A stretch of DNA of 42,605 nucleotides from a virus (IMGVR_UViG_3300023313_000015:1-42605); one strand, 5' to 3'; shown: positions 1 to 42,605, numbered from the stretch's first letter. Made by a program: numbers and translations. Notes: a model not told the origin generated them from the sequence alone.

Positions 1-127
1 GGTAAGAGAAATGAGAGATGAGACACCGGAAGTATTTAGAACTCCGAAAATAAGAGGAAGAAGTCCAGACTCTTTCAATCCTATGTCAGCTCAAGAGAGA
101 ATGGAGACTAATCTCCCTGACATGATA
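1..127. repeat. Left copy of 127-bp contig overlap
   Basis: These 127 bases are identical to the last 127 bases of the window (42479-42605). They lie inside the coding region of one continuous open reading frame. An exact overlap of this size at both ends is what an assembler using a 127-mer leaves on a circular or circularly permuted molecule. The unique genome length is then 42,478 bp. Confidence 0.95.
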
Positions 128-544
128 CTTAAATCTAAGATCCCTAGGACTACTGAGGGGCTTACTGAGAACTCCCAGCTATTTAGGCTTAAGATAGCTC
201 AAGATGCTGAGAAATTGGCAGCTAAGCAGCTTATGACGGAAGGTTTCCACCCTGATGATGTAGATCCAGAGGATATGGAAGCTAGAGCTAAAGATATATA
301 TAAAGATGTAGTTGATATATTTAAGGATAGTCCAGAGGAAGTAGGAGCACTTCTACCAATTTGGATTAAGCAGTACCCTTCTTATTTTGAAAAGGATAGG
401 TATCAGCGGATAGACGGGGTAGTCCCTCAAGGCCTTCAGCCTTTAGTTAGAGAAGAGATCCGAAAGAATCCTAATATAAGTAACAAGGAAAGAATCGAAC
501 AACTTGATTTATTTAATAGATCAGGTGAATATAATGATAAATAA
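1..544 (+). CDS. Internal virion protein, C-terminal part (wraps from 41064)
   Basis: This is the C-terminal 180 codons or so of the gene that begins at 41064. The ATG at 11 is internal: the same bases at 42489 are in frame with the ATG at 41064. The joined protein is 652 aa (1,415 nt to position 42478 plus 544 nt here). The C-terminal part is charged and mostly helical, with no catalytic motif I recognise. Placed after two smaller basic proteins and a 467-aa internal-protein candidate, it is probably a capsid-internal ejection protein. The function is inferred from position only. Confidence 0.8.
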   Translation, partial: VREMRDETPEVFRTPKIRGRSPDSFNPMSAQERMETNLPDMILKSKIPRTTEGLTENSQLFRLKIAQDAEKLAAKQLMTEGFHPDDVDPEDMEARAKDIYKDVVDIFKDSPEEVGALLPIWIKQYPSYFEKDRYQRIDGVVPQGLQPLVREEIRKNPNISNKERIEQLDLFNRSGEYNDK

Positions 545-556
545 CAGGAGAAGTAT

Positions 557-688
557 ATGCTAACTGAGATATTTTTTGGAACTCCAGAGAAGTTAAAAGA
601 GAGACTAGACGTATTAATCGGCACTGGCCGTATTATTAATTTAGTAGAGAAATGTACTGGTGGTACGTACTTAATCGTCCACAGTTAA
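557..688 (+). CDS. Small protein of unknown function (43 aa)
   Basis: A 43-codon frame begins 12 bases after the stop of the large internal virion protein. Its ATG follows a good ribosome binding site (AGGAG, spacer of about 6). The product starts MLTEIFFGTPEKLKERLDVL and ends LIVHS, with an amphipathic helix in the first half and one cysteine. I recognise no family. It sits at the end of the late operon, 11 bases before the next start, so it is probably a late accessory protein. The strong ribosome site and tight packing are the main evidence that it is a gene. Confidence 0.6.
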   Translation: MLTEIFFGTPEKLKERLDVLIGTGRIINLVEKCTGGTYLIVHS

Positions 689-699
689 TAGGAGATATT

Positions 700-993
700 A
701 TGAAATTAGGTATTAAAGAAACAAAAGAAGTTATCGCTGCTATGGGCGAGGGAGCAATAACAGGCAAAAAAGCTGTTAATGTTCTTAAAAAGATCCTAGT
801 AGATGGTCTTAGTATTACTGATATGATCTACATCCAAGAGCTAATTGACGCTACTCCAGACATGGCAATTATCCAAGCTGGTATTGACGATGCAGGAAAA
901 GCTCTTGAAGAGATGAAAGATTTAGATCAGGCAGAGATCATGGAAGTTATCGGAGCTTTATATACTGAAGCAAAAAGATTTAACGAAGCCTAA
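700..993 (+). CDS. Small helical protein of unknown function (97 aa)
   Basis: The start at 700 is chosen because AGGAG lies 6 bases upstream; an upstream in-frame ATG at 652 lies inside the preceding gene and has no such site. The 97-aa product begins MKLGIKETKEVIAAMGEGAI and is predicted all-helical and acidic at its C terminus (KDLDQAEIMEVIGALY). I do not recognise it. Similar short helical proteins occur next to phage lysis or virion genes, but that is only a positional hint. It is followed directly by a transcription terminator, so it closes a transcription unit. Confidence 0.7.
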   Translation: MKLGIKETKEVIAAMGEGAITGKKAVNVLKKILVDGLSITDMIYIQELIDATPDMAIIQAGIDDAGKALEEMKDLDQAEIMEVIGALYTEAKRFNEA

Positions 994-1017
994 AACACTT
1001 CGCTATCTATAGTGTTA
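993..1017 (+). terminator. Hairpin after the 97-aa gene
   Basis: AACACT (994-999) pairs with AGTGTT (1011-1016), extended by the flanking A/T bases, around an 11-base loop. It lies immediately after the stop codon and just ahead of the stronger hairpin at 1027-1061. No T-run follows, so it may act as an RNA end-protecting stem or as part of a tandem terminator. Confidence 0.4.
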
Positions 1018-1026
1018 AACAAGCTT

Positions 1027-1061
1027 AGCTCCTCTCTATTCGCATAAAGGGGAGCTTTTTT
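1027..1061 (+). terminator. Rho-independent terminator
   Basis: AGCTCC (1027-1032) pairs with GGAGCT (1051-1056) and is followed by six T residues (1056-1061), the standard form of an intrinsic terminator. It ends the long late operon on the plus strand. The next gene starts within 20 bases, so some readthrough or a separate signal must serve the overlapping gene pair downstream. Confidence 0.75.
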
Positions 1062-1078
1062 ATGGAGGTATGCTTGCC

Positions 1079-1315
1079 ATGACGGCTCTATTATACTCAA
1101 TAATAAAAGCAGTTCCTGCCGCTAGAGATATATTCTTCGGCTTGCAAGATCTGTACTATAATGAAACATTCGAGAGATTATCTACTATAAAAAACGATTA
1201 CAAAGGAAAACGACGTGCTCTTTCTAACGCTATTGAACTATCTAAAACTGATGATGATCGTAGGCAGTATAGCCTTATGCTTGCAGAGCTGCAATCAGCA
1301 AGTCGAGATAGGTAG
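1079..1315 (+). CDS. Small helical protein, possible i-spanin-like lysis protein
   Basis: A GGAGG site at 1064-1068 fits the ATG at 1079 (10-base gap); the ATG at 1070 is only one base from it. The 78-aa product has a hydrophobic but charged N-terminal helix (MTALLYSIIKAVPAARDIFF) and then a highly charged helical region, a layout loosely like an inner-membrane spanin. The N-terminal helix contains K, R and D, so a true transmembrane segment is doubtful. The strongest hint of a lysis role is the lipoprotein gene that begins inside this one in another frame. Alternatives are a membrane-associated accessory protein. Confidence 0.55.
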   Translation: MTALLYSIIKAVPAARDIFFGLQDLYYNETFERLSTIKNDYKGKRRALSNAIELSKTDDDRRQYSLMLAELQSASRDR

Positions 1316-1517
1316 TGTCCTAGGTCGTCCTTGGGTTCCTCAAGGCTGTATTTCTAATGGAGATGGCTCTTGCTTTAGAGCTGGGATCAGAGTTCCTACT
1401 AAGAATATGAACTGTACCGAAGATAGGTATGTAGTGGACATCGAAGGATATTTACTAGATATAGAGCTTCAATTATATAAATGTAGAAAAGACAGCAAGA
1501 AATGCCCCAGGCTATAA
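1215..1517 (+). CDS. Phage lipoprotein, candidate o-spanin (Rz1-like)
   Basis: The frame opens with GTG at 1215, seven bases after AAAGGA, inside the preceding gene; ATG codons at 1251 and 1254 are alternatives without a ribosome site. The N terminus is hydrophobic and ends in a lipobox, L-Q-S-C, with Cys at residue 26 from the GTG. The mature part is about 75 aa with several cysteines and the stretch GRPWVPQGC. Overlap of a lipoprotein gene with a small helical protein gene in another frame is typical of Rz/Rz1 pairs. The mature region is not proline-rich as in lambda Rz1, so another outer-membrane lipoprotein role is possible. Confidence 0.6.
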   Translation: MLFLTLLNYLKLMMIVGSIALCLQSCNQQVEIGSVLGRPWVPQGCISNGDGSCFRAGIRVPTKNMNCTEDRYVVDIEGYLLDIELQLYKCRKDSKKCPRL

Positions 1518-1572
1518 CCTAGGAAAAGTGAAGATAATCTCGTTAAATAAGGGACATCTCTTGCTGAAAACT

Positions 1573-2190
1573 TTATTTTAAGTATAATTTAGGGGCAGTA
1601 TCCTCTTCATCAGAGTTACTAGCTTTAGGTGGACTGAGGACATCATCAACGCTGACTCCCTTCTCCTCGACCTTCTCACCTTTCTTAACCACATGGTATA
1701 TATCTATACGTTCTGCGAACCACAACGTCAGCTCGTCTATAGATGCCGATAGAGGTTTATCCTCTTTGAACAAGTCGAATTTACGACAAGTATTTAGTAC
1801 ATGCCAAGTCCCTACAAAATAGTTTATAGGTAGGGATGCTTTATAAGTCTTTGTACTATTTCTATGTAGTGTGGCCATAAGGGTAAGAAGGTCAAAAGCT
1901 GCATCCTGCTCATTAGGAGGAACCAATCTCTGATCTAGTAACTCTTTTATACAAGTCCATATTGCCATTATCTGCCCTCCAGTAGTCTCCCACTCAATAA
2001 CATCTCGGAATACAGGCTTACCAGCATCATCTAATTTAATATCTCCCTTCTCATCAGTCACAATAGCAGACTCTAAACCACTCCCTCTAACAGCAGACTC
2101 TAACTTATTAGTAAGAGGGTTTAATTTATAAGGATTGTACTTCTTAGTAGCTCTATCCTTAGCTTTTCTCAACTTTACTACTTTACCCAT
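1573..2190 (-). CDS. Unknown protein at the end of the replication operon
   Basis: The start at 2190 is preferred over 2205 because GGGAG lies 9 bases upstream. It overlaps the end of the J-domain gene by 13 bases. The 205-aa product begins with a strongly basic segment (MGKVVKLRKAKDRATKKYN), has a mixed central domain with several Trp residues (EWETTGGQIMAIWTCIKELL) and ends in an acidic tail. I do not recognise a family. It is the last gene of the leftward operon and converges on the plus-strand lipoprotein gene. A role alongside the J-domain protein is possible only by position. Confidence 0.75.
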   Translation of the reverse strand: MGKVVKLRKAKDRATKKYNPYKLNPLTNKLESAVRGSGLESAIVTDEKGDIKLDDAGKPVFRDVIEWETTGGQIMAIWTCIKELLDQRLVPPNEQDAAFDLLTLMATLHRNSTKTYKASLPINYFVGTWHVLNTCRKFDLFKEDKPLSASIDELTLWFAERIDIYHVVKKGEKVEEKGVSVDDVLSPPKASNSDEEDTAPKLYLK

Positions 2191-2771
2191 TCTACTTTCT
2201 CCCATTCTGTATTAGTATCTACTATAGTCTCATAATAAGATTCCTCTAACATATCCAGCATAATTTGCTGAGTATCTAGAGCCTCCTCTATATTCTCTGC
2301 TCTTAATTCCATAGAGCTAATAGTCTGGCTTATAGAGGGCTGTATAAAATCAGCTTTTTTTAGCCTAGTACTAACTATCTTCATCTTTCCTATATCATGC
2401 TCCACCTCTTCTAAATCAGAGTGCATAGATATAGATCTCTCGTTTATCTCGGATCTAACCATTACGACAAGATCCGTATGATTGGCCATGAAGGTCTTTC
2501 CCGAGGTAATCATATCGAAAAGCTTAGCTAGGTTCTGAATAGCCTTATCCTCTAAACTTGGGATATTGTCTACTTCCTCACCTCTGTCATACATAGCTCT
2601 AAGCTTCTTGTCGGACAGTATCTTATAAGCCTTATCTATAACTTGAAACTCTTTCTCATCCCCTCCAGCATCAGGATGGTGAAGCTTAGCTAACTTATGA
2701 TAAGCCTTTTTTATGTCCTTATCTGAGCAGCCAGCCTCTAATCCTAATACCTCGTACTTATCTTTCTCCAT
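2178..2771 (-). CDS. J-domain (DnaJ-like) protein
   Basis: Residues 4-65 form a J domain: DKYEVLGLEAGCSDKDIKKA, then the HPD motif at residues 32-34, then the helix with YKILSDKKLRAMYD. J domains stimulate the ATPase of Hsp70 (DnaK) through HPD. There is no Gly/Phe-rich region or zinc finger; residues 70-197 are a helical, partly coiled region, so this is a class III type protein that likely recruits host DnaK to a particular target. Its start overlaps the stop of the zincin gene (TAATG). By context the target may be replisome assembly, as lambda uses DnaJ/DnaK, but this is inference. Confidence 0.88.
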   Translation of the reverse strand: MEKDKYEVLGLEAGCSDKDIKKAYHKLAKLHHPDAGGDEKEFQVIDKAYKILSDKKLRAMYDRGEEVDNIPSLEDKAIQNLAKLFDMITSGKTFMANHTDLVVMVRSEINERSISMHSDLEEVEHDIGKMKIVSTRLKKADFIQPSISQTISSMELRAENIEEALDTQQIMLDMLEESYYETIVDTNTEWEKVEWVK

Positions 2772-3229
2772 TACATAGGATCCAAATAAGACTCAACCAT
2801 ACGACCTAGGCGGTATTGGAAAGTGTTATCCTTTCCAACTGGGGAATTACTACCATGGTTAAAGAAATAGTGAGGGGTTCTACTCTTAACATAATACTCT
2901 AGGCAATGCCCCCATTCGTGGGCAATAGACCCTATAATAGAAGGTACAGACCTCTCCAATCTCCGACTATTAAGTTTTATTAAGCTAAAGTTTCCAGTGT
3001 AGGTAGTGGCTATAGCCGCTGACCAAGGATTCCAAGGACGATAAGTTCTAACCTTAGTACTAAATGATTCCATATATAAAGCTACAAAATCCGCTATCAT
3101 ATCTGAACTAACATTAGCATTATCTAGACTCTCTGGCATCTCTCGTACCATCCCTTCTATAACTCCGCTTTTAAGTAAATCGTTAAAGATAGTGCTTGCT
3201 TGTACTACCTTGTCTGTTATTTTTATCAT
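2771..3229 (-). CDS. Zinc metallopeptidase-like protein (HEWGH)
   Basis: The start at 3229 overlaps the stop of the XRE gene as ATGA and has GGAG with suitable spacing; an upstream ATG at 3259 would add ten residues inside that gene. The 152-aa protein carries HEWGH at 104-108, matching the HExxH zinc site, with a possible third ligand at H125 or E146. The C-terminal half (YFFNHGSNSPVGKDNTFQYR) is polar. There is no signal peptide, so it acts in the cytoplasm. The substrate is unknown; cleavage of a host regulator is one possibility given the adjacent XRE gene, by analogy with ImmR/ImmA-type pairs, although the sequence is not obviously ImmA. Confidence 0.7.
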   Translation of the reverse strand: MIKITDKVVQASTIFNDLLKSGVIEGMVREMPESLDNANVSSDMIADFVALYMESFSTKVRTYRPWNPWSAAIATTYTGNFSLIKLNSRRLERSVPSIIGSIAHEWGHCLEYYVKSRTPHYFFNHGSNSPVGKDNTFQYRLGRMVESYLDPM

Positions 3230-3432
3230 CCTCTCTCCTCTTTGTATGTGTCCAACCAATCCTCAAAAGCTACCGATCCGTTGGTAGCCTTAAAGATCTT
3301 ATCAATATTAGGTAGAGATGGGATATGTTTCCCGTTCGCATACCTATGTAATTGAGCGTGATCTATCCCCACCTTAAGTGAAAACGTCCTAAAAGGAAGT
3401 TTCTTTGTCTCTAGGTACTCTTTTAAAGTCAT
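3226..3432 (-). CDS. XRE/Cro-type DNA-binding regulator
   Basis: This 68-aa protein is a single helix-turn-helix domain: MTLKEYLETKKLPFRTFSLK, then the recognition helix region DHAQLHRYANGKHIPSLPNI. This is the Cro/CI pattern (F-S-x-K-x-G-x-x-x-x-x-L-x-R-Y-x-x-G-x-x-x-P). It has no dimerisation or protease domain, so it is more Cro-like than CI-like. It is coupled to the zincin gene by ATGA. It probably regulates phage early transcription, but no operator sites are evident nearby. No integrase was found, so it does not by itself show lysogeny. Confidence 0.85.
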   Translation of the reverse strand: MTLKEYLETKKLPFRTFSLKVGIDHAQLHRYANGKHIPSLPNIDKIFKATNGSVAFEDWLDTYKEERG

Positions 3433-3447
3433 CTCTATATTCCTTTT

Positions 3448-3999
3448 CTAAAATCCGAAGTTATTAAATTCTTCTTTCGGTGTTTCTTCAGCACTTATAA
3501 ACCCTTTAAACATATCTGAAGCTGAAGCTTTAGAGGTTAGAGCTTCATTAGAAGATACCTTAAGCACAGCTCGTAAGTTAAGAGCTACCCCTTTATTTCC
3601 ATCTACATCATAAGCCCAAGCCTCTACAGAGAACCGAACATTATCTCCAGCTTTAATACCATCTCTAGTAATAAAGACGTCATCTCCGCCTTTAACTTTA
3701 CGTACAACGGGTATAGCAAACTTAGTCCCTGCATTTAGAATTTTCATCCCTTTCATATGAGGATGCTCTTCATGGCTAGACTCTTTAGTATCTTTTACTG
3801 GAAGCTTCATTCCTTCAGGTAAACCCTTTGGCCATTTAGCATTAGCCACTTCCATACACATAGCCTGTAGCTGCTTAAAATCCTCATCTTTAGGAATTAG
3901 GATAGCCGCTGAGTATTTATCTTTCTTAGTGTCTGGCTCAAATAAATACCTGTCAAAAATTAATCTTCCCTCTGGTGTAACTACTCTTTCTTCGCTCAT
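3448..3999 (-). CDS. DUF2815-type ssDNA-binding protein
   Basis: The 183-aa product fits the DUF2815 family, which replaces SSB in many phages: TPEGRLIFDRYLFEPDTKKD, the KYSAAILIPKDE strand, FAIPVVRKVKGGDD, and NLRAVLKV near the C terminus. It should coat single-stranded DNA during replication. Its C terminus ends EEFNNFGF, an acidic and aromatic tail with a final Phe as in bacterial SSB. Four other genes in this operon end in similar tails (see findings). It lies downstream of the nuclease gene with a 41-base gap and upstream of the XRE gene. Confidence 0.8.
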   Translation of the reverse strand: MSEERVVTPEGRLIFDRYLFEPDTKKDKYSAAILIPKDEDFKQLQAMCMEVANAKWPKGLPEGMKLPVKDTKESSHEEHPHMKGMKILNAGTKFAIPVVRKVKGGDDVFITRDGIKAGDNVRFSVEAWAYDVDGNKGVALNLRAVLKVSSNEALTSKASASDMFKGFISAEETPKEEFNNFGF

Positions 4000-4040
4000 T
4001 TTTAATCCTTAGTTTCGTTATTCGCTTTATTGCGAGCGTG

Positions 4041-5201
4041 TTAGAAATCCATGTCCTCATAGATCACTGTATTAAAATCATTAACTGCATTATCAATTAT
4101 TACTTCTGGTCGTTTATCTTCTTCTCTGGCCATGGTGTTCTTTGGCTCCGGTTTGAATAGAAACTCACCCACCTCTTTCTTTCCGAATTTCTTCTCAAGA
4201 GCACCAATTCCGAGCAACTTTTGCTGGTATATATCTTCTCCGAACGCCATCTTAAGTTCCACTTCGCTTTGGACTTTCCTATTCGATCTTCCTTTAACGA
4301 GCTTGTATCCTTTGACATATTCCCCATTCTCCAACCTATGCATAGCATATGCACTGACAGAATCTAACCACTTTTTAATTCCGTCAGCATGGTCTAGAAT
4401 ATTCATTAAAGTTCTCTCGTCCATAACATCAGGCTTAGGCAAGCTATTCTCAGTCTTCACCTCTTCTATCCCAAAGTCCATAATGGCCAAAGCCTGAGCG
4501 TCTTTTCTCTGCTCTGGGCATATACCTTTAGCTGGACAAAAGAAGCAATGGCTTCCTGACTCAAGTTTAGGATTCTCAGCCCTAGTAGCATCGACTGCCT
4601 CTCCTAAAACATCCCCTATAGCCTCTAATTCGACCATAGATATAGTATAAGATTTTATAGGGTCTTGGATTCTAGGCTGTACTATAGTCATCTTAACTTT
4701 CTTGAAATCCTCCCCGTGGGCACATCCAAGAGCATAGTAAGCTAATTGGATGTTATCCTTAGCAAATACTTCCTTTCCCTTTCCATACTTAAGGTCTATT
4801 ACCTCTAACTCTCCCATAAACTCCATTATGATAGCGTCATTACTTCCGTGCATCCCCTCTCGTATGAAGTCCAAGTTGAAAGATTCTTCTATAATCAAGT
4901 CTTTATTTGATCCTTTAGCAGCCTCTAGTACGTAATCTACATAAGTTTGGACGTATTCCGCCATCTCCTCATCTACAGTATGGCCTTCCCACTCCCGACC
5001 TATATAATCAGAACACTTGGTAGTTCCTAGTAAAGCCGCTTCTGCCAATTCATGCGCACAGCTCCCGATCTCAGCATGTACCGAACTTTTTTGCGGGGGG
5101 GCTATCTCTATAAGGTTATTAGACCCCGGACAATTCATCCATCTATCTGCACTGGAGGCACCTACCACCGAGTGCCCTCTGTTTGCTTGTTTGGTAGACA
5201 T
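4041..5201 (-). CDS. DUF2800 Cas4-like PD-(D/E)XK nuclease
   Basis: The 386-aa protein matches DUF2800: SSADRWMNCPGSNNL near the start, GSCAHELAEA (H50, E51), D122 in GSNDAIIMEF, then DLK at 136-138 and Q152 in the QLAYY motif, which together form a RecB-type nuclease site. One cysteine near the N terminus (C24) and three later (C219, C222, C228) are placed as in the 4Fe-4S cluster of Cas4 and AddB nucleases. It probably processes DNA ends during replication or recombination. The protein ends YEDMDF, one of the shared phenylalanine tails. It is TAATG- or end-overlapped with the 154-aa gene upstream. Confidence 0.85.
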   Translation of the reverse strand: MSTKQANRGHSVVGASSADRWMNCPGSNNLIEIAPPQKSSVHAEIGSCAHELAEAALLGTTKCSDYIGREWEGHTVDEEMAEYVQTYVDYVLEAAKGSNKDLIIEESFNLDFIREGMHGSNDAIIMEFMGELEVIDLKYGKGKEVFAKDNIQLAYYALGCAHGEDFKKVKMTIVQPRIQDPIKSYTISMVELEAIGDVLGEAVDATRAENPKLESGSHCFFCPAKGICPEQRKDAQALAIMDFGIEEVKTENSLPKPDVMDERTLMNILDHADGIKKWLDSVSAYAMHRLENGEYVKGYKLVKGRSNRKVQSEVELKMAFGEDIYQQKLLGIGALEKKFGKKEVGEFLFKPEPKNTMAREEDKRPEVIIDNAVNDFNTVIYEDMDF

Positions 5202-5665
5202 TATGCTGCTACCAATTTCTTAGCTAGTTCAGTAAATGTCTTAGCATCTGCTGCTTTCAAAGAAGGAACTCCACAAACTTCTATAATTAAAGCCTTAACT
5301 TTATCCCCTGAGTTTAGACGACCCGCTGTCTCTCTACATAGAACCATCATCTCTTCTACAGTAAGAGGGTTAACAACCTCTACCTCTTTTACTTCTTTTG
5401 TAACTTTCTTTTTAGTTGCTTTTTTCTTTGCTTTCTTCTCAATTTTAGGCTCGTCAATAACTTCTTTTGTTTTAACTTCATCATTAACCTTCTTTGCCGT
5501 AGCTAGAGGCTTACCTTCTAGAGCTACAGATAAAGACCCCATAACTTTATTATAAGCTGTGTCGAAATCATCATTCTCAGTTAGGCTAGCTCCTAGCTTT
5601 ACCTCGAAATGCTCGTAATTCCCTAGATTTTTTCGCCTCATAATTTCAATAGTGTTAATAAACAT
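5201..5665 (-). CDS. Lys-rich replication-operon protein of unknown function
   Basis: The ATG at 5665 is preferred because GGGAGG lies six bases upstream; the ATG at 5695 overlaps the helicase gene and has no such site. The 154-aa product has an N-terminal domain (residues 1-55), a Lys/Glu-rich linker around 75-100 (KKAKKKATKKKVTKEVKEVE) and a small C-terminal helical domain ending KTFTELAKKLVAA. That last domain resembles a short module (KALI...G...L...F..L) found at the end of several phage DNA-metabolism proteins. It lacks the phenylalanine tail seen in its neighbours. Function unknown. Confidence 0.75.
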   Translation of the reverse strand: MFINTIEIMRRKNLGNYEHFEVKLGASLTENDDFDTAYNKVMGSLSVALEGKPLATAKKVNDEVKTKEVIDEPKIEKKAKKKATKKKVTKEVKEVEVVNPLTVEEMMVLCRETAGRLNSGDKVKALIIEVCGVPSLKAADAKTFTELAKKLVAA

Positions 5666-5678
5666 TTGTTCCTCCCAG

Positions 5679-6962
5679 TTATAATATTTGTTCAATCACT
5701 TTCATTTTGGATGTTAGACTTTTGGTGATCATTTTGTCAACATGACTTCCACATATTTTATGTATTCTACATGTATTTTTTTGTCCTATTCTATGAATCC
5801 GCTTACTTGCCTGAGCATTATCTGCTTGGACGTATGACATATCATTGAATATCAGATCCGTTGCGGCTGTTAGAGTAATTCCAGTAGATGCAGCACCAAT
5901 AGTGGCAACCAGATAGTCCAGCTTACCAGATTGGAACTCATTAATAATTTCATGTCTACTGGAGATGCTCGTCTGGCCAGTAATAACCCCTGCTTTTTCA
6001 AGCTTTCCTGATATGAGATGAACAGGATCAACATGGTCACTGAAAATAACCACGGGCTTTCCGGTTTCTTCAAATATATTTCTAGCATAATTAACAGTAA
6101 AAGGAGCTTTTGCCAGAGCTGAGCCGCTCTTGATAGCCATAATATGGTCATCAACTTTTCCTTGGTGCTTCGAGTACTCTTCCAAACTTGAATCATCGTA
6201 CTTATAGTGAACATCTACATACCTCTCTAATAGCTCAGGAAGGTCTAGGACATCTTCCGTTAATCTTCTTATGTATTTACCTTCAAAAAATGTCCTAAGC
6301 TCTATGGCGTTCTTAAGCCCCTCAAACTTGCGTACTTCTACTTCCCGACCTCTAACATATATCTTATATACTTTCTCATAGGAGAAATTATTAGAGAATG
6401 AGTACTGAGTACGGTAATGCTCACATATATTTAATCCGTTGGTTCCATTCGGACAATAGGACAGTATCTTAAGTAAACTAAAGAACTCCTCTACTCGGTT
6501 CTTAACAGGAGTCCCTGTAAGGAGAGTTAGGTTCTTAGGTCTATTTCTCTCTAGGAACTCATGAAATAGCCCTGTTCTCTTGGCTTGTAGGTTCTTAAGC
6601 ATATGAGCTTCATCTACTATGACATGACCCGCTTGCTCAAATAAGAACTCACACTTGGCCAATCTCTCGTAATTAACAATTATAACCTTATACTTACTAG
6701 CGGTGCCTATATCTGCCGCTCTTTCTACGATAAGGATATTTTTCTCCTCTAGATCAGTAAACTTTAAGAACTCAGCTTTCCAGTTATATTTTAGAAAAGC
6801 AGGACACACTACTAGAGTCTTGTACCCCGTAGCTGCGGATACTCCAATGGCCGATAAGGTCTTTCCAACCCCCATCTCACTACCTATCAAAAAGTACTTA
6901 TGCTTCAAGCAAAATTTAACATCCTCTGCCTGATGAGGAAATAGTTTAGCAGTTAGCTTCAT
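5679..6962 (-). CDS. SNF2-family DNA helicase/translocase
   Basis: This 427-aa SF2 protein has the SNF2 motif set: EMGVGKT (29-35, Walker A), VDEAH (116-120), LTGTPVKN (148-155), and RIHRIGQ (388-394, motif VI with the RIGQ signature). Such compact phage SNF2-like helicases are common beside PolA and DUF2800 genes and are thought to help replication or recombination, perhaps by remodelling forks. Its ATG overlaps the stop of the 102-aa gene (TAATG), so the two are translationally coupled. It does not end in the shared phenylalanine tail. Confidence 0.92.
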   Translation of the reverse strand: MKLTAKLFPHQAEDVKFCLKHKYFLIGSEMGVGKTLSAIGVSAATGYKTLVVCPAFLKYNWKAEFLKFTDLEEKNILIVERAADIGTASKYKVIIVNYERLAKCEFLFEQAGHVIVDEAHMLKNLQAKRTGLFHEFLERNRPKNLTLLTGTPVKNRVEEFFSLLKILSYCPNGTNGLNICEHYRTQYSFSNNFSYEKVYKIYVRGREVEVRKFEGLKNAIELRTFFEGKYIRRLTEDVLDLPELLERYVDVHYKYDDSSLEEYSKHQGKVDDHIMAIKSGSALAKAPFTVNYARNIFEETGKPVVIFSDHVDPVHLISGKLEKAGVITGQTSISSRHEIINEFQSGKLDYLVATIGAASTGITLTAATDLIFNDMSYVQADNAQASKRIHRIGQKNTCRIHKICGSHVDKMITKSLTSKMKVIEQIL

Positions 6963-7270
6963 TAAAACTCCATATCCTCAAACTCGGTATACTCTTTGTT
7001 CATCTCCTCAACCGTGGCGTACATCACTTCAGAGTACTCCTCAGGCATAATAGACAATGCTCTTTTCACACATTCGATATAAATATGGCTCTCAACTAAT
7101 ATCCCGGGAAGCCTACTTCTAGAGTAAGTAACATCATCCATATTCAAGCAATGATGTATCTGATCTATCTCTTCAGCCACTCTTGCGAAATTGAAAGCTA
7201 ACTTACCTAGAAGCTCCCAGTGACACTCTTTGTCTTTCATGTTTTGCAATAAAGCATTTAATTCTTTCAT
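6962..7270 (-). CDS. Small replication-operon protein with phenylalanine tail
   Basis: The 102-aa product is predicted to be entirely helical (ELLGKLAFNFARVAEEIDQI, then IYIECVKRALSIM) and I recognise no family. It is squeezed between the DNA polymerase and helicase genes with TAATG overlaps on both sides, so it is made in step with them. It ends YTEFEDMEF, nearly the same tail as the Cas4-like nuclease (YEDMDF). I infer a replisome accessory or adaptor role; a weak likeness to MazG-type helices was considered but the metal-binding glutamates are not evident. Confidence 0.75.
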   Translation of the reverse strand: MKELNALLQNMKDKECHWELLGKLAFNFARVAEEIDQIHHCLNMDDVTYSRSRLPGILVESHIYIECVKRALSIMPEEYSEVMYATVEEMNKEYTEFEDMEF

Positions 7271-9369
7271 TAAAATTCCTCCTGTGAATAATCCATCTTC
7301 CCAAAGTATTGTTTAAATCTATCGTATTCCTCTACTCCCCTAGGATCAATATAGATCTGCTGCTGTTTTATAGGAAGGATATACCCCATATATGTATCTT
7401 CATAGTACTTAGCCTCCGAAGGGTAACTAGGGCTCCAAATATCAGCGTCTAGCCTAACCGTAGCCCTATCTTGAACATCTTTAGGGAAGTAAAATCTAAA
7501 GGCTTTATCCATACATTCCGCTAGTGTCCGTATCGCCTTGTCGTCCCCTACATTAAACTCTATATACAAAGCATCGTGCAGCGTGTAGATAACGTCCAAT
7601 CCGCTATCCTGAGCCAATTGTACAGCCTTACGCATTATACAACTTCCCATGCCTTGAACAGGAAAATTTCCCGTACTTCTAAAATTATCGTTATCGCCCC
7701 AGAGATACCAATGATCTTCAAGCTTAAGGTACCCCATAGTTTTATACTTTATGATCATATCAGCTTTCCACTGCCAAAATACGGAGTAAGCTTCCTTATG
7801 CTTGTCTATCCATTCCTGCGCTTCCTCTTCACTAACTTTTCTACCAAACTTTTCGCTAAGGTCTGTGGCAAGACCATACTTAGACATATCGTAAGATAGC
7901 CCCAAAACAACGGCTTTGCAGTTATCTCTTTCTCTCTTATGGCTTGTTTTAGTGGCATCGGCTGGTATGTATCCAATCGCCTTTCCAAATGCGAGATAAA
8001 CATCTCCAGACGCATACGCCTCAAGCATCTTGCTATCTCCGGATAGTAGGGCCGCCAATAGGAATTCCTGTGAGGCAAAGTCAATACCACATATAGCTCG
8101 TCCATTCTGTGGACATATAAGAGATCGCATCCAAGCAGCCTTAAGCGGAATGAATGAAGTTGCACTAGGCTGAGATCGAGCCGATTGGGCTCCATAAATA
8201 CCGAAATATGGACGAACTCTCCCATCTTCACCTACATTGTCCCAGAACTTCTTTTTACTTTTTCCTGTACTTGGAGAAAATCCATTGAGGCCTTGCTTTA
8301 ATTTTAAATACCTTTGCATCTGAGCTAGGAAGTTTCCCCTAGGGTATTTATGATTATATGATATAGGCTTAGAAAATGCCTTGATAGACAAGGAGTCTGC
8401 TCCTCCGTCCGTCTTAGTCCAGCCCTTATACTTATTAGAGTCCTTCCATTTCTTGACTAAAGACCGAGTGTGTATTTGATTCCATGATAGGTCTAGAGGT
8501 CTAGATTTAGTTTTGGCCCTGAAGATCCCATCTCCATCAGAATCCTTAGAGAACTGAGAGCTAACATCCCTCTGCACCTCCCATAAGATATTTCCTACTT
8601 GATTAGAGAAGTTCCTAGTCCTACCTACATCTATAGGATACCCAAGTCTCTCCATCATAGCAGTACGACAAGCATACTCTGCTCTAGACTTGACCCCTAA
8701 AGATAACTCATCCATTTCATCTTCATAGCCTAATAAGCTAGCATACTCCTCATAAAACTCTGCCCACATAGGCTCTAGGTGGGCGACATCTGAAGCACAG
8801 TAGTTCATTATACTTAGCTTTTCTTTCTCTAACCTTTCTATATCTTCCAGTTTTCCGCTATTACACGCTATGATTATGTCTCTACTAGCCTTCTTAAAAT
8901 CCGTATCTATAACTAATCCCAAGGTTTTATATACAGCGGCTCCCATTCCATATTCTTGCTTGGAGTAATTAGCCTCCCTATCCTCTTCCTCAGTCCTCTT
9001 CCATTTAGACTTGGGGGGATTGGTAGTCTTAATTATCCCATTAATAAGCTGCGCTCCGTAAGAGTAATTATGATTGTGATTAGATAAGTGCCTATACTCT
9101 AAATATAAGTCTATCCATCTGAATAGCAAAGGGTCTAACCCGATGGATAGAAAGGCACTAGCTTCTGCTACTACACTGTAAGATAGGAATATATAACCAT
9201 CCTTATGTAATTTATTTATATCGGCTTTTAAATCCTCTATAGAGTTCCCTTCTCCACGATGAGTCCAATAGTTGTGAGTGGCGTCATCATAGCGTATGGA
9301 ACAGCATACTATCTCTAGGTCTTTCTCAGCCGTATCATAGTATTCAAAATCTATCGAAGCTAGTTTCAT
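7270..9369 (-). CDS. polA: Family A DNA polymerase with 3'-5' exonuclease
   Basis: The 699-aa protein has an N-terminal DEDDy-type exonuclease (D7, E9; probable second motif with E69; Y190xxxD194) and a C-terminal PolI polymerase. Motif A is DFASQE at 430-435, motif B runs from R481 through K485 to Y493, and motif C is LHDA at 597-600. The residue matching E. coli Phe762 is Leu489, and the Glu after the motif C aspartate is Ala600. It has no 5'-3' exonuclease domain. The start overlaps the FlbD-like gene by ATGA. The C terminus, DYSQEEF, carries the shared tail. It is the replicative polymerase of the phage. Confidence 0.95.
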   Translation of the reverse strand: MKLASIDFEYYDTAEKDLEIVCCSIRYDDATHNYWTHRGEGNSIEDLKADINKLHKDGYIFLSYSVVAEASAFLSIGLDPLLFRWIDLYLEYRHLSNHNHNYSYGAQLINGIIKTTNPPKSKWKRTEEEDREANYSKQEYGMGAAVYKTLGLVIDTDFKKASRDIIIACNSGKLEDIERLEKEKLSIMNYCASDVAHLEPMWAEFYEEYASLLGYEDEMDELSLGVKSRAEYACRTAMMERLGYPIDVGRTRNFSNQVGNILWEVQRDVSSQFSKDSDGDGIFRAKTKSRPLDLSWNQIHTRSLVKKWKDSNKYKGWTKTDGGADSLSIKAFSKPISYNHKYPRGNFLAQMQRYLKLKQGLNGFSPSTGKSKKKFWDNVGEDGRVRPYFGIYGAQSARSQPSATSFIPLKAAWMRSLICPQNGRAICGIDFASQEFLLAALLSGDSKMLEAYASGDVYLAFGKAIGYIPADATKTSHKRERDNCKAVVLGLSYDMSKYGLATDLSEKFGRKVSEEEAQEWIDKHKEAYSVFWQWKADMIIKYKTMGYLKLEDHWYLWGDNDNFRSTGNFPVQGMGSCIMRKAVQLAQDSGLDVIYTLHDALYIEFNVGDDKAIRTLAECMDKAFRFYFPKDVQDRATVRLDADIWSPSYPSEAKYYEDTYMGYILPIKQQQIYIDPRGVEEYDRFKQYFGKMDYSQEEF

Positions 9370-9611
9370 ACCTCAACCTTTTTAAATATTTCTAAAATAT
9401 CGTCCACGGACTCTTCTACTAGAATAGAGTATTTATTAGATATAACTACCTTAACTTGTTTTTTGTCATTAACTGTGAGGTAATCAATCTCTTTCTTGTT
9501 TAAGTACATAACGGATATTTCATTCCTAGGTATAGATCCCTCCATACGAGTTAGTCTAATAAACCCACAAGCGGCCATAGTATCTTTTTTATATTCCTTG
9601 CTAGTTCCCAT
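9366..9611 (-). CDS. FlbD/SwrD-like small protein
   Basis: The start at 9611 follows the stop of the helicase gene by one base; the longer frame from 9686 lies inside that gene. The 81-aa product has the layout of the FlbD (PF06289-like) family: FIRLTRMEG, then a strand pattern NEISVMYLNKKEIDYLTVND, then VKVVISNKYSILVEESVDDI. In bacteria these small beta-rich proteins sit in flagellar operons; this family is distinct from the Caulobacter sigma54 activator with the same name. In a phage replication operon it may be a small adaptor. The likeness is by eye and moderately sure. Confidence 0.6.
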   Translation of the reverse strand: MGTSKEYKKDTMAACGFIRLTRMEGSIPRNEISVMYLNKKEIDYLTVNDKKQVKVVISNKYSILVEESVDDILEIFKKVEV

Positions 9612-9612
9612 A

Positions 9613-11229
9613 TTAAAACCCCATTTCTTTATAGCTGGTTGAACTCTTCTCTTTCTTCTCTTTCTTATCTTTAAGGTATTTATCAAAAGGTACTAGGTTC
9701 TCTATCTTCCCTTTGTATTTTATATATCCTAATTTATCTCCATCTCTATCTAGATGGTACTTTAGGAATTCTGATACCTTCTTTGAAGAAAGCTTAGAAG
9801 TCCCTTGTTTACACACGGAGTCTCTAACAGTAGACATGGCCACCTCTTCTCCTTTCCTGACTATAAAGTCCACCACTATAAACTGCCAAGAATATAGGTT
9901 TTTCTCTACCGTTTCATAAAATAGGTCGGACTTAAAAGCCTTCCCCGGGGAGAACTCAGGGCTAAATTTCCCACTATCCCCTAGATACAGGATGTAATCC
10001 CCTATACTCTTTATAAACGAAGGATCCTTCTCGGTCTTATGCCTTAAAGCCTCCTCCCACTCGATACCTAACTCTTTAGCTATATCCCCCTCTTGCCGAC
10101 ATAAAGGGATACTAAATCTCCTATCTTGATACTCGATCCTATTAACAGCATCCTTAGGATTGTTGGAAATGGCTAAAGAGGCGAAGTTAGTGTAGTTACC
10201 TTTGGTGGGTATATGCTTCTCTTGTATAGGTATCTCATCGTTAGCGTATAATTTTAGCTGCGACAGATTAGACTCATCAATATCATGCTCATCGAAATAA
10301 CATAGTCTCCTATCTTTCAATTCCGAGTTAAACTTATTAGACCAAAAGGATAAATCTATAGTTACGTAATTATCAACCCCTACCAATCTCCTAGCTATCC
10401 TAAAGAAGGAGCCTTTCCCTACTCCCTTTCCCCCAATAAGATGAAGGTAGGTCTGATTTCTGGAAGTGAGCATCGTATACAGCCAGAATAATACGTATTG
10501 GATGGACTCTACGTCTTTAACAAATAGATGATTCAATAGCTCTACAAACTCTTTAGGTAGCTTAGGGGCTTCTATGGCCTTCTCTCTCCTCCAATCTGGA
10601 GTTATATGAGAGTTAGCATGGAATATGTCAGGAACTCCGTCCCATTCATCCCTGTAGTTATCTCTAGGGTCAGAGGGATTATACTCCACTATCCCTAAAA
10701 TCTGCTCCCCTAATACCTCTCCTTTGGACTTAGCATCCAAAGGAGACTCCCTCAGTTGTTTCTTCCACTGATCGTAGTCAAAATCCCTCTTAATCCTTCC
10801 TGTTTTCTTATTCATCATATATGTATGGGGAGAAATAGCATCCCTAATGGCTACATAGGATTGAAATTGGATACTGCCTAATATAGCCCCATCCCTAGAT
10901 ATTCCCACCTCTTCTCTACGGACATCCTCTAAGTGAGCTTGGAGTTTGACAAATAATCTAGAAGCTATCTCTGCCTCTGCTTTAGCTGGATGACACCTAA
11001 GGTCGTCTATCATATCTATTCTAAGATTCTTATAAGCTTGCAGATCCTCCCCCGACAAGAAAGTATCTAGGGAGTCAATAGAGCTAGCAAAAAAGCTTTG
11101 AAAGGCTTTACGAGATGTGTTAGCTCCTGACAATCTTATGTTGTCTCTAGCTCCATATGATATTTTGTGGTGTTTACTTACCCATTGACCTAGGGCTCGA
11201 TATGCTTTTTCTGTGTTGTTTGATTTCAT
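9613..11229 (-). CDS. SF3-type replicative helicase (DUF5906-like)
   Basis: The 538-aa protein carries a D5/VapE-like helicase core: Walker A GGKGVGKG (266-273), Walker B RLCYFDEHD (308-316), the sensor strand SLAISNNP (351-358) and the arginine pair in YQDRRFSIP (368-375). It is the first gene of the leftward operon, behind GAGG at a slightly long spacing from the ATG. The N-terminal 200 residues show no archaeo-eukaryotic primase motifs that I can see, so it may be helicase only or hold a diverged primase. It ends SYKEMGF, one of the shared phenylalanine tails. Confidence 0.85.
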   Translation of the reverse strand: MKSNNTEKAYRALGQWVSKHHKISYGARDNIRLSGANTSRKAFQSFFASSIDSLDTFLSGEDLQAYKNLRIDMIDDLRCHPAKAEAEIASRLFVKLQAHLEDVRREEVGISRDGAILGSIQFQSYVAIRDAISPHTYMMNKKTGRIKRDFDYDQWKKQLRESPLDAKSKGEVLGEQILGIVEYNPSDPRDNYRDEWDGVPDIFHANSHITPDWRREKAIEAPKLPKEFVELLNHLFVKDVESIQYVLFWLYTMLTSRNQTYLHLIGGKGVGKGSFFRIARRLVGVDNYVTIDLSFWSNKFNSELKDRRLCYFDEHDIDESNLSQLKLYANDEIPIQEKHIPTKGNYTNFASLAISNNPKDAVNRIEYQDRRFSIPLCRQEGDIAKELGIEWEEALRHKTEKDPSFIKSIGDYILYLGDSGKFSPEFSPGKAFKSDLFYETVEKNLYSWQFIVVDFIVRKGEEVAMSTVRDSVCKQGTSKLSSKKVSEFLKYHLDRDGDKLGYIKYKGKIENLVPFDKYLKDKKEKKEKSSTSYKEMGF

Positions 11230-11318
11230 TTAACTTATCCCTCGCTTGTTGTTTAATAAATGAGGCTAGACTTTAGAGGGATATTCTAGCTAATGCAAGG
11301 AAATTTAAAAATTATTAT

Positions 11319-11334
11319 TGGCATGAGTTTTGCA
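11319..11334 (+). promoter_or_regulatory. Sigma54-like promoter match
   Basis: TGGCATG, four bases, then TTGCA matches the -24/-12 consensus TGGCACG-N4-TTGCW with one change, and with the GG and GC at the required distance. It would fire rightwards, starting near 11346, about 260 bases ahead of the HNH gene. A single match can arise by chance and no activator site was identified. Confidence 0.35.
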
Positions 11335-11439
11335 GTAGTTAAAAAAACTAGGAAACTAACAATAATATAGAGTTTTTTCGTTTTCCACTTCTCGTTTTAG
11401 ACTTGCTTTTGGTTCTTTTTCTAACAACTATTGATTTTT

Positions 11440-11448
11440 TGTGGATAA
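11440..11448 (-). promoter_or_regulatory. DnaA box
   Basis: The minus strand reads TTATCCACA, a perfect DnaA box, inside the AT-rich gap ahead of the replication operon. Its context TTTTTTGTGGATAACTT is partly repeated about 26 bases to the right as TTTTTTGTGAACTT. This suggests host DnaA binds here to help open the origin or control the operon. Confidence 0.45.
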
Positions 11449-11550
11449 CTTTTATATTAGGTTTTTTGTGAACTTCCGAAGTACAAAAGTTTGGGCTTAA
11501 GTACGTTTAGGTGAAAACCAGTTAATCGTATTTTTTACTAAGTGTCAACA

Positions 11551-11584
11551 CCGACCCAAGACCCATCCTTGGTTAGTGAGTCGG
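11551..11584 (+). other. Hairpin upstream of the HNH gene
   Basis: CCGAC and CCAAG (11551-11560) pair with CTTGG (11568-11572) and GTCGG (11580-11584) around a 7-base loop, with a 7-base bulge on the right arm. It ends 19 bases before the HNH start. No T-run follows. It may be an mRNA leader structure or a protein-binding cruciform. Confidence 0.4.
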
Positions 11585-11603
11585 CTTTGATATTATCTAT
11601 TTT

Positions 11604-11996
11604 ATGCTATACGATGTCAAAATGGATAATATATCTAACAGGGATAAAGCTTTAGTTAAGAATTCTGTTAGGTCTGCTATTAGGAAATCTTTTAGTAGGT
11701 CTGACCATTATAAAGGGTTTCTTAAGTCTAGGCGAATTGAATGGAGAAGCGGTAAGCGTAGAAGAGTATCTTATGAGTGCCAAATATGCCTTGTAAACCA
11801 TCCCAGTACTAATATTAATGTAGATCATAAGGTTCCTCTAGGTAAAGGCGTGTATGGAGGCTTAGAGGACGCTGATAGTTTTAGTGCTTTGGTGTATTGT
11901 TCTTGGGATAACCTCCAAATCCTTTGCCGAGAGTGTCATAAGCTTAAAACTAAGGAGGAGCAAAAAGCTCCTTCTTTCCACAATGCTATTTTTTAA
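11604..11996 (+). CDS. HNH endonuclease, free-standing
   Basis: The 130-aa protein has a basic N terminus and a C-terminal HNH domain: ECQICLVNHPSTNINVDHKV, then DNLQILCRECHKLKTKEEQK. Cys pairs frame the domain as a zinc-binding HNH of the McrA/5-methylcytosine type fold. It is a lone plus-strand gene between two leftward operons and its 3' end overlaps the convergent membrane-protein gene by 11 bases, which suits an inserted homing endonuclease. The start could also be 11622; neither start has a good ribosome site. Confidence 0.82.
   Translation: MLYDVKMDNISNRDKALVKNSVRSAIRKSFSRSDHYKGFLKSRRIEWRSGKRRRVSYECQICLVNHPSTNINVDHKVPLGKGVYGGLEDADSFSALVYCSWDNLQILCRECHKLKTKEEQKAPSFHNAIF
11952..11976. 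terminator. Ten-pair hairpin at the convergent gene ends
   Basis: AAGGAGGAGC pairs with GCTCCTTCTT around five A residues, ten pairs with one G-T. It lies in the last codons of the HNH gene. In the leftward direction it lies just past the end of the membrane-protein gene and is followed by a short T-rich stretch, so it may terminate the leftward accessory operon. The T-tract is weak. Confidence 0.4.
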
Positions 11997-12216
11997 AGAA
12001 TCGGTTAGCCCAGTGTTTAGGATTCATAGGCCAAAACAAATGCCCACATATAAACCCACCTAAGAAAGGTATAGCTGGAGAGATCTGGCTCATCCCGATG
12101 ATGTGAGCTGATATAGATTCAGGTTTACCTAGTATATATATGGCCCATATGTCATAAGCCGCAACGATACCAACGATTATTAGTATAAATGCTGGCGTAT
12201 ATTTAGGTATTTTCAT
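11986..12216 (-). CDS. Two-helix membrane protein, candidate holin
   Basis: The 76-aa product has two hydrophobic segments (FILIIVGIVAAYDIWAIYIL and ISPAIPFLGGFICGHLFWPM) and a basic C-terminal end (KHWANRFFKK). The pattern of a first helix, a short loop and a second helix ending GHLFWP is familiar from small phage membrane proteins of unknown function, some of which are called holins. It is the last gene of the leftward accessory operon. A class II holin is my best guess. Other small membrane proteins (at 23531, 34115, 18651 and 18814) are rival holin or spanin candidates. Confidence 0.65.
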   Translation of the reverse strand: MKIPKYTPAFILIIVGIVAAYDIWAIYILGKPESISAHIIGMSQISPAIPFLGGFICGHLFWPMNPKHWANRFFKK

Positions 12217-12218
12217 AA

Positions 12219-12737
12219 TTATAGTCCTAGTACGATTTCTAATCGTAGTTTAAATTCGTCTATTTCCGGTTGAGTTATGTTTGCATCAGGTACCATGGTA
12301 GCGAATATGGAGTATGTTACTGTTAGTGACCCTGTTACTAGTGAGTGTATTAGGTCTGGATACTGAGTTGATAGTGCTGTTACCTGATCTTGAGTTTTTC
12401 CTTGGTATAGATTGTTTGCTCCAAACTGAGCCATTATAGTCTGACCTGTTTTTATGGCCCAAGCCATGGTGTTGTTTTCTATGTTCTTTCTAATCATTAG
12501 ATCATACATAGGCCCTACCATATTGATTAGGTTGGTTATTTCGTCTAGCTCCGTGCTAATTAAAGCTCTAGTGAATTGAATCTCTATGTTATCATCGAAT
12601 ACTAGTCCTGTGTTTGGATCTAGTTTATCTGAGATAAGGCATCCAATAAAAACCTTTCTAAGGGTTGTTCTGAGGCATATAGCTTCTGTTAGTACTTCAC
12701 TATCAATATCTGATTTAGTATAAAATATCTTTTCCAT
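12219..12737 (-). CDS. Unknown tail-appendage-region protein
   Basis: The 172-aa protein begins MEKIFYTKSDIDSEVLTEAI and is mixed alpha/beta with a Thr-rich C-terminal part. I recognise no family. Its start overlaps the stop of the preceding gene (TAATG) and it comes just before the small membrane protein, so it belongs to the appendage operon. It may be a fibre-associated or chaperone-like protein. No signal peptide or catalytic motif is visible. Confidence 0.72.
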   Translation of the reverse strand: MEKIFYTKSDIDSEVLTEAICLRTTLRKVFIGCLISDKLDPNTGLVFDDNIEIQFTRALISTELDEITNLINMVGPMYDLMIRKNIENNTMAWAIKTGQTIMAQFGANNLYQGKTQDQVTALSTQYPDLIHSLVTGSLTVTYSIFATMVPDANITQPEIDEFKLRLEIVLGL

Positions 12738-13282
12738 TATAGTACTCTCTTAAAGGTAAGTGTTGCTGAGTATACTCTTACTGTATTTCCTGATCTCTCT
12801 GTTTTAAAGTCATAGTCTATAAATCCGCCAGCATTATTTAGTGCTGATCCGTCTACTATGTGTTTATAGTTCACAGGCTCTCTAATATCAGATCCCGTAT
12901 CTTTAGGTTCCCATTCAAGCTCTACCCCTACGGTAGTGCCGTCTATAGCGATTCGGTGCATAGTATTTCTACCTGTAGTAGAGAATCTAAAGGTAGAACA
13001 GAAGTCTATCTCATACTTGCGACCAGCAATGGCCAATCCCGCAGGATATGCTAAGCCTAGGTAAGTCTTGTATGTTTCAGTTGAGTTAGTATCTTCCCCC
13101 TCAATTGAATCCCCGATATAGTTTTGTCCGTATATAACAGGAACGGTGGGCCCAAACTCGCTAGATACTCCTTGATCGTCGGTAAGTCTAAGTCTCTTGG
13201 TTGCTGTAACTGTCATGGCCATTTTACTAGAAGCCGGAGTACTAGGAGGGCTTACAGTCTCCGTTAATATAATCTTACTCAT
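12737..13282 (-). CDS. Beta-rich virion-type protein
   Basis: The 181-aa protein is rich in Thr, Ser and Gly with regularly spaced beta strands (AMTVTATKRLRLTDDQG, YEIDFCSTFRFSTTGRN, GNTVRVYSATLTFKRVL), as in tail fibre tips or capsid decoration proteins. It overlaps both neighbours (ATGA with the 93-aa gene, TAATG with the 172-aa gene), so the three are made together. A part of the receptor-binding apparatus is the likely role, judged from the fibre gene upstream. No family is recognised. Confidence 0.7.
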   Translation of the reverse strand: MSKIILTETVSPPSTPASSKMAMTVTATKRLRLTDDQGVSSEFGPTVPVIYGQNYIGDSIEGEDTNSTETYKTYLGLAYPAGLAIAGRKYEIDFCSTFRFSTTGRNTMHRIAIDGTTVGVELEWEPKDTGSDIREPVNYKHIVDGSALNNAGGFIDYDFKTERSGNTVRVYSATLTFKRVL

Positions 13283-13560
13283 GTAATCTCCAATATACCT
13301 TCTACGTTAAGGCTGTATGGCCCTACAATTATTTCACTTGTTATTATTTTAGACCGCAATGCCGGAATAGTAAAATCCCTATCTAGTGTATACTGGAAGA
13401 AATCCCTATACCCCAAGAATATACCGTCTATAACCTCTTTTAAATTCTCAAGCTTACTGGCATCGTAATAAATATCCTCTATTACTGGCTCATATTCACA
13501 GCCTGTACCTAGCTCTTGACCATCTATTTCTAATACTGAAAATTTTGGAAATCTTGCCAT
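13279..13560 (-). CDS. Small unknown protein after the fibre gene
   Basis: The 93-aa product begins MARFPKFSVLEIDGQELGTG and is acidic in the middle. The start at 13560 has no ribosome site in the usual place; a GGGGAG lies about 25 bases upstream within a hairpin. The gene follows the fibre gene and a probable terminator, and is coupled by ATGA to the next gene. It may be a fibre-attachment or connector protein; I do not recognise it. Confidence 0.65.
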   Translation of the reverse strand: MARFPKFSVLEIDGQELGTGCEYEPVIEDIYYDASKLENLKEVIDGIFLGYRDFFQYTLDRDFTIPALRSKIITSEIIVGPYSLNVEGILEIT

Positions 13561-13565
13561 AGTTT

Positions 13566-13588
13566 AAAAGGGGAGCTATTAACTCCCC
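13566..13588 (-). terminator. Rho-independent terminator after the fibre gene
   Basis: On the minus strand GGGGAG pairs with CTCCCC around a 7-base loop and is followed by TTTT (13566-13569). It lies 8 bases past the stop of the fibre gene. The next gene starts directly after it, so it probably reduces rather than stops transcription into the downstream genes. Confidence 0.6.
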
Positions 13589-13595
13589 GTCCTTA

Positions 13596-14966
13596 TTAAA
13601 TATTCTTTTTAACTAATCTAACTTCAACATACAAATCAGTAGCATTAATTGCAGTACCAGTTTGTATTACATATGAACCAGATCCAACTGGAATACTATT
13701 AACATGGTTAGTACCATCCCAGTAGTAAACATCCCCAGCAATCGCACCAGCTAGAAGTCCGTTAACTCTAGTATCGTTAGATAAAGACTTAACAGGAGCA
13801 GCAGCAGCTACAGTCGCATTAGCAAGACCGACAGCTTTATGGAAAGTTGAAATATTGCTATAAGTAGCAAGAGTATCGTTAACTGAAACAAATACTAAGT
13901 CACCTTTAGAAACACCAGCACTTGTAAGCTCTACACCACGATCAGATAAAAGACCGTATAGTTCTTGTACAGCACCTTCAACATCAGTCTCAGCAGTAAA
14001 CCCAGCAGCATCAGCTAAAGGAACATCCCCAGCAGAAACTTGATTAGCCCCTAGACCCCAGTCAATCTTTAACGCATTGATACCTAAATCTTTAACATTA
14101 AGAGTACCGCCAGCAAATTCTACAGTAGTGTTATCTACTTCACTTGTTTGGATATAATCTTGTAATAGTTTAGCGTCAGAGATACTTCCAGCAAGCATAG
14201 CATCAGTGATACCGAGAGCTTTAACATTTAGAGTATCAGTAGTGATTTCAATTGAAGCACCATCTACGTTAGCAGATAATACACCAGCGGAAAATCCTAG
14301 ACCGTTACCGGCCGTACTTGCGTCTATTTGAATATCTTGACCAACTTTAACTAGACCAGTTGAAGCAGTAGTAGCTTCTAATAGTTTAGCAGTCCAACTA
14401 ACACCACCATAAAGGTAGAAAGCTACGTTTGGTTCATCATCAGCACCAACTCTCATACCTGTTAAGGGAGCAGTGAAGATCCAAGCAGTGCCATTCCATT
14501 CGGCAATAGCGTTATCTTGTCCGGCCCAAGCACCAGCACCAACACCATTAATAAGGTATCTGTCACCAGTAGTTGGAGCACCTGGAGGAGTTAGAAGGTC
14601 AGCATCTAGGATACTGTCTTGCCATTCCGAACCAGCAGCAACATCATCAACATATTTCTTATCGACTAATTGAGTGTCGATACTAAATGCAGGATGTGCA
14701 ATATAGCTAACGATAGCTGAATATGGTCTAGTACCATCAGCTAGTGAATAAATTGTGTGGTCATCATCAGCTAAGCCTAATAAAAGACCATGATCGATAG
14801 TACCTACGTTAACCATAGAACTGTCAATCTGACCCGCAGCGTCTAGAACTACTGGCTTTCCAGCATCGGCAGCACCGACACTTACATTAATAAATTCGTT
14901 GGTAAGAAAACCTAGAACCTCTTCAGGTTCTCCGTTGATTCCGATGCGTAAAAATTTCTCACTCAT
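13596..14966 (-). CDS. Tail fibre protein (DUF2793-like region)
   Basis: The 456-aa protein has a fibre-like layout: an N-terminal attachment region (MSEKFLRIGINGEPEEVLGF), a segment at about 115-195 resembling the DUF2793 region (SEWQDSILDADLL, then GDRYLINGVGAGAW and AEWNGTAWIFTAP), then repeating beta motifs of the type TLNVKALGITDAML and TLNVKDLGINALKI. The C terminus (YVIQTGTAINATDLYVEVRL) would form the tip. Codons favour GCA, CCA and GTA with few CTAG sites, unlike the replication genes, as for a highly expressed gene. It is a likely receptor-binding fibre, encoded opposite to the other tail genes. Confidence 0.85.
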   Translation of the reverse strand: MSEKFLRIGINGEPEEVLGFLTNEFINVSVGAADAGKPVVLDAAGQIDSSMVNVGTIDHGLLLGLADDDHTIYSLADGTRPYSAIVSYIAHPAFSIDTQLVDKKYVDDVAAGSEWQDSILDADLLTPPGAPTTGDRYLINGVGAGAWAGQDNAIAEWNGTAWIFTAPLTGMRVGADDEPNVAFYLYGGVSWTAKLLEATTASTGLVKVGQDIQIDASTAGNGLGFSAGVLSANVDGASIEITTDTLNVKALGITDAMLAGSISDAKLLQDYIQTSEVDNTTVEFAGGTLNVKDLGINALKIDWGLGANQVSAGDVPLADAAGFTAETDVEGAVQELYGLLSDRGVELTSAGVSKGDLVFVSVNDTLATYSNISTFHKAVGLANATVAAAAPVKSLSNDTRVNGLLAGAIAGDVYYWDGTNHVNSIPVGSGSYVIQTGTAINATDLYVEVRLVKKNI

Positions 14967-14976
14967 ATACTACTCC

Positions 14977-15738
14977 TCAGTATCTTCGCCACTTTTCTTT
15001 AAATAGCGTTTTGTTTATTCCTAAATTTACAGCGGCTCTATATACCTTTGGCTCTTTAGATATAAGATCCTTAGCGCACACATACTTACTAGACAGCTCT
15101 CTCACCTTAGTTTCATTCCAATAACTGCCGTGATGCCTTCCTGTATCAGGATTTGACCCCTCCATGTGAGAGCACACAGTACTTAGTATACCTTCTCGAC
15201 TGGCTTCCGAATAGGCTGAAGGCGAGTATTTCTTAAATTCAGCTCTATTTGTATAGTTGCTGGCCTCCTCTTGAAGGTTAGGCATACTCCATTTTTTCAT
15301 AGTGGGAGCCCCTAGTTCTCCCCCGACTGTTTTATTTAAAACGTTCCATCCCTCCGAACGGTATTTTAGAATAGTAGAGACTTCCCGTGAAGAGGCTTCC
15401 GTGGGAGATATACCCCTTTTAAGAATATGGAATTTGCACGGAATATCTCGGTACTTTTTACCTATTTCTTTATACCCGTGTGCTTTTAATCTTTCTTTTA
15501 TATTACAGGATATTCCGACATATACCGACCTATCATCAAACTCAAATGAATATAGAGTTCTCGCCTTACCATTGGATATTTTCAACATATGTCCTGTTAT
15601 CTTTGGAATAAGTTTGTGATATTTAGCAGCAGAATAAGCCTTGGAGCTTAGTTTTCTAAAGTCCCTCTTAGTTGAAAACTTAAGAGCTTCTTTATGTAAT
15701 CGCTCCAATGTCCAATACCCCGCAGGATTTTCACTCAT
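14977..15738 (-). CDS. GIY-YIG homing endonuclease with DNA-binding repeats
   Basis: The 253-aa protein has a GIY-YIG type core at about 62-90 (LYSFEFDDRSVYVGISCNIK, then ERLKAHGYKEIG), with E near 114 and N near 133 as in the family. Around it are three copies of a roughly 45-residue unit with W near the start, a conserved EA, and AYSAA or AYSEA in the middle (near 8-48, 149-192 and 206-250), which look like DNA-binding repeats. It sits between two virion genes, overlapping the upstream one by 8 bases, and is most likely a selfish homing nuclease. Confidence 0.85.
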   Translation of the reverse strand: MSENPAGYWTLERLHKEALKFSTKRDFRKLSSKAYSAAKYHKLIPKITGHMLKISNGKARTLYSFEFDDRSVYVGISCNIKERLKAHGYKEIGKKYRDIPCKFHILKRGISPTEASSREVSTILKYRSEGWNVLNKTVGGELGAPTMKKWSMPNLQEEASNYTNRAEFKKYSPSAYSEASREGILSTVCSHMEGSNPDTGRHHGSYWNETKVRELSSKYVCAKDLISKEPKVYRAAVNLGINKTLFKEKWRRY

Positions 15739-16051
15739 CCTTGATCTCTCCTGTTATAGGATCATAGCTTAATGCTACATCCTCGTTAATTTCGTATTTA
15801 ACTTTTAAGTCGGCAATTTTCCGAAGTTTTGCATCTTTCAATGCGTTATACTCAGTATGTGCTTTTTGTAGAGCTTTTTCAATCTCTGCTTGTAGTATTT
15901 TTTGCTTTTGTTGGAGAGATAGCACCTCAAATGATTTACACTTCATCTGCTCTGATAAAATATCTGTCTCCAGCATCTCAACTTGAGTCAATGTTTTATC
16001 TATCGGCTTCACAATAGATAGTTTCTTCGTTGTTTTCTTCTTTGTTGTCAT
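15731..16051 (-). CDS. Coiled-coil virion-region protein
   Basis: The 106-aa protein starts with a Lys/Thr-rich tail (MTTKKKTTKKLSIVKPIDKT) and then a long heptad-like helix (residues 22-90, KQKILQAEIEKALQKAHTEY), ending with an acidic DPITGEIKDE. I do not recognise it. It lies between a paralogous pair of virion-type genes and the GIY-YIG gene, whose start overlaps its stop. A coiled-coil connector or assembly chaperone for the appendage is plausible but not shown. Confidence 0.7.
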   Translation of the reverse strand: MTTKKKTTKKLSIVKPIDKTLTQVEMLETDILSEQMKCKSFEVLSLQQKQKILQAEIEKALQKAHTEYNALKDAKLRKIADLKVKYEINEDVALSYDPITGEIKDE

Positions 16052-16052
16052 T

Positions 16053-16490
16053 CTAGATCCTTACTGTTCGTTGTCCTTTATTAATTAACATCTCGGTAGC
16101 ACTAAACGGCTGCCCTACACTTAGTATGATACTTCCTGAGGCTGTCGGAGGAGCATCTGTAATCAATCCCGCTACAGAATCCGATAGAAAGTACACCTTT
16201 GCCACGTCTAGCCCTGTAAACACGGATAGAGAGACTCCTAGTACTCTTATATCGCATAAAGTCGATGAGCTTTTAGCCTCTACTACCCCAATTACGTTAG
16301 AGTTAGCTAGTGAATTGGCTTGAGCGTTTACAGCAAAGCCCCCAACATCCATGATAACAGCAGCCCCTACAAAGACAGAAGCTAGACATGTAGTGTCAGC
16401 TAGAACTACATTAGCATTGCCGCTAGGCAAGTCTGATATATCTAATTGAGCCTTCTTGCCCGTTACTGCGTCCCGTACGATTAACTTCAT
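16053..16490 (-). CDS. Virion-type protein, DUF2190-like
   Basis: The 145-aa beta-rich protein resembles a common phage decoration or tail module: VLADTTCLASVFVGAAVIMD, then NVIGVVEAKSSS, then VYFLSDSVAGLITDAPPTAS and a final VGQPFSATEMLINKG. The same order of motifs appears in the next gene (16487-17077), so the two are paralogues. ATGA coupling at 16487-16490 shows they are translated together. They probably form two related parts of a tail appendage or capsid decoration. Confidence 0.7.
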   Translation of the reverse strand: MKLIVRDAVTGKKAQLDISDLPSGNANVVLADTTCLASVFVGAAVIMDVGGFAVNAQANSLANSNVIGVVEAKSSSTLCDIRVLGVSLSVFTGLDVAKVYFLSDSVAGLITDAPPTASGSIILSVGQPFSATEMLINKGQRTVRI

Positions 16491-17077
16491 AGTATCTCTT
16501 CAGGCTCCTCAATATTTATAAATATAGATCCAACGCCCAATCCTTGCCCAATTTGAGTAACAAACTCTCCGACAATTACGGTTGGAGTATTAGTTATAGC
16601 ACCGGAAGTCGATAGAAACAAAGGTTCATTTATAGTAAACAGGAAACTAGGGTTTAAGGGAACTATCCCAAAAGTAAGTATCCTAATAGTCTCCCCTGTC
16701 AGTTTAGCCTCTAGAGCTATACCAATGGCCTTGGAATTGGCGTATGTGTCATCAGACGTTAAGCCCACATTAGTATCTGATACCAATCTCACCATATCAA
16801 ACGCTGCTATATCCTCATTCGCTATCGACTCAAACACCAGTTTAGCAGCCTCAACACTAGGAGGAGGCTGGATTACTGTTAGATTAGATAGCTCTACGGT
16901 TATATCTGAGGGCTTTGATACCTCTACAGTTATTGTATCCGGCTGAGCTATCTCTACAATGTTCTGAGATATAGCTATATCTATACTAGCAGGAGATATT
17001 TCTACAATCTCCACGCTATTACTAGTTTGTTGGATAGTAACAGAGATAACGCTCTGTTGTATGGTTACCTCTGACAT
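16487..17077 (-). CDS. Virion-type protein, paralogue with N-terminal beta repeats
   Basis: The first 70 residues are short beta repeats rich in I, V, S and T (VTIQQ twice, then VEIVEISPASIDIAISQNIV and ITVEVSKPSDITVELSN). A proline hinge (IQPPPS) leads to a domain of about 120 aa with the same motif order as the 145-aa neighbour: KAIGIALEAKLTGETIRILT, FLSTSGAITNTP and a final IGQGLGVGSIFINI. This suggests a duplication in which one copy gained a stalk-like N terminus. It fits a short tail appendage. It overlaps both neighbouring genes. Confidence 0.7.
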   Translation of the reverse strand: MSEVTIQQSVISVTIQQTSNSVEIVEISPASIDIAISQNIVEIAQPDTITVEVSKPSDITVELSNLTVIQPPPSVEAAKLVFESIANEDIAAFDMVRLVSDTNVGLTSDDTYANSKAIGIALEAKLTGETIRILTFGIVPLNPSFLFTINEPLFLSTSGAITNTPTVIVGEFVTQIGQGLGVGSIFINIEEPEEIL

Positions 17078-17454
17078 TACGCTCTAGTTACTTCAGGACT
17101 AAGAAGCACTTGCCCCTCTAGCCATCTAACTACAGTTCCAGCACCATCTATGCTTTCTATATCATAAGCAAACTTAACATCTTTTCGGGTAGTATTCTTT
17201 TGAGAAGGTATCAGAATTGCCGTAGAAGTAGCCGCTGATAGGGATACATCTACTCTACCAAGATCTGTACCCTGATTAAGGATAGTAAAGGCTAAGCTAG
17301 CTTGTATAGTAGCGTCTGATATAGACTTACGTATATGTCCACTAAATAGATGACCTGTAAGGTCAATAGCGGTTCCTGTACTATCTTTTATAGTGAGCTG
17401 CACTATAAAGTCAGCACCTTGATCAATATTCATGTTATAACTGGCTGCACTCAT
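17077..17454 (-). CDS. BppU-like tail appendage protein
   Basis: The 125-aa protein fits a common phage tail module: an opening strand after MNIDQGADFIVQLTIKDSTG, then DLTGHLFSGHIRKSISD, and the ending VVRWLEGQVLLSPEVTRA. This pattern recurs in small Ig-like tail or baseplate attachment proteins. It is the first of the clear virion genes on the minus strand and follows a 72-base gap with an inverted repeat and AT-rich promoter-like sequence. It probably joins the appendage to the tail. Confidence 0.75.
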   Translation of the reverse strand: MSAASYNMNIDQGADFIVQLTIKDSTGTAIDLTGHLFSGHIRKSISDATIQASLAFTILNQGTDLGRVDVSLSAATSTAILIPSQKNTTRKDVKFAYDIESIDGAGTVVRWLEGQVLLSPEVTRA

Positions 17455-17491
17455 AGATATTCCCTCTCCTATTTATAGTATAATAGTAGTA

Positions 17492-17515
17492 TGCCAAGCT
17501 TAGAGACTATTGGCA
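17492..17515. other. Inverted repeat upstream of the appendage genes
   Basis: TGCCAA and TTGGCA are separated by 12 bases. On the minus strand TTGGCA is followed by the AT-rich stretch around 17477-17486 (TATACT, TATAAAT), so the repeat may be an operator overlapping a promoter for the leftward appendage genes. It could also be a leftover terminator stem of the 84-aa gene, but no T-run follows. Confidence 0.4.
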
Positions 17516-17526
17516 ACAAACGCAAG

Positions 17527-17781
17527 TTACTCTCCTTTAGGTGTCTCGATTTCCCTTAATAGAACTTGCGCCCTATATTTAAATTTACTTTCCTCGTGGC
17601 TTATTGAGCAGTCTTTTACAAACTCTTTAAGTTTATCGTTCTCGGCTTCTAGCTCAATACAATAAGATTCATATTCTCTATATTGCCTCACGATCATCTT
17701 AAATTTAGTGCTTGATATAGCTACATATTCACCATATTCATCTGATCTAAAATGTTTTGTAAAATAATCTTTGTCTTTCAT
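17527..17781 (-). CDS. Small unknown protein (84 aa)
   Basis: The 84-aa product begins MKDKDYFTKHFRSDEYGEYV and contains a helical coiled segment (YREYESYCIELEAENDKLKE). It has no recognised family. Its start overlaps the stop of the 56-aa gene as ATGA. It is part of the run of small early-type genes on the minus strand, many of which probably act against host functions. Confidence 0.65.
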   Translation of the reverse strand: MKDKDYFTKHFRSDEYGEYVAISSTKFKMIVRQYREYESYCIELEAENDKLKEFVKDCSISHEESKFKYRAQVLLREIETPKGE

Positions 17782-17948
17782 TTTTCTTCCTTAATAATAT
17801 CCCGAATCTCAATGGCTTCATCAAGTGCAATTCTAATTCTCTCAATAGTTAAATTTAGATTATCAAGAGTTATTATGGTTGCTCGGTACTGGCTTACTTC
17901 GTTTAGTGTCCATTCTACTATTGTATTTTCTACCCTAGATATTTCCAT
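17778..17948 (-). CDS. Small helical protein (56 aa)
   Basis: A 57-codon frame lies between the 231-aa and 84-aa genes. Its ATG has GGAG 11-12 bases upstream and its stop overlaps the next start as ATGA, the coupling typical of this operon. The product (MEISRVENTIVEWTLNEVSQ, ending IRDIIKEEK) is helical with regular hydrophobic spacing, probably a short coiled coil. It has no recognised family. Confidence 0.6.
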   Translation of the reverse strand: MEISRVENTIVEWTLNEVSQYRATIITLDNLNLTIERIRIALDEAIEIRDIIKEEK

Positions 17949-17952
17949 TATT

Positions 17953-18648
17953 TTACAGCTCCTCTATTAAGTCGATTAGTATATTTGATAGCTCTATTTG
18001 CCTTTTTTCTATAGAAGAAAAAGCAGCAGCGGCAGAAGTAGCAGAATGCCGATAAGAATTAGAAGCAGCCGAAACAGCAATAGAGGCAGAATAAGCAGAA
18101 ACAGTAGAAGCAGAATAAGTAGAATACGCATAATCAGTAGCAGCAACAGAGGCAACAGTAGATGCAGAATAGGAAGCAATCTCTAATAATTCCCTATCCC
18201 CTATCAATAAAGCATCTATTATAAACAATTGTGCGGCATATATGTCACTATATTTTTCTTTGTCATAATCATTAAAGGTTGATTCTATAATCTTAATCTT
18301 AAATGCTACTTCTATATCCTTTAAATTAACACCTACTTTTATTGCTTCCATGGAACGTAGCGGCCAGAGCTTTGATTCTTTATCAGGTAACTCTTCAAAT
18401 ATCGTATCTTGAACAATAGCGAACCACTCGGGTAAGCCTAATAACTTTTCATATGATTCGTGGTCATTATAATCATATGATAAGCCTTTGAGCCTATTCG
18501 CTGATTCAATAGAGCATCCAACTGCGCACCCTTTCCCCGTTTCATCATTAAAGTATTCACCTTTTATAAGGTTATCTAGCTTCATATGCTTTTTTAACTC
18601 TGTTACTAATTCTTTTTTCGTTAGTATTGTATTTGTAAATGCTTTCAT
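17953..18648 (-). CDS. Phage protein with Ala/Ser/Tyr-rich C terminus
   Basis: The first 150 residues resemble a phage hypothetical family I have seen often: LIKGEYFNDETGKGCAVGCS, ESYEKLLGLPEWFAIVQDTI, and WPLRSMEAIKVGVNL. Residues about 158-215 are low-complexity, with repeats of the type SAST and YSAS. The codons of that stretch are dominated by GCT, TCT and TAT so the DNA is itself repetitive. The conserved Cys pair in GKGCAVGC and the LPEW motif suggest a folded enzyme-like or metal-binding domain, but the function is unknown. Confidence 0.75.
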   Translation of the reverse strand: MKAFTNTILTKKELVTELKKHMKLDNLIKGEYFNDETGKGCAVGCSIESANRLKGLSYDYNDHESYEKLLGLPEWFAIVQDTIFEELPDKESKLWPLRSMEAIKVGVNLKDIEVAFKIKIIESTFNDYDKEKYSDIYAAQLFIIDALLIGDRELLEIASYSASTVASVAATDYAYSTYSASTVSAYSASIAVSAASNSYRHSATSAAAAFSSIEKRQIELSNILIDLIEEL

Positions 18649-18650
18649 TT

Positions 18651-18809
18651 TTATTCCCTTTCGTAGTTATATATGGCCATTAGTGCCAATATTGCCAATA
18701 TTGCCGTAGACATGGATAGTAGGTCTGTAGATTCGTTCTCTAATCTCCATACTAGCTTCTCTTTCAGGTAGGTATTTTGATCTTTAGTTTCTTTTGATTG
18801 TGTCGTCAT
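18651..18809 (-). CDS. 52-aa single-pass membrane protein
   Basis: The ATG at 18809 has AAGGG about 8 bases upstream. The product has a charged N-terminal half (MTTQSKETKDQNTYLKEKLV) and a hydrophobic C-terminal helix (MSTAILAILALMAIYNYERE), so it is a small tail-anchored type protein. Its neighbour at 18814-18903 encodes another membrane peptide only 4 bases upstream. Such pairs often act in lysis control or as host-membrane effectors; which applies here is not known. Confidence 0.6.
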   Translation of the reverse strand: MTTQSKETKDQNTYLKEKLVWRLENESTDLLSMSTAILAILALMAIYNYERE

Positions 18810-18813
18810 TATA

Positions 18814-18903
18814 TCACCCTTGTACCAGTAGGTTGAACATAGTCCACCAGAATATAGTTATTAGTATTAATGCCAGCCAATTAACGATAAGTCTTTTATA
18901 CAT
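18814..18903 (-). CDS. 29-aa membrane peptide
   Basis: A 30-codon frame with GGGAG seven bases before the ATG. It overlaps the end of the 97-aa gene and stops 4 bases before the 52-aa gene. The product is almost entirely a membrane helix, MYKRLIVNWLALILITIFWW then TMFNLLVQG, with two positive residues at the N terminus. Tight packing and the good ribosome site support a real gene. It may be an inhibitory or holin-like peptide. Confidence 0.5.
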   Translation of the reverse strand: MYKRLIVNWLALILITIFWWTMFNLLVQG

Positions 18904-19189
18904 ATTTGAACTCCCTTTTACTGAAAGCGTAGGCATCACCCACGGATAGTTTATATTCCATTAGTATAGCGGTCTTGGCTTCTCCAAGCCCCACGTTTGA
19001 GTTACCCTCTATTTTATAGTAGGCAAAGGCCCTAAAGTCCTCTTCCCCCTTCATTGTCGAAGTCCCCACTACCTTACCCCTTTTCTCACCAAAGTCCTCG
19101 GTGATACAGAATACTAAACTATTGGGCATTCTCAAGCCCGTAGTTCCCTTTCTGATATACTCATCCTCGTGTCTTTTAGTTGTTTTCAT
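18896..19189 (-). CDS. Small unknown protein (97 aa)
   Basis: The 97-aa product begins MKTTKRHEDEYIRKGTTGLR and has a mixed fold pattern with strands (SLVFCITEDFGEKRGKVVGT) and a helix (GEAKTAILMEYKLSVGDAYA). It overlaps the neighbours at both ends (14 bases with the upstream 61-aa gene). No family is recognised. It is one of the small early-type genes downstream of the divergent promoter region. Confidence 0.65.
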   Translation of the reverse strand: MKTTKRHEDEYIRKGTTGLRMPNSLVFCITEDFGEKRGKVVGTSTMKGEEDFRAFAYYKIEGNSNVGLGEAKTAILMEYKLSVGDAYAFSKREFKYV

Positions 19190-19361
19190 CTATAAACCCC
19201 CAAACTTTGCGAAATCCCCACCCTTTGAAGTAGGTGTCGCCCTCCTCTATCGCCAAATCTATGAAATCCACAGCTTCTTTTTCAGTTTGGAAGGATAGAG
19301 TAATGCAGTCCTTATTTCCCTCGCTAACCATATTCTCTACGATATACCTAATTGTTTTCAT
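19176..19361 (-). CDS. Small unknown protein (61 aa)
   Basis: The 61-aa product (MKTIRYIVENMVSEGNKDCI, then FQTEKEAVDFIDLAIEEGD, ending VWGFIDENN) is compatible with a small alpha/beta domain. Its start overlaps the stop of the 52-aa gene as ATGA. No family is recognised. The operon position suggests an early host-interaction protein. Confidence 0.6.
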   Translation of the reverse strand: MKTIRYIVENMVSEGNKDCITLSFQTEKEAVDFIDLAIEEGDTYFKGWGFRKVWGFIDENN

Positions 19362-19516
19362 AAATTCCCCTTACCATATACTCCCTCTCCCTTTAGTTCA
19401 TATCCGTACTTATCGCATAGATGTTGTAATTCAGACTCAAAGAGGCTGAAATCCCCTGTATCTATCCCTGACACAGAAAAGCTCTCTTCCCATACATACT
19501 CATTTTCATTTTCCAT
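19358..19516 (-). CDS. Small acidic protein (52 aa)
   Basis: A 53-codon frame starts inside the end of the SprT-like gene (19506-20111) and ends in an ATGA overlap with the next gene. The product is acidic in the first half (MENENEYVWEESFSVSGIDT) with one Cys, ending GVYGKGNL. The ATG is preceded by weak ribosome-site signals, consistent with coupling to the upstream gene. Function unknown. Confidence 0.55.
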   Translation of the reverse strand: MENENEYVWEESFSVSGIDTGDFSLFESELQHLCDKYGYELKGEGVYGKGNL

Positions 19517-20111
19517 TTATAACCTCTTCGTTTTGAATAACTGATAGGGCAGAATTACATTTAGTGCATATCCATCCTGAGCCCTTTACGTTTATAGCAT
19601 TCCATTTGTTTTTAGTTATATGATGGATATGGCAGTCACAATATGCGTTATAGTTACGTCTTGTATGATAAGGGCGTAAATGATTTACATCCATGCGGTG
19701 AGTTCTGGAACTATCACCACCCAATAGTTCTACAATACGTTGCCATTTAGTGTTATGTCCACATGATGAGAGATAGACTCTATTTGCTAGGATATGACCT
19801 AATTCATGAATATAGGTATCTTTTAAGTCCTGGAAACTACCAGTAGATGTAAATAGTCGGTAGTTCAATTCGATTAAAGCATTTCCCGTTTTAAATGTTG
19901 AAGTAGCCCTACCACCTGTAGTTTGAAGGCGTTTATTGAATACGAAGGCAATAGGATTAAATAGAGTATCAGGGAAAGTACTTACTGCTTTATGTCCAAA
20001 GTAAGTCATTAGTTTGGCGATGGCTTCTTTATGGATCCCATTGACTTGATTGAATAGTGAGGGGTTGAGAGTAGGTACTGATGGGACTAGTGTTATTGTT
20101 TGAGAGTTCAT
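19506..20111 (-). CDS. SprT-like zinc metalloprotein
   Basis: The 201-aa protein has the SprT layout: HELGH at 102-106, a likely third ligand H119 in CGHNTKW, and a C-terminal zinc ribbon with C158, C160, C182 and C185. In the SprT/Spartan family such proteases cut DNA-protein crosslinks; bacterial and phage members are less well known. It is a cytoplasmic protein with no signal peptide. It is coupled to the 102-aa gene upstream and is the second gene of the leftward accessory operon. It could protect phage DNA or act on host proteins. Confidence 0.85.
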   Translation of the reverse strand: MNSQTITLVPSVPTLNPSLFNQVNGIHKEAIAKLMTYFGHKAVSTFPDTLFNPIAFVFNKRLQTTGGRATSTFKTGNALIELNYRLFTSTGSFQDLKDTYIHELGHILANRVYLSSCGHNTKWQRIVELLGGDSSRTHRMDVNHLRPYHTRRNYNAYCDCHIHHITKNKWNAINVKGSGWICTKCNSALSVIQNEEVINGK

Positions 20112-20419
20112 TAAGATACCTTCTTTGCGGAATTGATAGATAGTACACTGTAAGAAGATTCAGTCTTAAATGACTTACAGTCTAGATCATTTAGTTGAAA
20201 GTAGTAGTCTAGGGTTTTAGTATCATATCGCCATGAAGATCGATCAGATCTAGAAATTACTATGGCAGTGTCCACGATCAAGGTGTTGTCATCATCCATT
20301 AATGAGGTGAAGTATTCTTTTAATTCACTTTCCTCTTTTTTAAGTGATTTTAGGGTTGATCTGATTTCTAGTAGTCTGTTAGCTAGGTCAGTGTTTGCTT
20401 GTGTCTTTGTTGTTTTCAT
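20111..20419 (-). CDS. Coiled-coil unknown protein, first gene of the accessory operon
   Basis: The 102-aa product has an N-terminal coiled coil (residues 12-40, LLEIRSTLKSLKKEESELKE) followed by a small domain (KTLDYYFQLNDLDCKSFKTE, then SSYSVLSINSAKK). The second part, LDYYF...D...FK.ESSYSVLSI, recalls a short module in phage proteins linked to nucleic-acid metabolism, but I cannot name it. It begins at the divergent control region, behind a CAA-repeat leader and AAGGA ribosome site. Confidence 0.65.
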   Translation of the reverse strand: MKTTKTQANTDLANRLLEIRSTLKSLKKEESELKEYFTSLMDDDNTLIVDTAIVISRSDRSSWRYDTKTLDYYFQLNDLDCKSFKTESSYSVLSINSAKKVS

Positions 20420-20430
20420 TGTTTTCCTTT

Positions 20431-20446
20431 GTTGTTGTTGTTGTTG
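20431..20446. repeat. GTT microsatellite (CAA leader on the minus strand)
   Basis: Five GTT units plus one G lie upstream of the minus-strand gene at 20111-20419. Read on that strand it is a CAA-repeat leader ending a few bases before AAGGA and the ATG. CAA repeats are unstructured and can raise translation; the run is also slippage-prone. Confidence 0.7.
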
Positions 20447-20451
20447 GGGAG

Positions 20452-20480
20452 AGATTAGTTTATGTTGTATGCTTAGTCAA
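20452..20480 (-). promoter_or_regulatory. Sigma70-like promoter for the leftward accessory operon
   Basis: TTGACT (minus strand, 20475-20480) and TAATCT (20452-20457) are 17 bases apart. The -35 matches 5 of 6 and the -10 matches 3 of 6 consensus bases. It lies upstream of the first gene of the leftward accessory operon and the CAA leader. Confidence 0.45.
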
Positions 20481-20490
20481 CATAGTAGTG

Positions 20491-20563
20491 TAATGTTTAC
20501 AAAAAATAATGGATGCACTAATGTTTTATGTGTGGTGTATTATATAGAGAGGAGTTTATGGGT
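20491..20563 (+). promoter_or_regulatory. Leader and promoter-like region of the late operon
   Basis: TTTACA and TAATGT with a 17-base gap (near 20496-20524) and an AT-rich TATTATA near 20539-20545 precede the small terminase gene. GAGAGGAG at 20547-20554 is its ribosome site. The promoter match is moderate; a phage-encoded activator may be needed for late expression. Confidence 0.4.
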
Positions 20564-21115
20564 ATGGCTGCGAAGAAATATGATGGTGCGGTAGGTAGTA
20601 GAATAGTTGAACTTGCTTCGTTGGGTTATAGTTTAGCGGATAGTGCTAATTTACTAAATGTTCATCGGAATACTCTTACTAGATGGATTAAGAAATTCGA
20701 CCTTACTAGTAGAATGGCATCGGCTGAAACTGACTTGATGCGATCTACTATAAAGAGAGGTTTGAAGGCGTTAAGTGAAGGTGCTTCATCTACCGAAACT
20801 ATAAGAGAAACTATAGAAGATGATGGCGAGGGTAATATCGTTAAAGTAACCGAGAAGGTTAGACGCTTAGCACCAAACGAGAAGGCTATACAGATACTAG
20901 CTCAACGCTATGCAAAAGAGTTTAGTAAGTCAGAGCTTGAGGAAATTGGTAAGACATTAAACATATCACTGAACACTAGCAACATGAGTATCAGAGAACT
21001 CAACGCAGTACCATCACCACTAGGCTCTATTGATATTAGTAGAAAAGAAGAACTAAAATTAGACCCCCCTACTAGAGATCTCAGTGATGATGTAGGTAGT
21101 GTGACCAACTCATGA
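20564..21115 (+). CDS. terS: Terminase small subunit
   Basis: The start at 20564 puts nine bases between GGAG and ATG; the ATG at 20558 is too close. The 183-aa product begins MAAKKYDGAVGSRIVELASL and has a helix-turn-helix (SLADSANLLNVHRNTLTRWI) as in phage TerS proteins, a helical middle that could oligomerise and a polar C-terminal tail (DLSDDVGSVTNS). It would bind the packaging site and feed the large subunit. It sits two genes before the large subunit, with an endolysin between them. Its last codons lie in a duplicated sequence. Confidence 0.8.
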   Translation: MAAKKYDGAVGSRIVELASLGYSLADSANLLNVHRNTLTRWIKKFDLTSRMASAETDLMRSTIKRGLKALSEGASSTETIRETIEDDGEGNIVKVTEKVRRLAPNEKAIQILAQRYAKEFSKSELEEIGKTLNISLNTSNMSIRELNAVPSPLGSIDISRKEELKLDPPTRDLSDDVGSVTNS

Positions 21116-21142
21116 ATTTTTCTCTAAAAACCATAATTCCTG
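21102..21142. repeat. 41-bp direct repeat, copy 1
   Basis: This 41-base unit recurs exactly at 21171-21211, 69 bases to the right. It contains the last codons and stop of the small terminase gene. Eight further bases to the left (AGGTAGTG) are also repeated, with one extra base in copy 2. It may be the remnant of a small duplication or a TerS-binding packaging site. Confidence 0.9.
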
Positions 21143-21228
21143 TTGTCTCTAGAGTCTACAAAGGTAGTGCTGACCAACTCATGAATTTTTCTCTAAAAAC
21201 CATAATTCCTGGAACCTGCAATGAGTAA
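21112..21228 (+). CDS. Possible 38-aa peptide made of two repeats
   Basis: An ATG that overlaps the TGA of the small terminase (ATGA) opens a 38-codon frame through both copies of the 41-base repeat. It encodes MNFSLKTIIP twice, 23 residues apart, and ends after GTCNE inside the endolysin start region. The duplication keeps the frame because the copies are 69 bases apart. There is no good ribosome site apart from coupling. It may be just an open frame by chance. Confidence 0.25.
   Translation: MNFSLKTIIPVVSRVYKGSADQLMNFSLKTIIPGTCNE
21171..21211. repeat. 41-bp direct repeat, copy 2
   Basis: Exact second copy of 21102-21142, separated from it by 28 bases that include the palindrome CTCTAGAG. 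It ends 9 bases before the endolysin start. Confidence 0.9.
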
Positions 21229-21661
21229 TATTTTAATTTTTGATAAAATCCCTCATAAGAGTAGTAATTACTTAAAGCTGACTCCGTTCTTATCTCTTAA
21301 GGAATTTCAATGTCACTGTAGATACCTTGAGTGTACTAGAACTTTCATATTAGATGATACTGTCCGAAGTTTTACTAGATTACGACTAGCTTACGGAAAG
21401 CCACTTCAAGTAAATAGTGCTTATAGATGCCAAAAGCATAATTACGACATCGGTGGAAGGTCTAAATCATTCCATAAGATAGGAGGAGCCATGGATTTAT
21501 GTCCTGTAGGAGATTTCTCTCCTAGTGACTTGGATAAGATAGAGAAGTTAGCATTTGATCATTTTGAAGTAGTACTACGATACGAATCATTTATACACGT
21601 ACATAATAAAGGAGCAATGAATGAAGAAGACGGCTATCTTGTCGAGACAGAGCTTAATTAA
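21221..21661 (+). CDS. M15-family peptidase endolysin
   Basis: The 146-aa protein has the Peptidase_M15 (VanY-like) motif SxHxxGxAxD at 83-92 (SFHKIGGAMD) with zinc ligands H85, D92 and the later HVH at 126-128, and the preceding QVNSAYRCQKHN. It would cut peptide bonds of peptidoglycan as an endolysin. There is no signal peptide or cell-wall binding domain, so it needs a holin. Placing an endolysin between the two terminase genes is unusual but known in some podoviruses. The ribosome site is weak. Confidence 0.85.
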   Translation: MSNILIFDKIPHKSSNYLKLTPFLSLKEFQCHCRYLECTRTFILDDTVRSFTRLRLAYGKPLQVNSAYRCQKHNYDIGGRSKSFHKIGGAMDLCPVGDFSPSDLDKIEKLAFDHFEVVLRYESFIHVHNKGAMNEEDGYLVETELN

Positions 21662-21932
21662 AGCAGCTATATCTCTAGGTTTAGACATAAAGAAGAACTG
21701 GGCTAGCGATAGAATCCTAGAAATGATTGAGACTAAGATAGAATCAATCAATAAAAGTATATATAATAGAGGGGACTCTGCGTCAGAGACACCTGAAGGG
21801 GGTCGACAAGCAACTGCGTCAGGAAATATTGAACCCGCCATTCCCAATGCGTTAGAACTTGATGTCCCGGCAGGGAGATCTGGGTCGCCATCTAAAGGCG
21901 TACATCCTATTACCGGAAAGCCAGTTTATTAA
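21621..21932 (+). CDS. Small HeH/SAP-like protein
   Basis: AAGGAG six bases upstream supports the ATG at 21621, inside the endolysin gene in another frame (41-base overlap). The 103-aa product starts with a helical unit (LIKAAISLGLDIKKNWASDR, then ILEMIETKI) that resembles a HeH or SAP-like DNA-binding helix pair, followed by a Gly/Pro/Ser-rich tail. A similar small protein often precedes large terminase genes in phages. The 3' end overlaps the terminase start. Confidence 0.7.
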   Translation: MKKTAILSRQSLIKAAISLGLDIKKNWASDRILEMIETKIESINKSIYNRGDSASETPEGGRQATASGNIEPAIPNALELDVPAGRSGSPSKGVHPITGKPVY

Positions 21933-23538
21933 GACTCAACTATCTGAGGCTGCTAAGAGAAAGCAAGATTTCTTTCAATTCCAAGTAGCTCTAGAATATG
22001 AGATTCATCAGTACTGGTCTCCTCATATGGGACAAGTACCTATAGCTAAAGCTTTGCTTAGAGAATGGAAGAGATACGTATTTTTACAATGTGGACGTAA
22101 ATTCGGGAAGACTGACTTTGCTATATACTGTATGTATATGTTCGCTATCTTATTCCCTAACTCTCAGATATATTATATAGCCGATACTATGAAACATGCT
22201 GGAGAGTTAGTATGGCATAGTAGTAGGTTACAGAAGTTTTTCAGTAGCCCTAAACGTCAGCAGGGAGAAAGAGATGCGGATTATGCTAAGAGAAGAGCTA
22301 TCGGTCTACACCTTCACGAGAAGTATATACTTAAGGCAAATAATTCCGAAATGCGGCTACATTTTAAGAACGGAAGTTTCATCAAGGTTGATGGGGCAGA
22401 AAACTATGCTAATGCCGATGGTATCGAACCTGATTTCATGGTATACGACGAATTCAAGTCACATGATCCTAGATTCAACGAAGCGATGGAGCCCAATCTT
22501 CGGGTTAAGAGGGCTCCACTACTTATTGTCGGGACACCACCCGAAGATCTCGGGACGTATTACGAAAAGATCGCGAATTCGTTTAAGCGACTCTCTTATG
22601 GATCGCATTATCAGAGACCTTCGTTTCTAAACTCCCATATATACCCTCTAGGCGAGAAAGACCCAGAGTTTCAAGAGGAATGTGAGAAGTATCTTAGTCG
22701 GGGAGATGAGGATGTAATGTCCAGAGAGCTCTACGCTAATATCGTAGTGTCTGGTCGGAAAGCTCTATTCCCTGTACTAGAGTTGCCGGAATATGACTAC
22801 GATACCCAAGAATATATAGGATTCTCCAAGCATGTGAAGTCATACGATAGTTTGATGGAGAGAATACGCAGAACCCCTAAAGATTGGGAGTTCTATGATA
22901 CTTACGATCCTGGAAGTGCAGTATGTTTCGCTGGAATATTCGGAGTGCTTAACAAATATACGAAAGAAGTTATAATTCTGGATCAGATATATGAGACGGA
23001 CACTAGAGAGACTTCAGTCGGAATCATATACCCTCAGGCTGCCGCTATTATGAAAGAGATTTATGAGTATGAGGACTACTGGTACGGAACTTACGATAAT
23101 GCCGCTACTTGGTTTATGAATGAAGTCAATGATCGCTACGGCAGAGCACTTATGCCCTGTGAAAAGGACTTAAAAAACAAGGAAAACAAGCTCGGTTTGA
23201 TAAAGGATATGTTAATAGACTCTAAATTGATCTTTTCGGATAGATGTATGCGCGGATTCTCCGACAATCTAGGAATTATCTGGGAAATGATTAACTATCG
23301 TAAAGATGAGAACGGTAAGATCCCCAAAGTTAACGATCATGCTATAGATGCCCTTAGATATAAGTTAAATGCTATGGGATACGATCCTACGTGGCTAGAA
23401 AAGCAGAAAGAAGTAGATAAAGAGTACCGTGGGCACTCGTTGACATACGAGGGATCCATGAGAGAGTATTATGAAGGAAACAATACAACAAAATCTTTAC
23501 CAGCATATGATGGAGCCCCTAGGGAGGAATATGAATAA
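21862..23538 (+). CDS. terL: Terminase large subunit
   Basis: Counting from the ATG at 21862 (TTG at 21859 is an alternative), the 558-aa protein has Walker A CGRKFGKT (77-84), Walker B FMVYDEF (192-198, D196 and E197) and a nuclease with D349 in TYDPGS, D412 in TYDNAA and D496 in NDHAIDAL. It is the DNA packaging motor and headful or end nuclease. The start has a weak ribosome site and overlaps the preceding gene. It precedes the portal and head genes as usual. Confidence 0.95.
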   Translation: MSRQGDLGRHLKAYILLPESQFIKTQLSEAAKRKQDFFQFQVALEYEIHQYWSPHMGQVPIAKALLREWKRYVFLQCGRKFGKTDFAIYCMYMFAILFPNSQIYYIADTMKHAGELVWHSSRLQKFFSSPKRQQGERDADYAKRRAIGLHLHEKYILKANNSEMRLHFKNGSFIKVDGAENYANADGIEPDFMVYDEFKSHDPRFNEAMEPNLRVKRAPLLIVGTPPEDLGTYYEKIANSFKRLSYGSHYQRPSFLNSHIYPLGEKDPEFQEECEKYLSRGDEDVMSRELYANIVVSGRKALFPVLELPEYDYDTQEYIGFSKHVKSYDSLMERIRRTPKDWEFYDTYDPGSAVCFAGIFGVLNKYTKEVIILDQIYETDTRETSVGIIYPQAAAIMKEIYEYEDYWYGTYDNAATWFMNEVNDRYGRALMPCEKDLKNKENKLGLIKDMLIDSKLIFSDRCMRGFSDNLGIIWEMINYRKDENGKIPKVNDHAIDALRYKLNAMGYDPTWLEKQKEVDKEYRGHSLTYEGSMREYYEGNNTTKSLPAYDGAPREEYE

Positions 23539-23773
23539 TGAATTAATTGCTATTTGCTTAGGCGTAGCATTATCTAGTATGATTGTAGCAGGAGTAGCTT
23601 TAGCTATGGCGTGTGTTTGTTGGTCTAAAGTTGTAGGCCTACAGAACTCTACCCATCAAATACAATACGTTCCTTTGGAAGATGAGAAAGGGGAACAATT
23701 GGTTGGAGAAGCTCTAGAGAAGAATATCAAGAAAGCCATGGGGCAAGAAGAGATAGAAAGGGATTATGTCTAG
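23531..23773 (+). CDS. Small membrane protein, possible holin
   Basis: The ATG at 23531 follows GGAGGAAT and overlaps the large terminase by 8 bases; the open frame from 23471 is upstream sequence. The 80-aa product begins MNNELIAICLGVALSSMIVA and has one transmembrane helix (residues 4-30) with a charged C-terminal region (EDEKGEQLVGEALEKN). It lies between the terminase and portal. A holin or a membrane-anchored connector is possible; there are other holin candidates in the genome. Confidence 0.65.
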   Translation: MNNELIAICLGVALSSMIVAGVALAMACVCWSKVVGLQNSTHQIQYVPLEDEKGEQLVGEALEKNIKKAMGQEEIERDYV

Positions 23774-23938
23774 ATGAAAATGTTACAAGAAATAGCCAGA
23801 GCTATGAAGAACGGAATGTATAAGAAGATGAAAGACGGGGAGAAATCTACCAAAAGTATTAAATCTCATATTAAAAGGATGAGAGATCGAGGATTCGTTC
23901 AGGGCTACAAGAAGAAGACGCAAAATAAGAAAACCTAG
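23774..23938 (+). CDS. Small basic protein (54 aa)
   Basis: The 55-codon frame starts at the base after the stop of the previous gene (TAGATG). The product is very basic (MKMLQEIARAMKNGMYKKMK, ending YKKKTQNKKT) with a helix suited to binding DNA or RNA. It ends 12 bases before the portal. Similar short basic proteins are common in this position in podovirus-like genomes. I do not know the function. Confidence 0.6.
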   Translation: MKMLQEIARAMKNGMYKKMKDGEKSTKSIKSHIKRMRDRGFVQGYKKKTQNKKT

Positions 23939-23950
23939 GGGATAATAGAT

Positions 23951-26062
23951 ATGAGTAATATAGAAACATTCGATGATTTCGATAGTTCGGAACAAGTTCA
24001 TGATTATAGAGACGTTAAGCCATTTGCCCTAAGAGAAGGAACTTCTAAAGAGAAGACTCTAGAGTGGTTGAATGAGAACTTTGACCAGATGGAGCAACAA
24101 GCTAACTCTCGGTTAATCTCTTATCAAAGATGGAACTACCTATATAAAGGTATCCATTGGAGAAACATAGATTCCCGTGGGTCTAGTCGTACAGACTCAG
24201 GCTTAAATACTATGTCTGAAAGAAAGCCTCGTATGGTAGATAACTTCATTAAGGAATTTATCGACGCTAAAGTCTCTCAGATGGCTAGATTTGGTACTAA
24301 TTTTGCTGCTATTCCTTGGAATAATGAAATTGCAGATGAGAACGTGGCTAAAGCTTGCGATAAACTACTTAAAGGTAGATCTGATGAGATGGATTTTGAT
24401 AAGATCCAAAGAGATGCCGATCGCATGAAGTATAAGTACGGAACTGTATTTATAATGACTAAATGGGATAAAGAGCAGGGCCCTGACCTTCCAGCCTTTA
24501 AGAAATTAAAAGAAATATATGACGGGGACATCCCTAAGAAGATAATGAAGAAACTCCCTAATCAGGATGTTAAAGCAGGAGACGTAAACGTATATCTAGT
24601 AGCTCCTGATAGACTATACCCTGAATTAGGAAGAGAGTGTTGGGAAGATGTCCGGCACATAGACGAAGTTTCTTGGGAGAATCTGCACGAAGTTAGAGCT
24701 GAATACCCTAAATTAGCTAAAGATATTCTAGAGAATCAACGGAATTATTACGATTATTCTACTAATGAGATGTCTAGACCTCATGATCAGTTAAATATTA
24801 GAAAATTCTATCACCCCCCTAGTAAATTCCTCCCGGAAGGTGCTTATATTAAATACTGTGATAGTTGTATTCTAGAGTGGACAGCCTATCCGTTTAAGCA
24901 CGGTAGGCTCCCATTCATAGTAGATAGAGATACCGAAATCGAAAATGAGCTTTTCGGTAGACCCTCTATTGACCAAATCGAGCAGATGCAAAGACAATAC
25001 AATAACATTTCTTCCGCTCAGGCTAGAGATCTAGGCGTAGGTTCTGCTCCTAAGTGGATGGTTCCAAAAGGGTCAGCAGATTTCAGATCTATCAACAATG
25101 AGTTTACTATAGTTGAGTTCAAAGGGCCTATGGCTCCTCAATTAATAAAAAATAACCCTATATCGAATGACGGGATCCTTATCCAAGATAGAACGGAACG
25201 GAGAATGTCTAAACATATGAAGGTTTATGATATTTCTAGAGGTGAGGTTCCTTCGGGAGTTACAGCCAATTCAGCACTTAGATTTCTTGATGAGCAAGAG
25301 TCTCAAGTACTAGCGGATGATGAGAGAAAGCGTAAAAAACGAGTGCTTAAGTCTTATAGAATGATGATCGACATCATGGCTCAATACTATACAGCCGATG
25401 ATGGACGTACTCTTCGTACTCTAGGTAAAAATAATGAGTATATGATTGAGGATATGAAGAAAGCAGATTTCACTAAAATCTATGATGTTCAATTTCAAAA
25501 CACTTCTGCCCTACCTGATACTAAAACAGGGAAAATCGCTGCTATTATTGACTTAAATGCTGCTACTCAGACTGATCCTATCTTTAGAAGAGAGGATATT
25601 GTTAATATGCTAGACATGGGTACTGATGAGACGTTTACAGAGGAGACTACTTTTTCTCTAGACTGCGCTAAGATGGTACTACAACGTATGCTGGAAGGGG
25701 AAGAAGTTCCAGAGCCAGAAATGCACGATGACCTATTAGTATTCTATTCAGTTATGTATCGGTCAATTCAGAGCTTTAAGTTCAAATCAGGTGTTCCTGA
25801 AGAGATAAAGACGGCAATCTATACCTATATCAAGACTATAGAAGGTCTAGTATTCCTTAAAATGCAGAGAAATCAGAAGTTAGCTATGGAAGTACAGATG
25901 CTTTCTCACTATCCTTGTTTCTTTGAACCACCTACTCCAGAAGCTCCGATTACTGCTGATGAAGCTATGGTAGGAGCTCAGCAGAGAATGGAAACTGAGA
26001 AAATGGAAAATGCACAAAAAGATGTAGAAGCGGCTCGAACGGCCGATGGTGGACAACAATAA
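23951..26062 (+). CDS. Portal protein
   Basis: The 703-aa product is in the portal position between the terminase and scaffold, has the usual size and shows portal features: an N-terminal helical wing region (KTLEWLNENFDQMEQQANSR), a Trp-rich stretch (YQRWNYLYKGIHWRNIDSRG), FGRPSIDQIEQMQRQYNNIS in the clip/stem part and a helical, acidic C terminus. It would form the twelve-subunit ring for packaging and the tail. The ending with Gln and acidic residues (GGQQ) may form the barrel region. No homologue was checked. Confidence 0.85.
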   Translation: MSNIETFDDFDSSEQVHDYRDVKPFALREGTSKEKTLEWLNENFDQMEQQANSRLISYQRWNYLYKGIHWRNIDSRGSSRTDSGLNTMSERKPRMVDNFIKEFIDAKVSQMARFGTNFAAIPWNNEIADENVAKACDKLLKGRSDEMDFDKIQRDADRMKYKYGTVFIMTKWDKEQGPDLPAFKKLKEIYDGDIPKKIMKKLPNQDVKAGDVNVYLVAPDRLYPELGRECWEDVRHIDEVSWENLHEVRAEYPKLAKDILENQRNYYDYSTNEMSRPHDQLNIRKFYHPPSKFLPEGAYIKYCDSCILEWTAYPFKHGRLPFIVDRDTEIENELFGRPSIDQIEQMQRQYNNISSAQARDLGVGSAPKWMVPKGSADFRSINNEFTIVEFKGPMAPQLIKNNPISNDGILIQDRTERRMSKHMKVYDISRGEVPSGVTANSALRFLDEQESQVLADDERKRKKRVLKSYRMMIDIMAQYYTADDGRTLRTLGKNNEYMIEDMKKADFTKIYDVQFQNTSALPDTKTGKIAAIIDLNAATQTDPIFRREDIVNMLDMGTDETFTEETTFSLDCAKMVLQRMLEGEEVPEPEMHDDLLVFYSVMYRSIQSFKFKSGVPEEIKTAIYTYIKTIEGLVFLKMQRNQKLAMEVQMLSHYPCFFEPPTPEAPITADEAMVGAQQRMETEKMENAQKDVEAARTADGGQQ

Positions 26063-26086
26063 AACTATTATTCTAGGAGAAAAAAG

Positions 26087-27340
26087 ATGGAATTAGACAC
26101 ATTTGAGGACGGAGCCTATACAGACGGCCCCGAGGACGACAGCACATTTGAATCTGATGGAGGCTCTACGGATGGAGAAGAAAGGGAAGAAGGACAGACT
26201 GACGAAACAGCATCAGTACAAACCGAAGAAACCGAAAGTATCGACAGTGACTCCCAAGTTAATCTCCTCGACGAAAAGGAAGAGTCTGGAACAAAAGAAG
26301 AAGCGAAAGACACAGAGAAGAAGTCTGATAAGTCAGATGAGGAAGCTAAAGGATCAGATGAAGACTCCGAATCTAAATCCGATAACAAGGACGATGCTGG
26401 AAAAAATGATGGAGAGATTGCAGCAGATGTACGCACTATTAAAGCCTTCAGTGACGGAAAACAGTACGAAATCCCAGAAAACGCAGAAATAAAGACAAAA
26501 GTAGATGGCAAGTGGGAGAAAGTTACCCTAACTGACCTAAAAGATAATTATTCGGGTAAAGTCGCCTACGATGAGAAGTTCTCATCTATGAATGAAGAAA
26601 GAAAAGCCTTCTCTGAGGAGAGAGACACCTACGCTAAGGAGATCTCAGGAATTAAAGAACATTTCGTAAACATCCGTCAATTGACCGATGCAGGAATGAA
26701 AGGCGAAGTAGACCCTCTTAGCTCAGTGAATTATTTGCTTGACCTGATGGGAGTCAATACTCTAGACTACAATAAGGCGATGTATAATCACATGGCTGAA
26801 GAGTTTGATATTTACTCCGACATGACTGAAAATGAACGAGAAAGCTATTGGACAAAAAAGGAAAATACGTATCTTGTTAAAAAGCAAGAGTCCTTAACGA
26901 AGAATCAAGGTGAGCAGCAAGCCCAAGCGGAACTGAACACTAGGATTACTAACTTAAGGGAGACTCACAGCGTTAGTGAAGAAGATTACGTTTCCGCAGA
27001 GCAAGACTTGAAAGCTGAGAACTTCGAGAATATTACTCCCGAAGCAGTTGTAGAGGCAGCTAGGTTGAAACCGTTGTTGAGTCAAGCAGACACCGCAATA
27101 GAGCCCTACCTAGACCAACTCTCCGATGACGAAGCTTATGACTTATCTATTGAGATTGCGACAACTGTGTTCAACAATCCCAATATGTCATTTGATCAAG
27201 TTAAGCGGGCTCTAGCTGAAACCTACGAGGTCGAGGATATAGTATCTGAGATCGAGAAAAAAGTAGGAAAAGCCCCAGAGCCTTATAAAACAACGAGTGC
27301 AACCAGCAATTATGCTGACCTCGACATGTTCGAGGATTAA
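26087..27340 (+). CDS. Scaffolding protein
   Basis: The 417-aa product sits between portal and major capsid, the standard scaffold position, and has the composition: the first 110 residues are highly acidic (EESGTKEEAKDTEKKSDKSD), the middle is helical and coiled-coil, and the C terminus ends in SNYADLDMFED. The acidic first third also opens long frames on other strands and frames, which are shadows. It would guide capsid assembly and then leave. Identification is by position and composition. Confidence 0.75.
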   Translation: MELDTFEDGAYTDGPEDDSTFESDGGSTDGEEREEGQTDETASVQTEETESIDSDSQVNLLDEKEESGTKEEAKDTEKKSDKSDEEAKGSDEDSESKSDNKDDAGKNDGEIAADVRTIKAFSDGKQYEIPENAEIKTKVDGKWEKVTLTDLKDNYSGKVAYDEKFSSMNEERKAFSEERDTYAKEISGIKEHFVNIRQLTDAGMKGEVDPLSSVNYLLDLMGVNTLDYNKAMYNHMAEEFDIYSDMTENERESYWTKKENTYLVKKQESLTKNQGEQQAQAELNTRITNLRETHSVSEEDYVSAEQDLKAENFENITPEAVVEAARLKPLLSQADTAIEPYLDQLSDDEAYDLSIEIATTVFNNPNMSFDQVKRALAETYEVEDIVSEIEKKVGKAPEPYKTTSATSNYADLDMFED

Positions 27341-27351
27341 GGAGATCAGAG

Positions 27352-28626
27352 ATGGCACAATTTAATCTAATAGATCAAACGAATCTATTTAAAATCAATT
27401 ATTACAAAAAATCAGAGAATATGTATAACTCTGAGAACGTACTTCAAGGCCGTATTAAAAAGAAATATGACTTTGTTGGTAAGCAACGTTTCGTAGCTAC
27501 TCCACTTTCTTTTAGTGGTGGTGTTGGTGCTGGTGTACTTCCAAAAGCTAACGCTGGTAAGTATGAAGGTGCGATTATCACATCTAAGCGTGTTTACGCT
27601 ACTTGTGAAATCGAAAGAGAAGCAATTTACGCTTCAAAAGGTGACAAAGGGGCTTTCGTTCAAGCTACTAAAGAAACCGTTTCTAAAACTGTTGAATCTT
27701 ATATGAGAAATAACTCACGTATCCTTTTTGGTGATGCTTCTGGTATCCTAGGTCGTGGTGATGCTTTAACTAACGTATCTGGAGCTGGTACTTCTGGTTC
27801 TCCATATGTAGTTCGTATTTCTGACGCTTCATGGTTAGAAGCTAACTTTGAAGAGAGAGACTTTGTTCAGCATGTTACTGGTTTAGCTGTATTTCCAGCA
27901 AATACTGGTGGTACTGCTGAGGGTGGACAAACTGAAACTAATCTTTTAGAGATTGTTGATGTTGATGTAGCTCTTAAAGAACTTTCTTTAGTTGGTACTT
28001 CTGCTGCTTTAGCTGCTCTTACAGGTGTAGGCCCAGTTCTTGCTGCTTCTGGTTTTTGTATGCAAAAATCATATGCTGTAGAGCCTCTTGGTCTTAAAGG
28101 TATTAGAGATGCTTCAGCTCTTGGCGGAACTCTTTATAGTATTCCTGTTCAGAGACGTTGGAAAGCTGTAGTAACTAACGCTGCTGGTGCTGGTGTTACT
28201 GCTGACCTTATTAACGGTCTTATGTTAGACGTTAAGAAATCTTGTGGTAAATCACCTTCTATGCTTATGGTTGGATTTGAGCAGTATAGAAATATTCTTG
28301 CTCTTTTAGAAGATCAAAAAGTATATAACATTCCTAACAAAAACCTTAAAGGTCACATGGGCTTTGAAGGTCTAGAATGGATTGGAGCTGGTGGACAAAA
28401 AATCGGTATTTTCATGGACAGATTTGCTAAAGTAGATACTCTTTACGCTATCAATGACAGCCGTGTAGAAGTTCATCACCGTCCAGGGTTTGGTTGGTTT
28501 GATGATGATGGTACTGTTTTCTTAAGACTTCAAAACGATGATGCTTATGGCGCGCGTTATGGTGGCTACTATGAAAATTTCATTGTGCCAACTGGTCAAG
28601 GTTTCTTAGAAGGCTTAGCTGTATAA
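27352..28626 (+). CDS. Major capsid protein
   Basis: The 424-aa product follows the scaffold gene and has the size, position and codon bias of a major capsid protein. GGAG precedes the ATG, ending 7 bases upstream. The N terminus is MAQFNLIDQTNLFKINYYKK and the middle has GVLPKANAGKYEGAIITSKR and SGGVGAG repeats; I see no delta-domain cleavage site. Codons are strongly GGT, GCT and CTT, unlike its neighbours, as expected for the most abundant protein. The fold is probably HK97-like by position. Confidence 0.85.
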   Translation: MAQFNLIDQTNLFKINYYKKSENMYNSENVLQGRIKKKYDFVGKQRFVATPLSFSGGVGAGVLPKANAGKYEGAIITSKRVYATCEIEREAIYASKGDKGAFVQATKETVSKTVESYMRNNSRILFGDASGILGRGDALTNVSGAGTSGSPYVVRISDASWLEANFEERDFVQHVTGLAVFPANTGGTAEGGQTETNLLEIVDVDVALKELSLVGTSAALAALTGVGPVLAASGFCMQKSYAVEPLGLKGIRDASALGGTLYSIPVQRRWKAVVTNAAGAGVTADLINGLMLDVKKSCGKSPSMLMVGFEQYRNILALLEDQKVYNIPNKNLKGHMGFEGLEWIGAGGQKIGIFMDRFAKVDTLYAINDSRVEVHHRPGFGWFDDDGTVFLRLQNDDAYGARYGGYYENFIVPTGQGFLEGLAV

Positions 28627-28670
28627 TTCTAGGTACTTAACCTCTCTTTACTTATATAGGGGATGACGGT

Positions 28671-28703
28671 ATAGTGTTTTCATAGTACAAAGGAGAACAC
28701 TAT
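28671..28703 (+). promoter_or_regulatory. Hairpin covering the ribosome site and start of the HNH gene
   Basis: Bases 28671-28681 pair with 28693-28703 (eleven pairs, one G-T) around an 11-base loop. The right arm contains half of the ribosome site GGAG and the first bases of the ATG at 28702. The structure would block translation until it is melted or read through from a different start, as known for T4 homing endonuclease genes. Confidence 0.65.
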
Positions 28704-29223
28704 GCCATACAAATGCCCTATTAAAAGAAGAGAGGCCTCTAAGAAGTCAGCTAAGGTGTACAGAGAGAAGAACAGAGATAGAATTAATATTATCGCTCTC
28801 GGGAGATACCATAAGTTCTATAAAAACTGTGAAGCCTCTAAAGAAAAGAGGAAAGAGTATTTAAAGGGTTGGAGATTAGCTAATCAATCTTATATAGTAG
28901 AGTACAGAGCCACTAACGAAGATCAGAAACAAAAAGCTAGGATTCGTGCAAGTAAGTGGCAAAAAGATAATGTAGGAAGGTGTCGTGCTAGAAATTCCCT
29001 AAGGAAACAAAGGGTCAAGATAGCCACTCCAGACTGGGTTTCTAGAAAAGAGTTAGGGTATGTGTATGAGAAAGCGTATCAGATGGAGAAGAGGAGTGGA
29101 CTAAAACACCACGTAGACCATATGGTTCCTTTAGTACATCCAGATGTTTGTGGACTTCATGTACCTTGGAATTTAAATGCGATTCCTGCACTCGATAACC
29201 TTAGAAAGGGTAATCGGATATAG
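28702..29223 (+). CDS. HNH homing endonuclease
   Basis: The 173-aa protein is Lys/Arg-rich at the N terminus and ends with an HNH motif: HHVDHMVPLVHPDVCGLHVP, then NLNAIPALDNLRKGNRI, the layout of a phage Hef-like or HNH homing nuclease. It sits between the major capsid and a decoration protein gene, a typical homing site. Its start lies in a hairpin (28671-28703) that hides the ribosome site. It is likely selfish and not needed for growth. Confidence 0.85.
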   Translation: MPYKCPIKRREASKKSAKVYREKNRDRINIIALGRYHKFYKNCEASKEKRKEYLKGWRLANQSYIVEYRATNEDQKQKARIRASKWQKDNVGRCRARNSLRKQRVKIATPDWVSRKELGYVYEKAYQMEKRSGLKHHVDHMVPLVHPDVCGLHVPWNLNAIPALDNLRKGNRI

Positions 29224-29240
29224 AGATATTGTTGTTCTTC

Positions 29241-29262
29241 GGGGAGGGTTTCGGCTCTCCCC
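29241..29262 (+). terminator. Hairpin after the HNH gene
   Basis: GGGGAG and the next two bases pair with CTCTCCCC (8 pairs, one G-T) around TTTCGG. It is 18 bases past the HNH stop. What follows is TTAAAAAT, so the T-tract is poor and the terminator is weak; a processing stem is an alternative. Confidence 0.45.
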
Positions 29263-29305
29263 TTAAAAATAAATCGCCCTCCATAGGGTTACAAGAGGAT
29301 TAATT

Positions 29306-29662
29306 ATGAAATCACAAAAAAGAAGTATTAAGACGGCTCAGCTTCAGATGAGAGAGCTAATGTGTGACATTAGCGGGACTGCGGGTACGCCAGCGGCCTC
29401 TGGATTTGATTCTATTCAGATCAAAGAAGTAATTGACAATGGTGCTGGAGACTACACACTTGTTCTACTTAGACCTTTTAACGTAGATAACGCTAATACA
29501 GCTAGAGCTATGGTTACTTGCTTAACAGCAAATACTGTCGCTACTGTATCTGCCGTTGCTTATGACAGAGTTTCAATTCTTACTACTAACCTTTCAGGTG
29601 TAGCTACAGATGCAGACTTTACTGTTTTAATTAAAGGTTGCGATCACCGATTCAACTACTAA
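29306..29662 (+). CDS. Virion-type small protein, candidate capsid decoration
   Basis: The 118-aa product (MKSQKRSIKTAQLQMRELMC, then AGDYTLVLLRPFNVDNANTA and ATDADFTVLIKGCDHRFNY) is a beta-rich small domain typical of a phage head decoration or head-tail protein. It lies downstream of the major capsid and its HNH neighbour, and before the terminator at 29675. The final DADFTVLIKG motif recurs in several small phage structural proteins I have seen. The exact role is unproved. Confidence 0.65.
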   Translation: MKSQKRSIKTAQLQMRELMCDISGTAGTPAASGFDSIQIKEVIDNGAGDYTLVLLRPFNVDNANTARAMVTCLTANTVATVSAVAYDRVSILTTNLSGVATDADFTVLIKGCDHRFNY

Positions 29663-29674
29663 CATTTTAAAATG

Positions 29675-29709
29675 GAGCTCTGGAAAATATCTGGAGCTTT
29701 ATATTTTTT
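29675..29709 (+). terminator. Rho-independent terminator after the capsid genes
   Basis: AGCTC (29676-29680) pairs with GAGCT (29694-29698) across a 13-base loop, followed by TTTATATTTTTT. The T-rich tail supports a terminator, with a short stem. It separates the head genes from the fibre and tail genes. Confidence 0.5.
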
Positions 29710-29757
29710 ATGGTATTAACTAGCGAATCTATTTTCTATTTGATACCATTTTATAAT
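29710..29757 (+). promoter_or_regulatory. Inverted repeat and TATAAT ahead of the fibre genes
   Basis: ATGGTAT (29710-29716) and ATACCAT (29743-29749) form a perfect 7-base inverted repeat, and TATAAT follows at 29752-29757. No -35 box lies at the correct distance, so an activator-dependent promoter is possible. Ribosome site AAGGAG and ATG are at 29775-29792. Confidence 0.35.
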
Positions 29758-29791
29758 AACACTGAGAAACCCTTAAGGAGTTGAGGTTAAT

Positions 29792-31162
29792 ATGAATAAA
29801 GGATACCCTTCCAATCGGAAGCGAGGAAACCAAGAATACGGAACACTACAACCATTAGGCCAAGGTAAGTTTGGAGCTGACTCTTCAGCTATGAAGCTTA
29901 TGTATGAGCTAGATGGAGTTACATATATTCCAGAAGCAACATCCACAGTAGAGAGAGTCGACTTAGCCGGACATTTAGCTAGAGTTGGCGATATTATCGC
30001 TTTCAATGCTGGAGTATTGATTGGATATGAAGTAACAGTAATTTCAACTACAACTAACACTATCAGTATAGCTAATCCTCAAGATGTAGCTATAACTGCT
30101 GCTGAGACATTTGTAATAACTCGACCTAAGAATCTAGGAGGGAATGCGAATGGCGGTCTTTTGACTACCTCAGGGCCTATACTATTTACTCTAGATGGAG
30201 TAGATCAAGAAGTAACCGAAGATACTGTAACTCCGGCAAATAATTTCCCTCTACCAGTTAAATTAACTGGAGTAACTGGGGATGTTCTTATAACTGCTGG
30301 GGATCTAAACGTCCAATTAACCCACCTTGGGGTAAATGCAGACGTTACTAGAATCGGAGACGGTACTACAGAGTGGAAAATCAAAGCAACTGGAGAAGGG
30401 GAAGTACGGGATTTAGACGTATATAACGCTCTAGTAGCTATTAACGCTAAATTTGGATCTTTAGGTCAGAAATTATCTGGAGGTTCTACTCCTTTCGTAC
30501 TAAGTACGGAGCAAGAAGCTATTTTAGCCAGTATCGTAACTAATACTAATGATTCCGGTACGGAGACTACCTTAGCAGCGTTATTAGTAGAGCTCCAACT
30601 CAAAGCTGATTTAACCGAGACTCAGCCTATAAGTGCTGTAGCTCTACCTCTTCCAAATGGATCGTCTACATCAGCTAATCAAGTATTAGAGATAAGTAAT
30701 ACAGGGTCTATAGCCTCTACTAACTCTCAACTTAATGCTAAATTTAGCTCTCTAGGTCAGAATAGTTCCGCATTGTCTACACCTATGGTATTGAGCACTA
30801 CTCAAGAGCTAATACTGTCGGACATTAAGACAGCGGTTCAGGCTGTTACCCCTAAAGATGTTATAGACATTGTATCTCCTATAGATGCTTCGATTACAAA
30901 TATCCCGGCTAGTTCAGGAAGTCCTCTAGAGATAGTAGCTAATCTTTCTGCTGGAATGGTTAAAATCCAGACAATTGAGGATATTGGAGAGTTTATAGGG
31001 TTATACCAAGGAGGAATAGCTGCTGAGATTTTAGTCTGTATCCTTCCTATCGCTGGTGGAGTAGTAGAGGTTTCAGTACCTTCAACTCAGAGATTAAGTA
31101 TACGGAATATGAAAAATACAGCTATTGCTACAGGATTCTTTTCCGCTAATATAATAGGATAG
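29792..31162 (+). CDS. Structural protein with repeated segment
   Basis: The 456-aa protein is beta-rich and has two copies of a unit of about 30 residues: INAKFGSLGQKLSGGSTPFV and, later, LNAKFSSLGQNSSALSTPMV, each followed by LSTEQE or LSTTQE. An intervening copy of related sequence is not obvious. The N terminus (MNKGYPSNRKRGNQEYGTLQ) is basic and the C terminus beta. Such proteins are part of tail or capsid decorations in many phages. Placed before the signal-peptide fibre, it may form a fibre shaft or attachment part. Confidence 0.7.
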   Translation: MNKGYPSNRKRGNQEYGTLQPLGQGKFGADSSAMKLMYELDGVTYIPEATSTVERVDLAGHLARVGDIIAFNAGVLIGYEVTVISTTTNTISIANPQDVAITAAETFVITRPKNLGGNANGGLLTTSGPILFTLDGVDQEVTEDTVTPANNFPLPVKLTGVTGDVLITAGDLNVQLTHLGVNADVTRIGDGTTEWKIKATGEGEVRDLDVYNALVAINAKFGSLGQKLSGGSTPFVLSTEQEAILASIVTNTNDSGTETTLAALLVELQLKADLTETQPISAVALPLPNGSSTSANQVLEISNTGSIASTNSQLNAKFSSLGQNSSALSTPMVLSTTQELILSDIKTAVQAVTPKDVIDIVSPIDASITNIPASSGSPLEIVANLSAGMVKIQTIEDIGEFIGLYQGGIAAEILVCILPIAGGVVEVSVPSTQRLSIRNMKNTAIATGFFSANIIG

Positions 31163-31164
31163 AT

Positions 31165-33555
31165 ATGAAAAATATTTTAATTTTAATAGTTTTATCAGTA
31201 ATGAGCTTTAAGGCTTTAGCCGGAGCTGGTACCTATCCTCAAGGGGATCATGTAAAGTTATTAAAGGATAAACTAGAGTTTAAGAATTCTCTAGTGTCTA
31301 TAGGTGTTGTAGGAGTTGATCCTTCTACAGTAGCTACCAGTGCGGATGCCGGATCTATCTTAATATTTGGCAATGTCATGTATGTAAAAGAAGATGCTGG
31401 GCTTACTACTAACTGGACTGTATCTGCTAAAAATGGAGATATAGATGTATCTACCGATATAGTCGGGGTTCTACCTATACTTAACGGGGGTACTGGCAGT
31501 GCGACTCAAAACTTTGTAGACTTAACGACAGATCAATCAATACTAGGTGTCAAAACATTTACAGGTCAATACGTTGCAGTTTCAACTACCAACGGTATGC
31601 GCCCTTGTCCTATTATGACTGAAGTAGAAAGGGATGCAATAGTAGCTCCTAGTGAAGGTGACTGTATTGTTAACTCTGTTTCTAGTGATTTAAACTTCTT
31701 CTTAGCTTCTTCTTGGAGACAGATAGGAGGAGGCGGGTCAGGGAATGGTGTTCCTAACTATATAATTGGAGACAACACAGACTTTGAAGGAAGTATAGGA
31801 GGATGGGTTACTAGTCACGCATCTTTAACCTTAGCACAATTCAATACACCAGCACTTAGAGGTACTCAATCTTTAAGAATTAGAAAGCTAGGTGGAGACT
31901 TTAGCGGTCAATATTATTCACTACCATTCACAATTGAAACAGCAGACCTAGGTAATAGAATAAAAATAAGTTTCGACTATGACACTGTAAGTAGTTATGT
32001 AGACAATGATTATAAAATAGAAATAGTAAAAGACCCCCTAGGTGCTGCGACCGTAATACCCGTAGACAATGAGTTTCTAGGCTTCTCAAGAAATGGACTA
32101 CAAGAATCATACTTCCTTGCAGATGCTACCGAACTAAATTATGAATTGAGAATTAAAATAGCTTCTACTAATGCGGCAATCCAAGCGATAATTATAGATA
32201 ATGTTATTGTCCACCTTGATACGTTCGAGAGTTTTGTTGCTGACTTAAACTCAATCACAGATTGGAGTGCTACGGCCACGCCAAGTATAACAGGAACTAC
32301 TAGTGGAACCCTCGCAGTAGGTACGGGCGGCGGTGCTGAGTATACAATTGACCAAAGACAAGTTGGTGATAGTGTAGAGCTTAGGTATGCAATAAGAATA
32401 GGTACAAGTGGCGCAGTAGACGTTGTAGGTTCTTATAACTTTTTACTACCAGCATCGATAACAGTAGACACCGCAGAGATTAAATTCGGTGAAGTAATTG
32501 GTTATGGAAATATAGTTTCCACAGCATCAGGTGCGACAGTACAAAGATTAATTGTACATTCTACGGGAAGCACAGGTTTTCGAGTAGGTAATGCTGATGG
32601 ATCGGTACTAGCAGCAGGTGGTGCTTTGTTTAATAATGCCAACGTAACTAGTTTGTTTATATCTGCTGAAGTTGTAGGCTGGTCTAGTGGTGTGACCGCA
32701 GTTGTTGATAGAAAAATCTCACTTAGGGCAAAAATGTCTGCAAGTGTTGATTTGGCAATTCCTGACAACACCGATACACAGATGGTTTTTGCAGTAAATA
32801 ATTATGACAACACTGGTTCCGCAGTAGATTTAACAGCTAACTCATTTGTAATACCTAGTGATGGTGTTTACACAATAACGCCTAAAGCTTTACTTCGTAA
32901 TACAGTTACTACTAGCGCACCTAATAACTCAAGGGCATTTGTTACGTTAAAGAAAAATGGAAACTTTGAAGCACAACTAGGTTCTTTTCGTATGGGCCAA
33001 GCTACGAATGTTACTGGTTGGGCTTTTGATATAGCTACCATCTCATACGATGCTACATATAGTGCTGGAGACGTTTTAACCTTTTTTATTAGTCATAATT
33101 TTGGTGCAAACGTAGAACTTGCGTCTACTGCTAGGATGGCAATTAGAGAACACGCTGGATCACCCACCATCGCAGGTGTTTTCGGGGTATGCCAAACTAA
33201 GTTTCTTAGTGCTGATATAATATCCACTGTTACGGACTTGGCAGACTTAAGGTTCTCAAACCTAGACCCCTCTAAAATATACGAGCTATCCTTGAATGTT
33301 GCTACTGTTGTTTCGTCTTCATCGGCATACAACTTTGGGTACCCAGAGTGTATAATGACGCAAAGAATTGGGGACACCCCTACAAACTCCATAATACTTA
33401 ACCTGTATAAGGAATGTAGAATAACCGGAGTAACAACACTGTCTTTTAATACTGCAAACTCCGCAGCGACAAGAGTTGTGGTAGGCAATAATACAGTAAA
33501 TGAAACCCATGTAACCTTGTGCGAATCAAATAAGGGAGTAACAACAAAATGGTAA
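31165..33555 (+). CDS. Large fibre-like protein with signal peptide and C1q-like region
   Basis: The 796-aa protein begins with a clear Sec signal (MKNILILIVLSVMSFKALA, cut after ALA19). It then has a GGTGS tail-fibre motif (VLPILNGGTGSATQNF), a possible carbohydrate-binding region around 200-330 (NTDFEGSIGGWVTS), and a C1q/TNF-like region near 540-660 (FVIPSDGVYTITPKALLRN). The C-terminal part has cysteines in an even number, as in exported proteins. Composition in the middle differs from flanking genes. It is most likely a receptor-binding fibre, or an exported phage adhesin. Confidence 0.75.
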   Translation: MKNILILIVLSVMSFKALAGAGTYPQGDHVKLLKDKLEFKNSLVSIGVVGVDPSTVATSADAGSILIFGNVMYVKEDAGLTTNWTVSAKNGDIDVSTDIVGVLPILNGGTGSATQNFVDLTTDQSILGVKTFTGQYVAVSTTNGMRPCPIMTEVERDAIVAPSEGDCIVNSVSSDLNFFLASSWRQIGGGGSGNGVPNYIIGDNTDFEGSIGGWVTSHASLTLAQFNTPALRGTQSLRIRKLGGDFSGQYYSLPFTIETADLGNRIKISFDYDTVSSYVDNDYKIEIVKDPLGAATVIPVDNEFLGFSRNGLQESYFLADATELNYELRIKIASTNAAIQAIIIDNVIVHLDTFESFVADLNSITDWSATATPSITGTTSGTLAVGTGGGAEYTIDQRQVGDSVELRYAIRIGTSGAVDVVGSYNFLLPASITVDTAEIKFGEVIGYGNIVSTASGATVQRLIVHSTGSTGFRVGNADGSVLAAGGALFNNANVTSLFISAEVVGWSSGVTAVVDRKISLRAKMSASVDLAIPDNTDTQMVFAVNNYDNTGSAVDLTANSFVIPSDGVYTITPKALLRNTVTTSAPNNSRAFVTLKKNGNFEAQLGSFRMGQATNVTGWAFDIATISYDATYSAGDVLTFFISHNFGANVELASTARMAIREHAGSPTIAGVFGVCQTKFLSADIISTVTDLADLRFSNLDPSKIYELSLNVATVVSSSSAYNFGYPECIMTQRIGDTPTNSIILNLYKECRITGVTTLSFNTANSAATRVVVGNNTVNETHVTLCESNKGVTTKW

Positions 33556-34115
33556 AACTATTAATTTTAATGTTTATATCGGGTTATGCCCACGCATCAA
33601 CTTTAGTATCAATTACAAACTCTGAGGGGCAATCAATGTCTCAAGAGTTTAACACTGAAGCTGAAGCTGACACTTATATCTTAAACACTAAACATAGGTG
33701 GGGAAAGTCTACAGGATGGCGTAGAGATAATTGTATTGGTCAGACAGCTACAAGGATAGATGCTTATGGAACAGTAGAGTATAATTGCCCCGATGAGTTT
33801 ACAGTTACTAAAACTGATACCACAGCGGCAGTCGCGGCAAAGAACGCACTTAAAGACCTACAAGAAGACATAAGCTTCGGTATCAATCTTTACTCGCAAG
33901 TAATATTAATGATTAGTACTAAGCCTGGTATGACTAGAATACAGAGACGAGCTATTAGAGCTACCTTTGCAGACATTAGATTAGACCTTTATGCTGGTCA
34001 GCTATGTGATGCTAGGGATGATATTATAAGTAACGTATCTCCTACGGCAACTATTACTCAAGCTAATATAGATAGTGTTGTTAATTTAATCAATGCCTAT
34101 AAGGTGTGTATATAA
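33549..34115 (+). CDS. Second signal-peptide protein of the fibre region
   Basis: The 188-aa product opens with a Sec signal (MVKLLILMFISGYAHA, cut after AHA16) and then a polar domain with Cys residues (RRDNCIGQTATRI, VEYNCPDEF, LYAGQLCDARDD, AYKVCI), four in all, which could form disulfides. It overlaps the large fibre gene by 7 bases and the next gene by one, so it is coupled to both. No family is recognised. It may be a fibre-associated or periplasmic protein of the phage. Confidence 0.7.
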   Translation: MVKLLILMFISGYAHASTLVSITNSEGQSMSQEFNTEAEADTYILNTKHRWGKSTGWRRDNCIGQTATRIDAYGTVEYNCPDEFTVTKTDTTAAVAAKNALKDLQEDISFGINLYSQVILMISTKPGMTRIQRRAIRATFADIRLDLYAGQLCDARDDIISNVSPTATITQANIDSVVNLINAYKVCI

Positions 34116-34411
34116 TGGAACAATCTAACCTCCTCTCCATAGTACTTGTTATCATGGGGTCATTTCTATCTATGATATTAATGGTGAATGCCTTCTTTAC
34201 TCGCCAGACTTTGAAAGAGATAAGTGAAGTTAAGTTAAGATTAGTCGAGCTTATAGCTAAGCACGATGCTACTAGTGAGAGAGCTTTAAAGAATGAAAAT
34301 GAAATCACTCAGCTTAGGCAACGGTTTCATGAAGTGATTAATAATACAGTAACAAAAGTAGAACTATTTCACATAGAAATAGAGCAAATAAAGAAGAAAT
34401 TAGATTTATAA
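34115..34411 (+). CDS. Membrane-anchored coiled-coil protein
   Basis: The start at 34115 overlaps the previous stop as TAATG. The 98-aa product begins MEQSNLLSIVLVIMGSFLSM and has one transmembrane helix (residues 6-28), then a long coiled coil (residues 35-98, LVELIAKHDATSERALKNEN). Such a layout fits an inner-membrane spanin or a class of small holin-like proteins. The gene is in the tail part of the late operon, not next to the endolysin. An i-spanin role would pair it with the lipoprotein at 1215. Confidence 0.65.
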   Translation: MEQSNLLSIVLVIMGSFLSMILMVNAFFTRQTLKEISEVKLRLVELIAKHDATSERALKNENEITQLRQRFHEVINNTVTKVELFHIEIEQIKKKLDL

Positions 34412-34426
34412 CTCGGGAGTTATACT

Positions 34427-34735
34427 ATGAGTAAAGACCACGATAAAGATGATGCGAGTGAGGGCGGAATAGTCGCTGGTGTAAGTTCAGCCTCTAAGAA
34501 GAGATTAGCTAAAGGGAATACTTCAGGAGCTGGCGATACTATTGGTACAGCTTTGATGACTTCTGGAAATCCTGTTACTATGGCCGCAGGAGCTACCTTA
34601 AAAGTTGTCTCATCTATTGCTAATAGGAAGAGACAAGAGGCTAATGATAGGGTTGATAGAGAAGTAGATCGTAGATCTAAATTATCTGCCGCCTTAAGTC
34701 AACTAGGAACAGGTATCGGATCTAGGGGAATGTAA
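34427..34735 (+). CDS. Small internal virion-type protein (102 aa)
   Basis: The 102-aa product is rich in Ala, Gly and Ser with a helical segment (NPVTMAAGATLKVVSSIANR) and a basic patch (NRKRQEANDRVDREVDRRSK). This composition is seen in ejection proteins. It precedes the adaptor gene by 2 bases. The C terminus, GIGSRGM, is flexible. A role as a small virion or connector protein is inferred from position and composition. Confidence 0.6.
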   Translation: MSKDHDKDDASEGGIVAGVSSASKKRLAKGNTSGAGDTIGTALMTSGNPVTMAAGATLKVVSSIANRKRQEANDRVDREVDRRSKLSAALSQLGTGIGSRGM

Positions 34736-34737
34736 TA

Positions 34738-35595
34738 ATGAGACGTTTTGAACTGCTAGTAAATGAAGTACGGGAGTCTACGGACACTCAAGACATTAAT
34801 TCTGTAGGAGTATACGAAGTAATGAGATACTTCAATGATGCTCAAAAGCAGATTCAAAAGATAATCTTTACTGCTAATCCTTCAGCAGACATATTTGTCA
34901 CTACAGCTAACTATGATATAGCAGGAAGTAGTGCTAAGGAATTCGATCTACCTTTTGATATATATGCTCATAATTCTGTTATTAGCCTTCATAGCTTTAA
35001 TGGTTCTAGTATAACTAGATTAGCCAATAGAGAGAGATCTACACTATACGGATACGCTCTAGTAGATAAGCAATTCCTATTAGGATTTGAGCCGCAAGAA
35101 GACTTAGTTCTGAATTATGTATATAAGCTACCTGTTCTATCTTATAGACTAGGTAAAATATCTGCTATTGATACAGTAACAGGTATCGTTACTATAGATG
35201 GAGCTTCCCTTATAGCTGATGAAGGGTTCTCTGATAGATATGATGACTTTAGTATCGTATCTTCTAAAGGTGTTCAAAAAGCCACTCAATTAGAATTAAC
35301 CAACTTCGCAGGGCTAGATTTCACCTTTACAGGGACTCTAACGGGAGTTTCAGTAGGGGATTACATTGTATGCGGAGAAAGCGGGACATCTCATAGCTTA
35401 CTATCTGATGAGTGTGAGCCTTTTCTCATGGCCTATGTCCAGAGAAGGATTTTAAATAAGATTTCTTCTGCTGAAGTAGCGACTGAAAATATCTTTTCTG
35501 AGACTGAGAGAATGGACTTAGAGGATTTATTCAAGGATAATATAAAAGATGCTCTATACCCTGTATCTAGCGACAATGATTACTTAGGATATTAA
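34738..35595 (+). CDS. Head-tail adaptor / tail tube protein (T7 gp11-like)
   Basis: The 285-aa protein sits right before the nozzle gene, in the order of T7 gp11-gp12. It opens MRRFELLVNEVRESTDTQDI and has helical ends with a beta insertion (AIDTVTGIVTIDGASLIADE), as in tail tubular protein A or P22 gp4-type adaptors. C-terminal helix: MLDLEDLF-like DLEDLFKDNIKDAL. It would bind the portal ring and hold the tail nozzle. It overlaps the nozzle gene by one base. Confidence 0.7.
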   Translation: MRRFELLVNEVRESTDTQDINSVGVYEVMRYFNDAQKQIQKIIFTANPSADIFVTTANYDIAGSSAKEFDLPFDIYAHNSVISLHSFNGSSITRLANRERSTLYGYALVDKQFLLGFEPQEDLVLNYVYKLPVLSYRLGKISAIDTVTGIVTIDGASLIADEGFSDRYDDFSIVSSKGVQKATQLELTNFAGLDFTFTGTLTGVSVGDYIVCGESGTSHSLLSDECEPFLMAYVQRRILNKISSAEVATENIFSETERMDLEDLFKDNIKDALYPVSSDNDYLGY

Positions 35596-37982
35596 TGGGA
35601 ACTATCAAGAAAAACTATGCTTTCAAGGGACTAGATACTAGAACCAATAAGCTCTATAGACAAGATGCTACGGCTTCTGACTGTAGAAATGTTAGACTAG
35701 ATACTACTAGAAAATTAGTAAAAATAAATGATATGGATAAAGTCTTAATCCCTAGAGGTATTCTAGGAGAGACCGGATCTTTCGATTTTAAACTCCCTTT
35801 CCACGCTACGATTATAGATATAATGCCGTACGATTTTTTCTTTGTATTGGTAACTTCTTTAGAAGAGGAAGTAACTCCAGGGGCTTTCAGGACTGTAAAT
35901 AAGTTCTACAAATGGATAAAATCTCTAAATACCGTTACTTTCATTCCTTTTGAGAAAGAGACATTTCTCTCGACTACTGCTGGACAGTTAGTTAACAAGG
36001 TTGGAGTAGATATATCCGGTGGGGTAATGTACACCAATATGGAGAATGTTCTATATTTTATAGGATCTAAATACCCTACATACTCCTCGGTAACCGACCA
36101 TACCTTAGTACAATCAGATAAAGATAATAATAGAAGCCCTGTACTGACGTATGACGGGACTGTTATAGGGACTTCAGGATGCCCTTCTATACTAGAGGAC
36201 TCTCAAAAAGAGAATGCTGGTATTAAAGACCCTGAGGACTATATCCGACTTCTTCCTTTCAAGGTAGATGGATTAGGTAGACACACTTTTGGAAATTTCT
36301 CAACTCACTTAGGAACTCAATCTGTAAATGCTAATGGTCACTCTTTTATACAAGAAACTATAACTCCTAAAGATTCCGGCTTCGCCCACCATGCTTTCTT
36401 AGAGATCTCCGCTGACATAGCTTTAAATGACGGAAGCGGGGCAGCCGCTAGGACTATTCCTTGTACTTATTATAGTAGATCTGGCGGGTATAAATCTGCC
36501 GCTAAAGGTCAAATACTTTACGGAATAAGATACCAGTATACTTTCGGGGGAGGGCCTGTAGCGGGTACTACCTTAGTAGAAGAGTTCTATGAGTTCTATA
36601 GATGTACAATAGAGGCTACCGACTATGTAGGCAATACAGTTACTTTAGGAAGCTTTAAGAGGTATGATGTAGACTTGGGTATCTGGAAAAGTAACTTCGA
36701 ATTTAGACATGTTGTAACTACAGCTACAGCCCTAGGGACTCGTCCGGGGTTCCTTAGTAATATAATGACTGCTGTTTACGGCTCTCAGTCTTTCGTAGGT
36801 GGCTATACATTAAAAGGATTTGTTAATATAGCCTATGATACTACAACCTCAGTATTCGATTATGCTACTCCTAGAGGATATACAGGAGCTAATCCCCTAT
36901 TTGAAGGGAAAGCTGGAATCGCAGAATCTAGCGATGAATTATTATTTATATCCTCTGACTTGAACGATATTATAGAAACCACTACCGTTAAACTACCCCC
37001 GCCTAAAGTTAAAAGCTTAACTAATTATGTTGGAGCTATGGTGGTATCGGATGAGAAATCTCTATATTTTTCTGATTTCTCAACGGGAGGAAATATTGAA
37101 ACCTTCACCCCTTTTGATACCTTCGGATTCGGATCTACTGATAAAGGAGACGTTACAGGGGTTTTCTCTAATGAGACTTTCCTAGTAGGGTTTAGAGAAC
37201 AAGAAGCTTATTACATAACCGGAAATATATTTACAGCTAATTACAGAATTCAATCCTACAAATCTACTCGTATAGGGTGCTCTGATCCTAGATCAATAAT
37301 AGGATTTAGAGGGGCTGGACTTTTCGCCTCTGAGAAAGGAATCTTCGTAGCCGCTCAAGGTGGTAATATGGAAGAGATTTCTGACTCTATAGAGAACATA
37401 TTCACAGCAGATGCTCTAGGGCTAGGCGTAGATATGTTCGATGTTAAGACAGTAGTAGACTTCAAAAGAGAGTATATCTACTTCTCTATAGGCGGGACGA
37501 CTCCTGTAATTCTAGCATATAGCTACTACTTCAATGAGTGGTTTCTATATGACTATATTAACACCTCTGGAGGATTCGACCTTATAGACGGGCTCCTATA
37601 CTCCTCAGACGGCACTAATATGTACGTAGAGAACACTTTAAATAAGAAAGAGGCTGTAGCTTACTATAGGTCTAACTTTGAGACAGTCGGAGTACCTTCC
37701 TTCTCTAAGAAATTCCTACAAGTACTTCTCTACACAATAGATATGGCTTCTGGAGCTACTATAGGATTTAAGACCTATAAGAACTGGATAACTTCTGAGT
37801 CTGAGACAGATGAAGAAAAGAGTGTAGAAATAGGACAAGTTGACGTAGTTCAGAGATTTAACCCAGATAGGTCTAAGTCGGTGGCTATTGAGATAAACTC
37901 TGCTTCAAATAACGAGCTCACTTTAAACGGATATGAGTACGAGTACTCTGATGACGTGAAGATGTTTAAGAATGACGATTAG
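35595..37982 (+). CDS. Tail nozzle / stabilisation protein (P22 gp10/T7 gp12-like)
   Basis: The 795-aa protein begins MGTIKKNYAFKGLDTRTNKL and has the long beta-propeller-like pattern of podovirus nozzle proteins, with repeated strands and motifs such as SEKGIFVAAQGGNMEEISDS and YSYYFNEWFLYDYINTSGGF in the second half. Its length and position after the adaptor match the T7 gp12 and P22 gp10 family. It closes the DNA channel at the tail tip. The last 11 bases overlap the next gene. Confidence 0.8.
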   Translation: MGTIKKNYAFKGLDTRTNKLYRQDATASDCRNVRLDTTRKLVKINDMDKVLIPRGILGETGSFDFKLPFHATIIDIMPYDFFFVLVTSLEEEVTPGAFRTVNKFYKWIKSLNTVTFIPFEKETFLSTTAGQLVNKVGVDISGGVMYTNMENVLYFIGSKYPTYSSVTDHTLVQSDKDNNRSPVLTYDGTVIGTSGCPSILEDSQKENAGIKDPEDYIRLLPFKVDGLGRHTFGNFSTHLGTQSVNANGHSFIQETITPKDSGFAHHAFLEISADIALNDGSGAAARTIPCTYYSRSGGYKSAAKGQILYGIRYQYTFGGGPVAGTTLVEEFYEFYRCTIEATDYVGNTVTLGSFKRYDVDLGIWKSNFEFRHVVTTATALGTRPGFLSNIMTAVYGSQSFVGGYTLKGFVNIAYDTTTSVFDYATPRGYTGANPLFEGKAGIAESSDELLFISSDLNDIIETTTVKLPPPKVKSLTNYVGAMVVSDEKSLYFSDFSTGGNIETFTPFDTFGFGSTDKGDVTGVFSNETFLVGFREQEAYYITGNIFTANYRIQSYKSTRIGCSDPRSIIGFRGAGLFASEKGIFVAAQGGNMEEISDSIENIFTADALGLGVDMFDVKTVVDFKREYIYFSIGGTTPVILAYSYYFNEWFLYDYINTSGGFDLIDGLLYSSDGTNMYVENTLNKKEAVAYYRSNFETVGVPSFSKKFLQVLLYTIDMASGATIGFKTYKNWITSESETDEEKSVEIGQVDVVQRFNPDRSKSVAIEINSASNNELTLNGYEYEYSDDVKMFKNDD

Positions 37983-38322
37983 CATAAGAAGAAATATACT
38001 AGAATTAGCGGAGCTGGGAGACGATATACAAGATATTGAGTCCTTAAAGCTGTCTTTTAATGAGACTATAACAGAGCTCAACTTTGTACTTCGTAGCTTA
38101 ACTTTGACTAATCTAGACGGAGAGATAGTTACTGCAACTATTCCTGCTGGCGGGTCAGTGAAAATACCTCATAAACTGAGGATTATCCCGACTTACCGTA
38201 TAATCCTTGGCCAAACAGGCGGAGGGGTAATAACAGACGTAGGATATAGTTCTACGTATGTCGAATTGGAGAATGGTGGGGTCGACGATGCCCTCATCAC
38301 TATAATTATTGTAAAGGACTAA
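37972..38322 (+). CDS. Small beta-rich virion protein (116 aa)
   Basis: The 116-aa product starts with a basic turn (MTISIRRNILELAELGDDIQ) and then has beta strands with VTATIPAGGSVKIPHKLRII and PTYRIILGQTGGG, as found in fibre-head or nozzle accessory proteins. It overlaps the nozzle gene by 11 bases and ends 2 bases before the GNAT-like gene. It is probably a tail-tip or receptor accessory protein. Confidence 0.65.
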   Translation: MTISIRRNILELAELGDDIQDIESLKLSFNETITELNFVLRSLTLTNLDGEIVTATIPAGGSVKIPHKLRIIPTYRIILGQTGGGVITDVGYSSTYVELENGGVDDALITIIIVKD

Positions 38323-38324
38323 AA

Positions 38325-38657
38325 ATGTGGCTAGAATATATAAAAGAGAGAACGAACAAATCCGTTCTTGAACTAAAAGATGAAGGGTTTGCGGTATATT
38401 ACTTATATCTAGCTGAAGAGGCTATATACATAGAGGACATATACGTTAAACCAAGTTTGAGAAAATCCTCTATAGCCTCTACAATGCTAAATACTGTATT
38501 GGAGCTAGGGAAGAAAGAAGGACTTAAATACGTTTTGGGTAGCTGTGATCCTACTACTAAAGGATCTACTATAAGTATGAAAGCTATGCTCGCTACGGGG
38601 TTTAATCTATACAAAGTTGAAAATGGATTAGTTTTTTTAAGAAAAAGGATTAAGTAA
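38325..38657 (+). CDS. GNAT-fold protein (T7 gp13-like position)
   Basis: The 110-aa protein has a GNAT pattern: a strand with YYLYLAEEAIYIEDIYVKPS, the acetyl-CoA loop region KSSIASTMLNTVLELGKKEG and the helix-strand end STISMKAMLATGFNLYKVEN. The Q/RxxGxG loop is degenerate (LRKSSIA), so it may not be catalytic. T7 gp13 and similar podovirus proteins have this fold and are needed for assembly of the internal proteins. It sits just before the internal virion genes. Confidence 0.7.
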   Translation: MWLEYIKERTNKSVLELKDEGFAVYYLYLAEEAIYIEDIYVKPSLRKSSIASTMLNTVLELGKKEGLKYVLGSCDPTTKGSTISMKAMLATGFNLYKVENGLVFLRKRIK

Positions 38658-39298
38658 TGGGTGGAAAGAACAGTATGTGGAACAAGCCGTTTGGAGTAGG
38701 GAAGCAGTCTGTGGCTGAAAATCCTCTAAATATATCCCCCTTACATAGTGGGACTCTAGGGCCTAACTCAGGGGTAGACATCTATGGAGGTGAGACTTTA
38801 TCCAGAAAGGTTTCAAATATATTTGGAGGGGATGATTCTGACTCTGTAGACCAGTTAACTCCTGCTCAAGTAGAAGCTATGATGGATAAAGGTCGATCTG
38901 AGGGCGAATCAGCCGCAGGGGGAACTGTAGCAGAGATGGGGCAAGGTCGTGCGGATGTTCGCAATAGACTTACTGAGACTCTAAATGGAAACTCAGCAGC
39001 CGCAGCAGGACTTAAACAAGATCAGCAACAAGCTCAGAAATCTCTGAAAGCTAACCAAGCTCTAGCGGGCGGTAGTGGTCAGATGAATGAAGGTCAGCAA
39101 CAAGCTTTAAGAAGGCAATCTGATATGGATATGGCTAAATTTAGACAACAAGAAGATAGAAAAGCACTAGGTGACTTAAGTAAAGAATTTAGAGGCGGGG
39201 TTGGAGATATATTCAGATCTACAGGTCAGCTGGCTTCTATAATGGTGGGGGCTCAACCAGCTCCTCAACCTCAATCAAGCGGCGGACTATTCGGATAA
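38657..39298 (+). CDS. Internal virion protein (213 aa), Gln/Ala-rich
   Basis: The 213-aa product is rich in Gly, Ser, Gln and Ala with a helical middle (NEGQQQALRRQSDMDMAKFR) and a flexible C terminus (QPAPQPQSSGGLFG). The composition and the position after the GNAT gene fit an ejection protein. It starts at the last base of the GNAT gene stop (TAATG overlap). The Gln-rich tract (LKQDQQQAQKSLKANQALAG) may form a helical pore element. Identification is by context. Confidence 0.65.
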   Translation: MGGKNSMWNKPFGVGKQSVAENPLNISPLHSGTLGPNSGVDIYGGETLSRKVSNIFGGDDSDSVDQLTPAQVEAMMDKGRSEGESAAGGTVAEMGQGRADVRNRLTETLNGNSAAAAGLKQDQQQAQKSLKANQALAGGSGQMNEGQQQALRRQSDMDMAKFRQQEDRKALGDLSKEFRGGVGDIFRSTGQLASIMVGAQPAPQPQSSGGLFG

Positions 39299-39314
39299 CT
39301 AATTGGAGAATTAT

Positions 39315-39656
39315 ATGAAAGGTACAAAATCAGCAAAAAGTAAAAAGGGACTAAGTGCGATAAGCGCAGCTCTTCAAGGAGAGGCTCTTAAGACTAAGAT
39401 GCCAAACTACTCTAAGATGATTAGCACCAAGAGTGCCTCTAAGATGAAGATGGAAGGTACTAAGAGTGCTAAGTCTACAAAAGGCAGTACAGCTCTTGTA
39501 ACTAAATCTGACCCTATATATAGCTCAAAAGGAGTTAACTATAGTGAAGATTTAGAAACTAATTTAAAAACTATAATGAGTACTGCTGACACTGCTGAGA
39601 AAGATATGACAGATAGGCTCAAAACAATCAAAGCTAATAAGAGAAATAGGAAATAG
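39315..39656 (+). CDS. Small basic virion protein with GTKSAKS repeats
   Basis: The ATG at 39315 follows GGAG with 6 bases spacing; a TTG at 39303 is an alternative. The 113-aa product is Lys-rich and has the motif GTKSAKS at residues 3-9 and again near 48-54, with related TKSASKM between. The C-terminal part is helical (TIMSTADTAEKDMTDRLKTI). The basic repeats would bind DNA or the internal capsid surface. It is probably packaged with the other internal proteins. Confidence 0.65.
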   Translation: MKGTKSAKSKKGLSAISAALQGEALKTKMPNYSKMISTKSASKMKMEGTKSAKSTKGSTALVTKSDPIYSSKGVNYSEDLETNLKTIMSTADTAEKDMTDRLKTIKANKRNRK

Positions 39657-39658
39657 TA

Positions 39659-41062
39659 ATGGCCGCTAAACTAATGGACTCTCTGAAAGAATCTCTCCCT
39701 AAAAAACCAGATTGGATGGGGGAAGAAGAGTATAAGAGAAGAGTTATGGAGAATGATCCAGAAATTCCAGATCCTATGCTAAATTCTGATATAGCAGACA
39801 CCGCTACTCCAGAGAAACTAAGAGAGTTAGCCTCTGTCCCTGCTGAAGTAATAGACAATACTGGCGATCCTATAAATATAGACGGAGAGCAAAGACCACC
39901 TAGTTTAGAAGGGATTGCAAATCATGTAAAAGAAGACGCTATAGCCTTTAAAGAAGATATGACAACCGTTGCTAAGTCCGCAGGAACTAGAATAGCTAAG
40001 TTTGCGGAAGAGTCTGGAAGGGTTATAGGAAATGGTCTAGAAGAAGGGGTTGAAAGCCTAAAAGGCGTAACTAAAGAATACCCCAACTTTTGGGTAGGGG
40101 CTGCTCCTGTACTTATGGGTGCTCTCCTTGGAGACATTGGAGCTGGAGCCCAAGCAGGATCAGAAGGGCTCATGCAGAGATATAAAGATGAAAGAGATGC
40201 TGGCAAGGCTTCTAGAAAAGCTGCTAGTACTTCTAAAAAAGACTCCCAAGCAAAAAGAGGGTCTTTCCAGTACAAGCCCATAGAAAGAGCAGATGGCTCT
40301 ATAGGGTATCTAAAAGTAGATACTAGGACGGGGGAAGAAACTCTCACGGACTACACTACAGGATATAAAAGATCTATAACTAAAAATCCTACTACGGGAG
40401 AGTTAGCCTCTATAAGTGGGTCAACTGCTTCCGCTAGACCTGTTTTTTCTTCAGGTAAGAAATACACGGTAAAACAAGAGAAAGACATCTCTAGATTTAG
40501 AGACTCTGTACTAGACGATAAAGTTTTTAATAAAAATAGGGAAACCGTATCCTCTACAGGAAGAGCCTTATCCCTATTGAAAGCTAATAACCCTATCTCT
40601 GATGCTGGTATTAAAACCATCTTTCCTAGAATGTTCGGAGAAGTTGGTAACTTGGCTGCTGCTGAGCAAGAGAGATTCTCAGGATCTCCTTCTATTCCTA
40701 GAAAACTAGAGGCCTTGAAAGAGAAATATACAAAAGGTACCCTATCTGATGACGATAGAAGGGATCTATCTATAGTAGCTAAAGTCATGGAAGAGTACTC
40801 TAGAAAACAGCTAGAGAATACGGCTGACGCTTTTATAAACTCTGAGAAGAGATATAGAGGATATAGTGCTAGAGAGATACTAGACCCATTTTTGGGAGGT
40901 AAGGAGTCCGTAAAAGATACTGGAGCCCCTGCTATAAACGCTAAGAGAGATGTAGAGGAAGAAGCTATTAATAACCCTGCTAATCTTCCTGAATACGCTA
41001 GGGATGAAGAAGGGAATATAGTAAAGCTTAACCCTAAAACTAATAGATACGAGAGAGACTAA
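39659..41062 (+). CDS. Internal virion (ejection) protein (467 aa)
   Basis: The 467-aa protein starts MAAKLMDSLKESLPKKPDWM and has long polar helices, one hydrophobic glycine-rich stretch (WVGAAPVLMGALLGDIGAGA) around 160-180, and a charged C terminus (KLNPKTNRYERD). A single hydrophobic segment in an otherwise helical and polar protein is common among podovirus ejection proteins that enter the host membrane. It is followed one base later by the next internal protein gene. Function inferred. Confidence 0.7.
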   Translation: MAAKLMDSLKESLPKKPDWMGEEEYKRRVMENDPEIPDPMLNSDIADTATPEKLRELASVPAEVIDNTGDPINIDGEQRPPSLEGIANHVKEDAIAFKEDMTTVAKSAGTRIAKFAEESGRVIGNGLEEGVESLKGVTKEYPNFWVGAAPVLMGALLGDIGAGAQAGSEGLMQRYKDERDAGKASRKAASTSKKDSQAKRGSFQYKPIERADGSIGYLKVDTRTGEETLTDYTTGYKRSITKNPTTGELASISGSTASARPVFSSGKKYTVKQEKDISRFRDSVLDDKVFNKNRETVSSTGRALSLLKANNPISDAGIKTIFPRMFGEVGNLAAAEQERFSGSPSIPRKLEALKEKYTKGTLSDDDRRDLSIVAKVMEEYSRKQLENTADAFINSEKRYRGYSAREILDPFLGGKESVKDTGAPAINAKRDVEEEAINNPANLPEYARDEEGNIVKLNPKTNRYERD

Positions 41063-41063
41063 T

Positions 41064-42605
41064 ATGCCTAAATATACTGCGCTAACTCCAAAAGAGAAGA
41101 GAAAGCATCTCCAGAATAAGGCTCTTAAAGCTCAAGGCTACAGAGGTCTTGTTGCCGTAGATCCTATGGATATTACAAGCCCTTCAGCTATGGGAGAGTT
41201 CCTCAGTACAGGAGCAGAAGCCTTAGACGTACCCGGATCTATTGTAAGGGGAGGCGTTGAGGGTATGTTAAAAGAGGACTCTGGATTCCTTCAGGGTGCT
41301 GGAGAACAGATAGATCGACTTAGAGAGAAGGGGTCTAAAGGGGTAGAAGAAGGGCCTAAGGGTTCTGATATAATGGAAGCTGCTGGCGTAGAGAATGAGG
41401 TAGGCAAAGCGGTAGGAGGATTTCTTACCGAAATGGCAACTGATCCTTTATCCTATGGCCCCGGAATAGTGAATAAAGTAACTAAAATATTCAAGCCTAT
41501 TGAAAGAAAAATACGATCGAAGGCTCAGAAATCAGCCTCTAGGGTACTTAGCGAGTATGTGTCTACTAGTGATTTCCTGAAAAAGGGAATGAACACAGAC
41601 ATTCTAGGAGCTAGACTAGTAGAAGATGATATAATGAAGTATATCAATAACCCAGAAAAGCTAAAAGAAGTTTTAGGTGGAGCTTCTGGTATCGAAAGAA
41701 AACAATTATTCCCAGAGCTTGTATCTTTAAAATCTTCCCCTAAAACAGGAGGTAGAATATCTGAAGCCTCTGACGAACTAGCTAAGCATATAGATGACGT
41801 TTCCTCAATGTCCCCTGATATAAAAAATAAAAGAGTTACTAACCCTGTCTCATACCAGCTTTCCTCGGAAATGCTAGACCCTGTTTCAGGAGTCCCTATA
41901 GAACCGAAAAAGATTAAAGAGGTGGAAGATTTTCTAAAGTCTATAATTTCTAAAAGTGATTCTAAATCTATGTCGATTAAAGACCTATACAACCTTAAGA
42001 AAAACTTAAGTAAAAATATATCGTCTAAGGAATTCTATAAGAACATGGATGAGACTTCGGCTCTAAAGAAAGAAACTACAGTGGGGCTTATACGTCAAAT
42101 AGACAAAGCTATAAAAGAAGGATTAGAGGGAGTTGACGTATCTATAGGAGGAAATGTCGTGGATGCGGCTGAGTACTATTCAGCTCAGAATAATAGACTT
42201 CACCAATTATTACAAATAAATGAGGTGCTACAAACGGTAAGCCATAGAGATCTGAAGAGAGTTAATCTTCCTCAGATGTTGGCAGAATCGGGACTAGCAG
42301 GACTAACAATCGGAGTAGGGTCAGGATCTCCTGCTGCCGGAGTATCTGGAGCCCTTATGAGTGGGGCATGGTCGGCTAGGTCTAGAGGTAAAGATCTTGC
42401 AGATCCTATGCTGGCAAAAGGTATAGATATGGTAAGTCAGTATGGGGTTCCTCTATCTGGCCCTATAGCAACACAGGCGGTAAGAGAAATGAGAGATGAG
42501 ACACCGGAAGTATTTAGAACTCCGAAAATAAGAGGAAGAAGTCCAGACTCTTTCAATCCTATGTCAGCTCAAGAGAGAATGGAGACTAATCTCCCTGACA
42601 TGATA
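41064..42605 (+). CDS. Internal virion protein, N-terminal part (continues at 1-544)
   Basis: The ATG at 41064 opens a frame that runs to the right end and continues from the left end to 544. The full product is 652 aa. It begins MPKYTALTPKEKRKHLQNKA, has ATDPLSYGPGIVNK near residue 130, a coiled middle region and a hydrophobic glycine-rich segment near residues 410-435 (ESGLAGLTIGVGSGSPAAGV). It is likely the largest ejection protein. No lytic transglycosylase motif was seen. Confidence 0.8.
   Translation, partial: MPKYTALTPKEKRKHLQNKALKAQGYRGLVAVDPMDITSPSAMGEFLSTGAEALDVPGSIVRGGVEGMLKEDSGFLQGAGEQIDRLREKGSKGVEEGPKGSDIMEAAGVENEVGKAVGGFLTEMATDPLSYGPGIVNKVTKIFKPIERKIRSKAQKSASRVLSEYVSTSDFLKKGMNTDILGARLVEDDIMKYINNPEKLKEVLGGASGIERKQLFPELVSLKSSPKTGGRISEASDELAKHIDDVSSMSPDIKNKRVTNPVSYQLSSEMLDPVSGVPIEPKKIKEVEDFLKSIISKSDSKSMSIKDLYNLKKNLSKNISSKEFYKNMDETSALKKETTVGLIRQIDKAIKEGLEGVDVSIGGNVVDAAEYYSAQNNRLHQLLQINEVLQTVSHRDLKRVNLPQMLAESGLAGLTIGVGSGSPAAGVSGALMSGAWSARSRGKDLADPMLAKGIDMVSQYGVPLSGPIATQAVREMRDETPEVFRTPKIRGRSPDSFNPMSAQERMETNLPDMI
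42479..42605. repeat. Right copy of 127-bp contig overlap
   Basis: Identical to bases 1-127 and in the same reading frame of the internal virion protein gene. It marks the closing point of the circular map. Confidence 0.95.

Follow-up and report, generated by a model that had tools for sequence, protein, structure and literature searches.

Why should several proteins of a phage replication block, belonging to different families, finish in the same few residues? The question is raised by a circular virus record of 42,605 nucleotides (IMGVR_UViG_3300023313_000015:1-42605, end repeat 127 bp), which was analysed over its whole length and is referred to here as the window. Its replication block lies on the minus strand and is transcribed in the order SF3/DUF5906 helicase, FlbD-like protein, polymerase, 102-aa protein, SNF2 helicase, Lys-rich protein, DUF2800 exonuclease and DUF2815 single-stranded DNA-binding protein (SSB) (Table 1). 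The original prediction held that five of these proteins share an acidic tail ending in Phe, by which they would dock on one shared receptor.

Table 1. Replication block of the window, with profile matches and C-terminal residues.
Feature	Coordinates	Strand	Profile match	C-terminus	Remark
DUF2815 / Enc34-type ssDNA-binding protein, gp2.5-like	3448..3999	-		..PKEEFNNFGF	tail
DUF2800 PD-(D/E)XK exonuclease	4041..5201	-	PF10926 4e-80	..VIYEDMDF	tail
Lys-rich protein	5201..5695	-		..KKLVAA	tail-less; candidate receptor/hub
SNF2-type helicase	5679..6962	-	PF00176 3e-22	..VIEQIL	no tag
102-aa protein	6962..7270	-		..TEFEDMEF	tail
Family A DNA polymerase	7270..9369	-	PF00476 3e-18	..DYSQEEF	tail
FlbD-like small protein	9366..9686	-		..FKKVEV	tail-less
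SF3 (DUF5906) helicase/primase	9613..11229	-	PF19263 1e-11	..TSYKEMGF	tail

The SSB of the window belongs to the DUF2815/Enc34 family (PF10991, 9e-19, 68.2 bits against a curated cut-off of 26) and matches a gp2.5-like PHROG (1e-25). Profile searches that included PHROG gave no family match for the 102-aa protein or for the FlbD-like protein; the true start of the latter is likely the ATG near 9611, just past the helicase stop.

The five minus-strand ORFs with acidic-then-Phe ends are present as predicted, with stops at 3448, 4041, 6962, 7270 and 9613, and the SNF2, Lys-rich and FlbD-like proteins have no such tail. The ending is also special to the replication block, where five of eight ORFs finish in Phe versus one of 52 elsewhere (hypergeometric P=6e-5 for at least five Phe-enders among the eight block ORFs, given six among 60 tiled ORFs overall). 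The sole other Phe-ending tiled ORF, of HNH type (11604-11996, ..SFHNAIF), has no acidic residues near its end. Two ORFs outside the block end in acidic residues followed by Leu (16487-17077, ..EEPEEIL; 17953-18648, ..DLIEEL), and thus acidic residues by themselves do not set the five tails apart in the window, while the Phe does. In the polymerase, the tail closes a 10-residue extension that follows FKQYF and finishes ..SQEEF.

Alignment of the tails with those of homologues, proposed as a check of the idea, was carried out with the nearest complete relative, G001 (42,461 bp), and bore the idea out: four of the five tails are kept there although the protein bodies have diverged to 31-61% identity (polymerase 61%, exonuclease 51%, SSB 44%, SF3 helicase 31%; the terminase shows about 61%). 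The exonuclease of G001 ends ENFDNLTF, the polymerase LGELVF and the SF3 helicase ..INLDDLEF; its SSB ends ..EEAGFSFT, one residue beyond Phe. Beside the polymerase, in the slot of the 102-aa protein of the window, G001 encodes a 75-aa protein, and the two small proteins align poorly save for their last six residues, FEDMEF and FDDMEF, respectively. The SNF2 and Lys-rich proteins and the flanking genes bear no tail in the window and G001 alike.

A single-protein scan of IMG/VR for the polymerase found no relatives; these came from terminase alignments and then from polymerase alignments, the latter yielding over 40 loci from more distant relatives, and all loci were profiled for polymerase, SF3, SNF2, SSB, exonuclease and Lys-rich protein. 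A Silvanigrella phage polymerase (distant and tail-less) and the first-found DUF2800/DUF2815 phages (too distant, with no tag set in common) were set aside. The relatives fell into two groups. In the tagged genomes most polymerases, SF3 helicases, exonucleases and SSBs carry an acidic tail with a hydrophobic last residue, a few exonucleases being untagged (L049, L071, L137). In the untagged genomes the last residue of the polymerase is at most about five positions away from a conserved F-K/S-K-Y-F motif, and the exonuclease carries no tag, yet the acidic tail of the SSB is kept; the C-terminal extension of the polymerase is essentially limited to tagged genomes. The SNF2 helicase never satisfies the tail definition (0/20 and 0/15 in the genomes examined) and was discarded as a tag bearer on the basis of these 35 proteins.

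A set of 77 tails, drawn from 21 tagged genomes, has L, I, V, M or F at position -1 in 96% and a hydrophobic residue at -2 in 57%, and acidic residues are enriched at -3 to -7 (35-55% per position). Terminal Phe occurs in 10 of the 77. Across the family the conserved feature is an acidic stretch with a bulky hydrophobic end, and not terminal Phe, which is local to the window and G001 and replaced elsewhere by I, V or L.

The last residue is alike within a genome. In tagged genomes 80 of 108 protein pairs share the terminal residue, versus 48.4 expected when the members of each family exchange endings at random among genomes (p=2e-4 at positions -1 and -2, the lowest value that the test can give). 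Retaining one genome per close pair gave the same outcome (66/87 pairs agree), and genomes that lack the Lys-rich gene showed no agreement (9/84 versus 8.4 expected). ORFs that share the terminal residue of the polymerase and have two or more acidic residues before it make up 28 of 42 partners, one of 15 SNF2 helicases and 47 of 784 other ORFs. The window and G001 thus carry a Phe version of the tag, and L057 and L041 have Ile on every tagged protein found. In L072 five proteins end in EDL or DDL. The polymerase, exonuclease and terminase small subunit of L066 finish in SLLDEV, NLLDEI and NLLDIV, and L055 has EEEFVL on the polymerase, DGEFVL on the SSB, EEGFVL on the DUF5906 protein and EEEFIL on a 154-aa protein. 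We propose that endings are alike inside a genome and unlike between genomes because they co-evolved with the pocket of a receptor.

The tag is also found on proteins of different descent. The DUF2815 SSB and DUF2800 exonuclease are present, and tagged, in the window, G001, L041 and L057; in most other tagged genomes their places are taken by another small, SSB-like protein and by a PDDEXK exonuclease of another kind (DUF3799-type or other), and these are tagged too. The assignment of the alternative SSB as a putative OB-fold protein rests on a good AlphaFold model with OB topology (pLDDT 87) and on fold matches that are weak (best E=0.02) and in many cases to SSBs.

Conservation, survival through gene replacement and covariation within genomes give good support to the docking peptide that was originally envisaged, and the tail is very probably a functional docking tag common to a set of DNA-transaction proteins. 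The sequences show this short linear tag to consist of several acidic residues and, after them, a bulky hydrophobic one that bears the free carboxylate, and they place it on most DNA-transaction proteins in the phage family of the window. Covariation suggests that all tagged proteins of one phage would enter the same pocket, with which the last residues would have co-evolved, and that this pocket would belong to a single phage-encoded receptor; that the receptor is common and phage-encoded is probable. The full combination of a docking tag, one phage-encoded receptor, co-evolved last residues and the Lys-rich protein as the likeliest receptor has, in our estimate, an even chance of being right.

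That the receptor could be one of the tail-less operon proteins, as originally suggested, is plausible, and the Lys-rich protein shows the matching pattern of presence and absence. Among all gene families it is the best separator of tagged from untagged whole genomes, being encoded in 14 of 15 tagged genomes (15 of 15 counting a fusion in L055) versus none of eight untagged ones, while the polymerase and SNF2 are universal in this comparison. Across 35 genomes, presence of the gene and of the polymerase tail are associated (19/1/1/14, Fisher 9e-8), and the tree contains three independent contrasts, of which one lies on well-supported branches; since there are only three, the co-occurrence could reflect lineage history. 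Three loci examined afterwards fit the association: L019, whose locus is cut before the Lys-rich gene but whose full record contains it; L058, with neither the gene nor a polymerase tail, although its SF3 helicase ends DEDDGI; and L137, found via the N-domain of the Lys-rich protein, with a tailed polymerase (DLELF). On the other hand, in L056, which lacks the Lys-rich gene, the polymerase has an end that is short and hydrophobic, and the more distant phages L143 and L145 have a Lys-rich relative and a distant polymerase with no tail. A helicase search in the records of L137, L143 and L145, run with no positive control, gave no match. The exonuclease of L055, itself tail-less, forms a fusion with the linker and C-domain of the Lys-rich protein.

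The AlphaFold model of the Lys-rich protein predicts an N-terminal beta-beta-alpha domain, a disordered, basic K/A/E-rich linker and a three-helix C-terminal domain, with pLDDT of about 80 in the folded domains. The C-domain of the window protein is related to phrog_408, an uncharacterised family that adjoins DUF2800 genes in ordinary phages; Foldseek returned no match below E=0.5. ZitR-type regulators (E about 3e-4) were rejected as homologues, as the matches cover the linker and helical region and were judged compositional. Based on co-occurrence, gene order and the one natural fusion, this protein of the same operon is the best candidate for the receptor, although the odds that it is the common receptor fall slightly short of even. 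It may be a flexible, basic hub through which polymerase, helicase, exonuclease and SSB would be brought together on the phage DNA, joined in relatives by terminase and resolvase. Five genomes in which the Lys-rich protein is itself tagged (L039, L045, L046, L049, L072) would require self-docking or another receptor, and the acidic tail that the SSB keeps where the Lys-rich gene is missing means that another partner must exist.

These last observations leave room for a T7-like arrangement, in which the tails would dock on a universal protein of the replisome core (basic patches of the polymerase, the OB-fold groove of the SSB, or SNF2) and the Lys-rich gene would simply travel with the tagged lineage. 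The gp2.5 and gp4 tails of T7 have gp5-thioredoxin as their receptor. On the gp5 polymerase, it is basic patches to which the acidic gp4 tails bind (PMC12593628). As in T7, the polymerase here is of family A and the gp2.5-like SSB and the helicase have acidic tails; the universal presence of polymerase and SNF2, the SSB tail shared by both groups of genomes and the tag on some Lys-rich proteins would all be accommodated. However, polymerase and exonuclease are tagged here, as are packaging, resolvase and regulator proteins of relatives, and a tagged polymerase would have to bind its own kind. In addition, the tags of polymerase and exonuclease are present or absent together with the Lys-rich gene, whereas polymerase and SNF2 are always present. 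We regard this arrangement as rather unlikely, though it is the strongest competitor of a Lys-rich receptor.

The original prediction had also considered host proteins that normally bind SSB, and a hijacked host pocket might belong to these or to the host sliding clamp. Acidic and hydrophobic C-termini are what host SSB partners read, and the version of the tag in the window, an acidic stretch with terminal Phe, resembles the bacterial SSB tip (..DDDIPF); in L044 a separate 110-aa protein has a true SSB-like end, FDDIPF. A host clamp could also serve: the beta-clamp profile (PF02767) matched nothing in 21 records including the window, and the PCNA profile (PF00705) nothing in 18 relatives, with working controls in both searches, and a gp45-type clamp (PF02916) gave no match in a search in which no positive control did either. 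Nevertheless, bacterial SSB-tip and clamp motifs are near-uniform, whereas these tags close with F, I, V or L depending on the phage and are not limited to SSB. Neither bacterial motif describes them, as Pro is found at -2 in 0/77 tails, few of which end in Phe, and the Gln of the beta-clamp motif (QLxLF type) is found in 0% at -5 (0/77) and 3% at -6. Host SSB-binding proteins accordingly fit less well than a phage receptor, and a host pocket is improbable.

A C-terminal stability or degradation signal, by which a host protease would remove the tagged proteins together, would likewise affect a number of unrelated proteins and might be specific to the host. It is very improbable: acidic ends are usually not degrons, and the tag sits on early replication and packaging proteins and never on SNF2 of the same operon. 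Finally, base composition or a Shine-Dalgarno origin of the acidic codons, to which the codons CAG-GAG-GAA of the polymerase tail of the window lend some colour by overlapping the AGGAGG of the next gene, is almost certainly wrong, given that in relatives 12 of 13 members separated from the next gene by more than 30 nt retain a hydrophobic end, that the polymerase-type ending is concentrated in partners over other ORFs of the same genomes, and that the equally embedded SNF2 never has a tail.

Returning to a phage-encoded receptor for the tag, its closest precedent, by analogy in how the arrangement would work, is that of T4, in which the clamp gp45 is bound by the C-termini of gp43, gp55 and gp33; these are hydrophobic and acidic, resemble one another and can be interchanged (PMC2988020). 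As in T4, such a C-terminus is found here on several proteins, the polymerase included. The differences are that the polymerase is of family A, that SSB, exonuclease, helicase and, in relatives, the terminase small subunit are also tagged, that the tag sequence is phage-specific and that no beta- or PCNA-type clamp was found. The Enc34 ORF6 SSB, of the same PF10991 family as that of the window, has an acidic, partly disordered C-terminus (PMC5686142); the parts of that report consulted concern the SSB alone and describe no tag common to other proteins. No description of a shared tag of this kind was found in the open-access library searched. In T7, T4 and bacterial SSB, acidic docking tails are known singly or in small numbers; here a single tag, the last residues of which shift together between phages, is spread over much of the DNA-handling machinery of a phage. 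Such concerted shifts would be a natural record of co-evolution with the receptor, which could be found by simple peptide binding.

Tentatively, a clamp-less toolbelt can be hypothesized, in which the small flexible Lys-rich hub would read a phage-specific C-terminal password, and replication, recombination and packaging would be organised around it. Polymerase, helicase, exonuclease, SSB, terminase small subunit, resolvase and regulators would be its bearers, and the password would change in concert and be grafted onto newly acquired, unrelated replication genes. This suggests a route by which unrelated SSB or exonuclease genes could be swapped into a working replisome, once they acquire the password. 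The tag may likewise allow members of the DNA-processing complex of a phage to be listed from sequence, including small proteins such as the 102-aa ORF. The original prediction had placed the tag on replisome parts, which is correct for the window and too narrow for some relatives, where packaging, resolvase and regulatory proteins bear it as well: terminase small subunits in L019, L026, L039, L046, L049, L066 and L071, a RusA-like resolvase in L045, and HTH regulators in L046, L049 and L071. The terminase-like small protein of the window (20528-21115) has no tag. In L137 the tag is found on a cytosine methylase, identified as such by inspection of its sequence.

A natural fusion of a PDDEXK exonuclease with the linker and C-domain of the Lys-rich protein was found in a related phage locus (L055, 17426-19186). 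In the window, the Lys-rich protein has a C-domain related to phrog_408, a family whose genes in other phages are located immediately upstream of those encoding DUF2800 exonucleases; phrog_408 proteins may be partners of the exonuclease or the SSB.

Another relative, L044, encodes a 110-aa phage protein (6434-6766) ending in FDDIPF, the canonical bacterial SSB tip, which differs from the tag borne by the replication proteins of the same genome. The scaffold-like structural protein of the window displays an acidic/aromatic C-terminus of its own (..NYADLDMFED), with ..YESFDDFEY and ..SFDDFDFGNNYY as the corresponding ends in the relatives L012 and L011, respectively. This ending is probably unrelated to the replication tag.

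The replication operon also includes a DnaJ-domain protein, which is kept in G001, the nearest complete relative. Three other ORFs of the window are likely free-standing nuclease genes (Table).

Features of the window
Feature	Position	Strand	Basis
DnaJ-domain protein	2178-2771	-	PF00226, 1e-19
Lys-rich protein	5201-5695	-	
HNH nuclease	11604-11996	+	PHROG match
GIY-YIG-like ORF	14977-15738	-	by inspection
Scaffold-like structural protein	26087-27340	+	
HNH-like ORF	28702-29223	+	by inspection

With regard to hosts (loci L039, L040, and L001), members of the phage family lie on contigs whose bins are assigned to Flavobacteriaceae and Candidatus Dependentiae, and a Silvanigrella phage carries a distant polymerase.
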